Assembly (NCBI GenBank): GCA_013368375.1
Contig: JAACJP010000005.1
Span: 620,001-684,000 of the forward strand
Reading direction: 5' to 3'
Length of the DNA stretch: 64,000 nucleotides
Origin: Tricholomella constricta
Taxonomy: Eukaryota; Basidiomycota; Agaricomycetes; Agaricales; Lyophyllaceae
Numbering within the stretch: position 1 is the first letter of the stretch; each line of letters opens with the position of its first letter. Positions 1-64,000 of the stretch are shown in pieces. The notes beneath the pieces were generated by a model, which did not search any database, had not been told where the DNA came from, and was given only the letters and a program-made list of their open reading frames with translations. The position numbers and the translations under genes are program-made.

Positions 1-620
1 GTCGATGGAAGGATTGATGAAAGGCCAAAGGAAGTCATCCGGATTGAACGTCGATGGACTCCGCTCGTCGACGTCACGGTCAAAATGTACCTCAAGGTGC
101 TTTAAGTATGGCAATCCTGTGATTGACTGTTTGTCGGTGAAGGAATCTAGTTCCACAACTAGTTCTTGCAACTGAGTAACCTTCAGAAGAGTGATAATCG
201 CCTCCAGTTGTTTGAAGGAAAGGGGAGAGAAATCGAAGCAGATGCGTAGGAGATGTGGTGCCCCTGAGATAAAACGAATCATAGACAAGTACGGCTCACC
301 GTCATGGTAAGCGATGGTGAACTTCCTACATATATATAACGTCAGCGGGGGATACGGGGTAATTCGAATGCAACATACCTTATTGCGTTCAGAAGGGCCA
401 AGTTGCCATTTTCCATAGCTTTGTCGAAGGCTTGCTTCCCAGACTCAGATTCAACACGCACATGAGAAAAGAGGAAGGGATAGAGTGCCATGCGAATGTC
501 GAGTGAGGTGCTTGAAAGAGCAAGGCCATCCTCTGTAGGAAGAAATTGAAGTATGGAGACGAGAATGTCAAAGGGTAGATCTGAAAACCGGGAGGACGAT
601 TTTGAAGATATTTCAGCCAT
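1..620 (-). CDS. F-box protein, copy 1 (partial, runs off the window)
   Basis: Only the first two exons lie in the window. Exon 1 (620-379) encodes an N-terminal F-box: residues ~10-50 contain RFSDLPFDILVSILQFLP followed by a typical second helix. A 53-bp intron (326-378, donor GTATGT, acceptor ATGTAG) leads into exon 2 (325-1), which encodes the start of a leucine-rich segment (SFKQLEAIITLLKVTQLQEL). F-box proteins usually recruit targets to SCF ubiquitin ligases through Skp1; in fungi most F-box/LRR paralogs have no known substrate. Copy 2 at 923-2200 is a near-identical tandem paralog. The part seen here has no stop or frameshift, but the region matching the in-frame stop of copy 2 lies off the left edge. 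Confidence 0.75.
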
Positions 621-922
621 TTCTATGTCCTAGTAGTTCGTTATCGAGCCTATCATTGGACCCAGTGAGATTTCCGAATCGTGCTCAGCCTGTACCAGCG
701 ATTAGCGATCGATTAGCGTTCGTAGTCGTTCCTAATAAGATCGAAGCGGCGGTTATTTACCCCTGTTATAAATTCAAGTAGCTAGGAAAAGCTGGGAAAG
801 CAGAGAAACGATATAAAGGGCATGGGCACGTTTATATGATTCCAGAAAAAGAAAAACTAATTATATCAAGTTACGAAATTGTGGGCATGGTGTGGCGAAA
901 CGGTTCCGATTGTAAGACGGGC
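621..922. other. Spacer between the tandem F-box copies
   Basis: No gene seen. The first ~100 bases upstream of copy 1 (to ~720) match the sequence upstream of copy 2 (2201-2290), so the tandem duplication carried its 5' flank. The rest is AT-rich and unremarkable. Confidence 0.5.
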
Positions 923-2200
923 TCATGGACCGTGGTAATCCCACATTCTAGCGTTTTCCGCTGGATCCAGATTGACGATACCATCTGGTAAGGGGCGTCT
1001 ACGGGTTTCCCGGAACGAGTCACCCATCCACCAATTCCAGCCGATCTTGACCACGCGACCAGTGGGAGTCTCTACAACCCCAAATTGATGACGCACGACG
1101 ACCTCTGAATCGTCTAACATGTCCCAAGTGATGAGCTTTAAAGCTCTACACGCAGCGACGAGATTGTCGGTGGGGAGCATTCGTCGGCGGAGGGAACGAT
1201 CAAAAAATGCAAGACTACCCTGCCTCGGGGGGTCGTTTGCAATACGATCAAGATCCAAGTTCAAAGTCAGCTTTGTGAGTTTGCGACATCGCGCAAAGGA
1301 TGCGACATAGGAGTTCTGCGATATGAAGAAAGTCATACAACGCGTCATAAGGACATGGAAATCGATACACACATGATACACCGGTGGATCACCTACGTTT
1401 AGGTGTAACGTGAGATCTTCAAGGTTTGGGAGGACACTGGGGAGCACCGAAATCACGTTTGAGTCGTCGCGATTCGTTTTCAGATGAAATGTGCGCAGCC
1501 TGACGGCTGGCGCGAGTCGACTAATGTCGACACCCTGTCAAATATGAGAAAATCCAAGAGAGAGAAACTCCAGCGTGTCGATGGAAGGATTGATAAAAGG
1601 CCAAAGGAAGTCATCCGGATTGAACGTCGATGAAGTCCGCTCGTCGATGTCAGGGTCAAAATGTATCTCAAGGTGCTTTAAGTATGTCAATCCTGCGATT
1701 GACTGATTGTCGGTGGAGGTATCTAGTTCCACAACTAGTTCTTGCAACTGAGTAACCTTCAGAAGAGTGATAATCGCCTCCAGTTGTTTGAAGGAAAGGG
1801 GAGAGAAATAGAAGCAGATGCGTAGGAGATGTGGTGCCCCAGAGATAAAACGAATTATAGGCAAGCATGTTTCACCGTCATGGTAGTAAGCGATGGTGAG
1901 CTTCCTACATATATAACGTCAGCGGGGGATACAGGGTAATTCGAATTCAACGTACCTTATTGCGTTCAGTAAGGCCAAGTTGCCATTTTCCACAGCGTTG
2001 TCCAAAGCTTGCGATGATCCAGATTCAGATTCAACACGCACATGAGAAAAGAGGAAGGGATAGAGTGCCATGCGAATGTCGAGTGAGGTGCTTGAAAGAG
2101 CAAGGCCATCCTTTGTAGGAAGAAATTGAAGTACGGAGACGAGAACGTCAAAGGGTAGATCTGAAAACCGGGAGGACGATTTTGCAGATATTTCAGCCAT
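923..2200 (-). pseudogene. F-box protein, copy 2, with in-frame TGA
   Basis: Exon 1 (2200-1956) gives the same F-box N-terminus as copy 1. The intron is 1905-1955. Exon 2 encodes a leucine-rich segment ending in LGFSHI, followed by a TGA at 1538-1540. Reading through that stop in the same frame gives GVDISRLAPAVRLRTF and then an open frame to 923 (…ENARMWDYHGP). A single nonsense codon therefore splits an otherwise open C-terminal leucine-rich region. No plausible intron removes it: the only GT upstream of the following CAG would make a 34-nt, frame-shifting intron. Either this is a recent pseudogene or a protein truncated to about 190 residues is made. The sibling copy and the shared 5' flank point to a recent tandem duplication. 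Confidence 0.6.
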
Positions 2201-2290
2201 TTCTATGTCCTAGTAGTTCGTTATGGATCCTATCACTGGAGCCAGTGAGATTTTCGGATCGTGTTCAGCCTGTGCCAGCGATTAGCGACG
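1564..2290. repeat. Tandem duplication unit (second copy of 1-~720)
   Basis: The sequence from ~1564 to ~2290 repeats the first ~720 bases at a spacing of about 1.57 kb. It covers F-box exon 1, intron 1, the start of exon 2 and ~90 bp of 5' flank. Differences are scattered substitutions and small indels (for example an extra TA in the 5' part of exon 2), as expected of a recent tandem gene duplication. Confidence 0.75.
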
Positions 2291-2516
2291 ATTTCCTCGT
2301 AGTCATTCCTTAGTAAAATCACAATTCCTCGAGGACCCGATAGTCTTCGGTAGCCGACCTTATAACGGATGGCAGTCGATAAGTACAACCTGAGCGCTGA
2401 GCAAGCTTGAGCGACGGTTATTTACCGCTGTTATAATTTCAAATTCTTTTGTTTGTCTCCTTCTGTCAAGAAATTTCACCGTCAAGCCTTGTATCTTGGC
2501 ACATTCTTGCTCTGGA
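2201..2516. promoter_or_regulatory. Divergent intergenic region, F-box copy 2 / DBP4
   Basis: About 316 bases separate the two divergent start codons. They should hold both core promoters. No clear TATA box or known operator was recognised. Confidence 0.3.
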
Positions 2517-5335
2517 ATGATTTCATCCGCCCAACCACAAGCAGGCCCTTCTAATCAGAACAGGAAGTCACGGAGAAAGGGTCAGAAGCCTTTAACAAAG
2601 AAAGTGAAGAAAACCTCTGAGAGGCAGAAACTCGAGGATCTGGAACGAAATGCTATGAATTATGTACGTTGAAACTGTCAGTTACTCTTTTACGAATATC
2701 TAAGACTAGAATAGGAACCCCCAGAGGACCTGACATTGTTCTCTGATTTGCCTATATCCGATTTGACAAAACGAGGTCAGCTTATCTCGTGGTAATGAGC
2801 AAGGTTGGGACTCATGAGCATTCAGGTTTGAAAAAGGCCTTCTTCCTAAACATGACAGACATACAAGCCAAAAGTCTCCCTATCTCTTTGAAGGGAAAAG
2901 ACGTCCTCGGCGCCGCACGCACTGGAAGTGGGAAGACACTCGCATTCCTTGTCCCAGTCCTCGAAATTCTATATCGTCAGAAATGGGGTCCTGTGGATGG
3001 ACTTGGCGCATTGATAATTTCTCCAACGCGGGAGTTGGTACGCTCCAAAAGCACCTCATACTTTCCCTCACCAACAACCCTTTTAGGCAGTCCAGATTTT
3101 CGAAGTCTTGCGGTCGATTGGCGGACAACACTCGTTCTCAGCTGGACTGGTGATCGGCGGAAAGAACTTGAAAGATGAGAGTGAGCGGCTATCGCGGATG
3201 AACATCCTAGTAGCGACTCCAGGTCGGTTGCTGCAGCATATGGATCAGACCGTTGGATTCGCTGCTGACAATCTACAGGTGCTCGGTGAGTTCAATATAT
3301 GGATGACCCTTCTTGTCCATCTACTCACGAATCACCCAAGTCCTCGACGAAGCTGATCGCATACTCGACATGGGTTTCTCTCGAACCCTCTCCGCGTTGC
3401 TTTCCCACCTCCCAAAATCCCGTCAGACACTTCTTTTTTCGGCCACTCAAACAAAATCAGTCAGCGACCTTGCGCGACTAAGTTTAAAAGACCCCGTAGC
3501 GGTGGGTCTGGATGAAACGGCCAACTCTGCGCTGCCGCAAAATCTTGAACAGCATTACGCTCTGTGCACACTCGACAAGAAGCTCGATATCTTATGGAGT
3601 TTCATCAAAACTCATCTCCAATCAAAGATTCTTGTCTTCATGTCCAGCTGCAAGCAGGTCCGGTTCGTTTTCGAGACGTTCTGCAAGATGCATCCCGGCA
3701 TCTCCCTCCTCAATCTTCACGGCAAGCAAAAGCAAACCGCTCGCATCGCCATGTACAATAAATTTACATCCTCCTCACATGCCGTCCTCTTCGCAACCGA
3801 TATTGCCGCTCGTGGTCTCGATTTTCCTTCGGTCGACTGGGTCCTGCAGCTGGACGCCCCGGAAGACGCGGAAACTTACATCCACCGAGTTGGTCGGACG
3901 GCGCGGTACGAGAGCAAGGGGAAGGCGCTGATGTTCCTCCTCCCGAGCGAGGAAGAGGGCATGAAGGCAGCTTTGACAACGAAGAACATTGAAATCAAAA
4001 ACATCAAAATCCGCGCCAGCAAGACGCAAAGTATTGAAAATCAGCTACAGAACCTTGCTTTCCAGAATCCCGAGATCAAGTATCTCGGACAGAGGGTGCG
4101 TTTTATTTAACCCTTAAGGATTGTTCAAGAGGCTGACGGTGATAGTGTCTCAGGCATTCGTATCGTATTTGCGCTCGATATATCTTCACAAGGACAAATC
4201 AATATTTAAGCTCGATGAACTCCCGGTCCAGCAATTCGCAGAGTCGCTTGGGCTGCCAGGTGCCCCGAAGATCAAGTTCCTGAACAAGGAAATTGCAAAG
4301 ATGAAGAAGAACGCGTCGAGAACGGTCGAGGCGGCACGCGTCGCAGCGGTGAAGGAAAGGGAGGAAGAAGAGTCTGAGGACACTGAAGAAGGCGCCGATG
4401 AATCTTCGGAGTTTGTATCCGACGAGGAAGACAGCGAGGACGAGAGCGACAATAAAAAGGAGGAAGAGAAAAAGGTTGAAATTCCCATAAAATCTTCAAA
4501 GGTGCTCCCGTTGCTTCCTCATTTGTCAATATCTGTGCCAACTGATTGGGTTGCGTTTAGCAGCAGACTGGTGTGCGGACAAAGTACGACCGCATGTTCG
4601 AGAGGAAAAACCAAAATATTTTAACCGAGCATTACTCAAAACTCATCGATCACGATCCCATCGACGACGACGATGACGAATTCATCACCATCAAGCGAGC
4701 CGATCACGAGCTCACCGACGATGATGGGACTCTGGATCCAGGCGACCTTTCTAAGCGTAAACTCAAACTTGGAAGGGCCAAGAGCGCGATTGCGAAAAAT
4801 GGTGTCCCCAAGAAACTGATATTCGATGACGAGGGGCGGGCTCGTGAGTTGTACGAGCTTGCCGATGCAGAGGATTGGTACAAAGCGAAGGGAGGTCTCG
4901 CGGGTGTCAAGGAGGAGGGGAAGAGGTTCGCAGAGGGCGAACGGGGGAAAATGGAGGTGACGGATATCGTGGACAAGGAGGAATGGAGAGAGAAGAAAAG
5001 AGAGAAGAAGCGGAAACGGAAGGAAAGGGAGAATGGAGTGGTAAGTACAGGTCTCCTCACCGTCTCGCACCAGGTGCTAAGATCTATTCTTCTCCTAGAC
5101 CATGGGCGACGATGACGATGAGCCCGTAGCTGTGCTTGCGCCACTTTCGGACGATGAGGGCTATGCCTCCCCGACGTTTGACCTCTCCGATTTGCCCTCG
5201 GAAGATGAAGAGGACTTGCCTCGACCTTCAAAACGAAGCAAGGTTTCGACTCGACATGATAGAGACGGCCAAATTGAAGAGAACACTATCGAAGCGGACG
5301 AGGAATTGGCTCTGCAGCTCTTGCGGAAGTGGTAG
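2517..5335 (+). CDS. DBP4: DEAD-box ATP-dependent RNA helicase DBP4
   Basis: Orthologue of yeast Dbp4/Hca4 (human DDX10), a nucleolar helicase that works with the U14 snoRNP in early 18S rRNA processing. Eight exons read: 2517-2663, 2715-2775, 2826-3037, 3087-3285, 3341-4095, 4154-4501, 4561-5040 and 5099-5335, giving about 812 residues, normal for the family. Helicase motifs in order: Q-motif region (LTDIQ-like), ARTGSGKT (Walker A), SPTREL, ATPGRL, LDEAD, SAT, then in the C-terminal RecA domain [11 protein letters not shown] and HRVGRTAR. The family-specific tail follows: [15 protein letters not shown], acidic clusters, the [13 protein letters not shown] block and a Lys/Arg-rich stretch before an acidic end. 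All introns close in frame and no lesion was seen. The segment from ~3438 onward was copied downstream (7605-9227) in scrambled order. Confidence 0.93.
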
Positions 5336-5593
5336 GATTTGGTGGTCATTGTATCAACTTTTGAAATTGAAAGGCGACATATGATTGCGGTAGTCTGTAA
5401 CGTTATATGTTCCACGTGGTTGTGGACGCGACGAGTCCCTAATTGCCACCACAACACAGGCTCTAATCATGACTTGGAAGGAGAGCGCAAGAACGAAACA
5501 TAGGTCTCCTGCAAGTGGTAGGTGAAGTGGTACACATTGTCTGCTTTCACAAGGCTTTCAAGTCCATTGATAAGAGATTTCAGTGGTGCCAAC

Positions 5594-7119
5594 CTAGTCT
5601 GACTGGGAATCGAACCGTCTTTCGCTATCCGACCCCACTTCACTGCTATGAGCCTGGACCTGGGGATTCCGCCTCATGTACCTTTCCTTCAAGCGTTGCA
5701 TAGAAGCTGCTCCTGGATACCATGTCAAATGTTCATAGTTCCAATCGCCGACAGGCCGAGTGTCGTCAACTACAGTGCTCAGAGTGAGATTCGATACATT
5801 GTTCCGAAGACATCAGTACTCGCCAAAAAATGAAACAGTTCTGGCTGCCAATTCCATATCACGGGCGAGTTCTTCGCGCTCACGTTCTGTTTGAAACATC
5901 TCAGGATCTGTTTTCTATCAAGTGGTCAATGTTGTGGTTACAAACCTGTATCCGTAGCGAGCTCGCTCTCAGTCTCCATTCTCTTCGCCGCACTGCTGAT
6001 CTTGACCTTCTTCTTCCTTGTTTTTTTTGAACCGCTGGCCTCCATCGTCCCCTCCTTCATTTTTCCGGCAAGCCTTGCCCTCTTCCTGCCACAGGTTTCC
6101 ACATGCCCACTGCCACTCCCTCCAGCGTCTCCAACGTCTCCACTGCCACCACCTCCATCGCCAACATCTCCTCCATGTCCATGGGCACTACTTCCTCTTT
6201 GAATGTCGCGAGCAGGAAATTGTGATGCATGTAAATTGATAATTTGCATGGCGAAACGGGCGAAAAGAAGCTGGCGCGACACATATCTGTGTTCGAATAC
6301 GGTGTTGTGGTAGTAGTTTGCTGCATTGCAAACATTCTCCAAAAAATGGACCCGAAGTTCCCTGCACTTGGGAACAATAGCGAACGTGCCATGCTCAAAT
6401 TGTTTGTGGTGTAGATCGGCCCTCATGGCCAAAAGGTTTGTGGGATCCAGATGCAAGATTTTGTTATTGGTCATGTACACATCCATTGAGTTCCTTCTCA
6501 GCTAATGCAGCACAGTTCGACGTAAACAACAAGTCGACAGATTAATAAGTACACATACCCAATCGGCCTCTGCAATCGGCACTAGATGCGACAATGTCAA
6601 GGAGTCGTTGCAGCCTGATACTGCGCATATTTCATCCCGCTGTCTTGTTCCTTGGCTCGCCGCCGCGGCGGAGTGAAAGCCTCCTTTCAAGACACCTGGG
6701 TTCGAATCCCTTTTTCCCCAAAGCTCCTCCGAATACGACTTGTGAGGAAATCGCCATTTCGAAAATCGCCTGCAGATCTCGTAGCGCGGCTTTGAATTGG
6801 ATAAGAAGTAGTAATATATCTTCTCACGCAGCAAAGAGTCTGGGCCCCCGTCGTGTCGAACGGCAACATCTTCGGGATCTCTGGAGGTCGATAAGTATCC
6901 CGGCTCGTTGCAGGCGAGCACCTGGCATGCTAGAAGTGCGGTGCCATGGTGTAGTCCGAAGTCATTGGGTTCGCCGGAGTTGTCGTAGGCGGGCAAGGAT
7001 AAGAAAGGTCGATTGGTGCCGGGATGCCAGAATACGACATAGGAAGCGTCTTCAGGGAACAAATCAGCAGGTCGCAGTGGGAGTATCGGTCGTTCGTGGC
7101 GCGGAGGTAGTTTTGACAT
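5594..7119 (-). CDS. HNH endonuclease-family protein, copy 1
   Basis: Member of a family common in Agaricomycetes with an HNH_2-type nuclease domain. Exon 1 (7119-6559) starts MSKLPPRHERPILPL and ends with CAVSGCNDSLTLSHLVPIAE plus ADW, which carries the paired cysteines and the first catalytic His. A 57-bp intron (6502-6558) leads to exon 2 with LHLDPTNLLAMRADLHH, the Asn/His half of the motif, and FAIVPK. A low-complexity Gly-rich stretch and a basic NLS-like segment (SKKTRKKKVK) follow. Exon 2 alone stops at 5938. A 38-nt intron (5908-5945) and a further ~45-nt intron would extend it to a conserved tail (DDTRPVGDWNYEHLTWYPG) ending at 5594. The role is unknown: it could be a domesticated nuclease or part of a mobile unit. 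Its 5' flank is a copy of the SCC3 3' end. Confidence 0.72.
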
Positions 7120-7227
7120 TGTGCTGGTGGGTGAGCAATGTTGTTGCAACGTTGACGAGCGACTTTCCAGTCCCGGGCGCGTGACCTCGGACGTGCCACT
7201 ACGCTCTGCTGTATCCGTAGCTCAAGG

Positions 7228-7349
7228 AAAGCACGACAGAAGGTAAGGAATAATAAGATAAGTAAGCAGAAAAGTCAGACATTCCAGATGCCCCTACCCC
7301 TACTAGTGCCGCACACGCTTTCTGCGAGTCTAAAACTTTTCACCATCGG
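7228..7349 (-). repeat. Copied fragment of the SCC3 3' end (upstream of HNH copy 1)
   Basis: This is the reverse complement of ~54488-54612, the last codons, stop and 3' flank of the SCC3 gene. Shared landmarks are CCGCACACGCTTTCTGCGA, the AAAAGTCAGACATTC block, AATAATAAGATAAGTAAG and AAAGCACGACAG. A ~19-bp insertion sits next to the copied stop codon. The same fragment, with different extents, lies upstream of HNH copies 2 and 3. Confidence 0.85.
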
Positions 7350-7604
7350 TTGGTCCAGTCTCTGGCAGTCCCCTGCGATAGGCGCTAGCTCACTGTTACT
7401 GACTACATATCTTGACACGAGCGTTGGCAAGGAACTGTACAAGCAGCATTCAATAACTGCGATATTGCGTAAACTCACTCGAGGCGCCCCTGTGGCGCAC
7501 TGGCACGCCGCATTTTGTGACCCGAGTCCGAATCTACTTCTGTCGAACGACCTCCAACCTCACTAACTGTCACTCCGCAAAGGCCACGTACTAGTAGTTG
7601 ATTG
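7350..7604. repeat. Flank shared by the HNH units
   Basis: No gene recognised. The block recurs upstream of HNH copy 3 (~26725-26965) and, shortened, upstream of copy 2 (~11207-11320). It shares the landmark AGGCGCCCCTGTGGCGCACT and ends near CGTACTAGTAGTTGA. It is part of the unit that duplicated, of unknown origin. Confidence 0.6.
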
Positions 7605-8421
7605 GGGGCACCTGGCAGCCCAAGCAACGTGCTGGACTGGGAGTTCGTCCAGCTTAAATATTGACTTGTCCTTATGAAGATATATCGAGCGCAAATACGA
7701 TACGAATGCCTACGACACTATCACAGTCAGCCTCATGAACAATCCTTAAGGGTTAAAACGCACCCTCTGTCCGAGATACTTGATCTCGAAATTCTGGAAA
7801 GCAAGGTTCTGTAGCTGATTTTCAATACTCTGCGTCTTGCTGGCGCGGATTTTGATGTTTTTGATTTCAACGTTCTTGGTTGTCAAAGCTGCCTTCATGC
7901 CCTCCTCCTCGCTCGGGAGGAGGAACATCAGCGCCTTGGCCTTGCTCTCGTACCGCGCCGTCCGACCAACTCGTTGGATGTAAGTTTCCGCGTCTTCCGG
8001 GGTGTCCAGCTGCAGGACCCAGTCGATTGAAGGAAAATCGAGACCACGAGCGGCAATGTCGGTTGCGAAGAGGACGGCATGTGAGGAGGATGTGAATTTA
8101 TTGTACATGGCGATGCGAGCGGTTTGCTTTTGCTTGCCGTGAAGATTGAGGAGGGAGATGCCGGGATGCATCTTGCAGAACGTCTCGAAAACGAACCGGA
8201 CCTGCTTGCAGCTGGACATGAAGACGAGAATTTTCGATTGGCGATGACTTTTGATGAAACTCCATAGGATATCGAGCTTCTTGTCGAGTATGCGCAGGGC
8301 GTAATGCTGTTCAAGATTTTGCGGCAATGCAGAGTTGGCCGTTTCATCCAGACCCACCGCTACGGGGTCTTTTAAACTTAGTCGCGCAAGGTCGCTGACT
8401 GATTTTGTTTGGGTGGCCGAA
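7605..8421 (-). pseudogene. DBP4 fragment, inverted copy
   Basis: This is a reverse-complement copy of DBP4 positions ~3438-4268. It covers the SAT motif, the whole C-terminal RecA domain including the VGRTAR block (with Q in place of the first His), the following intron and the first part of exon 6. The frame is still open (minus, 8403-7746) with few substitutions, but there is no ATPase domain, no start codon and no promoter. The piece ends at 8421, where it meets a direct copy of DBP4 from 4527 onward. The junction shows two shared bases (AA), consistent with microhomology-mediated joining. Confidence 0.85.
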
Positions 8422-9937
8422 TATCTGTGCCAACTGATTGGGTTGCGTTTAGCAGCAGCCTGGTGTGCGGACAAAGTACGACCGCATGTTCGAGAGGAAA
8501 AACCAAAATATTTTAACCGAGCATTACTCAAAACTCATCGATCACGATCCCATCGACGACGACGATGACGAATTCATCACCATGAAGCGAGCCGATCACG
8601 AGCTCACTGACGATGATGGGACTCTGGATCCAGGCGACCTTTCTAAGCGTAAACTCAAACTTGGAAGGGCCAAGAGCGCGATTGCGAAAAATGGTGTCCC
8701 CAAGAAACTGATATTCGATGACGAGGGGCGGGCTCGTGAGTTGTACGAGCTTGCCGATGCAGAGGATTGGTACAAAGCGAAGGGAGGTCTCGCGGGTGTC
8801 AAGGAGGAGGGGAAGAGGTTCGCAGAGGGCGAACGGGGGAAAATGGAGGTGACGGATATCGTGGACAAGGAGGAATGGAGAGAGAAGAAAAGAGAGAAGA
8901 AGCGGAAACGGAAGGAAAGGGAGAATGGAGTGGTAAGTACAGGTCTCCTCACCGTCTCGCACCAGGTGCTAAGATCTATTCTTCTCCTAGACCATGGGCG
9001 ACGATGACGATGAGCCCGTAGCTGTGCTTGCGCCACTTTCGGACGATGAGGGCTATGCCTCCCCGACGTTTGACCTCTCCGATTTGCCCTCGGAAGATGA
9101 AGAGGACTTGCCTCGACCTTCAAAACGAAGCAAGGTTTCGACTCGACATGATAGAGACGGCCAAATTGAAGAGAACACTATCGAAGCGGACGAGGAATTG
9201 GCTCTGCAGCTCTTGCGGAAGTGGTAGGATTTGGTGGTCATTGTATCAACGTTTGAAATTGAAAGGCGACATATGACTGCGGTAGTCTGTAACGTTATAT
9301 GTTCCACGTGGTTGTGGACGCGACGAGTCCCTAATTGCCACCACAACACAGGCTCTAATCATGAATTGGAAGGAGAGCGCAAGAACGAAACATAGGTCTC
9401 CTGCAAGTGGTAGGTGAAGTGGTACACATTGTCTGCTTTCACAAGGCTTTCAAGTCCATTGATAAGAGATTTCAGTGGTGCCAACCTAGTCTGACTGGGA
9501 ATCGAACCGTCTTTCGCTATCCGACCCCACTTCACTGCTATGAGCCTGGACCTGGGGATTCCGCCTCATGTACCTTTCCTTCAAGCGTTGCATAGAAGCT
9601 GCTCCTGGATACCATGTCAAATGGTCATAGTTCCATTCGCCGACAGGCCGAGTGTCGTCAACTACAGCAGTGCTCAGATTGAGATTCGATACATTGTTCC
9701 GAAGACATCAGTACTCGCCAAAAAACGAAACAGTTCTGGCTGCCAATTCCATATCACGGGCGAGTTCTTCGCGCTCACGTTCTGTTTGAAACATCTCAGG
9801 ATCTGTTTTCTATCGAGTGATCAATGTTGTGGTTACAAACCTGTATCTGTAGCGAGCTCGCTCTCAGTCTCCATTCTCTTCGCCGCACTGCTGATCTTAA
9901 CCTTCTTCTTCCTTGTTTTCTTTGAACCGCTGGCCTC
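8419..9937. repeat. Near-identical segmental duplication of 4527-6045
   Basis: From 8419 to about 9937 the sequence follows 4527-6045 with only occasional substitutions. It covers the DBP4 3' end, the spacer and the 3' part of the HNH gene. Beyond ~9937 (parent ~6045) similarity falls sharply although both sequences are still HNH coding sequence, so a breakpoint or gene-conversion limit lies inside the HNH gene. Confidence 0.8.
8420..9227 (+). pseudogene. DBP4 fragment, direct copy of the 3' end
   Basis: Direct copy of DBP4 4527-5335 (offset 3892), near-identical to the parent: the end of intron 6, exon 7 ([13 protein letters not shown]…), the last intron and the final exon with the same stop. 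Without the helicase core it cannot encode a helicase. Together with the inverted piece at 7605-8421 it forms a head-to-head scrambled copy of one gene. Confidence 0.88.
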
Positions 9938-10994
9938 CATCGTTCCCGATCCCTCCTCGGCAAGCCTTGCCCTTTTCATGCCACGGGTTTCCACATGCTC
10001 ACTGCCACCCCCTCCACCATCTCCAACATCTTGACTGCCACCCCCCCCACCACCTCCTCCATCACTAGCATCTCCTCCATGTCCATAGGCACAACATTGT
10101 AACACATGCAGAGTGATGACCTGCAGGGCGAAACGGGCGAACAGAAGCTGGCGCGACACATGTCTGTGTTCGAATACGGTGTTATGGTAGTAGTTTGCCG
10201 CATTACAAACGTTCTTGAGGAAGTGAACCCTAAGTTCCCCGCACTTGGGAACGATAGCAAATGTGCCGTGATTGAATTGTTCATGATGTAGATCGCTCCT
10301 CATGGCCAAAAGGTTCGTGGGATCGAGATGCAAGGGGTCATTCCAGGCCGTGTACGGACCCATTTCGTTGTCACGCAGCTGATGCAGCACACTTCAACGT
10401 AAACTACAAGTCGACAGATTAATAAGTAAGTACACGTACCCATTTGGCCCCTGCAATCGGCACTAGATGCGACAATGTGAGAGAGTCGTTGTCAGCCGAT
10501 ATCGCGCAAACCTTGTCTCTCTGCTTGATTCCTTGACTCGCCACCTCGGCGGAGGGAAGGTCTCCTTCAATACCGGGGTCTAAATCACTTGATCCCCAAT
10601 CCTCCCCCGAAAATGATTTGTGAGGAAACCGCCATTTCGAAAATCGCACGCAGATCTTGTAGTCGTCAAAGTTAACCGGAAAGTAATAATATTCTGTTTG
10701 AAGCAGCAAAGAGTCCGGGCCCCCGTCGTGTCGCGAGGAAACGTCTTCGGGATCTCTGGAGGTCGATAAGTATCCCGGCTCGTTGAAGGCGAGCACCTGG
10801 CATGCTAGAAGTGCGGTGCCATGGTGCAGTCCGAAGACATTGGGAACGTCGGAGATGTCGTTGGCGGGCAAGAATAAGAAAGGTGAATTGGTGCCAGGGT
10901 GCCAGAATGCTATTTTGGAAGCGCGTTCAGGGAACAGAGAAGCAGATCGCAGTGGGAGTATCGGTCGTTCGTGGCGCAGAGGTAGTTTTGGCAT
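9486..10994 (-). CDS. HNH endonuclease-family protein, copy 2
   Basis: Same architecture as copy 1. Exon 1 starts at 10994 (MPKLPLRHERPILPL) and ends in SLTLSHLVPIAGAKW. The intron is ~10388-10441. Exon 2 begins LRDNEMGPYTAWNDPLHLD and contains NLLAMRSDLHHEQF and FAIVPK, then a Gly-rich segment and the basic SKKTRKKKVK stretch. The second cysteine of the CxxxxC pair in copy 1 is replaced (AISADNDS instead of AVSGCNDS) and EADW has become GAKW, so activity is doubtful. The 3' part is near-identical to copy 1 while the 5' part is diverged, as if two ages of sequence were joined. Exon 2 alone stops near 9830; the longer reading to 9486 needs two short introns. An AT-rich GTATATATC stretch ~110 bp upstream of the start lies in the copied SCC3 flank and may serve as its TATA box. 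Confidence 0.65.
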
Positions 10995-11090
10995 CGTGCT
11001 GGTGTATACCAAGGTGGGCAATGTTGTTGAGGAGCGACTCGGACGCGTGACGTCATCCTCGGTCGTTACGCCACTGCGCTCTGCTCATTC

Positions 11091-11206
11091 TCATCCGCGA
11101 AGTATATATCACATGAGCTAGCCTCAATCAAATACCAGTATCTATGTTATTACATCGACAGCAAGAAAGCACGACAGAGGGTAAGGATAATAAGATAAGT
11201 AAGCAG
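11091..11206 (-). repeat. Copied SCC3 3' flank upstream of HNH copy 2
   Basis: Reverse complement of roughly 54570-54703, the region downstream of the SCC3 stop. Landmarks are ACATGAGCTAGCCTCAATCA, ATACCAGTAT and AATAATAAGATAAGTAAG-like sequence. This copy reaches further downstream of SCC3 than those beside HNH copies 1 and 3, and includes the AT-rich TATATA stretch. Confidence 0.85.
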
Positions 11207-11633
11207 ACTCACCCGAGGCGCCGCTGTGGCGCACTGCTGGCACGCCGCGAAGTTAGGATTGCATTTTGTGATTTCGAATCTACTTCTATCGAACGATCTA
11301 AAGCCTCACAGGCCCAAGAATGTAGAACGAAGAATGAACGGAGAATGTGGAAGAAACAAGAAATAAAAACAAGAAACAAGATGCGATCGGCTGTCAATGC
11401 TATGGTACATGATAAAAGTCCGAGTTACTCCTTGGAAGAAGAAGAAGAAGAAGTAGTTCGTGTGTTGGTGCGAGAGACCGCTGGAGGCGATGATGAGAGA
11501 GAAAGTACAAAAAGCGATGAGAGTCCGAGACTTGGAACAACAGGTGTGTGAGACATGCGAGTGCGAGGAAAGAAAAAGAAAGAAAACAAGAAGCCGGGAG
11601 GCAGCAGCCGTAGAAAAAAACGATCATGCCACG
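11207..11633. other. Duplicated 3' flank between HNH copy 2 and the WD40 fragment
   Basis: No gene. The left part is the flank shared by the HNH units. From ~11360 it matches the 3' flank of the F-box/WD40 gene (27285-27577), including the GATGCGATCGGCTGTCAATG landmark and the GAAGAAGAAG run. Confidence 0.6.
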
Positions 11634-12583
11634 TCAAACAAAAAGGGAAGTGTCGAGACCAGGTAAAAAGTCGATGACGGAGATTTTCTGATCATGAGAC
11701 GAGCTATACCAGCACCGGAAAAGCACGTTTCGTCGTCAGAGGCCGTGAACGTGAACGAATGACCAGCAGCAGCGCGCACGCACCTGATAATCCTGGTTAC
11801 GTCAAACCTGACGTCAAAAATATGGCTCGAGTGTGCATCCTTAAACTCTTGCACGAGTTTACCTGTAAAGAAAAGGTAAGAAACGGTGTCAAGTCCACAC
11901 TGGGTGGTGGTGATGCAAGCAAGGTACCACGAATGACGAACGTCTGGCAAAAGAAAAAAAAGAAACTCACCCGTATCCAAATCCCACACCTTAATTATAA
12001 TAGACCGATCATAGCTCGCACTAACAAGCCTCCTACTCCCCGGATCAAACGCCAACGCCCTAACAAGCGACTCATGCCCCACAAGCGTGCGGAGGCACTC
12101 CCCCGTCGCCGCCGACCACACCTTGATTTGCAATCATTCGAGCCCGACACGATCAGATTGTCCTAGCCCCACCAACCACCATCATGAATAAGTACATTCA
12201 TTGCAGACAAATTATGGGCATGAATAGAGGGCGGGGAGGACGCACCTTGAATTTGATACACCCAAACCCCGACCGTCCCTCTCAAACGTCCGGATACGCT
12301 TCCCGCTCTCGCGGCCGATGTTCCAAAGGACCATCTTCCCGTCTCCGCTTGCGCTGACCTGTACTCACCATGCTCAACGTGCTCAGTGAAAAAGGAGGAA
12401 GAACCACTTACGACGCGCCCGCTCTGCAGCCCAACAGCGTTCACCGGCCCCTCGCCCAGGGTTCGCACCAGCACCAGCGTCTCCCGGTCCGACACACGGA
12501 TGACGGCGTCCAAGTCGGAGCTGGATGATTAGTTCGAGGTCAGCCATCCAATCGTTGTATCAAAGGAGAAGGATTGATGAAAG
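11634..12583 (-). pseudogene. 3' half of the F-box/WD40 gene, duplicated and decayed
   Basis: A copy of 27578-28510. It contains the last four WD40 repeats and the intact C-terminus ending SSHDQKISVIDFSPG…, with the stop at 11634-11636. Lesions against the parent: a one-base deletion near 12125 (TTGATTTGCAATC instead of TTGATCTTGCAATC) shifts the frame in the KIKVW repeat, a 6-bp insertion lies in the SASYDRSVKVW repeat, and a deletion alters the LRGHEGPVNAV repeat. It has no F-box, start or promoter. Its 5' break at ~12583 abuts the last codons of the third HNH gene. Confidence 0.85.
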
Positions 12584-13077
12584 AGAGCCTCGACCTGGAT
12601 CCACCTCAGGTACCTTTCCTTCAAGCGTTGCACAGAAGCTGGCTCCTGGATACCATGTCAAATGTTCATAGTTCCATTTGTCGACAGGCCGAGTGTCGTC
12701 AACTACAGTGCTCAGATTGAAATTCGATACATTGTTCCGAAGACTCGCCAAAGAATGAAACAGTTTCGGCTGCCTTTTCCATATCATGGGCGCGTCCCCG
12801 ATCTCTCCTTCATCTTCCCACTACCCCTTTTCCTCTTCCTGCTATGGTTTTCCACAACCTCACTACCCCCTCCATTGTCTCCAACATCTTCCCTGCCACC
12901 ACCTTCTCCATCGTCAACAACACATTCACTGTCACCACCCCCACCATGTCCACCAATGCTGCCCCTATCACCTCCTTCATCGCCAACATCTCCTCCATGT
13001 CCATAGGCACTACTCCCACCCCTTCTTTTGTGATATCCTCCTGCCCGTGCTGACTTAATAATTTGCATGGCAAAACG
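12584..13077 (-). pseudogene. HNH copy 3, 3' portion (fragment 3 of 3)
   Basis: The 3' third of a third HNH gene. It has the conserved tail (DDTRPVDKWNYEHLTWYPG), the low-complexity Gly/Met-rich stretch, and ends upstream at TTGCATGGCAAAACG, where the Plavaka element begins. Compared with copies 1 and 2 it lacks ~180 bp encoding the basic NLS-like segment. The rest of the gene is at 19496-19738 and 26031-26582. Confidence 0.8.
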
Positions 13078-13123
13078 CATCAGGAAAACCCTACTTGTGA
13101 AAATCGACACAGTGGAAGACAAT
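13078..13123 (+). repeat. Plavaka left terminal inverted repeat
   Basis: Begins CATCAGGAAAACCCTAC and pairs with 19448-19493 on the other strand. About five mismatches fall in the first 35 bases. Confidence 0.88.
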
Positions 13124-13603
13124 TTTCAAAGTTCTTGGTGAATAGACGGCAATAATGTAAATTACAGTGAAGTGATCAAATTGACAAAAACTCACTCACT
13201 GAGCGAGATGAAAAGTCACCCTTGGTTTCGCTTAGAGAAATTGCATGAAAGCGCAATATTTTAGCTAAATAAGCCCCATTGTCGTAAATGATCTTAAGCT
13301 GGAATAGTATGCTACGGCAACATTTTGCTCACAATGTAAGACATGGAACAAAACAGTCAATTATATTCTGATAGCGCAGGTCGACCAACTCTGAAACGAG
13401 TCACGATAGTAATATTGATTAGCAATGAGCGGCCATAAAGTAAGGATTCGAAGCATGTTAAGCTGTGGTAGAGTCCAAGGGGTATCGGAGGAGTAAGTAA
13501 CTGCAATAAAGAGAGATAGTGTGGGTATAATATGCTAGAATACTATGAGACACATATATTTGACGTTGTGGGGTCTCCATGTGGTATGGTGGCTGCTTGG
13601 TAC
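13124..13603. other. Plavaka left subterminal noncoding region
   Basis: AT-rich, with no gene. It lies between the left TIR and the DUF6532 stop codon. In CACTA-like elements such subterminal regions hold transposase-binding repeats; no clear short repeat stood out here. Confidence 0.5.
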
Positions 13604-15917
13604 TCACTCATCCATTCCCGCCAGATCCAGGATGGCCATTGAGTTATTGGCAATAACCGTTGCGGAATGGCCTGCATTAGATTGGCTGGAGAAGATGTTA
13701 GAAATTGAGCAAAGTAAACACAGATTATTATGTACGCAGCCTCCTGATACAGATCAGCCATTAGCCGGTGGTAAGCGCGACGCTTGTTGGTGAGAATGTT
13801 CTCGAGGAAGAGTTTGTGTCCGCGATAGACATCTTCATATGCATCCGAGTTGAACTCGGATCTCTTGAGGTATCCGGAGCCCCAGTCTTCGATAGCAGCA
13901 TAGGTCTGGGTTCTCTAATGAGTGTAGCTCTCGAGAAAATCAGTATAAAAAAAACACACCGCCGTTGCGACCATGCAAAGCATTGGAGCAGGTATCTCAA
14001 GTTCTATGGACAGGGGTCCATCGTCGATAGTTGAGCTGAAGCGAGACACATGCTTTGATGCCATAGATCCACGTGCAGCTGAAAAATAACATTCACGAAG
14101 TGACGATATAATTATCGGATGGTGGAACGGCTTTGTTCGCAGGATGAGGCCAGCCTGAAAAGAAAGATGTAAGCAACAAGTTGACAATTGGTAACATCAC
14201 TTGCCTGAGTACGGGGGAAGATGTAGTCACCGCTGTCAAGGAGCTTCTTCACGAGGTCTCTGCGGTCTTCCACACTGACTCCCCCCCCCAAGCCGAATGA
14301 TGTCTCGATCTTGGGTAATGTGATTTTTTTTGCGCTGCAACGTACATTAGATAAACGTGTGGAGAGCTACGAAACACATGAGAAGTAGGCTCGAAAGAGG
14401 ATTTTGGCACTCACCAAGCGAGAAATGTACTCGACTAGGGCAGTGTCAACTTCAAGGCGCTCGTACAATGCATCATACTCAAGCTCCTCAGCGATGTCCA
14501 TCGAGATACTCCGGACATAGTCGTCAAAGGAGGCAGTCGATGGGTAAGCATCAACAAAAAGAGCGTCACCGATCACACGACGTATAGCTACCTTTATTAC
14601 AGTGTAGATAACGGGTGGCTGAGCAGTGAGAGATATGTTCCTCGACCCAGACTGCGGAGGGACATAGTGCGCCTCCGCTGGCCATTGATCCTCGTTGTCG
14701 TTGAGGGAGATGGCGTTGGAGGGTGCTGCATGAGTCGAATTGGCGCTAGACTGCCTCGTGGCCTTGGCCTGAGCATCAACGTCGCTCCATTTGGGGACCT
14801 GGACAGTCTACCGCGTTGAGTGACAGAGGGTCATATAAGATAACAGTTACATACCTCAGCCCGTCGAGCGAGAGCACGCTTTGACAAATGCTATAGAAAT
14901 GGTCAGATCAATGTACATATTTCAGGATGATAATTTTGCTCATACAGTCTCCTCGTCATTTGGCATACTAGAGTACTGGCCGTCAACGTCGAGGTCCTGA
15001 TCAACATCTAGTTCGTCAACCTCCAAGTCCATTCCGACATCGGGGCCTTCAGCAGAAAGAAGGTCGTCCACGTCCGCATCCTGAACAGCCCATTGTGGGC
15101 GCTTAGAGTGTGTCAGGCATCAGTGGTACGAAAATGTATGAGAAGCGTACCTCTCCTGTTAGCATCGACTTGAGAGACTTAGGGTCAAGTCCTTCCAGCT
15201 CGTTGTCATCGTTATCAGGCTCCTCCTCGTCAGATTGCTGATACATGTCGGAAAGGTTATCGTCCTCATCCTCATCAATTTCTGGGATGTTGTCCTTGAC
15301 TTTGAGGCTCGAGGGGGTAGGGCGTGGTGCAGGCTCGCCTTCAACAGCACCATCCTCCTCGTCATCACTGTCTGATGAAATGACTGGGGGGGGTTTGCGT
15401 GTTGCTGGCATAAACTAGGTAAGCAACGGCTAAGGACTCGACAAATGTTTGCACCTTGAACTTGAGATCTTCTGACGTTACTAGTCACAGGAGCCGCTGC
15501 AGAAATTCAGTTAGCTTATGTCGTTATTGATTATAATGCATGCATACCTTTAGCCTTCTTAGTAGATACTGGCTGGCTCATAGATGGAGATGCAGGGCGT
15601 TTGCGACTACCCATGGGTGCAGCATTACGCCAGACTTCAAGATAAAAAAAAATTAAACAAGAATAATTTTATAATGGGGCCCAAAGCATACCAGCATTAT
15701 TCAAAGCCTTTTGCTTCGATGCGCGCTGTCCTAAATAACGAGTATGTGAGTGCAGAATATGTTTCCGAAATAATATCAAACTCGAACCTTTAGAAACAGA
15801 AAGATCTTCTGCCACGTCACGGCGGCTGCGAGTTGCGGTATTGGGCTGTTCGTTAACCGCTGTTGTTATGTGCGTAGGGCGAGACCTAGCCTTGGTATGC
15901 GCTGGAGTTTTGGCCAT
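13604..15917 (-). CDS. DUF6532-domain protein carried by the Plavaka element
   Basis: A multi-exon gene read from MAKTPAHTKARSRPTHI at 15917 to …NNSMAILDLAGMDE with the stop at 13604-13606. The N-terminal third is acidic (SSDSDDEEDG and EIDEDEDDNLSDMYQQSDEE). A Ser/Pro linker follows with NISLTAQPPVIYTVIK, then the DUF6532 core: RRVIGDALFVDAYPS, DDYVRSISMDIAEEL, YERLEVDTALVEYI, KKITLPKIETSFGLG, DSGDYIFPRTQ, and the HHPIIISSLRECYF and EDVYRGHKLFLENIL helices. DUF6532 proteins are basidiomycete-specific and of unknown biochemistry. Since the gene lies wholly inside the transposon, head-to-head with the transposase, it may be an accessory protein (as TnpA is for CACTA elements) or a captured host gene. 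Exon limits are approximate. Confidence 0.7.
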
Positions 15918-16061
15918 GAGAGACGAGTGGGCGATAGAAAATAGAATAGGAAAAAAAGAGTGTGTAAGTGGTGCGCAATAAAAAGAGGAAATTGGGGGGG
16001 GGAAAGTGTTGGCGTGGGCCGAAAGAAATATACAACTCTACATAGCGGGGTTTCATATGAT
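15918..16061. promoter_or_regulatory. Divergent promoter inside the Plavaka element
   Basis: Only ~144 bases separate the DUF6532 and transposase start codons, so the two are probably controlled together. The stretch includes an A-rich run and a G-rich run (GGAAATTGGGGGGGG). No TATA box was certain. Confidence 0.4.
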
Positions 16062-19000
16062 ATGGTGGCGGAATTGATCGAAGATGCCTTCCCGGACAAG
16101 TCTACTGCCAACATGCCTGCGACATGCAATGGATGCGGAGAATCAGTTAATCGTAACGGGCTGAAGAATCACATCCGCCTCAGCAAGGACTTACGCTGCA
16201 AAGCTGAGAAGTGGACAAGCCCTCAAAACGGTCCTAGTTCGGAACTGGGAGAAGGCGACAGTGTCAGAGAATATGAAATTCCTGTCGATCCAGCTGGAGA
16301 TTTCTTTGGGGATTATGACCTGTATGGTGAGTTGAGTCTGTTGTGCTGCGAAATGAGTAAAAATTGAAGGATCTCACTGCACCAGATGAAAGTGACCAGC
16401 CAGATGAAAGCGACCAGCCAGCTACACCAAGCAAGCCGACAGAGGAGGATGAAGAAGACCGCAACTCTCTCGATGCTTTACATGCAGAGCAGGAATACGG
16501 ATTAGAACCCCCGCATGCAAGGCTACACTCACCGAGTCGTCGTCCAACCGTCGAGGATGATGAGGCTGAAATGGATGTGACTACATCTGCACAGCGGCTT
16601 CGAGGAGGTGCGGAAGAGACGCTGTTAAACAAGCCCTATGTCATCAAGTTTCCTTCTGACAGAGCAGGTGCCGTGTACTCACAGGATGGCCAAACGACGA
16701 ATGAGCAGTATAGCGGGAATCTCGATGCATCTGCAGGTCTATTTGCGCCATTTTCGTCAAAGATCGAGTGGGAAATTGCGCGTTGGGCCAAGCTACGTGG
16801 ACCCAGCTCGACGGCCTTCACTGAATTGATGAAAATCGAAGGTGTAAGTTGGTATTCACTGTGGCGAGAGGATTTGACTTACCGATAATTAGGTTGCAGA
16901 AAAGCTTGGGCTTTCATTTACAAGCTCCATTGAGCTCAACAAAATGATTGACTATCTCTTACCGGGGCGCCCTCAATTTCAACGTCACGAAGTTCTGGTC
17001 GGTAACGAAGTCTGCGAAGTGTTCTTTCGAGATGTGGTCGCTTGCATTCGAGCACTGCTGGGTGATCCCGATTTTGCGGTCTACTTGGTCTTCGTGCCAG
17101 AGAAGCAATATACCAATGAGGGGAAACAAGTTAGGCTGTACCATGATATGCATACAGGCAGGTGGTGGTGGTCGACGCAGGTAAACAAATTGTTTGGTTG
17201 TGGGTCCACGTAATAACACTCACATGCACAGGAGACACTCGAGAATGATAAACCAGGCGCTACCATTGTTCCCATAATCATATCGACCGACAAGACACAG
17301 CTCACTCTGTTCCGAAATAAGTCTGCCTATCCAATTTATCTCACCATTGGAAACATACCAAAGGAGATCCGCAGTAAGCCCTCGAATCGTGCCTATGTCC
17401 TTCTGGGATACCTTCCCACCACACGTCTTGAGAATGTCACTAATCGAGCAGCTCGTCGTCGTCTACTTGCCAACCTTTACCATGGATGTATGGCTCGCAT
17501 TCTCGCACCATTGGTCTCCGCCGGAACAGATGGGATTTTCATGACTACGGGTGATGGATTAACACGGCGTTTTCATCCACTTCTTGCCTGCGTCGTCAAT
17601 GATTACCCTGAGCAAGTTTTATCGACATGCACCTCTACAGGAGAATGCCCAACATGCCCTGTGCATCGAAATCAGTTGGGTGAATATGATCGTGAGGCTC
17701 CGGCTCAGCCTGCTCTTCGTGATCTATCCCAAATCCTTGAAATCCTCGACTCCTTCGACAGTGATCCTGCTGGCTTTTTGCAGGCCTGTAAACGAGCAGG
17801 TGTGAAGCCAGTTGTTGATCCATTCTGGAAAGACCTGCCGTATTCCCACATTTACCGCTCCATTACTCCCGATATTCTACATCAGCTCTACCAAGGCATA
17901 ATGAAGCATCTCGTTGGCTGGATCATCGAAGCTTTTGGAGCTGCAGAAATCGATGCCCGCTGCCGTCGTATGCCTCCGAATCACAACCTCCGCCTTTTCA
18001 TGAAAGGCATCTCGACTTTATCGCGTGTTACAGGCCAAGAACATGATCACATGTGCCGTATATTACTCGGACTTGTTATTGACGCTCCACTCCCCAATGG
18101 ATTTTCCAGTGCTCGTCTTATATCTGCTGTCCGTGCAATGCTCGACTTCCTATATCTTGCACAGTACCCTGTTCACACGGATGAGACACTTGAGCTTCTC
18201 GACGATGCACTGGAGGACTTTCACAGGAATAAGGACATCTTTGTCGACCTCGGTATTCGGGATTCCTTTAATATTCCGAAACTCCACTGGGCTCAGCACT
18301 ACTCCTTCGCAATCAAACTTTACGGGACTACCGACAACGTCAACACGCAATACACTGAGCGCCTTCATATCGACCTCGCGAAAGACGCATATGCAGCATC
18401 TAACCGTAAAGATGAGTTTTCCCAGATGACTCTGTGGGTGGAGCGGAAGGAAAAAATCGTTGACTGGCGTCAGAACGGATCACCGATTGTCGAGCGAAAG
18501 GAGTGGTCACCGCCGGGTCTCGAACTTGATCGCACCCTGCACATGGCGAAGCATCCGTCGACACGTTCCGTTTCGTTTGAAGTTCTCGCCGCAGAATACG
18601 GGGCGCCATTATTCCGAATCGCATTAGCCAGGTACCTCTTAGTTCTCAATGAACCCGATCTCACCTCTCGCGAAGTGGAACGCCGCCTGTGGACCATCCG
18701 CATACCCTTCACCAAAGTGGCTGTCTGGCATCGCATCAAGTTCCTCCGCTCAGACCCTGTCACCGGCGCGACGTCCACGGCCGACTCTATTCATTCTCAT
18801 CCGGCAAAGAGGGATAGTCGGGGTCGTCTAGTTCCCGGAAGGTTTGATACTGCACTGGTCAACGGTGGTGAAGGAAAAGCGACGGGCATTGAAGGTGAGT
18901 TGCTCCTCTATATTTATCTTCCCCATGTTGACCAACCTCCATAGGTTATCACATTGGACGGGTCCGAATTTTGTTCTCGATTCCCAAACACTCACACGAG

Positions 19001-19306
19001 ATCCTCTTTAAGGGTCGCGCCGACATCTCTATACCTTGCCATTTGGCCTATGTTGACTGGTACTCTCCACTCCGAGACCCCGAGCGTCACCATGGTCTCC
19101 ACCGAATCTCGCCATTCAAGGACCGTGAAGGTAGTCAAATGTGCAGTATAATCCCCGTTGCCAATCTTCGCCGGAGCGTTCACCTCTTCCCGAAGTTTGG
19201 GCCTGTTGCCCCGCAGGCATGGACAAGCAGTAATGTCCTTGACCTCTGTGACACCTTTTTCGTCAATGTATTCACTGACCGACACTTATATCGTATAGTA
19301 TATTAG
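16062..19306 (+). CDS. Plavaka transposase
   Basis: The ATG at 16062 opens a frame with an N-terminal zinc-binding module (CNGCGESVNRNGLKNHIRLS with a later Cys), the usual Plavaka start. An acidic linker with a repeated QPDESD motif follows, then the catalytic region in several exons: STDKTQLTLFRNKSAYPIYL, TIGNIPKEIRSKPSN, VVNDYPEQVLSTCTSTGECP and SITPDILHQLYQGIMKHLVG, all hallmarks of Plavaka proteins. The C-terminal region (KLHWAQHYSFAIKLYGTTDN, ERLHIDLAKDAYAA) runs to the long exon at 17490-18896 and two more exons ending …DRHLYRIVY at 19304-19306. DDE residues should include the Asp of STDKT and the Asp of NDYPEQ, but this was not verified by alignment. The gene sits right of centre, between the TIRs, and looks intact. 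Confidence 0.88.
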
Positions 19307-19447
19307 TCAAGCATCAATTCTTTCATTTATTGTGCCATTGGATCACATTTTTATTGAGAATTTCACGTATGAGGCCCTGAGGGCAAACATGAGCATTTCG
19401 TGATCGCCATTGATCACAATTTTGTCGATGATACACAAAATAGCACA
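19307..19447. other. Plavaka right subterminal noncoding region
   Basis: Short AT-rich stretch between the transposase stop and the right TIR, holding two GATCAC-type palindromic pieces (TTGATCACAATTTTGTCGATG). Nothing else seen. Confidence 0.4.
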
Positions 19448-19493
19448 CTTGTCTCAAACTATGTCCATTTCCACATGTAAGGTTTTCCTGATG
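19448..19493 (-). repeat. Plavaka right terminal inverted repeat
   Basis: Ends …GGTTTTCCTGATG at 19493, the inverted partner of 13078-13123. It is followed by CG (target duplication) and HNH coding sequence. Confidence 0.88.
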
Positions 19494-19495
19494 CG

Positions 19496-19738
19496 GGCGA
19501 ACAGAAGCTGGCGCGACACGTATTCGTGTTCAAACACAGTGTTATGGTAGTAGTTTGCCGCATTGCGAACGTTCGTCAGAAAATGGACCCGTAGTTCCCC
19601 GCACTTGGGAACGATAGCGAACGTGCCCTGCTCAAATTGTTCATGGTGTAGATCGCCCCTCATGGCCAAAAGATTTGTTGGATCCAGATCCAAGGGGATA
19701 TTATGCGCCATGTACACATCCATTGAGTTGTCATCCAG
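19496..19738 (-). pseudogene. HNH copy 3, start of exon 2 (fragment 2 of 3)
   Basis: Exon 2 of the third HNH gene: after the acceptor it reads LDDNSMDVYMAHN, then LDLDPTNLLAMRGDLHHEQF and FAIVPKCGELRVHF, and is cut by the Plavaka element at 19493. It is bounded upstream by the intron that contains the recombinase/XPG segment. The Asn/His half of the HNH motif is preserved here. Confidence 0.88.
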
Positions 19739-19783
19739 CTAACGCAGAACATTTCAATGTAAGCAACAAATTGACATATTATT

Positions 19784-19794
19784 TAATAAGTACA
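19784..19794. repeat. Left copy of 11-bp direct repeat
   Basis: TAATAAGTACA, repeated at 26015-26025. It occurs once at the matching intron position of HNH copy 1 (ATTAATAAGTACACATAC), so it marks the insertion boundaries. Confidence 0.85.
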
Positions 19795-21033
19795 GTTATT
19801 TCCAACGATTTACAGGTACGCTGTAAAGCAGCTGTAAAGCGATCTGAGGGCCGATCGAGCGATCTGGGGATCGGAAAGGGATATCTCGCCTGGAGGAGCC
19901 AAGGAGGAGCTGTAGACGCGGACTGTCACGCGGCGACCACACGGTTGAAGGGCTGATGAAATTTGTGGTTCCGTGTACCGCGTAATTTTTTTCGGGTCGG
20001 TACGTACTCTCATTGACAACTCCGCTAAGACTCACACAACTGGGTAGGGCAGCCGCAGGTACAGAAACTTGGTGGAAACTGCAAGTAACTCATGTTGAAT
20101 CTGATATTTGGACCAGTACTGGGATAAATGGTACTCGAGTGCTTGGCAAGCCCTGGAGCTGGAAATTGAACTTGAATGCCACTTGAACCAGTCAAAATGA
20201 TGCTCCGAAGACGGCCCGAAGCCCTTGTAAATGCAAATTCATCGTCGTTCGGAGAGGTAAAGTCAGTTCTAATTTTCAAGTGGAAAGAAAATTAAAGGTG
20301 TATCCACAGGCGGCGTCTGTCTGCCTCAATACAAATCTTCATACAAGCATCAAATGACAATCCTGGTCGTCGTGGGTCGTCGTGTACCCATTGGCACCCA
20401 CACACCTCCAATGAAGATATATTCCCCGTCACCAAGAAAATTATGTTGATAGCTCGCTTCCGCACCCCGCGCTTACAGGGGAAGTGAAATGCGCCCGAGT
20501 AGAGTTAAGGATCGTTAGCAACGGTGATGATTGTGTTAGCGTCTTGATGTGATTTACTGTGAATTTCGATCAGTACGGCGTACATGTTTTCATGATCCGA
20601 ATTATATGTGCCCAAGATGCCGGGACTGTAAATCAGTCTGTAAATCAGCTGAATTACCGTAAATCAATAAGACAAAAGTACTTTTCTCTACTTTTGCCAG
20701 CCAGATGACTACTTTTCACTTTGCACCAGGTCGCCTTGCCGCTCGCGACGCGTCGATAAACGCGAGTGTCACGTGCATGGTCACTGGGCTGTGACTATCT
20801 GTACGCGAGTGTAGCTACACTCGGCTAGCTACTGCCACTTCCGTCTCCCTGCTCTACTCTGCTTGCTGTTACCGCCGCCTCTCAGTCTCCCGACAGCCTT
20901 CTGGACAGCAGGATGAAGACCACACACCAAAATACAGCAGTTTTGGCCTCTCTCAATTTTTTCCGAACCTCCGAGACTCTTGACAATCTCACGGCATCAG
21001 GTCTCATCTGCCATCGACTCTCTGCACCACAAC
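19795..21033. other. Left noncoding region of the YR/XPG segment
   Basis: About 1.24 kb with no convincing gene. Near the left edge: GATTTACAGG (19807) and two CTGTAAAG copies (19821, 19832). At 20626-20665 there are three TGTAAATCAG-like copies in the opposite sense, followed by AATAAG. The inverted relation and the AATAAG at both places suggest a ~0.87-kb nonautonomous element may be nested here. The stretch 20700-21033 should hold the promoter of the XPG gene. Confidence 0.45.
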
Positions 21034-22998
21034 ATGGGAATTCCGAACTTGTGGAAGGTATGTTTGCTTGATATCACCTCACGGCCTGAATTCTTACTTG
21101 AAACTTTAATAGCTTCTCAAACCGACTGTGTTTTCACGCACACTCACCGAGCTTTCTGTTGCCGAAGGATTTGACGCTGATAGAAGAGGGACGGGAACAA
21201 TGGTACTTGGAGTTGATGGCAGGTGTGTGGTTACCAGTATGGATCCAAGAAAATCACTGACACCTTGTGCAGTCTGCTGTTAAACCGTGCTCAGTGGGCA
21301 GCATATCATCAAACGGGCCGAGGCATCAATATGCAGGCGGGGGAAAATCTTCCACTACAGATTCTGGTCTGGCAGGCCTGCCGCCTCCTCTCGCTTCCTA
21401 TCATGCCTGTCGTCATTTTTGATGGAGCCAGCCGACCAACCACAAAGCGCGGACACCGTGTCAAGACCGCTCCACATGCGTTGCTTGCCGCTTACATGCA
21501 GCTCCTCGAAGACTTAGGGTTTCAGACATATATAGTGTGTAGATTGATTATTATAGAGTATCATGTTCCTGACATTCTACGCTTTACAGGCACCGGGCGA
21601 GGCTGAAGCCGAGCTCTCTCAGCTGAATGCCCGAGGGCTTGTCGATGCTGTGCTCACCGATGACGTTGATGCTTTTCTCTTTGGCGCAACATGTGTGATT
21701 CAAATGTGAGTGCTATCTTTGATGCTTTTACCTTCTGCTCATGATATACCGAGATCCAATTTGATCAAAGACGGAGACTATGTCTCCGTCTTTACATCAA
21801 AAGCTATTCAGAAACACACGAAGACCCGACTGACTCCTGCTCGCATCTTTCTGATTGCCGTCCTCAGTGGGGGTGATTATTCGGTAACCTTTTTTTTCTG
21901 CCGCAATTTAACTTCTGATTTATATTCTCTCTAGCGTGGGCTGAAAGGGTGTGGCATTGAGATTGCGCATCAGCTCAGTCTCGGAACCACACTTGGAGAA
22001 GATTTGTATGCAGCTGTGCATAACTGTTCAAGCACCGAGCTGTCATTGTTCCTTGAAGAGTGGTGCAAGAGGCTAAGACGGGAGCTTGTAGACAATCCAC
22101 ATCAAGCTCTCCGACAATGTCAGCCTGCTCTTGCTCAGAAGGTGGTCCAGGGCTTCCCAAGTCCGAAGGTTCTTCGTGCGTACCTTCACCCCATCACTTC
22201 GCTATCCAATGGCAGTACTCCCGAGATCAACTCCAAGATACGAACACCCGATTTAGCTGCTGTCGCAGTTTGGTGTGAGAAATACTTTTCGTGGGGAACC
22301 CGCGGCGTCATTCTTGACCGCTTTCAAAATAATGTATGGGGTGGAATTTGTGTCCGGTCGCTTATCAAGGTACGTACGGGCTCATCTTTTCTGCTTTATT
22401 ATTCTCTGACGTTTCCATTTTAGCCTGTCGACACAGCCTCTGCCATTGCAGCACATTTTGCAGCATGTCAGCCTGTCTCGTTCCGGCCCTCCATTCTCCA
22501 TGTATACCGGGCTGCACTCGGGCCTGGGCCCCCGGCAAAGAAACCGAACACGTGGGGATACAGTGTCCAAGTCGAGCCGCATTCCTTTATTGTGGCCACG
22601 CTCTCTTGTCTTACTCCTGAAGCCCGCCAACTTGGGAATGCACAGCCCCGCAAAAATTTTACAGTCTGGATTCCGGCTCCGATTCTCAAGCGTGCATATC
22701 CCAAGCTTGTCATGAATTTCCCAGTGCCCATTCAAGCAGTGAAACCATCTGTGAGTTCTGCACCGTTTCTTCAATTTGTCATATAAAACTCATGTTTGCC
22801 CAGATCTTATCTGCTAATGATGGATCTGCTCCCGGCTCGAGCTCCAATCCTATCGACGTAGACAATATCAATGAGGAGGATGGCGGGGATAATGAGAACA
22901 CGCACGAAGCCCTTGTGCCAGCCGATGGAGCTATGTTCGGCCCCCCGACTCGTGTTAACTATCTGTTCAATAATCTAGACACTATCTTAACTCTGTAG
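21034..22998 (+). CDS. XPG/Rad2-family nuclease, GEN1-like
   Basis: Structure-specific nuclease of the FEN1/XPG/GEN1 family, which cuts flaps, bubbles or Holliday junctions. Exon 1 is MGIPNLWK from 21034, and further exons follow across ~50-nt introns. Order: N-terminal XPG domain (LLKPTVFSRTLTELSVAEGF; LGVDGS with the first metal Asp), I-domain (APGEAEAELSQLNARGLVDA and VLTDDVDAFLFGA with the acidic residues), then SGGDYS and GLKGCGIEIAHQL, a helix-two-turn-helix. All the acidic catalytic positions I can place are present. A long C-terminal region without recognised domain ends …NYLFNNLDTILTL at 22998, about 540 residues. The C-terminal linker has SSNPIDVDN, a possible SUMO-interacting motif. 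The gene is 175 bp upstream of the recombinase gene on the same strand. It could be an accessory factor resolving recombination intermediates, or cargo. Confidence 0.85.
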
Positions 22999-23173
22999 CC
23001 CGTGAAAGTATATCATCCACCTTCTTATATTTGTACCATACTTTATCGAGCCTACAAATCGGTCACTGTTCGGATGTGATACAATATATTAGATGTGAAA
23101 TTAGCTGAAACATGAGAGTCGCCAAAAAAGGAGGAAGACACGCCCTCACCGACTTCGACTACCTGTGCTAGAC

Positions 23174-25597
23174 ATGGCAAACCAAAAGCAGGCCAGAAAG
23201 CCATCAGTAAAGAAAAAGAAGAAGAACGAAGCAGCTCAATTAAAGACCCTTGCCGATATCGCGCATGAAAATGTTGCAAAGTACAACAAGGTCATCCATA
23301 CCAATGCCGCGTACAACGGGAGCATCCGCCGTGGCAAGGAGTTTCTAGCCAAGCTCATTGCTCAGCGGAAGGAGGACAGGATCATTGTATGTGAGCAGGG
23401 CATCCCGACTGACGAGCTGGAAAAAGCTCTCGATAATCCACCCAATCAGTACTCGGCAATGGTCGTCGAGATGTTCATTGCACAGAAGTGTGTAGTGGAA
23501 GGTTGCCAGCAACAGGTTGCAGAGAGTATCCACGCTGCCTTCTGTCGGTACTGGGATGCAATGTAAGCATTGTAGTGGAATCGAAAGTTTAAACTGTCAC
23601 TCACAAAATCTCTAGGGACGGCACAAAGTACGCTGGAGATTATAAGCTCAACAAAGTCACGAATGAAGTATCTGGATGCCCTGCACGCGCACCATGTGTG
23701 CTCGCCATCAAAAAAGCCATGCAAACACGCGGAAAGGCCACCAATGCAACCCGAAAGCATGCTGAAGCCCTATCAATCGAAGATGAGCGGAAATTAATGC
23801 AGTGGTCACAATGCCTGTGCCCACACGAGAGGCTTGAAGAAATATCGAGCGAGAAAAATGGAAACGGAAGTACAAGGCCAGTCAAAGGAAATGGTGAAGG
23901 AGCGCTTCCATTAACCGTCGAAGAGGTGCACTTCATTTTTGAGCACGGATTTATGAGGGCGTTTGTGACCTCCGCTTTTACTCTCTGGACAAGGTCAATA
24001 TAATCAGAGCACCTGAGCTTTGACTAATATTCTTCTGTGGAACAGGTGCTTTGAACTTCTTAGCCTTACGTATGGAGACCTCACACAGAATTGTCGAGGC
24101 CGCGCACCATGGTACACACCACACTTCAAGGTCCACCTGTATAACCGAAAGGGCTGGCAGAATGCACAGGGGTACGAAGGCCCCAGAACGAGTAAGTGTC
24201 TTCGAGCCAATACCTGAACTCAACAAACTGACAAGCAGTCAGGCAATATATATGAAATATATCCTCAGGACATACCTGAAATTGACATGTTCACTCATCT
24301 TCCCCGATGGCTCAAGCTCTACGCCGCTCTACTGGGACGGGATCTTGAACCAGGAGACCAGCTATTTCCTCATATCTCGGCCAACGGAACCATCTACCCA
24401 AAGCAAGAGATGAGTTACGCCACCTTCTCGAAGCTGCTCACCAAGTTTACGAGTGGCGCCAATTTGGTCGGATGGTTCACGACGCACTCGTTCCGTCGGG
24501 GCGGGGCACAGTATCGCTTCGTGTTTGCTCCAAGGAAATGGTCGCTCAACAAAGTTCGCTGGTGGGGAGGCTGGGCCGAAGGTGAGAATGTGAGCCTTCC
24601 TACAGTATTTAGTTACAGTATAGTGGCACTCACGACTGGTCTATGCTGCGGTTTTTCAAGGTGGACACACTGATGAAGTATCTCCTCGACTCACTGCAGA
24701 GCTATGAAAATGGGCACGGAGACGCGCTACATCCGGTGCCGAAGGGATTTGGTGAGAGCTTCATGGGCACGGATGTGGAAGCATCGCCGGTGACAGCGGG
24801 CGAAGTTCGGGAACTGAAAAGGTCGGTTGATGAGAAGTTCGACACCATAGACGAGAACCTGGGCAGGAAGATGGATGAGATGGTTGGCCGAATCACAACA
24901 AGCTTCACTGAAGCTCACCTTGCTGGACCCTGCATACTGCAGCCTCGCCATCGGGAGCGTGGTAGTCTGTCCGTTCGCACTGCAAGACTCTCAGCAGCAC
25001 CTTACAACTTGGGGTCCCGGTCCAGTTCTATCAGCACCAGTGCTTCCGATGAGTCTGAAGGGGGGGGATTGGTCAGTGAATCCAGCGGCTCACTTTCACG
25101 TAGCAAGCAGAACAAGAAAAACGAGCGCCGCGCTGCACCCATTCAGGGTGTCGCTATTCCAAACCTTAAAAGTGGTCCTGACGCGTGGAAGCAGGCCGTT
25201 AAGCAGTGGGAGGAGGGCGACGACGTAGCTGGTCTTGTGGCACTGAAAGACTGGCCAGCAGAGTGGTACACACGTGGGATGCGAACGTTCACAGGATCGA
25301 AGCGCCGGGACAGGGAGCTGATCGTGATCGCCTATAACCGGTGAGTTGCGCATCGTCTAAAGAAGAGAAGAGACTGAAGACGTACCTTACCCAAGTGTCG
25401 GGCGAGACGAGAAAGCCTTCGAGGCCACCTATCCCGAGGCCACGAAAAACATGAAATCTCTGCTCCATGCTATCAGAAAGAAGCTTGCAGACGTTGTTAA
25501 GCCCAGGACAAGCCGGAATGGGACGCCGGAGGAGCGAGCCAGAAGCAGGGGAGTGAGCGTCGACAGCAGCGGGAGTGAGCACGGTGCAGAAAGCTGA
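23174..25597 (+). CDS. Tyrosine recombinase, Crypton-like
   Basis: The ATG at 23174 starts a Lys-rich N-terminus (MANQKQARKPSVKKKKKNE). A helical region follows with a putative metal-binding cluster (CVVEGC…HAAFCRYW), then the recombinase domain. Active-site candidates in order: Arg in TRCFELLSLTYGDLT (box I), HSFRRGGAQY (H-x-x-R), the Trp/Gly of RWWGGWAEG, and the nucleophile Tyr in DTLMKYLLDSL. This R…HxxR…Y order is diagnostic of phage-integrase-type recombinases. The C-terminal tail is Ser-rich then basic, with …RDEKAFEATYPEATKN in the last exon, ending at 25597 (about 690 residues, at least five introns). The domain differs from the Ngaro recombinase at 32248-33381. It is probably the mobilising enzyme of the 19795-26014 segment. 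Confidence 0.83.
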
Positions 25598-26014
25598 TGA
25601 AAACACTCCAGATGCACCATGCAGAGCAGAAAGGTCACGATAAAAGATTCTAATCTCATATAATTTCAGTTAATAGTTAATACTACATAGAGGTTATCAT
25701 TGCAATAGAGATCGTCGCTTGAAGATGCGCCAGAGAAGCTTGAAAGATAGGCAGCAGCGGGCGAGGAGGGAGGGGGCAACCGAGCGAGAGATTGGAGACG
25801 CCCATCAAAAAACTGGCGTGGCCCCGAGCACGAGGTGTCCGGACCGCGCCCCGCGCTTTGGTTCGGGGGCAGGCCGCCAAACAAGACCCTTGTTGGCATC
25901 AATTAGTCAGCAGGTCCCGTCATTTGATCGAGCCTGGCCCTGCCGACCGATCAGGCCAAGCCCCAGGTCTCGGCGCGGTTTTTTCCCATACGCCAGGCGG
26001 GCGTAAATCATTTC
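25598..26014. other. Right noncoding region of the YR/XPG segment
   Basis: No gene. GC-rich towards the right edge, with GATCGG-type sequence near 25946 that recalls the GATCTGGGGATCGG area at the left edge (~19860). It ends GGGCGTAAATCATTTC just before the direct repeat. Confidence 0.45.
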
Positions 26015-26025
26015 TAATAAGTACA
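26015..26025. repeat. Right copy of 11-bp direct repeat
   Basis: TAATAAGTACA, identical to 19784-19794. On the minus (gene) strand it lies 5 bases inside the HNH intron from the 5' splice site (GTACG). Confidence 0.85.
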
Positions 26026-26030
26026 CGTAC

Positions 26031-26582
26031 CCAATCGGCCTCTGCCCTCGGCACTAGCTGCGACATTGTCAAGGAATCATTGCATCCTGAAATAGCGCAT
26101 ACTTTGTCTCGTAGCTCGATTGAAACACTCGCCCCGCTGGAGTGAAGCTCTCCTTCGACACCTGTTTTCACATCCCCTGATCCCCAAACCTCCTCATACC
26201 AAGCATGAGGGAAAGGCCATTCCGAAAATTGCTCGCAGATGTCGTAGTGTGGCTCAGAAATGAGTAGAAAGTAATAATATTTGCGCTGAAGCAGCAGAGA
26301 GTCTCGGCCCCCGTCGTGTCGAGAGGAAACATCTTCGGCATCTCTGGAAGTCGATAAGTATCCTGGCTCGTTGAAGGCGAGCACCTGGCATGCTAGAAGT
26401 GCGGTGCCATGGTGTAGTCCGAAGACATTGGGAACGTCGGAGTTGTCGTTGGCGGGCAAGGATAAGAAAGGTTGATCGGTGCCAGGATGCCAGAAGTAGA
26501 CTCTGAGAGCGCGTTCAGGGAACAGAGAAGCAGATCGCAGTGGGAGCGTCGGCCGTTCGTGGCGCGGAGGTAGTCCTGGCAT
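26031..26582 (-). pseudogene. HNH copy 3, exon 1 (fragment 1 of 3)
   Basis: Exon 1 of the third HNH gene, starting MPGLPPRHERPTLPL at 26582 and ending SLTMSQLVPRAEADW at the 5' splice site (26030). The frame is open, but the first catalytic His of the motif (SHLVP in copies 1 and 2) is Gln. With exon 2 broken by Plavaka and 6.2 kb in the intron, the gene cannot make a normal protein. Confidence 0.88.
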
Positions 26583-27577
26583 CGTGTGGGTGTATATTAA
26601 GGGGTGGGCAATGCCTGCCAAAAATCTCGGACCGTTTGTGCTTATCTGTCCAAAAGTCAGACATTCTAGATGCCCCTCAGAGCCGCCGCACACGCTTTCT
26701 GCAAACCTGAAATGCACCATCGGCGCTGGCATTCCTCTGCGATAGGCGCTCACTTACATACCTTGACGAACGTGGCAAGGAACTGTAACAAGCAGCATTC
26801 AATAACTGCGATATCGCGTAAATTCACTCCAGGCGCCCCTGTGGCGCACTGGCACGCCGCGCGCGATTGCATTTTGTGACCCGAGTCCGAGCCTGAGTCT
26901 ATTTCTGTCGAACGACCTCCAACCTCACTAACTGTCACTCCGCAAAGGCCACGTACTAGTAGTTGAAACACCACTGTCCAGAATCTCGGATCAAGTGCAG
27001 TGGCGATCAACAACGACCAATCCGTTGATAGAATCCGTGAAGATACATACATACAACAGCAGCCCGCGCCTTTCCAAATTCCATTCGACTCGGATTCGAT
27101 TCCAAAGGCAGTTGGATACAGTGGTAACAAGAAGTAGAGAAGAAATTAAAATACAACCAAATGCTGCGTGCATGAACGACGCTACATATATACATACAAA
27201 AAGAAAAACAGCGAGACCGGGGAGGGGAAGGGTAGGCTCAAGAATGGAGAATGGAGAATGGAGAATGGGAGAGAAACAAGAAACAAGATGCGATCGGCTG
27301 TCAATGCCATGGTACATAATGAAAAGTCCGAGTTACTCCTTGGAAGAAGAAGAGAAGAAGAAAAGTTCGTGCGTTGGTGCGAGAGACCGCTGGATGCGAT
27401 AATCCGTGACGGGAGGGAGAAAGTACAAAAGGCGATGAGAGTCCGAGACTTTGAACAAGGGGTGTGTGTGAGATATGCAAGTGCGAGGAGAAGAAAACAA
27501 GAAGTGGAAGACGACGACCGAGATGGAGCCCGGGAGCCCGGGAGGCAGCAGCCGTAGAAAGAGGCGACCACGCTACG
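26583..27577. other. Flank between HNH copy 3 and the F-box/WD40 gene
   Basis: No gene recognised. 26651-26724 is a copied SCC3 3' end (CCGCACACGCTTTCTGC, CACCATCGGC). 26725-26965 is the flank shared with HNH copy 1. 27243-27270 is a GAATGGA microsatellite. 27285-27577 is the 3' flank of the F-box/WD40 gene, which was also copied to 11360-11633. Confidence 0.6.
26651..26724 (-). repeat. Copied SCC3 3' end upstream of HNH copy 3
   Basis: Reverse complement of ~54497-54560: AAAAGTCAGACATTC, then CCGCACACGCTTTCTGCAA and CACCATCGGC. It is shorter and more diverged than the copy at 7228-7349. Confidence 0.8.
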
Positions 27578-30500
27578 TCAGACAAAAAGGGAAGTGTCGA
27601 GACCAGGTGAAAAGTCGATGACGGAAATTTTCTGATCATGAGACGAGCTATACCAGCACCGGAAAAGCACGTTTCGTCGTCAGAGGCCGTGAACGTGAGC
27701 GAATGACCAGCAGCAGCGCGCACGCACCTGATAATCCTGGTTACGTCAAACTTGACGTCAAAAATATGGCTCGAGTGCGCATCCTTAAACTCTTGCACGA
27801 GTTTACCTGTAAAGAAAAGACAACGTAAGAACAGGTTTCGAATTTCACTTTGGGTGGTGGTGATAGTGGTGGTGGGTGGTGCATGGAGGTCCTCAAGAAC
27901 ATCGGGCAGAAAACTCACCAGTATCCAAATCCCACACCTTAACAGACCGATCATAGCTCGCACTAACAAGCCTCCTACTCCCCGGATCAAACGCCAACGC
28001 CCTAACAAGCGACTCATGCCCCACAAGCGTGCGGAGGCACTCCCCCGTCGCCGCCGACCACACCTTGATCTTGCAATCATTCGAGCCCGACACAATCAGA
28101 TCGTCCTAACCCCCGTCATGAATAACTGCAAACCAACCACTGGGGAGACAGGGAGGGACGCACCTTGAATTCAATACACGCCAACCCCCGATCATGCCCC
28201 TCAAACGTCCGGATCCGCTCCCCGCTCTCGATGTTCCAAAGGATCATCTTCCCGTCCCCGCTTGCGCTGACCTGTACATGTGCGCCGCGTTCAGTGAAAT
28301 AAAAGTTTTCAGAAAGATGGAAGAACGACTTACGACGCGCCCGCTCTGCAGCCCAACAGCGTTCACCGGCCCCTCGTGGCCCCGCAGGGTACGCACCAGC
28401 GCCAGCGTCTCGCGGTCCCACACCCGGATGACGGCGTCCTTGGAGCTGGATAATAAGTTCGAGGTTAGCCTTCCAATCCTTGTACCAAAGGTGAAGGAAA
28501 GGTGAAAGAACAGAGATAACAGAAAAAAGAAGGAAACCCAAGAGCGCGCCATACGCCACGATCTAGATCGTCCTAAAGCAGGCACGGCGCCCGATCATGC
28601 TGTGCTCGGCTCGGCTCGGCAGCGCTGTTCCAAAAATAAACCGCCTCACTTCGGAAACAAAACCAACAAGGCCAGGACTCGAAAAAAGAAAAAGAAAAAA
28701 ACGCACCAGCTAACGATCCACCTCTCATTAATCCTCAAATCCAACACCCCGCCCGCATGCCCGCGCAGCACAGCCCGGATCGCGCCCTTCACTTCCCGCT
28801 GCCCCCCACCTCTTCCCCTTGGCGTTCCCGTGTCCTTGGCTTTTCCCTTGCCTGCTGCCTCTCGACCCGCCTCAATCCGGCGTGCGGTCCACAAATCCCA
28901 CACGCACACCGTACAGTCCGAGCTGCCGCTCACCATGAACCCGCGGCTGCGCTGCTTACTCCTGCTCCTGCTCCCCCCTCTCCTCCTCCTCCTCCTCCTG
29001 CTTCTCCATGTCGCCTTCCCTCCATCATTCTCATCGCCATCCCCAGAATCATAATCATAATCAGAGCCAGAGTCGGACCCAGACCCAGACCCAGACTCAG
29101 ACTCAGAATCATCCGCATCCCAATCCGCACTAAACTTGAGGCACAGCACACTCCCCAAATGCCCCTGTACCCTCATCTGCATCTGCATCTCCGTCTGCAC
29201 CTCCGCCTCCTCCGTTCCTTGCCCACCCCCCACTCCTTGTCCTTGTCCTTGTCCTTGTCCCACTCCTACTCCCACTCCCACGTGCCCCTGCCCTGGAACT
29301 GATCCTGGTACTGCGCCCGCCCCGGCCCCAAAACACCCCAACAGCGCCCCATCCCTCAAGCTCCACACCCGGATCGAGCGGTCCCTGGATCCGGTCACGA
29401 TCCGGGAGCGGTCAAACTCGACGCAGTAAACGCTGTCGACGTGTCCGGATATCGTCGTTATTTGGGGGGTGAACTGCTGAGGTTGGGGTGGGGGTGGGGG
29501 TGGGGGCGAGGGTATGGGTGGCATTTGGGATGGTTGGGTTTGGGATGGGGAAGAGAGTTGAGTTTGATGGTGGAAATGGGAATGGGACTGGGACTGGGAG
29601 AATTGGTGCTGAAGTGCAGATGGATGGGCAGGAGAAGGCAAAGGCAAAGGCGAAGCGGCGTTATGGTTCAGTTGAGCTTGCGCTTGCGATGAACCGAGCG
29701 CCCGCTGAGGATGCGCTATCGCTGGCCCAGATGCAGGTGCAGGTGCGGGTGCGACTGCGACTGCAGTCCCATTACCCGCCCACCGCCGCTCAAGCTCAAG
29801 CCGCGCACGATATAAAGCATGCCAGTCAACCTGCAGCGGGGCATGTGCAAGGTCCTGGCCACCGCCCCCGCCCCCACCCCGAGCCATGTCTTTCTTTGGC
29901 GTCATCGTCGATTTCACGACGTTTGTCTCCGTATGGGCGTCTACGTCTGCGTCCGCCTTTGTTTTCGCGTCGGCGGCGCTCGTACTCGTGCTTGTGTTTG
30001 AGATTGTGTTTACGTTTACATGTACGGTTGTTGGGGATGCGACGCGGGAGGGAAAAGGTAACGGCGCTCTCCCGCGCGTGCCGGTGCCGGTGCTGGTGCT
30101 TGGGTTCCTGCTTGTGCTTGTGCTTGTAATTGTGCGGGGGGCGTAGCGCGAAACAAGCTCCCGTCCCCGTATCTGCCTTTGATTGTTTCGAGTATGTACA
30201 TGTACATGTGCTTCAGCGAGGTACCTGTTCGGGAGGAACGCGTACACTGCGTTTTTGACTAGGGGCGGGGAACCGGCTGAGGACGACCGTACAAGTTGAG
30301 ATTGGGATTGGGATTGAGATGAAGATGGGGATGCAGATGCAGATGCAGAATGGAAGGGTAAGGGCGGCCGGGGCTGGGGTTGGGAGCTTGACGCGTTCGA
30401 GTTCGAATTCGAATTCGGAGGCAGAGTGAAGAAAGAATAGGGGTGGGGGTGGTGCGGCGTAGGTGTCCTCGATAGGTTTGGTGATGACGACGAAGAAGAC

Positions 30501-31539
30501 GGCGGAGAGGGGGAGGGAGAGGGAGATGAAGGGGGTGGGGCACCAGTAGGAAAATACATTTTCTTCAATTTCCGTTTCTTAGCCATGCCCATGCCCATGC
30601 CCGCGGTAAGCCCCATGGTCACCCCGGCCCGCAGTTTCCCAGACCTCGTGGGTGTGGGTGCGGGTGCGGGCGCGGGCATTGCGATAGGCGTCGATGTCGG
30701 AATTGGTAGCGCGGTATGAGCGGCAGGGGGTGTTGAAGGCGGGATGGCTTGTATTTCCGGCGGCATGTCCTGCCACCGGCGGGTACGGCGCTTGAGATCG
30801 ACTTTCCAGCGGGCGAGGAAGAGGGCGCGCCAGACGGTGTTGTCGGATGCGAGGGTGCGCCATGTGCGTGAGACGGCACGGCATGCGAGGAGGGTGTGTA
30901 GAGACTCGATTGGGGCGCCGGGGGCACAGCAGAGGAGGATGAGGATGTGCAGTGCTAGTTCTGTTGGTAGAACGGCGAGGATGTCTGTAGCAAACGGGTT
31001 AGATGCCTGGGTGATAGCCAGGTGGGATGATACACACCGATTCCTGTGACGGCGCGCGAGCCGTATGCGTGGTCGATGAAGAAACAGGCCTCATCATCAA
31101 TGGCGATCAGTTCGCCTTCTTCACCGTCGAGCGGGGCGAGGTCGCTGTAATCTATGAAGGCGGAATGCTCGTCAAAATAGCGGGCCTTTGGGCGGGCTTT
31201 AACAGAGCTGTAGGTATAGGTGTAGCTGAAGGCGGGGGACGGGGGGAAAGTGCGGGAGGGCGATAGGACGTCCCAGATGCGTGGGAGGATGGACTTGAGG
31301 GGCGGGCGGTTCGGGGAGGAGTGGGAGTCGTACTGGATGAAGGAAAAGGAGGAAGAGTCGACGGTGGGAGTGGGCGAGGACGGGCGAGTTATCGTGTGGT
31401 TGTGTGGGACGAACATGGCTGCACCGTCGACGAGCTCGGGCAGATCCGACGTCGTCAGAAAGGGCGAGCCCAGGACAGTCGTCAATAACTGCGAGAACCC
31501 TGGGTGCGAGCTGTGTCGCCGGTGCCGACTCCCATTCAT
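27578..31539 (-). CDS. F-box/WD40-repeat protein (SCF substrate receptor)
   Basis: The first ATG in frame is at 31539 (MNGSRHRRHSSHPGFS). The F-box is in exon 2, residues ~165-215 (LPTELALHILILLCCAPG and TLASDNTVWRALFLARW). A ~350-residue low-complexity region follows (Pro/Ser/Thr/Gln repeats such as TSTSTS and SQSQSQ), then seven WD40 repeats: TISGHVDSVYCVEFD, VQGHLGSVLCLKFS, VLRGHAGGVLDLRI, TLRGHEGPVNAVGL, TFEGHDRGLACIEF, TLVGHESLVRALAF and FKDAHSSHIFDVKF. The C-terminus is SSHDQKISVIDFSPG…SLFV, stop 27578-27580. The architecture is that of Pop1/Met30/Cdc4-type receptors, which bring phosphorylated targets to the SCF ubiquitin ligase; the specific orthology is not certain. The 3' half was duplicated to 11634-12583. 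A Ngaro element now begins 111 bp upstream of the ATG. Confidence 0.85.
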
Positions 31540-31650
31540 CGCTGTTGTCCACAACCTCCAACCACCGTATCCTCGTTCAACGCCCTTGGTCACGTGCTCG
31601 GCCCCTCACGGCCCGCGTGAGGTCTGTGAGTCACGGATCTGCCAGTGTCG

Positions 31651-32178
31651 ATAGATGATATTGAATAAGCATACAAACTCCGATGTAACAATGGGCGACT
31701 CAACGGCCTTTCGGCGTGAGCAGGGGTCTGAATGAGCAGGCAAGAAAACCCAAGAACACTCAGTACACAAGAGCATGTACAAATATTCAACACTTCTTTA
31801 TACCGAATTAGAAGAAAGAGAGAAAAGAAAGAAAAACTTTTGGAGCATATAACAAAGGTTGCGGGAGGGTGGGCGAAAAGGTTGCAAATCTCCGGAAAGG
31901 GCGAGCCGCGGCGCGTGAAGCGCCAAGTGTACGCGTCTGTGGAGGAGATGTTGGGAGAGAGGAATCAAGGAACGTGAGTCATGTGCCAGTCGCGGCCCAA
32001 AACGTGTTCCTCTCTCATCCCGTGCCTCCTTTCAGAGGACTTTCATTTCGTGCTGGTTCCTTGCTCTGACTCGGCAAATAGATGATATTGAATAAGCATA
32101 CAAACTCCGATGTAACAATGGGCGACTCAACGGCCTTTCGGCGTGAGCAGGGGTCTGAATGAGCAGGCAAGAAAACCC
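31651..32178 (-). repeat. Ngaro B2-A2-B1 repeat block
   Basis: B1 (32078-32178) and B2 (31651-31751) both begin ATAGATGATATTGAATAAGC; A2 (31872-32046) lies between them. A 31-bp spacer separates A2 from B1 and a 120-bp spacer separates B2 from A2. Confidence 0.92.
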
Positions 32179-32247
32179 GGAACGAAGGGAGCCGAAGGTG
32201 CCATCGAGCTCGAGATGATGAACCCGAACCTAAGCCGAAGGGCGACC

Positions 32248-33381
32248 TTATGAATGGAGGACAGGCCGGAGAAGTTCCGCGTGCAATGGCGCAATGATCT
32301 CCAATGACCGCCAATAACGTAAGAAGGCATCGGAGGACCAGCGACCCATCAGCTTAACGATATCAGGAGGGACACCCGCGAGAAGGAAGTGTGTAGTACC
32401 ACCGATTCGAAAGCAATGACCGGAGATTTTATCGTAGGCATTGTGAATGAGAATATCGTTAACGCGTTTGAGAAATTTTCGTTTGGTCAGCGCCACGCGA
32501 GCATGTTGATTTGACCAGTAGGAAGCAATATGCTCGTTTGACGCGGAACCGTTGATGAACTGGTGGTGTAAAAGAGCTTCGATGGGGTCGGCCTGGAGTT
32601 GACGAGTAATGATCACATTCTCGCCCACTGTGCCTCCAGTTTTGGTGTGCGGGAGGTGCAGTAAGCGAGAACCGTTAGCATTGGGCACTTTCAAGTCCTC
32701 CCACCGCGGGAAATTGCTGGCAACGAAGCCAGACTCCCGAGTCGGAAGTATTTCTCCAAGACGAATTTGACCCCAGAAGGAGCTAGTAGCCACGAAGAAC
32801 ACACAGGCATCAAAGGACTTTGATAGATCAAGGCTGGAGGAAAGGATGTCAAGCATTTCGGATGTGACAGCAGGCCGTTCAGCTCGTCGAGAATCCGGCG
32901 GCCGCATGTTTTCGGCTCCCTTCACTACGTATGAAAGTTGAATACCGCCAAACCATGGCACATTGTTCTGGATGTGCCAGCCGCGAAGCGCCGAACATTT
33001 GTTTCGAATGGTGCCGCCTGCATTGCGACCCGCAAGCGACGAAGCGAAGGCACAAAGAAGAGCTTCAGAAGCGGGGAGGCAGTAAGAGAGGGGAATGGCT
33101 TCTGCAGCGCAATATTCAGTGAACTGGGAAACTGCAAGTGCGTATCGCTCCGCCGTCGAGGGGCGCCAAGCCTGTGAGATGGTGCGATTGATGCGCTCAC
33201 GGGCAGAACTGTCCGGTTGCCATGATTGAAAGGTAGGGTCAAGAGTGCCGTGTTGCATCGGGAGCGGGCATGGGTCAAAGGGGTGATCACCAACCCAGGG
33301 GTTGTATGATTGAGAGAGCATGCCTTTTGTAGAAAGGCGGGAGCACGAAGCAGACGAGCGGGTGGAGCGTATACAAGGCAT
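32248..33381 (-). CDS. Ngaro tyrosine recombinase
   Basis: The first ATG in the frame is 33381 (MPCIRSTRSSASC), giving ~378 residues. N-terminal SAM-like domain (TERYALAVSQFTEYCAAEA), then the catalytic domain: Arg near SSFWGQIRLGEIL, HCFRIGGTTHFLLAG (H-x-x-R), GRWSSDAFLRYWRSL (His/Trp position and nucleophile Tyr). This is the usual Ngaro/DIRS recombinase. It is the last gene of the element and joins the circular cDNA to the target. All catalytic residues are present. Confidence 0.9.
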   Translation of the reverse strand: MPCIRSTRSSASCSRLSTKGMLSQSYNPWVGDHPFDPCPLPMQHGTLDPTFQSWQPDSSARERINRTISQAWRPSTAERYALAVSQFTEYCAAEAIPLSYCLPASEALLCAFASSLAGRNAGGTIRNKCSALRGWHIQNNVPWFGGIQLSYVVKGAENMRPPDSRRAERPAVTSEMLDILSSSLDLSKSFDACVFFVATSSFWGQIRLGEILPTRESGFVASNFPRWEDLKVPNANGSRLLHLPHTKTGGTVGENVIITRQLQADPIEALLHHQFINGSASNEHIASYWSNQHARVALTKRKFLKRVNDILIHNAYDKISGHCFRIGGTTHFLLAGVPPDIVKLMGRWSSDAFLRYWRSLEIIAPLHAELLRPVLHS

Positions 33382-33554
33382 AAGGAGCAAGGCAAGGGAA
33401 GCTGAGTTCAAAGTGTCCGGACCGTACAAACGGTCAGCCGCGTGAAGCGCCAGTCTGACTCAAAGGCTGTGTTTAATTGGGAAGGATAGTCGGTAGACAT
33501 GAGACTAAAAAGATGTACGGCTATGCAATGAGAAACACGGAGAATAAGGAAGAA

Positions 33555-35630
33555 CTACGAAGGTATGTCGTGATAACCAACGGAAGGGGAAACGTAAGGC
33601 TTCAGATATCCCGGGATAGCTGGTGGATGAGGGAACAGAAGGGAACGCGATGGGAAAACACCGCGAGAAGGACCGTCGGCGAGATTGTCCGCAGTCGGTA
33701 TCCATGCGAGCGTAAGCCACAGGTTGTGACATTGGAAATTGGCGACGATTTGGCGAAGGACCGCATTTTGTTGGCTGTTACGCGATCGGCCAGCCGCGAG
33801 CGCGCCAACAACTCCGGCGTTGTCAGAACGGACGATGAGGTGACAATTTGAATAACCAGCCGCAATGATAGCACGCAAGGCAAGGTCGACAGCAACCATT
33901 TCACCCCAGCCAATATCCCTGCCGTCGGCCTTCCATCCCGGTAACAGCCTCCAGGCAAGCCACTTTCCGTTCAGGAGAAAACCGATGCCCCATGAAGTAG
34001 AGGCGTCAACGAGTATAGGAATATCGAGGGGTTCGGGAGGACGCCGAATGTCCAAGGAACAAGGTGAGTTGCGAAGGGTGTCTGTCCACCATTCAATTTC
34101 GGCGGAGACAGCGGGTGTTACGCGATGCTGCAGCCAGGGAGGGGCAGATGGAGGAAAACTAGCCCGAAAGCGGTAGAGTGCGGGCATATGTGACCGCCCC
34201 TGCGGAACAACTAGAGTAACGTGGTTTAAAGTCCCGATAAGCGATTCGGTATCACGAAGGGATACAGGCGCGCGAGGAGACCATGGCACCATTTTCTTGA
34301 GGTACTTCTCTCTTTTGATCAGAGGCAAACAGACTGTTTTAGAGGCGAGTGACCACTGGAAACCAATGTAGGTAAACACGGTGGAGAATGGCGAGAATTT
34401 TTCTGGTGCCCAAGGCCAACCGAGATCAGCCGCGATGGACCAAATCAGGGATTCGTCGTAGTTGAAAATAGGCGAGCCGTCGGAATGATGTCCACGTAGA
34501 TAACGAAAGAAAATGAAATCATCCACCCATTTGATGACAGCGTCAATGCCTTTATGTAGATAAATCCAGACGATAGCGTCCGCCACCAGACCAAAGATCC
34601 CGGGTGCGGGGCAGATGCCAAAGTTCAGCCGTCCGTCCAGATGAATGAGCCCATTTATGGAAATAGCTGTGGCCGTGCGGTCAAGGGGGTGAGTAGGAAT
34701 GTTACGGAAAGCTGCATCGACGTCGAAGACACAAGCTTCAGTGCCAGGGGGGGCGTCGGCAACGAGGAGATAGCATATACTAAAGGTACCCCAGGAACAT
34801 TGAAAACGAGCCGAATCGATTACTGAATTAACCGAAGGTACAAGAGGATTATTGCGAGGAAACGAGTGATCGACGGTTATGCGAAGTTTGCCAGAGGCAC
34901 TTTCAATTACGTTCAGAGGTGCAGTACGATAGAAGCCAAAAAGCTGCGTAGCTAAGGAGGGGGGGTAGCCAGGAGAGACTCTGCCAAGGCGGATTTCTTC
35001 CGCGTACTTATGGATGACGAAGGCGTGATGTTCGGGGGAGCGATAGTGGTTGGGAGGGGAAAACGTGTGGTCGAGAGAAAAATCTTCAAGCCCCAGGCTG
35101 AAGCCGTCACGAAGGCCAATCGGAACCTCCGCAAATTGAGGCAGGCCTCCAGTCTCGTCAAGCAGCGCGGTCCAGCGAGCATGTTTGAGCGGGGTGGAGA
35201 CCGGAAAGTGCAGTTCACGCAACACATCGTTGCGCACCGTGAGCGCCAAGGCCGCACAGGGAACAGTTATGCGCGTGGGTACATGAATCACCTCGGGGAC
35301 ATGGAGACGGTCCGTTGAAACTGTAGCAACAAGCCCGGCCGTTAATGCCAGACCACCTTCCGTCACTTCCTCTGGTAAGATATCTTCCAGGGCCGGGGCA
35401 GGACTTGAATTTGTGATCCGAGGAGCCGCAGTACATGCAGATGACAGCGCGGGAGTCGCGGTCGCGACCAACTGTATAGGGTTTGGTTCGATCCCCGTTA
35501 CGGCCGCCGCGACTCTCGCCCTTGCGGGAAGAGGTGCGATCACCCGATTTCGCGAAGCTGTCCGGAAAGGACTTGCCAGAGAAGGTGTTGGAAGCAGCAG
35601 GTTTAGCAAGGGAAGCCGTAGTGGCGGCAA
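33555..35630 (-). CDS. Ngaro reverse transcriptase / RNase H
   Basis: An open frame of ~691 codons without a clear ATG; it overlaps the gag-like frame by 416 bp, so it is probably reached by ribosomal frameshifting or reinitiation. RT motifs: FDVDAAFRNIPTHPLD (first catalytic Asp), LDGRLNFGICPAPGIF, and IKWVDDFIFFRYL, the VDD form of the YxDD box. The connection domain is followed by RNase H: ILVDASTSWGIGFLLNGKWL, WGEMVAVDLALRAI, LIVRSDNAGVVGAL and WIPTADNLADGPSRG, with D, E, D and D in place. It should copy the element RNA into cDNA. Confidence 0.9.
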   Translation of the reverse strand: MPPLRLPLLNLLLPTPSLASPFRTASRNRVIAPLPARARVAAAVTGIEPNPIQLVATATPALSSACTAAPRITNSSPAPALEDILPEEVTEGGLALTAGLVATVSTDRLHVPEVIHVPTRITVPCAALALTVRNDVLRELHFPVSTPLKHARWTALLDETGGLPQFAEVPIGLRDGFSLGLEDFSLDHTFSPPNHYRSPEHHAFVIHKYAEEIRLGRVSPGYPPSLATQLFGFYRTAPLNVIESASGKLRITVDHSFPRNNPLVPSVNSVIDSARFQCSWGTFSICYLLVADAPPGTEACVFDVDAAFRNIPTHPLDRTATAISINGLIHLDGRLNFGICPAPGIFGLVADAIVWIYLHKGIDAVIKWVDDFIFFRYLRGHHSDGSPIFNYDESLIWSIAADLGWPWAPEKFSPFSTVFTYIGFQWSLASKTVCLPLIKREKYLKKMVPWSPRAPVSLRDTESLIGTLNHVTLVVPQGRSHMPALYRFRASFPPSAPPWLQHRVTPAVSAEIEWWTDTLRNSPCSLDIRRPPEPLDIPILVDASTSWGIGFLLNGKWLAWRLLPGWKADGRDIGWGEMVAVDLALRAIIAAGYSNCHLIVRSDNAGVVGALAAGRSRNSQQNAVLRQIVANFQCHNLWLTLAWIPTADNLADGPSRGVFPSRSLLFPHPPAIPGYLKPYVSPSVGYHDIPS

Positions 35631-37962
35631 GAGAGGCGAGAAGGTCGGTAGAGTGTTGCCGATCCAGCTTCATGAACACGGCCTCTTGGAATTCCATAAG
35701 ATCGAATTCGTCGGGGTCGTCAGAGCCGCGGACAATCAGCCATTGACGCCGGATCTGTATGTCGTACATAAGGTAGACCATAAAATTGGCCTCGAAATCA
35801 GAACGAGCTTGGATGTCATGGAAGTGGGCCGAGAAGCCGTCAATGATGTCGTCCGCCTCGTCTTCGTCCCATTCGTTGTATGCAACAAGGTGGTTTTGCA
35901 GAGCGAGGAGGAAATTGCGAGCTGCTTGGCACCACTCCTCCCGAGTCATTTGTAGTTCGTTCTCACAGTTGAACCCGGAACTCCGGAAGTTGAAACCGTT
36001 TGCGCTAACAGTAATCGAACCGTCGTTTTGTCGGACGGGCGCGAAGGCCGCTTTCCGACAAGCCGCGTTGCTGAGAGCGTCGAGAGGGATGTAATCCCAC
36101 CACCCATTGCGCAGAGTGCGGATAACTTTTTCAGGGATGACAATGAGATTGGGATCGAGCTTTCCCTTGCGTGTACGACGGGAGGTAGCGCGGCGTGGAG
36201 CGAAGTCATCGGAGGCGGCACGCCTCAATGTACCACGGGAAGATGTGTGGCGACGAGGACTGTCACAGTGTCGTGGGCGACGGCGAGGGCGAGGTGGTTC
36301 ACAGTGCCCGTCACAGTCGTCCGAGTGGGAGGGGCGTCGTCGCCGACGGGGCATGGCAGGTGAGCAGTCAGCGTGGTCCAAGTAATCCCGTCGGTCATGG
36401 TCGTGTGGACGACGGGATGAGGACGGCTGTCTGAGACTAGGGGCAGGGGCATATGCCGGAACATTGTAGCGGGCAGTATGCATGTCCAAAGTGTCCTCAG
36501 AGTGAGAACGAGTGCGTCGGTGAGGGCGACGAGGGCCACTCTCTCTTTCTCGAGGATGCGGGGGGGAGATCGGCAGATCCTCGGAGTGGGAACGAGTGCG
36601 CCGGCGTGAGGGACGTCTCCCATCGCGAGGGAAGGGAGAGGGCGGGGCAGCGGCGTGGAGCCGTGAGCTGCTGGCTGTATATGCGCGAGAAGTGAGAAGC
36701 GCAGGTAATGAGGCAGAACTGTGAAACCTACGAGGAGAATCCTCATGAGCACGACCTCGATAAGGAACAGAGGCAGTGGCCGCGTGATGGGACCCGCTGG
36801 TGGACGCGTGATGTGACCCACCGGCGGACGCGTGATGTGAGTAGGTGCGGTCTGCGGCAGCCGAAGGCGGCTTGAAAGAACGATGGTGTGGGTCATCGGC
36901 TGGGGAAGCGCGGGCGGGCGGAGGTGCATTGTAGAAAGAAGAAGGACGACGCGAAGAGACGTGGTCAGGAAATTCTTCAAAACGCGACGGCATATATTCC
37001 GAGGCGAGCTCGCGAGAGGAAAGGCCCTGGTTGTACCTGGGGTTGGGCGCAGAGGGACGTTGCAGAGGGGAAGGAGGGCGGGGTATATCCCCGAAGGTAC
37101 CTCCGGAGCGAGAGTGGCGCAAGGGAGCACGAGTGATGGGAGGGGAAGCGATACGAACACGCCGAGTAGGTGGGGCATTGACAGGGGTAGCGCCGAAACG
37201 AGGAGGGCGAGAGAAAATGAGGGGGGCGCGAGTCGATGAAGAAAAGGCGGAGACAGCAGCAGGAGGGCGAGGGGGAAGACTGTGTACAGCGGCAGCGCGA
37301 GCAAGGGGTACAGCCGACTCGAGAATGCGGTCGACTGTATCAGGGTCAAGGGGAGGGCGCACGGGAGCCTTTTCCTTGCCCTTCTCGGCTGCAGAAAATC
37401 GGGGAGGGGAAGGAGCGCAGGGAGCGACAGAATTGGAGGGAGGGGGTGCGTGAGATGCAGGAGGGGGAGCGAAATGGAGTGCATGAGATGCACCAGCGGT
37501 GGGGGCCGCAGCGTCGTTGAGGACTGTCCGGACACGGTGATGAGCGGCCCGAATATCCGAGTCAGAAAAAGGCTCGAGAAGAGTGGATGTGGACGGGCCG
37601 GGAAGCGAGGGAGGTGGCAAGGAAGTGACGTTCGATGATGTAACGAGAGGAATGTTGGTTGAAGGAACGGAATTAAGGTTCACAGCAGGTCCAGTGGCGA
37701 GAGGTGGAAAGGACGGAAGAGAAGAACCGCCGAGATTTACGTAACGCAGTGGGGGTCTACGCGGGGATTTGGAACCACTGTAGATCTTCCCATTCTCAGA
37801 AGGAGAAACGCTGTGAGGGCGTTGAGAGGGAGAATGGCTGTCCTGGGAAGAAGATGAACGAGAAGGTCGCTCGGGAACTGGAGAAAGTGGAGAGCTGGGA
37901 GCAGAGGGATCGCCGGAAGGAGAGAGAGCGCGAGATTGGGAGCGAGTAATGCGACGCGACAT
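35215..37962 (-). CDS. Ngaro gag-like protein with zinc knuckles
   Basis: ATG at 37962 (MSRRITRSQSRALSPSG), 915 residues. The first two thirds are disordered (Ser/Pro/Arg/His, with repeated SHHAS and HTRSHSED motifs). A helical capsid-like region follows around EEWCQAARNFLLALQNHLV. The C-terminus has CMYCGSSDHKFKSC and CSLCGLGAHGAQRC (both CX2CX4HX4C knuckles), with a CCCH-like CPRGDSCTHAH between them. It should package element RNA. It is the first gene after repeat A1. Confidence 0.85.
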   Translation of the reverse strand: MSRRITRSQSRALSPSGDPSAPSSPLSPVPERPSRSSSSQDSHSPSQRPHSVSPSENGKIYSGSKSPRRPPLRYVNLGGSSLPSFPPLATGPAVNLNSVPSTNIPLVTSSNVTSLPPPSLPGPSTSTLLEPFSDSDIRAAHHRVRTVLNDAAAPTAGASHALHFAPPPASHAPPPSNSVAPCAPSPPRFSAAEKGKEKAPVRPPLDPDTVDRILESAVPLARAAAVHSLPPRPPAAVSAFSSSTRAPLIFSRPPRFGATPVNAPPTRRVRIASPPITRAPLRHSRSGGTFGDIPRPPSPLQRPSAPNPRYNQGLSSRELASEYMPSRFEEFPDHVSSRRPSSFYNAPPPARASPADDPHHRSFKPPSAAADRTYSHHASAGGSHHASTSGSHHAATASVPYRGRAHEDSPRRFHSSASLPALLTSRAYTASSSRLHAAAPPSPFPRDGRRPSRRRTRSHSEDLPISPPHPRERESGPRRPHRRTRSHSEDTLDMHTARYNVPAYAPAPSLRQPSSSRRPHDHDRRDYLDHADCSPAMPRRRRRPSHSDDCDGHCEPPRPRRRPRHCDSPRRHTSSRGTLRRAASDDFAPRRATSRRTRKGKLDPNLIVIPEKVIRTLRNGWWDYIPLDALSNAACRKAAFAPVRQNDGSITVSANGFNFRSSGFNCENELQMTREEWCQAARNFLLALQNHLVAYNEWDEDEADDIIDGFSAHFHDIQARSDFEANFMVYLMYDIQIRRQWLIVRGSDDPDEFDLMEFQEAVFMKLDRQHSTDLLASLAATTASLAKPAASNTFSGKSFPDSFAKSGDRTSSRKGESRGGRNGDRTKPYTVGRDRDSRAVICMYCGSSDHKFKSCPGPGRYLTRGSDGRWSGINGRACCYSFNGPSPCPRGDSCTHAHNCSLCGLGAHGAQRCVA

Positions 37963-38028
37963 AGGATAAAAGCGAATACAAAGGCGATGCGAAGGGACGC
38001 CAGAGAGATAGTAACAGGTAGGTTACGC

Positions 38029-38203
38029 GGCGAAAAGGTTGCAAATCTCCGGAAAGGGCGAGCCGCGGCGCGTGAAGCGCCAAGTGTACGCGTCTGTGGA
38101 GGAGATGTTGGGAGAGAGGAATCAAGGAACGTGAGTCATGTGCCAGTCGCGGCCCAAAACGTGTTCCTCTCTCATCCCGTGCCTCCTTTCAGAGGACTTT
38201 CAT
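38029..38203 (-). repeat. Ngaro terminal repeat A1
   Basis: 175 bp, apparently identical to A2 at 31872-32046; it begins (plus strand) GGCGAAAAGGTTGCAAATC and ends GAGGACTTTCAT. It marks the 5' end of the element on the minus strand. Confidence 0.92.
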
Positions 38204-38264
38204 GCACTGAACGTTTCCTTTCCCCCACAAACTCTTCAATCCAAAGACCTCGAACCGCGGTCCC

Positions 38265-39430
38265 ATGATCAACAGCGAGACCATCGAGATCAGGGCTAAC
38301 CTCCGACTTGCTATGCAAAATGCGTTTTCCAACGCTCTGATTGCTCCTGGGTACGCGATGGTGCTCCCTCCCACAAAGCGGCTCGAACTGGTCTTGACCA
38401 CCAACGACATAACCGCAAGCCGATACGAACTCGCAGGAGATCGTTATTTGTACAGTCTCTTGGCCACCGTTTTGACTGATCATCGACAAGGACTTTCCTC
38501 TGAGTTTCTCGAAGTAATCTATCTCTGACTCAACCCTGCTCTCTCGTGCTGACCTTGACTCTGACGGCTCAATATTCAAGCTAGCGATGCAGACCATGAC
38601 CTGTAACCGCAATCTTATTGCCCTCATGGACCGGGCGCAAATTGGCTACAGGAAGAGGGTCAGGACGAGACCGAAATACACGGCCGACAAGCTCGAGCAC
38701 ATCCTAGGTGTTTCGTACGAAGAGAATCCGCTCTCCACGATGGAAGAATGGGCGGAAAAGGTCTTTGGCCCCCTTATAGACGCCATGCATACGGCGTACA
38801 GTGCTTTGTATGTATTTCTCCCTTCTCTCAATTCTTTAAACGAGCCTGTTCACATTGAAACTGCACACGTCCCAGCTGCATTGTGCAGGACAGGTTAGTC
38901 CTTCATCAGAGCAGAAACTTCAACCTGATACAAATCCCTTGTTCATAATTAGCCGCCAGCTCTCGTATAGTTCTCACTCGGGCATGTCAACTTCCCGCCT
39001 CCGTTCCCGGCCTGCGGCAAACTCTGCTCCCGTGACACACCCGGGCCTTTTAGCTGCTGCTCTCGACTGGACTTCTCATGGCTCCGTCGAACCTGCCAAC
39101 GGCGATTTACGATCGATCGGGATATATGGATCTAATTATCTGCCTGGCGGCTCTTCAAACACTTCGTTTCCTTCACCAAACTATGCTCCGTATCGTCTAC
39201 CTTTCAATGACACCCTGCACCAGCGTGGGAGGGGCGAAGACCGCACACCAAGCTCTCCCGGACTCGCACTACACTCTATCCTCAGAAACATCATTAGCTC
39301 ACCTTTCTTTCCGCCCTCGGTACAAGCGCACAACTCAGCGTACACCACTCAGAACGCTACTGCTGCTGGCCCTTCGATCAATGATTGTGCCCTTCTCGAC
39401 AACAGTCACTCCTCAGGCCGCCGCTTCTGA
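38265..39430 (+). CDS. RNase III-like domain protein, copy 1
   Basis: ATG at 38265 (MINSETIEIRANLRLAMQ). The segment LPPTKRLELVLTT…YELAGDRYLYSLLATVL, followed by the NRNLIALMDRAQIGY block and STMEEWAEKVFGPLIDAM, resembles the helical RNase III fold seen in expanded Agaricomycete families. The catalytic signature LExxGDAxL is only partly kept: the GD is present and the acidic partners are unclear. Two introns are inferred (~38513-38583 and ~38809-38890). The last exon is Ser/Pro-rich (QVSPSSEQKLQPD… to SSGRRF, stop 39428-39430). A second gene with the same layout follows at 40101. The family assignment is from pattern only. Confidence 0.5.
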
Positions 39431-40100
39431 GATCTGAGCTTTCCTCTGTCCTTGTGTAGACCTGTCGTCACATCTAGCTCAGCTCGACCCGAAACTCTCC
39501 TAGCCTCGCCTCATTCTATTCTATTCTATCCTTCTCAGAGCGAACAGTCATTCTATTCCATCGCCGCCCATTTCATGACTATATATATGTAACAACTCTT
39601 GTATATGGCCTTAGCCTGGCGTTCTTTCTCGCGAAATCCACATCCCTACCGTCGTGTTTTCTACTATACTACCCGACCCGTGTAGGTCTGTCTATCCACA
39701 TGATCGGTTCTGTAATATTAATGGACTCGGACTGTATCAATGAGCAGGACGGAGGAGCAAAGACCCAGGTATTTATCCGATAGAGACACTCAAGGTATGC
39801 TCTGTGTCGACGCGGGATATCAAGCCACTAGATGGTTATTTCAGACGATCTGTCAGGTCTTGCAATTCGTTGTCAATGTTGAGAGCGCGGTCGACGTGTA
39901 CAGATCTGGTTATACGAAATCGTAGTAGTGAATATTGCTTGGTACGGCTATCTTATTACGCACGTGTCAACAAGTACTATATGGTCAGTTACACTGAGCG
40001 TCTGCCAGAGGCTGTGGAAGCATTTCGATTCAAACCAACCATTTAGAACTCCGCGTCTTCATCCATCTCTTCCTCTATCTATCACGAATCTACCTTTATC
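39431..40100. other. Intergenic region
   Basis: No gene recognised in ~670 bases. The left part is a pyrimidine-rich 3' flank with ATTCTATTCTATTCTATCC; the right part should hold the promoter of the 40101 gene. Confidence 0.4.
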
Positions 40101-41529
40101 ATGAGGCTCGTCGCATACGACGAGTACTACGTCAGTTCAACAATCGCCAAGTTGAATTACACCCTTTCACCCAGAATCATAGCTTACTTGAGCGCTGGCC
40201 GCTCATTCAACGCCACACTAACTATCGAGCAACAGCGAGTTCGGCGATTTCGGGGGAGGCACCACTTCTGCAGCGTCCTCTTCGACGTCCTTGCCCTCCG
40301 CTTTCCCGGCACATCGGGCGGATGCCTTACCGTGAGTCAAGGTTCCTCCCTGACCCCAGTGCATTGCTTTAGTATTGATCATGATATCGCTGTTTAAGCA
40401 TATTGGGCAGATACTCACGGCAAACAAGAGCATCGAACTACTTCTCCAGACTATACCAAGAAGCGCAGGGGCCTTCACAAAGAGCGACTGGAACGCTATG
40501 GTGGCGTTTATCATATCTGAGAAAACGCAGGCGGAGGCCAGCGAATTTTTCCGTGATCTGTTCAGTGATTTCTTCGAGGCCGCGCTTTACTCGTGCGTTG
40601 GACAATGCGTTCGGTGATTGAATCCCCTTGTTGAATTCTTCTGTCTCAATTCAAAGCTTCAGCACTGAGGGACGATGGGAATCTTACCGACGTCGACGAC
40701 GAAAGGCATATGGTATGCTTTCACAGACTTTCTCTCAGATTGTTCGCTCAGCGTTGTCTGCATCAGGTGCCGCGAACTCCTGGGTAAAATTCTTATCATT
40801 TTGCTTGCAGGAGCCACACGTAACTGAAGACCAACACACGTATAGCATTCTTCCGCACAGAGGAAGCGCAAACGATCCCGCTCCTGGGAAGTCGAAGATC
40901 AAAGGCGTTCGAAACGCTTAAGGCTCGCCAGGGAATATCCTTCGGCTTCACATTCAAGGTCGAGCGGCAGCAACAAGGAAAACCTCTACCCCGACCGTCA
41001 ATTCCATGATCGATCCAGGCGGAACAAGAAGAAGCACATATACAAGCCCTCGGTTGTCGCCTCCGCTTGGGTGCCGCCCCCCTCAAAACCACCCATACTA
41101 CCACCCGCATGGCCAACATTCGCATCAACATTGGCGCCGTGGAAACCACCACCGGTCCCTACATCCGTATTCGCGACAACACCTGCGCTTCCGCGACTTT
41201 CACCGCTCTCTGTATCGGTACCAATGGGCTTTTGGAAGGCGCCTCTTGAACCTGGACCTGGACGTTTTTCCGAGGCTACGGAGATGACTGCTCTGGAAGC
41301 CTGGTGCAATCCCAAAGCTGGAAGCACAGCTGTGGAGCACCGTGACGTTTTCGTCCCCACCCTTCCTAGATATCCCACAGGGCAAGAACAGGGTCGGTAC
41401 GGCTCGGGAACATATGGTGGGTACTGTGGGTATCAGATGCACGGTGGATTTCAGAGGCCGACCCCTTATGCAGATTCAGAACCGGGTGGGGGCGCAAGTA
41501 GGGGGCCGATTTCACGGAGATTCGGGTAG
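40101..41529 (+). CDS. RNase III-like domain protein, copy 2
   Basis: ATG at 40101 (MRLVAYDEYYVSSTIAKLNY). RFRGRHHFCSVLFDVLALRF occupies the place of the RNase III signature, but the Asp/Glu residues are missing, so cleavage activity is unlikely. The second exon continues ILTANKSIELLLQTI and KTQAEASEFFRDLFSDFFEA, the helices following the signature. At least two more introns lead to a last exon (~40852-41529) with a basic stretch (QRKRKRSRSWE, RRNKKKHIYKP), then a Pro-rich and Gly/Tyr-rich tail ending GPISRRFG. The other frames at 41007 and 40921 stop early, so this frame was chosen. The exact intron set between 40590 and 40852 is uncertain. Probably a degenerate paralog of the 38265 gene. 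Confidence 0.45.
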
Positions 41530-42831
41530 AGTGCGTCTGGATCTCGTCTTGCGGGTATTTTGATCCTGCAGTTGCGTCGCCCTCTTTTGCGCCCTCTCCA
41601 TCTCTATAACAAGTATCACGCGTATCACCCTACTCCCACGTACAAATGACCCATGACCGCACACGATTACTATGATATCTGCGCTTATACACATTATTAT
41701 GACAGTTATGAGGATCCTCCTAGTCTACATACCGGTCCTTACTATTTTTAAAAGCACATCATTTTATACCATATCATGACCCAACGAACTTGTCATCTGT
41801 TTGTTCAGGCTTATGATCCGCGTCGTGCTTGCAATACTCGGCGCTGTTATTTGCATATGCCTTTAGACAGGGATGATACAGAACAAGGGAGATGGAGGAG
41901 TGGAATACGATTACGTCTGGCAAGTGATGGCGGAGACTATTATCGCGAACCAGATAATTGGACAAACGAACTCCGAGTAGGCTATAGCCAGTGCGCATGC
42001 ATGCGTTGGGTGCGCCCCCAATTCGGGAGGCCGCGCTTGCGTTCGCGGAGTCAGAATATTACATCACGGAGTTGGAAAAACAGTTTGGACGTCTTTCCGA
42101 CTCACAACCAACGTCATACAGGCTTGAAGCTGGTCCAAGTAACGAGTCTTTTCGTACGATGAGTTCTATTTGTTTCTTTAATTAAAGCCTTGTTATTGAA
42201 TATTGACTATTGAATATTGAATATTGAATCTTCATCAAGGGATGAAAAAAGACGCTCTTTTGAATATTTGACATGACCTTTTCCTGACGGTTTGCCTACT
42301 TGATGAGGCACAAGCTACACTTTCACAGCACGAACCGTGGGGACCAGGCTAGATGTCTCTCTTGAACACTCCCTTCTCTCTGTATCTTGGTCTCTTGGTG
42401 AGATAGGGCTCTGTCAGAGATTCCACAGGAGTCGGCGACAAGCAACTTGCCAGCATTGCAAACTCGAGTATGACATTCGTCCTATGAGGATCGTGTCCTG
42501 GAGGGTGAACACATACAGCCCAACTATCTCACTGTTGAAACTGGATCTTATCTTTAAATCGAGTTTTGCTCAATTGGGTTATCCATGGTACCTTCGGCAG
42601 CGGTCCGATGTAAGGCTCGTATCTTGCCTCAGCTCAAGGAACAATGGAGTCTGCGACGGCCAGTTTCAGGCCATGTTTCCCAATGAGTACTCGAGCTGGC
42701 CATATCGCATTTCCTGCTTATGGCAATAATCCATTGTTCGAGACTTTTGGCGGCTCGCTTCTTCTGGCCATACACCATATGCTCAACTGGCCAGGAGGCC
42801 AGTTATGGTCTGTGGAGTCCACTACTGGGGG
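41530..42831. other. Intergenic region, no supported gene
   Basis: About 1.3 kb. A 128-codon frame (41776-42162) has no recognisable domain and unfavourable composition, so it was not called. 42199-42230 is an AT-rich TATTGAATATTGAATATTGA microrepeat. The right part should be promoter sequence for the kinase-like gene. Confidence 0.4.
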
Positions 42832-42838
42832 TATAAAG
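42832..42838 (+). promoter_or_regulatory. TATA box of the kinase-like gene
   Basis: TATAAAG lies 83 bases upstream of the ATG at 42921, within GGGGGTATAAAGGCG and followed by a pyrimidine-rich leader. Good fit to a fungal core promoter. Confidence 0.55.
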
Positions 42839-42920
42839 GCGTAGCGCACGGCACATAGATTCTCAAATTCCCCGTCTCTGTCTATTGTCGTCCTCTCTTC
42901 CCTATCACTATACCTTCAAC

Positions 42921-44496
42921 ATGCATCGCACCCCCAAGACTGACAGACGCTGGTCGCCATTGAAAGTTCGACCAAGACCAAACTACTCTGAATCACCTTC
43001 TAAGAGAATCGACAAGGGCCAAGGCGCTAATGGGCGCCTTTACTCTCTCCCGATATCATCCAATCCCAACGACATCGATCTAATGTTCGACACCAGGCCT
43101 GGCAATTTCGTATACTGTCATGACCTCCATATCGGCGCCTACTCGGCTATGGTCGCTGTACGCGACTTGGACTGGGCGTGGGCGCAGGGAAGGTCGGCCG
43201 GGCGCGCTGTTTGTCTCAAGATATACCAAAAGACGGATATCCTCCGTGATGACGCGTTGCGTCGGCGAATCCTCCGCGAAGTGGATGCGCACAAGGTCAT
43301 ATTCGCAGGCACGCAAAAACGCAATATCGAGACTTTCGTTTTGCGCATTGAGGCGTCTTTGGTGGACGCGTCTCGGGTATTTCTCGCGACGGTAAGTCCA
43401 GGTTGACATGAAATAGTATTTGTTGCTTAAATGTTCATGATCAACAGGAACTCATGTGCCGTAACCTACTACAGGAGATCGCGGAGAACGTTTTGGAAAA
43501 GAACACGATCCGAAAATGGATTGCTCAAATCGTAACTATCACTATCGTATACTCGTGGTGACATCGCTAATGAACTCTGTCTTTCTAGGACCTAGGCCTC
43601 TTCGTTATCCATCACAGAAAAATAATCCATGGAGCGCTTAGACCCGAAAGCATCCTCGTCGGCTTCGACGGCAACGTCAAGGTCACTGATTTAAGCGCGA
43701 GTTTGCCCGCAAGCTCATTCACGAACCGGATGCACGAGAAGCCGCAGTGGCCATACTCGGCGCCTGAAACTTGGAACAGGACACCAGGCACTATCGTCAC
43801 GAAAGCTATCGACTACTGGGGTCTAGGTGTCATTGTCGTCGGATTGGAGGCGGAACGTAAACATACCAGAGTACGTCATTGTCTACCCATCTTCTCTCTC
43901 GCGGCATTAACGCATGGTATTCAACAGTGGGTGTTCGACGTTAATTATGGGGAAGCCTTTCGTCGATGGTACGACACCGCATACCCGACATTTCCAGGCC
44001 TTGACGATGAGGCTACTGCACTCGTCTCTGGGGTACGTTCCGTTCACAGTGGATATCTATTCAAATCTGACTTTGTGTAGCTGCTCAATTCTTACCCAGA
44101 ACTTCGCTTTGGGCACCTTCAACTGAAGAAGCAACGATATTTCGGCACCACCAACAGGTCTGTTCCCGCCCTCTCTGGGAAATGACATAGAGTTCCTGAC
44201 CCCCATTGGTTTTCTGGCAGGGATAACAAATATGCGGAGATCGAACAGTGGAAGCCTAAGGGTACGCTGCCTGCGAAACAATTTATCAGCGACGTCGACC
44301 TAATCATTATGCAGATCCACCATACATCCCGCTTGAGAGCAAGGCCTCACATCCGGAAAAATACTTGCCGACCGACAAAATCGAGGATCACAAGGACTGC
44401 GACGCCCGGTTCAAGCCTTTCTGCTGGATCAACAATAAAGGCGTATGGGGCAAGGCCGTGAAGGGTCATGGAGAGATCATGTATTCCAGCCGATGA
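42921..44496 (+). CDS. Protein kinase-like protein, probably a pseudokinase
   Basis: ATG at 42921 (MHRTPKTDRRWSPLKVR). Six or so exons give about 410 residues with a kinase fold: ~120-140 AVCLKIYQK (strand with the ATP-binding Lys), a helix with REVDAHKVIF, then IHGALRPESILV where HRDLKPxN is expected, VTDLSA instead of DFG, WPYSAPETW (APE motif kept) and DYWGLGVIVVGL (helix F). The catalytic Asp and the Asn are replaced (H-G-A…S) and the DFG Phe/Gly are missing, so phosphotransfer is unlikely. The C-terminus is charged and ends …GHGEIMYSSR, stop 44494-44496. Such degenerate kinases are common in the expanded kinase sets of mushroom-forming fungi. Its partner is unknown. Confidence 0.65.
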
Positions 44497-44853
44497 TCAT
44501 GTTTAATTTACCCCAGAACTCCAGCTTTCCGTATCCCATGTCCTTGGGGTAGAGATGTATCAAAAAGTCCCCTCGTTGTATCATTTATAGCAGGTTACGA
44601 GCCAACACGCATCATTTACATTCGGGATTAGGGGAGATGAGAACTCTCGGCTTACTTGTACCTTTCGCGAGGACCGACAGCATGTAATTCAATTAATTTA
44701 ACGGCATTAGGGAGAGGTCACAGACCCTCCAACCTACGTGTAATTGAGCAAACCCAAGTCCGTCGACAAAAAAGTCCGTGTGTATCCGTGGCGGAGGGTA
44801 TATAAATATCAATGGGTATCACGGCTTGGCGAAATGAGATGGATCGATTCCCA
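44497..44853. other. Intergenic region between convergent genes
   Basis: About 357 bases between two stop codons, holding AT-rich 3' ends. TATATAAATATCAATGG near 44800 looks like a TATA box but has no gene downstream on the plus strand. Confidence 0.4.
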
Positions 44854-46393
44854 TCACACAAGCATCAAGTGCATCTGCCACGGTTGCGTAGAGCGTCTGA
44901 CCACCATCCAATAGCGCGACGATAGCACAAGGAGTCTCCTAAAGAACGGATCCCGGAGTCGAGTCAGTTTCGGCGCAATCAATACACGATACGAGGAAGG
45001 GGAGCCGGGTTTCTTACGGGGTGATTTCTTGGATTTTGAAGCCAGTGAAGGATGTCGGCGCAGTCTGACTGGAGCATTGACCATATAGACAAGAAGAAAC
45101 CGAGTCCAGACTCCATGGCGATCATTTCATCAAAGACAAGTGCGGACAATGTCGTTTGGGCGGTTGTAATTGCATCTGTCTTGCGGTGACAGACTTGGGC
45201 TGTGTATTGCGCATGGGCGACTGCGTTGCGGGTGACTTGAGGAATATTGTTAGCATCTCACGGCCTTGCTTCGAAACAATTATAGATAACGTACGATCGA
45301 GCTGTTCATATAGTCGGCCGATAGTTGCAAGGTCGGGCGTGTCAAGCGTCTGTGGGTTGGTTGGGTTGGTTGGCTATTCTGATTGGTCTGAACTATGCAT
45401 TACCAGTCGTTGTTGCTTTGTTCTCGTTCGGGTGGATTTTCGCTTTGACGATGCGCATGTTCGATATATGGAAAGAGCAAAATGCGCTACATCCGGATTT
45501 GGAAAGTTCCCATTCTGCAGAGAACATCGTAAACAAGGAAAGTGTCGCGGTGAGTGATATGCAACATACTGCTTGACACAATCTATGGGGAAAAGGTCAT
45601 TGAAGGACATCGTCGTGGCGATGAGAGTTACATACTGTCGGACATTGCTTTCGAGGTCTGTTAGCTTTTGTGCGAGCTCGCGCAGTTCTCTCTGTCCTGC
45701 GGTGACCCTCTGGCTTGCAAATTTCAGAAAATCGGTATGGAACGTGTTCAGGGCCTTTGTAAATTTCATTGCATTGCCTACGAGTGTTCGTGTGATGGCT
45801 GCATGGTCGGCAGAAATCTGGACACAAGAACGTAATACGTTAGCCTCGAGACTGGTCCGCATGGAACAGGTGGAGAGACACGCGACATACGCTCATGAAA
45901 GATCTAAGGACCTGCAACTTCTCGTCATGCGAACGGCTTGTGGACGCGTTACGTGCTGTCAGAGGAAGAACCACAGTACAGAACACTGGCCAACAGGGCT
46001 TTCAATTCGAAGGTCGTTGCACTCGCGTCAGAGTGACTCACTTTTGAGCCGCCCAGATATAAATCCCGCGTTGCTGCGGAAGTTCCAGAGCACGTCTTTG
46101 AAGTCCTGATGGTCTCTTGGATCAACGATGGAGCCCTGGGGAGAGAGCGACAAGAATCTGTTGCTCACCTTGCGCAGTGAGTCCCACTGGGGTTTGAACG
46201 GCGACGCTAGCCTCAGCAGGTCGATCGTATGAAGCTGCTTCGCGATGTAGTCGAAGTTCTCCAAAAGGTTGACGGCCGTCAAAGCGAGCTGCCCGCAAGC
46301 GTTATCGAGGTCGCCATGGATGTCTGGCGCGTTTAGTGACCTCACAGTGTCTGCGTAACTGCCGGTGACATTCTGCTTTGCTGAAGTAGACAT
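44854..46393 (-). CDS. Uncharacterised all-helical protein
   Basis: ATG at 46393 (MSTSAKQNVTGSYADTV). Exons continue through ~45862-45560 (LEANVLRSCVQISADHAAITRTL…), ~45353-45295 (TLDTPDLATIGRLYEQLD), ~45180-45020 (ALVFDEMIAMESGLGFFLSI) and a last exon ETPCAIVALLDGGQT…DALDACV, stop 44854-44856. The protein looks almost entirely helical and amphipathic. One stretch, GLGFFLSIWSMLQSD, is weakly hydrophobic. There is no signal peptide or known motif. The pattern of long helices recalls fungal helical-bundle proteins, but no function can be given. Exon boundaries are approximate. Confidence 0.5.
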
Positions 46394-48193
46394 GTGGAGG
46401 GGTCCTTGGGAGATGGAAGGAGCATAGAAAACCCTGCTACTTATAGCTTAATTCCCGACGATGTAGGCATTTAGATCGCTGGGATGCGGAGATGGATGAT
46501 CGTTCCGAACCATGTATTCAGTTAGAGTAGGAGATAGGACCTGATTTTCTTTTGACCGGGAAATTGCTGTGTCAAGCCCTGTTTAGTACACAGTGTATAA
46601 TAATTGAATAAACGCCGCAACATGGCAGCGTGTTTTCAAGTCGGTAGATGACGGAATGTAACTTAGATATCGCCAATAATTGGGACCCTTGAGTGATTTG
46701 TCGGGGCCTCTCGTGATATTTTCTCAGGTTCAGCTCAGGTTCCCCTCCCGTTATGACCCCGACGATCACTTTGTTGGTCATGACATCTTGTCTCCCCACC
46801 ATCTACTACATCATTTTCTGTGTTTTTTGACGTCCTGATGAATTCCTGATCGAACTACTTTCTGCCAAAATCCGGATATCCACAATCCCTGCCCGGGAAA
46901 GACCAGAATCGTACATTCTCATGAACGCCCGCCCGCGCTTCCATGTGATGATCCTGCTTCTAAGCGCGGAGGAGCTTACAGAAGGGTTGAATGGTCCTCT
47001 CCATCCTCCGTTTCGCATCGACGCCATGTGGATCAATTGACGGACAGCGCGGGTGAAAACCTGACAGCCCATCGTACCTGCAAACCTGCCAGGAACAGAC
47101 CCTTGTTCCGATGCCTTCGATCCGTCTTTCGAGCTGGGGAAGGCTGTTAGAACATATTTTCGACGGAAAGCACAAAGACATGGCTTCGCGATCCACACAT
47201 CGTTTGCCAGCTCATAGCGCAACCGTTGCAAGATGTCTAAACATCAGCCTCCTCAACAACTAAGTGGCACTTCGGTCCGTGGAGACCTGTCCTCGAGGCT
47301 GGCCTTTCGAGTTTCACCGCAGCCTTCTTCAATCCGATCCTCGCTCTCCTTCCACATAACCTATTCTTGGTTTTAATGCTGTTATCTTGCTGGCATGTGG
47401 CAAACGGATCACACCTGGAGGCATAGCCTCCCCGAAAACCCGTAGGCCGCTCGGTGACTGTGCGAAGAAGACGGAACGAAGGACAGAAGGACGGGCTTAA
47501 AATTTGACACATCAAACAGGAAGCATCTTCGTCATGCTGGCTCAGTCCTGGCTCCTGACCTGATGGAAAGCATACTGGGTTTCGAAAAAAAGTGACGCTC
47601 AGAACGCATGGTCATTTCGCCAGGACCCGACGCTCTACGCTTGGCTATTGTCTCCTTTGGCGAGTGGGCGCCTTCGTACATATGGGTAACGTACCAAAAA
47701 TTACCGCGGGTTTGGTTGATCGCCAAACCCATGGAGCACATAGCGCCACGAATAGTTTGCGGATTTAGTCCGGGCAAATCGATCTTCAATTGAGGCATTT
47801 TTTTCCCCTGATTGACTGACTGCCCGACGGACGGGCAGCGGAGAAGAAGTCCTGCGAAATGCTTTTACAAAAGCGATGTAGGCGGAAAGATCAGATCGAT
47901 TTATGCACAGCAACCTAGCGATAAGTCTTTAAGAACATGCTGAATGGAGCGGGGGATGGTGGCTTGACTGGAAAATAGTCCGCATGGTAGTTCAACCCAG
48001 CCCCTACGGATATGTGGTGTCCTGTTCGGCTCCGTAGGCAATATATAGACTTGAAAATGAATAAAGGATATGAGTGCTTGAAGTTCAAGACGTTGATGGT
48101 ATCAAACTACACTTGTAGGTACGTCGGACCGGGTTAAGTTTATGTGGGAAAGGCATGAGAAGAACATGAAGTGTTAGACCTTCACGATGAGCT
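46394..48193. other. 1.8-kb region with no supported gene
   Basis: Short open frames on the minus strand (46806-47231, 47237-47515, 47532-47798) have no recognisable domain and do not join convincingly, so they were not called. A decayed gene on the minus strand cannot be excluded. Confidence 0.4.
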
Positions 48194-49304
48194 TTATATT
48201 GGAGGACTCGGAGGAACCTGAAGCAAGAGTATCGTAACATCGTCGCCAGGGTTTCTGATGTCCATCACAGAGTGCAGCAGAAACTCGGCGAGATTGTCGA
48301 CGCCTTGCTCCATACCTCGACGCACAATCTCCACGGCCACTTCACTAGATACGCAGTCCCATAACCCATCGGTAGCCATGATCACAAATGCGTTTTCCTG
48401 CAGTTGCATAGTACCTACCTCAGGTGTTGCGGTCAGGTATGGTGGCGTCCGATATAGGTAAAACATGGAGTGATATTGAGCACTCATAGTGACCTTTCCA
48501 GGGTCCTCAACTGATGAGAGAGCTTCAATGTATCTCTTGTGCTGCCAGTTGCCAATTAGGCCGTGAGGGAGCTTGTAATACGCATCACCGAAGCCTAAGC
48601 GCGATTGAACGTCAACCATGATTGCCAAGCGGAGCGTCAGATAAGTTTACCTCGCGTGCTCATTAAACGGCCAAAGAGACGACCTCCGACGATCAGCGTG
48701 TCCTCGCCGGGGTGTTCACGGGCAAGCCGTTCCTTCTCCGAAGGAGTTCTGGCATTTAAGTCCTCTGTTTGTTGTAACTGAGCCTCCGAGGGATTAAACA
48801 ACACAGCTCTGCAGTCGCCTGCATTTGCGAAAGACACTGTTAGAGTTTCGATGTTGATATCAAGGATCAGAGCCGTGCATCCGGATTTCACGACTTGGGC
48901 ATGCTGTACCCAATCCTTCGACTTGGCCCGAAAGACGGAATGGTCGCGGGCAAAACTTTGAACCATGGAATTGTCCGTTTCCCGGAATATGCGTGCATGA
49001 TGCGCGGGCGAATTTGCCATAAGGGCAGCGGGAAGGGTGGAGCTGATGTGCTGCGCAGTTGCTGCACCGCCGTGTCCTGGAATGTTTAGAACATGAATGA
49101 GGTGGTGCTAAGTTGGCAGGAAGAATAAATTATTGGGTATGTACCATCGTAAACCCCAAGAATCAGCCTGTCGGGGCGTTGCTGAGTTGAGATGGAGAAC
49201 CTGTCTTCAATGGGGCGTTTGGTGGGCTGGTACTGGTGAATGTGGATCTTGAAACCGGCAAAGGTTTGTGTCGACGAATGTATTGCACCTGGGCCTGTCA
49301 TCAT
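48194..49304 (-). CDS. PP2C-family Ser/Thr phosphatase
   Basis: Metal-dependent phosphatase with all main motifs: RPIEDRFS (metal Asp), GVYDG then HGGAATAQHIS across an intron, FANAGDCRAVLF, STR then GFGDAYYKL across an intron (the SxGLGD motif with Phe for Leu), ATDGLWDCVSSE and NPGDDVTILLLQV. The stop is at 48194-48196. The start is taken at 49304 (MMTGPGAIHSSTQTFAG). A short upstream exon MHDNQLPLFDK from 49521 would splice in frame (intron ending TCTAG just before 49304) and may be the true start. The layout resembles the mitochondrial Ptc5/pyruvate dehydrogenase phosphatase branch, but no targeting peptide was established. It is divergent from SCC3 with under 300 bp between them. Confidence 0.82.
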
Positions 49305-49591
49305 CTAGAACCAGTCCCTAAGTTTGTCCAGTCTAAGGGCTTGTTTCGAAGTCTATGTCTCCGCCGACGGAGATACTGCGCGATTTAACTTATTTGAATA
49401 TATGTCGAACTCGGAGAAACGAACGGAATACCTGTGATACACACTAAGGAGGGTATTAGTCCAAAGCAAAGCAGGAGGTGATGCAAACCTTGTCGAACAA
49501 AGGGAGTTGGTTGTCGTGCATGATGGGCAGTCGAAAGGGTTTGACTTGTTTCAGCTTGTTTGCACAGCCATCTTGACGCGACGCGACCACC

Positions 49592-52500
49592 ATGGCGTCT
49601 GAGAGTCCTGCAGATTCTCCTGCTCCCCGTCGTTCACAGAGAGAAAGAAAGGTTGTAAAGCCTTTCGCTCCAGGTACGATACAATTAAATTCGCGAGAAC
49701 GAATCTGACACCAGAAGTCCAGCTGCGAGCCAGTCGAGCAAAGGCAAGCGCAAGCGCCACGACAGTGATACGGAAGCAGAGGCAACGGATGCACATGACC
49801 AAGAAGACGACGATGGTGGTCCTGAAGACGATGGAGACGAGGCTGATGAGGAAGAGGAGGAATTTAGCGCGCCGAAACCCAAGAGACAGCCAAAGAAGAG
49901 CCAGGCTAAAACATCAACCCGCAAGGCCAAGGGCCCTCCTCCTACGAAGAAGCCTCGTATCGCAAGAACTGCGGCTGAAAAACCCGCCAAATCTACGATA
50001 ACGAGAAGAGGAAGAAAGCCTAAAGAAGGCGACGACGCGTACGATGCGGCCCAAGTCGCGAAAGACACGAAAATCACGGCCGATAACCCTCTATTCAGTA
50101 TGTGTCGACATCATTTCCTTGAAGTATAGCTTGACCTGCATCTCACAGACGCCGTCATGAACCCTTCTGCTGCGCTGCAGTCTACCGCCGAGGACTTTCT
50201 GGAGTCCCTCGAACAATCTCCTAATGCCGCCCTTGCGGAACTTGTCAACCTCATTTTGCGAGCTTGCGGGTGCAACGATTCCGTTAATTCTGACGAAGTC
50301 ATCGATTTCGATGGTGTCGTTGACGCCCTTGACAACTTCACTGAAGGTTTAAAACAGGTCCGCCTACTTTGCACTCCCCGTACTCAATGGTTGACGCGTA
50401 AATGTAGGACAACTCTCCAGTATACCCTTTAACTTCGAAAATGCCAGTCTTCAAGAAGTTCCGCAGATCATTGTCCGAGTTTATCGAACGTCTCATCGCC
50501 TCCTCTGCCGACCTCGGTATTCTGTACACCTCCGACTTGATGGAGACTTTACAAACATGGGTCATTGCCATGTCATCATCTCAAATCCGTAGTTTCAGGC
50601 ATACGGCGACTGTGGTGGCCCTTGAAGTCGAAACTTCATTATGCGACGTCGCAGCTGCAGTTGAAAAAGAGGCTGAAGTTGTTGGCCGCCAGCGTGAAGG
50701 GGAGAAGAAACGGAAGTCTTCCAATAAGGGAAGCGGTGCCCGGGATAAGGAGCTTGAGGCGAAGGCTAAGGAGATCAGGAAACGCCGGACGAAGCTGTCT
50801 GAATTCTTGAAAGAATTTGTTGATGGGTGAGTGACCAAAATATATTCTCACCCTGCATCTAGGAGGCTTAAGGTGCACCCAGTGTCTTTGTGCATCGCTA
50901 TCGCGATCTCGATCCCAATATTCGCGCTGAATGTGTTCGTGCTATTGGTCTCTGGTTCAAGAAATACCCTGGCCACTTCCTCGACGCGGCATACCTCCGT
51001 TACGTCGGCTGGGTCCTCTCAGACTCGAATACTCATGTTCGTCTCGAAGCTGTAAAATCCCTGTCTGGTGTCTACGACCAGGCTGATTATATCGGCTCGC
51101 TCAACCATTTCACGGAACGATTCAAACCTCGCTTGATTGAGATGGCGACGAGTGACACTGAGGTATCCATCCGAGTTGCAGTCATTCAAGTTCTAGGGGC
51201 TATCGATAGCCATTCTCTCCTCGAGGACGAAGAGCGCGAGAAACTGTGCCTCTTGGTGTTTGACGAGGAGGCGAAGGTGCGGAAGACTGTCAGCAAATTT
51301 GTGAAGGGTGTGTGGGAAGAGGCAGTCGAAGAGCGACTTGTCGGCAAGGACAAGCCGAGCGAGGAAGACCGTCAACGTGCCGGCCTCAAAGCTCTCGCCG
51401 TGCTCTTGGTCAAGTGGTGTAAATCCCTTGACAAAATCGTGGGTGGCGAGGATAATGAAGATATGGACGAGGAAGATGACGAAAGTGAAGGGAACGCCCG
51501 GTCCAACAAGAGGCGGGAGGTTGCGGCGTTGGTGGCGATGGACCATAGAGGCCGCACGGCTCTTGCGGTCGAGGCACTTTGGGACGAAGTGGATGTTGTC
51601 CGCGACTGGGAGCCGTTACTCGATCTGTTACTGCTTGACCATTCCGCAGCTGAAGATGAAGAATTACAGGAGACGAGGACTGGTCGATCGCGAGGGCATG
51701 CAAACGGCAAGGCGCACACGCCCGACTCTGCCGTGGACGAAGCCTGGAGGCTGGATGAACTGGAGGAAAGCGTCTTGATCGAGGTCCTCGTCGCTGCACT
51801 TCGTCGAGCGAAGGCGGAGGCTGCTAGTAGCAAGAAGGTAACCTCGAAAACGGTGATCCACCCGTTCTGTTTGACTGATCTCCTGGTTTTGCTGTATTGT
51901 CAGGGTGAAGAAGAGACCGTCACGAATGACATAACGCGCGAACTAATCAAGGGGCTTCCCCGGCTTTTCATCAAGCATCAAACTGACCAGAATCGCATCG
52001 CTGATGTCCTTTTGATACCAACGCTAATGAATCTGGATCTGTACCTAGAGATGCGGATGATAACTGTATGTCATTATTGCCTATGTTCTCGTGACATACT
52101 CATCTATGTCATTCAGAGTTATGCCAGTCTATGGGATGACGTTACAAAACAATTTCTCTCACATTCATCACTGAATGTCCTGACTCACGCAATGGCCGCC
52201 ATACGTCACTTCATGGATGCGACCAGCTTGTCAAACACCAATAGCACGAAGATCCTCGAGTTGGAAGACGAGCTGTCAACTATCCTCCGCGATACCGTAG
52301 CCGGCCGCGATGAGATCGAAGTGGCATCCTTCAGTGAGGACGAAGTTCTCTCCTTGAGTGCACTTTGCACCCGCCTTGCAGTTCTTTTCGGAAGTCGCAA
52401 TATGACGGCCTGGATCGAAGAAGACGAGGGCGGTAAACAGAGCAGTGCATGGGATATAATCAACGCGCTTATTGAAAGAGGGAGGCTTGGCTACAAGGAA

Positions 52501-54533
52501 GAAGAAACGGTGAGGTCTCCTATAGGCGTCTATGTTTGGCGTTAATCTCAGATTTTGCCACCCATGTCCAGCTGATTGAACAAGCGCTTCAAGTTCTCAC
52601 TCTCCATATTATCTGGAAAGGGAAACTCCTCGCCCATGACCCAGATCCATCACCCGAAGACATCCGCTTTAAGGAGACCCTCGTGACTCAACGCGAAACT
52701 TTGCTTGAAAAAGTGGTTGAATACGCAGTGGGCACACAATCGAACACTGCTGATAATGTTAAGAGGGCGGTGAGGGCGTTGATCCACTTACTGGCCCGAT
52801 ACGATGCTAACGCTCATCCCGTCAAGGCGTTCAAAAATCTTCTCGATCTCCATGTTCTGTTCTCCGCAGCGGAGACCGTTGATGCGAACGGAAACCCGCT
52901 ACCAATCGCGTCCATCTCGCTTTCCCTTGATGACGAAATCCAGTATCGCTGTGCGGGGTATATTCAGGCAGAGATCGAGCGATACGCCGATACGCTCGAA
53001 GTCGCTGTTGAGGATGCTGAACAAGAACCAAAGGAGAGCGGGGATGAAAGTGGCGATGACGACGGCACAGCGAAGGCCACCAAAGCAGGGAATGGCAAGA
53101 AAATGCGTGCCGAAAGTATGCTGTCAGATTCAGACACTGCCTTACAATGTTTGACATGTTTTTCTTACAGTCGATATCACCTCGCGAGCTCATTTAGAGC
53201 AGGAATATTTATTTATCGACGTTATGTCAACGTTCTTGCGAGCCATACGCGCCGGCGCTCTTCATATACGTCACGGTTCTATCCTGCTTGCACATTATGG
53301 CAGGTTGGGTCCAGCCTTCAATGCGTGCTCGAAGGTAGTTGTCGACGTCCTTCGGGAAGAAGGGATGATGAATAACCACGGCGATGTGGTAGTGTCTGTA
53401 CTCACTCAGGCACTTCAAGAGGTCAGTCGCTTAACATCCGCGATCTTTCAAGCCGAATTCACATTTCATCCCCAAGTCATTTACGTTAGTCCTTGACGGC
53501 GTCGTTCACGACGAGACTAACTCCTTGCAATTGTCGAAACTCCTTGCGACGTGTTTTGTCATTCGTGGCAGCCAACTGTCAATTATTCGTCGTCTCGACA
53601 ATCAATATGTCGTGCGAGTCCATACGGAGCTGTTATCGTGGATCGCCAAACGCTTGGCACTTTACGAGAGCAACAAGAACAAGAAGGCATTGAAGTTGGC
53701 GATACTGTTCTTCAAAGTCCTTGTGCCATTATTGGGTGTAATTCCCAGTCGGGATGCTTTGAAGATGTACGTCACTATTGAAACTGATGTGTAAACTGAG
53801 ACTGACGAAGAAATTAGCAAAGCACACATGGATCAGGTTCTAGCGCAGGCAAAGGTGGAAGTTTCGCCCACTTCCAAAGTTTGGGAACCTCAAAGAGCTT
53901 ACGAAAAGCGGCTGGCCACTGCTATGTCGAAAGAGAAAGGTTTGCTCATCGTGCTTCCACCCAAAAGCGACATATTTACCAGGATTTGCAGCTCTCGCGA
54001 CGGGTGGACGTCAAGGCAGGGCGAAAGGCTCGAAGTCTGCCGCTGGTGTCTCTACCGATGAGGAAGGCACGGATGGAGAAGGACCTCTCACTGAAACTGA
54101 GGCCCGACAACCACCAACACTTCCAAAACCACGACCACGACGCAGTACTCGTGCAGCTGCAGCTGAGCCTCAGGAAGATGCGGAGCAGACTGCTGAGGAG
54201 CTGGAGCCCGAACCCACCACCCCAAAACCTCGGCCGCGGCCCAGAGCGACATACAAGAAGAAGACACCTGCAGAGCCTGCCCCCGAAAATAACGAACAAG
54301 CTTCTGCTCCCCAGTCGCCTGCCGCATCGAATATCGATGAGGAGCCTCCGATCAATGGAGTTGAGACGCCTAAAGCTTCACGCAAACGAGCCCGACCACA
54401 TGATGATGAGGAGATGCAAGATGCAGCGGCGATAAATGCTGCGGGAGAGGCCCCAGATTCGCAGGTGCCTCTGCGTACACCGCCCCCGGCCGATGGTGAA
54501 TTCCAGATTCGCAGAAAGCGTGTGCGGCACTAG
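49592..54533 (+). CDS. SCC3: Cohesin subunit SCC3/STAG
   Basis: ATG at 49592 (MASESPADSPAPRRSQRE). The protein opens with an acidic/basic disordered N-terminus (EEEEEFSAPKPKRQPKKSQ). The STAG domain follows around NPSAALQSTAEDFLES, FKKFRRSLSEFIERLI and YTSDLMETLQTWVIAMSSS, then the conserved SCD segment VFVHRYRDLDPNIRAECV, YLRYVGWVLSDSNTHVRLEA. HEAT-like helices fill exons through ~53780. The C-terminal tail is disordered with basic and Pro-rich stretches and ends DGEFQIRRKRVRH, stop 54531-54533. At least twelve exons, about 1,300 residues, normal for the family. SCC3 binds the Scc1 kleisin and DNA and is essential for sister-chromatid cohesion. Its 3' end and flank were copied beside all three HNH genes. 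Confidence 0.92.
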
Positions 54534-54798
54534 GGGATGTCTGACTTTTCTACTTACTTATCTTATTATTTCTTACCCCTCTGTCGTGCTTTGCTTGTGC
54601 TGTCGATGTAAGATGATTACAAGATGTAATAACATAGATACTGGTATTTGATTGAGGCTAGCTCATGCGATATATATACTTGGCGGATGAGAGTGAAGGA
54701 GCGACGAGTGATGGATACAGAAAGCAACACAAAATGCACAAGGATTGGATATAAGTTAGTCATAAATTCCAAAGATGGTCATAAGTAGCAAGCAATGT
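54534..54798. other. SCC3 3' flank, donor of the copied fragments
   Basis: Sequences from here to ~54703 recur reverse-complemented upstream of HNH copies 1-3. It includes GCGATATATATACTTGGCGG (54667-54686), which in the HNH copy 2 unit lies ~110 bp upstream of the HNH start. The region is otherwise the short gap between two convergent genes. Confidence 0.6.
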
Positions 54799-57700
54799 TC
54801 AGATCCAGCCTGCTCTGTCCGAAGTCAAGATGATGCTCACATCGGCCGTGAAGGTATTGTAAGGGTCCGATGGTGGAGCCGCGCTTCCGGGGAGAGAAGC
54901 GCGTCTTCCGGTGTTTGGTGGGACATCGTAATGCGAGTACGAGGGTGAAGCTGCCTGTTGTGAAAGCTCCGACTCGCCGGGGAGGCCGATGACAGATCGT
55001 GGTCTCCTCGAGCGGTCGTTCGGCTGTATACCAAGCATTTCATAAAGTTCTTCCTGGGCGCGAACCATGGCTCTGGTCTCCGAGGTAGGCGTTGGGCCTT
55101 CAGTAGATAACCCCTTGATAAAACATGTGAAATCAGTCAAAAAGTCACTTCATCGTACAGGCAGCAAACACACCGTTATCGTGGAACTTCTAAATGGTAG
55201 ATTGGTTTTGATGTCCACTGGTCGGCGACGTGGTACTGGAGGCACAGGAGGCAAGTCGTCCGCATACGTGTTCCTAGAGCTCAAAGGTGCGTTCGCACCA
55301 AACCCTCTGTTGCTGCTACTGGTGGAAGAACGTTGGTTCGAACGAATACTGGTGGTTCGAAGCCCAGCCTTGCTTGCCCTGACGCTAGATTTACGCACCG
55401 ACGCGACGCGAATGAACCTCTTTTCCGCTTCAGGAGATTCGATTTTCCCACTCCGGAGATCCTCATAGTCATGAGCGACGTCCTCCGCCTGCTTCCACGC
55501 CTCGTCGCGTTCAGCCTCCAGCGTCTCAACCTGCTGGCGAAGAGCCTGCGCTTCTGCAAACTGCTTCAGGAAACTGGCATTGAGCTTCCGCAGGGCCATG
55601 GCAAGTGCGCTGGTCGAATGCGCCTGGCACAGTTGGGCCAACTGCGCGAGCTGCCCATCAACGCTGTGTAGCTCTTCCGTGAGCTTGTCCATGGCACCAG
55701 AAAGCTCTTTAAGCTCTTCCACCAGGCGGATAGCCAGCGCAGGACCGTCCTGGTCCAGCCCATCAACACTGTTGGCTAGAGCTTCTAGCATGTTCGCGCG
55801 TCTGCGCGCCAGAATCTTGTACCTCATCTTCGTGTCCGTCCGCGCAGTCTTCAGGCGTTCAATCTCCTCCGGGATCTCGTTGTCCAAGGTCTCCAAACGC
55901 AACAGCCGAATCGAGGACGCCTCTGAGGATTGCCTGATGGCACGAGACACAATCGCCTGCAGCTGCGTCGAAGTGAACGTCCATTTCGCCGCGTCCATTG
56001 TATAGCCGCGCCATCTGGGCGGCGGTGTGTGGAACCGAGGAGATGGTAGAGGCGCAGCTGGTCCTCTCCGATTACTAGGTACATGGTTCTGGCTGTTGAC
56101 GGAAGACACCGAGCCGCCGCGTTCTCTCATGCCGATAATGTTGGAGAACGACAATGGTCCGTGTTGTTGGCTCGGCCTCCGTGGACCCGCAGGGAGCGGT
56201 GGCCTGGTCCTAGGGCGTCGAAGATTGCCCGTGGGTTGACCTTGACCCTTCGGCAGCACCCCATTGCTACTGCCTACGACGAACTCCCCGGCGTTTGGAG
56301 CAGGTGAGTGGGGTTGATTCGGCGTGCCAAACCTGTAATTCGGGTCAGAGCTTCCACCGGTGCTGGGCGTGAAGGAATCTCCAGCAGACCTGTCAAAGTT
56401 GATGACGGCGTAATAGGGAGGAGGTGACATCCCCACATCGTACGATGTAGAATACAAGGAAGATGCGGAGAGCTGCGCGGATGGGACTTGAGCGTGTGGG
56501 GGAGGGGGAGTGATCATATCAGGGCGCCTTGCAGATGGAGATGGCGGTACACGTAGCGTTGTTGAAGTGTTCGCTACTGGCGTGATTACGGGTGTCGGTG
56601 TCTGAATGGGTTCGTGGCGTTGCATAGGCGATGCGTCGCTGCGGTGGCTTGAGGCGGGCGTGTTTAGCGTTCCCAATGACGAGGTGCTTGACGTCGATGG
56701 TCCATCATTGCTGCGTCCCAAAGAATGTTCAAGCGTTGAGGCAGGCGGCGGATTCAAGGCCGCTGGAGAGGGTATACGAGAGGCAGGGGATTCAAGAGAC
56801 AGATTTGTCGTGCTCGTCGGAGAGTCAATTGGGGCATTCGAGCGGTTGCTTGCTGCTCTGCTCGGTGCGCGGCTGCGTTCGCCCGAAATTTGGCCTGGGG
56901 CAACTTCATCATATGCCAGAATCGCCTCCTGTGCCTCGTGGGAGGAAGAACAAGGGGTAGTGGTAAGTTCGGCTAGGGTCGTTGGTGTATTGGGCAGAGT
57001 CGTCTGCATCGATGATGTTGGCGTCACTTGGGGCAAGCTCACAGTCCCAAGCGCGGGTGCGAGTGGTTCTGGAGGAGAAGGAGAAGCCGATTGAGGAGAA
57101 GGAGTGGGTGCTGGTTCCATAGGCAGAGGCTTCTCCACCACCTGTGACCAGGATTCATTGACCACAGGAGGCTTCGACCCTTGGCGGATCTCATCTTCCA
57201 CGGACGCTTTGGATGCATTCAATGCACTTTCTGGAGCATCAGAGTCACTGGGCGGCGCGACCTGGTCAGCAAGGACGGGTTGCTCAGCGGCCGTCGTACC
57301 ATGCGTCACAACCGAGCTCGGGCGCGGATGCGGGTGGACCTGCTGGCGCACGAGCCTTTCGCGGCTCATCTGCCTTGAATGCCTAGAAACATGAACCGAC
57401 GTCGCCGCACGCGTCAGCAGCACCTGCTGCGCCAAACTAGGCTGGATGCTGCCCGCCGCCGGTAAGAAAGCCGACATGGGCGTTTGGGGTACCATGGACA
57501 TGTAATCGCTCATGACGCCTGAGCCATGCATTCCAGGGGACAGCGCAATTCCATTGGGCGTAAAGCCAGGGCTAAAGGCGTTGGGCGTCTCGGGAAAGGT
57601 CTGCTGGATGATGTCGCTGTTCCCGGTTATGGGGGGACTGTCGTTTTCTCCACTGGAGCGTGGGGTGACGGTGATGTTGTAGGCGGTAAGGTCGCGTGGA

Positions 57701-59709
57701 TCGCGGACGACTTTGATGGGGCTAGGAGTAATGCCGGAGCGGAGGTTATTAAAGACGCTCGGCGGTGAGAGGGTATTGACGTCGATGTCGGGAAGGTTGT
57801 TGGACGACGAGGTGGACGATGGGGAAAAACTGGAGCGATGATTGGCGGACGCGCTGGATGAGGTCTGTGTCTGGATATGCGTCAGTGGATGTGCATGACA
57901 CTCAACGCGAAAGCGAATCACCTGGTTTCCTGGGTGATCTCCGATGGGCAACAATTGCTTTGAGTTAGTGTCTCGGCGGCCTGAGATGCGAACGTCCCAG
58001 TCAAGGCGTGCTGTGAATGAAACTGAGCTCGCAAGGCTGAGGTAAAATTAGTTCATTGCTCCTACATACCACCATTGATAGAAGCTGAGGGAGTAGTTCC
58101 CAAGAAGAATCTCCCAGGAGGAAGGCTGCTTTTTGAGTCACGGTTATCGGGTACGTATGGGATCGGAGGAGACAAAGATGAGCTCTGCTCCTCTGGTATA
58201 GGAGAAAACGGCAAGCGGAAGATACCGACATTTGGTGGGGGTGTCTCTGCAAATGAGTAATAGCTGAGAATGTCAAGGTCTTTCGCGGAGGACGGGGCGT
58301 CTGACAGCGAAGGCGAGACGATGGCCTCTGAAATACCATCCGACTCTGCTCCAGAATCTGGCCTTTTCGAATCCCGACGGGACGTTTCAGGTTCAGACGC
58401 TGGCGGCGGGGGAGGAGGACTTGGATCGCGTTTGTGTTTGCTAGGACGTCCTTCTACGGTGTCAGGTAATGTATAGGCGAGTTGCGGGGTAGGTGGCAGG
58501 GAAGACGTGGCTTCGATGATGCGCGGAGTCTGACGTGATGCAAAACTACCTTCCTCCGCACGCTTTTGTTTCGAAGGGACTCCTTCGCCCTCACGACCGG
58601 ATGAGGGTGGTGTCTTGAGCCGCTCGCGAGCATCCGTCGACTGCCGCGTGGTTCGAGGAGGTACATATACTTTTTCAGCATTCTCCGGTACAGGTGGCAC
58701 AGGTCCAATGAGTACAGCTCCTGGTGAGAGCGCAAGATCGAGACTAGCCCCGTCGCGCCTGTTAGGAGAATGGATGAAAGAAAATTCACCGCGGGGTAGC
58801 GTCGCTGAGTCTGTGCGAGTCAGTTCTGACCCCCCACTTCGATATCGCGATGCCCTTGATTCAGCAGAAAGCACATAAGGATTTGCAAGGAGTGCTCGTG
58901 CAAGAGTAGTTCCTGAGACCGCAGAAGATTCTGGGGAAGACAATTGCGAAGTAGGGCGCGAAAACTCCGGGGTTCGAACCACCTGAACTTGTGGACCATG
59001 GAGAGCTGCGTTGGGTATCTTGATTGGCCTGGGCGCGGGCTTCTTCCACGTAGGCTGAGGTTCCTAAGCCAATGTTAGTCAGTCCGACGTATCCATAAAA
59101 TAACTCACAAGGTATCTAACCATTCCTGATTGACCAATAAAGCTAGACGCCTGGAGGATATGTCAGCAACAGGCCATGGATTGACTCGAAAATGTGATGG
59201 CGATGACAACGTACATCCATCGCCTCAAGTCTTGATAGAACACGGATACCTTCCTCGTCATCCCCTCCGTCCTCCACATGTGTCCTCTCCTCCTTGTCTT
59301 TTTGTGCCGAAAAGATCCCATTACTCCTCTCTGCGTCTGACGCGTCATGTTCAGCTCCATAATGCATTCCGCTACCACTCGCTCCTGGCGTCTCTCCTTC
59401 GAGCGATAGTGTAAACGGATCTGAGTCGAGGAACTGTGTCGGAAACCAGTCCGTCAACGGCTCTGGATTGATCTCCACATCAAGCTTGACCCTCTGGGTG
59501 CTCGTTACATCATAAAGTGGTTTTGGCTTGGGTATAGGACTGGGCGCCGGCACCCGTCCGTCATGAATGTCAATAATGCGGGGCGAGGCATACGGATGGG
59601 GCGACGAAGCGGGGTTGTAATTTTGTACTGGAAATGGCGGGCTGACTTTAATAGGTGCCTTTGTTCTGCGCTTCGGCCTGTAGGATATGAAGGAGGAAAG
59701 TACAGGCAT
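54799..59709 (-). CDS. Large Ser/Pro-rich protein with C-terminal coiled coil
   Basis: Read as one gene from MPVLSSFISYRPKRRTK (59709) to …LTSDRAGWI (54799). A start at 59882 with a 5' exon MDFTHSHLNDVPEEI is possible. Exons: ~59709-59213, ~59143-58061 (including VVRTPEFSRPTSQLSS), a small exon with DWDVRISGRRDTN, the long exon 57954-55150 and a last exon from ~55110. Most of the chain is disordered. A folded segment near QVIRFRVECHAHPL may be a beta domain. A coiled coil occupies about 200 residues (LRLLRLETLDNEIPEEIERL … LRQQVETLEAERDEAWKQAED) followed by a basic Ser-rich tail. Roughly 1,550 residues. No family was recognised; the layout suggests a scaffold, perhaps cytoskeletal or at the cell cortex. 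Confidence 0.65.
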
Positions 59710-59882
59710 CGGGGCTCGCGACTCGCGATCAGAGCTGTCGGAAGGCTCAGAGCCAGGCCGGCGGGCACCGGAAAATATGCTAGAGAAAATAGTGGAAAGA
59801 GGCCAACAGGTACAGAGACAGCTCTGACAGTGGCAACGATTTCCTCGGGCACATCATTAAGATGGCTGTGTGTGAAATCCAT

Positions 59883-60724
59883 CAGGTTGCAACGGCTAGA
59901 TAGGAAGAGATTAGATTAGATGGTCATCACCCCGAGCTCGAGCTCCTCGACAGCAGTCGGCTGTTGCTCAGCCTTTATGCTCATGACGACTCTTTAGCAC
60001 AGGTTACACTTACACAAGCCAAAATGACATGCTATAGATTCGGTTCACCCTCGAAGTGGTGTAAAGGCGGGACTTGAATGAAACTACGCATCAAAGTCTT
60101 AGCCTCGGGCGCTAAATTCTTGGACCTACCGCAGCACCTGACATGTTTCGCCTGATTTACGCAAAGATCTGTGGGCTTGATGACATTCGCCGATGTCGCC
60201 GAACGTCAACCAAATGTCGTGGTCGAAGAGGAATTGTAATGTCATGCGACTAGTTCTTACCAACGTACCATGAGAATATTCAATTATTTCTCTGTCTGAG
60301 TCTGTCAAATACAAAGCGACGCGATTCGGTCGTCAATAGTAATTTTGGACAAATGAAATTCAGATGCATCACGTTGTGGAAAGGCCATCAATTCGTTTGG
60401 AGATGTTGTACTTATAATAGGCTGGAGAGGCTGTTCGAGCAACGCGCACAGGAAAATTACAAGTCCAACCGGCATTCTTTCGAGACTCATCGCATGCTTT
60501 TCCACGTTCGAAACGTCGACGTCAATAAGTCAATCGACGAACAAGATGTGCACCAAAGGATAACGATCAAACGCCTCCACTGTGAGCGGATAGGCCAGAC
60601 GTTGGACCAAACGCATGCACCGGCCCTTGAAGCTTAGACTTGAAGCTTGAAGCTTGAAGAGTAAATCTGTAGCAAGTGCAGCATGCCAACCTGAGCCTTG
60701 CAATTGAGGCCAATGAGGAGAAGT
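59883..60724. other. Intergenic region
   Basis: No gene supported. It should include the promoter of the 54799-59709 gene. 60626-60662 contains a short CTTGAAGCTTGAAG repeat that recurs at ~61290. Confidence 0.4.
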
Positions 60725-61830
60725 ATCGGTAATTCAAATTCCAACCGGGTTCAGTCTTGATCTTCAACGATCAGGATGCCAACACCTTGCTCCTCATCTT
60801 CTCATCATCAACCGCAGATGAGCATACCCGGACACATACCCGGACACGGACACGGACACGGACACGGACACGGACACAGCACGCATTACCCGAAATTTTC
60901 AGCAGGTTACAAGTATCGGTAATACAGATTTCGACCGGGCTTTCTTATTCACTGATCGTCAAAGGTCACTTGCTCCTCATCTCCTCATCATCAACCGCAG
61001 ATGAGCATGACCGGACACATACAGCATGTACACGAACACGGACACATCAGCAGGTTACAGTCACTGGATTTAGTATCGGTAATTCAAATACCAACCGGGC
61101 TCAGTCTTGTCCACTGATCGTCAACTGTCAGGATGCCGACACATCGCTCTCCACGCACTTGTCAACCACAGATGAGCGCTCAGTACACCCGGACACGTTC
61201 ACGAACACGGACACAGCACGAGCCACATTACCCGAAATGATCAGCCAGGCCAGACGTTGGACCAAAAGCATGTAACCGTTTGTAACGGCCCTTGAAGCTT
61301 GAAGCTTGGAGAGTAGAGCTGTAGCAAGTGCAGCACATAAATTTAATATCGGTAATTTGAGTTTCAACCGGGCTCAGTCTTATTTACTGATCGTCAACGG
61401 TCAGGATGCCGACACCTCGCTCTCCACGCACTTGTCGACCACAGATGAGCGCTCAGTACACCCGGACACGTTCACGAACACGGACACAGCACGAGCCACA
61501 TCAGTATCGGTAATTCAAATTTCAACCGGGCTCAGTCTTGTTCACTGACGGTCGTCAACGGTCAGGAATCAAGGATGCCAACGCCTCGCTCTCCACCCAC
61601 TTGTTAACCGCAGATGAGCGCTCAGCACACCCGGACACGTTTAGAATAAGGCCACAGTCACTGGATTTAGTATCAGTAATCCAAATTTCAACCGGGCTCA
61701 GTCTTGTTCACTGACGGTCCAACGGTCAGAAATCAGGATGCTAACACCTCGATGAGCGCTCAGCACACCCGGACACGTTCACGAACACGGACACAGCACG
61801 AGCCGCAACACCCTAAATGATCAGCTCGAA
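60725..61830. repeat. Degenerate tandem-repeat array, about six units
   Basis: Units start with GTATCGGTAATTCAAATTTC-like sequence at 60725, 60913, 61073, 61348, 61503 and 61668. Each continues with AACCGGGCTCAGTCTTG, ACTGATCGTCAACGGTCAGG, a CGCTCTCCACGCACTTGT block, CAGATGAGCGCTCAG and CCCGGACACGTTCACGAACA. Units are 155-275 bp long because of internal gains and losses. Open frames through it follow the repeat and are not credible genes. Confidence 0.75.
60829..60880. repeat. Hexanucleotide microsatellite (GGACAC)n
   Basis: Seven or so near-perfect GGACAC copies inside the first unit of the larger array. The same hexamer appears in two or three copies in later units, so this looks like a local expansion. 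Confidence 0.85.
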
Positions 61831-62015
61831 CACCGTCTCAGCCATCTCGATCTTGCCAGCATCTGCCTCAGCCCATCATGAACCTATTCGAAACCAATCA
61901 TGATCAGTGTTTTACTGTGGGCGCGATACTCGTTGATGCCTTCAGGTGTCCTCTGAAGCACCGACCGAGTCGGCTTCCTCGAAGGGAATCTATTTCCCAT
62001 TACTCTGGCAATTGG

Positions 62016-62023
62016 TATATAAA
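62016..62023 (+). promoter_or_regulatory. TATA box of the small secreted protein gene
   Basis: TATATAAA ~270 bp upstream of the ATG at 62286. If transcription begins ~30 bp downstream, the leader starts at the 51-bp repeats and contains a 44-nt intron (62198-62241). Confidence 0.5.
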
Positions 62024-62047
62024 GCGTTCTGCGATGCCAACGACAAG

Positions 62048-62200
62048 CATCGAAATATTCCATTGAAAGGCGCTGGTCGTCCGCTTCAACTACAAGATCA
62101 TCGAAATTTTCCATTGAAAGGCGCTGGTCGTCCGCTTCAACTACAAGATCATCGAAATTTTCCATTGAAAGGCGCTGGTCGTACGCTTCAACTACAAGTG
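62048..62200 (+). repeat. Three tandem 51-bp repeats in the putative 5' leader
   Basis: Units 62048-62098, 62099-62149 and 62150-62200, nearly identical, each with CATTGAAAGGCGCTGGTCGT. 51 bp is 17 codons, so any reading frame is kept. The third unit differs at its end (CTACAAGTGAGT instead of CTACAAGATCAT), which creates a good 5' splice site at 62198. Confidence 0.85.
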
Positions 62201-62285
62201 AGTCCAAGCTCCATCCAATACCTATGCTACTCAACTCACAGTCTCTTGCGACCAATAGCACAAATCACGTATAATCTATCCCGCA

Positions 62286-62738
62286 ATGGTTTCCTCTCGC
62301 ATAATTCTCCAGACCCTCCTCGCTGTCAGCGCTGCCATCGCGGCTCCTACACTCTATGCGGAAGATGGCATGTACAATGCTCGTGATCTCTCTTCCTCAA
62401 ACTACCCCGAGGAGAGGAGCTTCATGCCCGGCCACCAAGTGTCCACCAGAGGTCTCTCGCCCCTCAGCATTCGCGTCAATACTCCGTCTCCCCCACCACA
62501 TACTGCCACCAACGCAGAAAAGAAGAAATGGCACAAGGACCGGATTCCTGGCTGTAAAGAGGCGGTGCGCAATGCGAAAGCACACTGCAATGCCGTGAAA
62601 AATGATCCGAACTCGACTAAAAAGCAGAAGGATTCGGCGAAGGGCAAATTGCACACCGCACAGGAATCGCTGGAGGGCCATAGGGAAAGCATTGAATATT
62701 ACCAGGGACAGATCAACGCGGGCCACGCGCGTCGTTAG
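62286..62738 (+). CDS. Small secreted protein
   Basis: 150 residues. A classical signal peptide, MVSSRIILQTLLAVSAAIAA, is followed by a likely cleavage site after APT. The mature part has a Pro-rich linker (NTPSPPPHTA) and a Lys-rich helical C-terminus with two cysteines (GCKEAVRNAKAHC), ending INAGHARR. Single exon in the coding part. Probably secreted; no known family. The leader contains the 51-bp repeats and an inferred intron. Candidate effector-like or cell-surface protein, but nothing in the sequence fixes a role. Confidence 0.75.
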   Translation: MVSSRIILQTLLAVSAAIAAPTLYAEDGMYNARDLSSSNYPEERSFMPGHQVSTRGLSPLSIRVNTPSPPPHTATNAEKKKWHKDRIPGCKEAVRNAKAHCNAVKNDPNSTKKQKDSAKGKLHTAQESLEGHRESIEYYQGQINAGHARR

Positions 62739-64000
62739 TCTACATCCATCCATCCATCCCTCGGTATCGTCTCGCCGTCTCGCGTGATCATCTGATATAC
62801 TTCCGCGTTCGACTGAGGATGCAGATACAGTATACTATACTCTCACTTATCTGCCTCTATTCACACCAGTACTTTCTATCCTAGCTGGTTTACCCGTGTT
62901 CCAGATATTCCCAATCTAGTTTTTTATTTCCCTACTACACGGACACCGTGACTGAGGATCTCGTTTGCCCATGTTCTATCTCATTGACTCTCAGCCATCA
63001 TATATTACCTTGTAGAACTGTCTACACTTAGATTGGTGCCCTCCGTGAAAGCTCTCAGCAACGCCGCCGCACGAGCGTCCTACACTAAACACCTTTCACC
63101 GGATATGTTCGTTTGGACCACGTGTATTTGTTAACTTTGTTTTTCCTTCATGGTGACCTTTACTCCTCAGGCCTCAGGCCTCATCTACTACGGTCGCACG
63201 CCTGTAAATCACACATCACAAACAATGATATTGATTCCCCCACTAAGTACCCCAACAAGCGCTTACTATCTCTGAGCCTCTGCCTTGGCGGAATAAACGA
63301 GCGCTTCAATATTTGAATTCAGTACATTTCCCCAATCGTACACCTATCCCATTTTATTCGAAACAAGAACTGTACTTTACCGACTTCACCGTGCACTTGA
63401 ACCCCATAAGGTCAGTGCGAAGTACACGATACTTAATATTCTAACCCCTTGAGTATTTAACAGTATTTAACCCACTGACGAACATGTTCCTCGATTTTGG
63501 AGTTTCTATGTACGGACGTGCTTCGATTGTCAGGTACGAACGGGACGGTCGGGACGCGCAGGGGAGCTAATAGGCGCCTTCGATCGTCGAACCCACCCCC
63601 AAGGGATTCAATTTGCGCCCGCTGCCCAGAAGGTCATTTTGCCGTCGCTGATCTGATGCAGGGCAACACCACCCATTACCATTACGCAGTGTGCTCACGA
63701 GAGAGGGGAAAGGAAGGCGCCCGCTCCAGACAGATGGATGCGTCAGCGTCAGCGTCAGCGTCAACGGTTCAACCTCGCGGCTGCGATGCTTAAAAAGCTC
63801 AATGGCGTCACGGTGGTGCTGAGTGGTGTAACCGAAAGAAACAATAAGATTGCTGCAATGTCTCGTTCGGGATTTGGGAAAAAGGACGGCGACTGTACAT
63901 GCTCCCGGCCAATGGGAGGCAAGGGAAGCAGGAGAAGGTGATGACCGTGCGTGGGGACATTGCAGCTGCGATAGAATTGGATTGGGACAGGATTGGATTG
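62739..64000. other. Right-end region with no supported gene
   Basis: Only short frames without domains. Microsatellites: CATC repeats at 62742-62760 and CAGCGT-type repeats at 63738-63768. The 3' flank of the secreted-protein gene occupies the first few hundred bases. Confidence 0.4.

Follow-up and report, generated by a model that had tools for sequence, protein, structure and literature searches.

By the usual view, tyrosine recombinases finish the junctions that they make. Among fungal transposons that encode such an enzyme, CryptonF elements are described in passages of PMC3212892 as carrying a recombinase with a GCR1_C domain and 6-bp terminal direct repeats, and as having a proposed circular intermediate; the same passages name a C48 peptidase and a Mariner fusion as additional partners of Cryptons, and non-autonomous derivatives of an insect Crypton. 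Starships, in excerpts of PMC12134995, reach about 700 kb and carry many cargo genes. As for the nucleases of the XPG/FEN1 superfamily, sections of PMC4695337 give two features that separate GEN1 from FEN1: a short arch and a C-terminal domain of three strands and four helices.

We have found, in a stretch of 64,000 nucleotides of the Tricholomella constricta genome (contig C5:620001-684000; hereafter the window), a transposon that encodes both a tyrosine recombinase and a GEN1/XPG-type nuclease. It has features of the Crypton order, namely an R-H-R-Y tyrosine recombinase, no reverse transcriptase (unlike DIRS/Ngaro; there is no such domain among the Pfam matches of the two proteins) and short (4-6 bp) terminal direct repeats that are single in the empty site at three of seven insertions. 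A sequence-only reading of the window had already drawn the comparison with Cryptons; the recombinase and the short direct repeats bear it out, but the GCR1_C domain of fungal CryptonF is lacking and the repeat is a recombination core. Most likely this is a Crypton-like element with its own junction resolvase, and we infer both the resolvase activity and its role in transposition.

Results

Ends and copies of the element

We compared the segment with the whole T. constricta genome (44.1 Mb, 118 contigs). Copy A, in the window (Table 1), and six more gene-bearing copies have both ends, at identities of 66-99%; relative to A these are B (contig C8, 98%), C (C34, 99%), D (C2, 76%), E (C46, 78-85%), F (C13, 67%) and G (C67, 66%). 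Beyond these seven, the same genome has two more gene pairs, the eighth divergent and the other degraded, as well as five non-autonomous derivatives. Copies A to G all start with ATAAGTA and end with TTTCTAATAAGT, in flanks unlike one another. Allowing up to three mismatches, the left-end pattern has 20 matches in the genome and the 21-nt right-end pattern 16, of which 14 end in ATAAGT; the reversed patterns of both ends, searched as controls in the whole genome at the same threshold, have none. Because the first base is C or G in three of the 20 left ends, and one has the sequence ATATGT, the constant part of the core is approximately TAAGT, and the base beside the right core after insertion (A, T, G or C) varies by copy. 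Within the 9.9 kb examined around the divergent copy on C3, ATAAGT-type ends were not found, and an Rfam scan of the window reached no gathering score.

The sequence-only reading had placed two same-strand genes and an end repeat in one segment and proposed that complete copies be aligned to fix its limits. All of these parts are present, and copies at unrelated loci moved the ends to those given in Table 1. The 11-bp repeat it reported, TAATAAGTACA, does occur at both ends of copy A, but the true repeat is the core of 5-7 bp: other copies have only ATAAGT or ATAAGTA in common, and the additional TA and CA of copy A are matches between element and flank. An 11-bp target duplication is thus ruled out, only 5-7 bp being common to the copies. 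Two unrelated insertions are likewise ruled out by the shared ends around both genes in seven copies, and no boundaries leave out one gene, since all seven gene-bearing copies with both ends enclose both and the five non-autonomous copies enclose neither. Taken as a whole, we regard it as very nearly certain that the segment is a transposon with two genes that integrates at ATAAGT. We also note that copy C is broken near its 3' end by an insertion of about 6.1 kb (C34:229752-235857), and that in copy E (L035 1619-2109) part of a left end is repeated about 0.5 kb inward of the first one.

Table 1. Positions, within the window, of the element, its genes and its sites
Feature	Position	Strand	Remarks
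Two-gene tyrosine-recombinase transposon, complete (copy A)	19786..26023	+	6,238 bp including both core copies; ends set by the copies on C8, C34, C2, C46, C13 and C67, flanks differing
Left core ATAAGT	19786..19791	+	left end of 7/7 gene-bearing copies A-G; single in empty sites
Conserved left end	19786..19840	+	GTAAA[TG]C copies at 19807 (reverse), 19823, 19834; conserved in non-autonomous derivatives
Internal block	20623..20683	+	GTAAATC at 20628, 20640, 20659; retained in four 1.0-kb derivatives
GEN1/XPG-type nuclease gene	21034..22998	+	8 exons, spliced 532 aa
Nuclease exons	21034-21057, 21113-21222, 21273-21534, 21590-21705, 21754-21883, 21935-22369, 22424-22750, 22804-22998	+	
Tyrosine recombinase gene	23174..25597	+	6 exons, spliced 713 aa
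Recombinase exons	23174-23562, 23616-23993, 24046-24191, 24243-24589, 24661-25340, 25396-25597	+	
Conserved right end, 59 bp	25964..26022	+	GTAAATC at 26003; retained in 5/5 non-autonomous derivatives
Right core ATAAGT	26017..26022	+	21-nt right-end pattern, up to 3 mismatches
Empty site, paralog 1	6545..6550	+	ATAAGT
Empty site, paralog 2	10422..10427	+	ATAAGT

Empty sites

For three of the seven insertions (A, B and E) we found empty counterparts with a single ATAAGT, and the target hexamer therefore pre-exists insertion. At the position of copy A's insertion the two paralogs in the window read AATAAGTACA and AATAAGTAAGTACA, so that both show the empty site, as had been noticed from the sequence. 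The empty site for E (C32:329780-330006) has one ATAAGT and is identical to the joined flanks in 225 of 226 positions; five diverged relatives of this site carry ATAAGC. Copy B lies within a dispersed repeat of which at least 14 empty copies were found, and among the eight that were read six have ATAAGTA unchanged and two are variant (ATGAGTT, AAAAGTT). A search with joined flanks found no empty sites for C, F and G; for D it gave one 80% match, which does not align over the core.

The paralogs interrupted by, or free of, the element had been labelled HNH. The label finds support in one of the three (HNH_2, 30.2 bits, 6373-6627), but Pfam scans of single open reading frames from all three show no HNH. 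The surroundings contain a duplicated block (10134-12511 and 19494-28439, 74-99% identical over pieces), and the element interrupts the second copy of this block. Between 13076 and 19495 a Plavaka transposase fragment (17490-18941) lies within 47-bp inverted arms that are 83% complementary, probably another transposon beside the element. A 175-bp direct repeat (31872-32046 and 38029-38203, 6.2 kb apart) is 100% identical, and the long minus-strand reading frames between its copies have no Pfam match.

Conserved ends and non-autonomous copies

Four of the non-autonomous copies are 993-1017 bp long and one is 409 bp. They have up to 55 bp on the left and 59 bp on the right in common with the large copies, and the four longer ones keep the internal block of about 62 bp; their existence suggests that the element's proteins act in trans. 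The motif GTAAA[TG]C occurs seven times in the 310 bp made up of copy A's left end, internal block and right end, compared with 11 times in the 57,762 bp of the window outside the element, and is likely a candidate recombinase-binding motif. The divergent copies F and G have it at the left end only, with one further inner place in G.

The two proteins

The two genes lie on the same strand 175 bp apart (nuclease stop to recombinase start), exactly as first read. The nuclease matches XPG_N (5.8e-7) and XPG_I (8.6e-16) in Pfam and carries the XPG catalytic acidic residues, in agreement with its initial description; the Pfam GEN1_C signature was detected neither in this protein nor at the element loci. 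By sequence its first match in the PDB is GEN1, and comparison of folds, using the predicted model of P0002, a relative from L. shimeji, again places GEN1 first, with a GEN1-like structure through the C-terminal domain. Both features that distinguish GEN1 from FEN1 fall on the GEN1 side: the short arch, of GEN1 length, in an alignment of the window's own nuclease, and the domain of three strands and four helices on the predicted model of P0002, rather than on the window's protein. The host has separate canonical GEN1 genes, for which a check had been suggested: two loci match GEN1_C (C34:358 kb, 104.9 bits; C3:902 kb, 63.3 bits), and no element locus does. In a nuclease tree of 39 tips (P0001, P0013, P0027, P0029, P0031, P0033, P0034, P0035 and P0157 were left out), 14 element-linked sequences and 10 others are set apart with a support of 0.73; when Steccherinum and the five sequences from polypores are removed, 18 members remain and the support is 0.989. 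Precomputed GEN1_C annotation is absent from all 10 non-linked members, of which only four are informative because six are under 380 residues and too short to show GEN1_C, and is present in 13 of the 15 sequences outside.

For the window's recombinase Pfam gives no recombinase family at E≤0.1, the single row being HSBP1 (0.043, below the family cut-off). Among 32 aligned relatives, at E≤1, Phage_integrase is found in eight (best 1.1e-5) and a weak similarity to DUF3435 in 21 (best 6e-4). The R, H, R and Y positions are conserved in the alignment and the predicted model of the L. shimeji relative has a Cre-like fold, which upholds the original call of a recombinase with R, HxxR and Y. Used as a profile against PDB sequences, the recombinase alignment matched none, and no relative was confirmed in the viral contigs scanned. 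One relative, P0105 of Amanita rubescens, has a helix-hairpin-helix match (HHH_8, residues 37-72) below the family cut-off.

Both genes evolve under purifying selection. Among A, D and E, where dS is 0.47-1.02, the nuclease has dN/dS values of 0.13-0.18 and the recombinase values of 0.12-0.14; those for the closest pairs are noisy (0.18-0.30 for both genes in A/B and A/C and for the nuclease in B/C; 1.2 for the recombinase in B/C, at dS 0.004). With copy A's exon borders, which the projection onto copies B to E assumes, the nuclease frame is open in all five copies A-E and the recombinase frame in four (copy C has a stop at codon 193). No other frame that starts and ends in the element's non-coding ends exceeds 133 aa; stop-to-stop frames overlapping these ends reach at most 112 aa on the left and 133 aa on the right, excepting a host frame of 277 aa, read from the minus strand, which extends 104 bp into the right end.

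Pairing of nuclease and recombinase

A protein search of the genome gave at least 10 recombinase loci (C5, C8, C34, C2, C46, C13, C67, C3:1075-1077 kb, C16:167 kb and C6:1233 kb), a lower bound with only the best candidates scored. At nine of the 10 a nuclease gene lies upstream on the same strand (eight clear, one degraded), and in this genome the two genes are thus not mostly apart. The degraded pair, on C16, retains 33% and 38% identity over short stretches, and the match on C6 is fragmentary (26.7 bits) and lacks a nuclease. Of the 14 XPG_I loci, five (C34:359 kb, C3:901 kb, C22, C9 and C17) have no recombinase, and two of these carry GEN1_C. As a control, we looked within 100 kb of the 18 GCR1_C matches in this genome, and none of the 14 XPG_I loci lies there.

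The association extends to other fungi. Among 158 protein records, six carry the two genes fused. Two are from T. constricta itself (P0001, P0037); the other four are from Arthromyces matolae (P0042), Gymnopilus dilepis (P0046), Cyclocybe aegerita (P0084) and Steccherinum ochraceum (P0138), the last with the recombinase preceding the nuclease. In P0147, from Tephrocybe rancida, a short stretch at the N terminus is nuclease-like (best 4e-4); further pairs are P0004/P0041, with adjacent locus tags, and P0002/P0039 and P0006/P0043, on the same contig only. Recombinase relatives number 283, of which 120 are listed, and pairing is known for a minority; a protein search with the nuclease alignment, in which the best 7,999 candidates were scored, added four records (P0155-P0158). 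The recombinase tree of 120 tips (119 listed proteins, P0001 being left out, plus copy A) has 13 tips known or taken to be linked, counting P0147 by its short part and P0039 and P0043 by their shared contig; 12 fall in a group of 25 (support 0.75), P0138 is far off, and the other 107 tips should not be read as unlinked. Nuclease and recombinase distances, computed with codon-based proteins, correlate over 14 pairs (r 0.93, 0 of 9999 permutations as high), with one pair per close cluster (10 pairs; r 0.87, 8/9999) and without Steccherinum (r 0.77, 88/9999); within Lyophyllaceae alone the correlation is not significant (r 0.43, 1682/9999).

Discussion

We propose that the tyrosine recombinase excises the element as a circle and inserts it at a pre-existing ATAAGT, with the GEN1-type nuclease resolving four-way junctions, a scheme that we hold to be probable. 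The recombinase would bind the GTAAATC-type motifs of the internal block and of the two ends; joining of these ends would give a circle that contains a single ATAAGT; this circle would exchange strands with the target within the hexamer; and the nuclease would cut junctions that the recombinase might leave unfinished because circle and target agree over only 5-7 bp. The parts of this scheme differ in strength. We are confident that the nuclease is a working component of the element, and put the chance that it resolves junctions during transposition at even or slightly better. That it is needed to finish strand exchange is a more tentative suggestion. Equally speculative is a lineage with two enzymes, in which the recombinase would perform the first strand exchange and leave the second to a GEN1-type resolvase that the element has captured, permitting integration at a bare match of 5-6 bp.

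The nuclease might instead be a part of the element that cuts at flaps or gaps once recombination is over, in heteroduplex repair, replication of the excised circle or repair of the donor site. Its place in the XPG/FEN1 superfamily, the missing GEN1_C signature and the textbook ability of tyrosine recombinases to complete both strand exchanges alone are in keeping with such a role; the nearness of its sequence and fold to fungal GEN1, together with the arch and the C-terminal sheet and helices, argues against it, and we consider it unlikely. A passenger that aids survival of host or element, for example through DNA repair under stress, and is unused in transposition is more improbable still: some transposons do carry cargo genes, as textbooks record, and two genes of the host itself encode GEN1_C, but the pairing at nine of 10 loci with constant gene order, the similar dN/dS of the two genes and their association in several other fungi look like those of a component. 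We can hardly credit that the element belongs to a group already described, whether as a usual CryptonF or as a Starship of small size. Recombinase and 6-bp repeats do fit CryptonF as outlined in PMC3212892 and a weak likeness to DUF3435 exists among relatives, but GCR1_C (PF12550) is absent from the window's recombinase, the 33 relatives scanned and the element loci while 18 other places in the genome match, which rules out CryptonF membership, DUF3435 scores only 19.5 and 14.1 bits in this genome (element loci on C3 and C13; cut-off 25.8), which rules out Starship membership, and none of the open papers searched joins such a recombinase element with an XPG/GEN1 nuclease. We note separately that GCR1_C matches occur in tandem at C12:571-583 kb, C9:782-789 kb, C2:1342-1360 kb and C66:74-83 kb, with spacings of 5,815 bp (three), 6,000 bp (two), 8,682 bp (three) and 8,690 bp (two), which could be due to repeated integration into one site.

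We know of no other transposon with its own GEN1-type Holliday-junction resolvase; this one would be the first. The sequence-only reading knew of no such partner for Cryptons, and we too found no description in the open papers searched: none joins Crypton, tyrosine recombinase and XPG, or tyrosine recombinase, Holliday junction resolvase, transposon and GEN1, and no such element appears among the best-ranked titles of broader searches. XPG, FEN1, GEN1 and resolvase are absent from the main text of PMC3212892, whose endonuclease passages concern other elements or references, and the portions available of PMC7175516, PMC13236599, PMC5718144, PMC10799480, PMC3411680 and PMC4905642 contain no such element. 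If the element does maintain a junction resolvase under selection, then at least one lineage does not rely on its recombinase alone, which would explain how a recombinase element uses targets with almost no homology, and a DNA-repair type enzyme would have been recruited by a transposon. A natural enzyme pair with defined ends, a target hexamer, empty sites and non-autonomous substrates makes the proposal directly testable in yeast or in vitro.

The element resembles CryptonF in its tyrosine recombinase, its 6-bp terminal direct repeats, the lack of visible terminal inverted repeats and, as in the insect Crypton mentioned in part of PMC3212892, its non-autonomous derivatives; it differs in having no GCR1_C, a conserved GEN1-type nuclease gene and a recombinase that stays below Pfam cut-offs. 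With Starships it has in common a fungal host and an encoded tyrosine recombinase, whereas it is 6 kb long, has two genes and scores below the DUF3435 cut-off. The recombinase is like Cre, Xer and Tn1549 integrases in predicted fold and R/H/R/Y layout, but it is eukaryotic, about 7-17% identical to them in structural alignments, and has a long C-terminal extension. The nuclease, lastly, is like GEN1 and Yen1 in XPG_N, XPG_I, acidic residues, short arch and a predicted C-terminal domain of sheet plus helices; unlike them it is borne by an element, has no Pfam GEN1_C and stands, with modest support (0.73), apart from most GEN1_C-bearing proteins in the tree.
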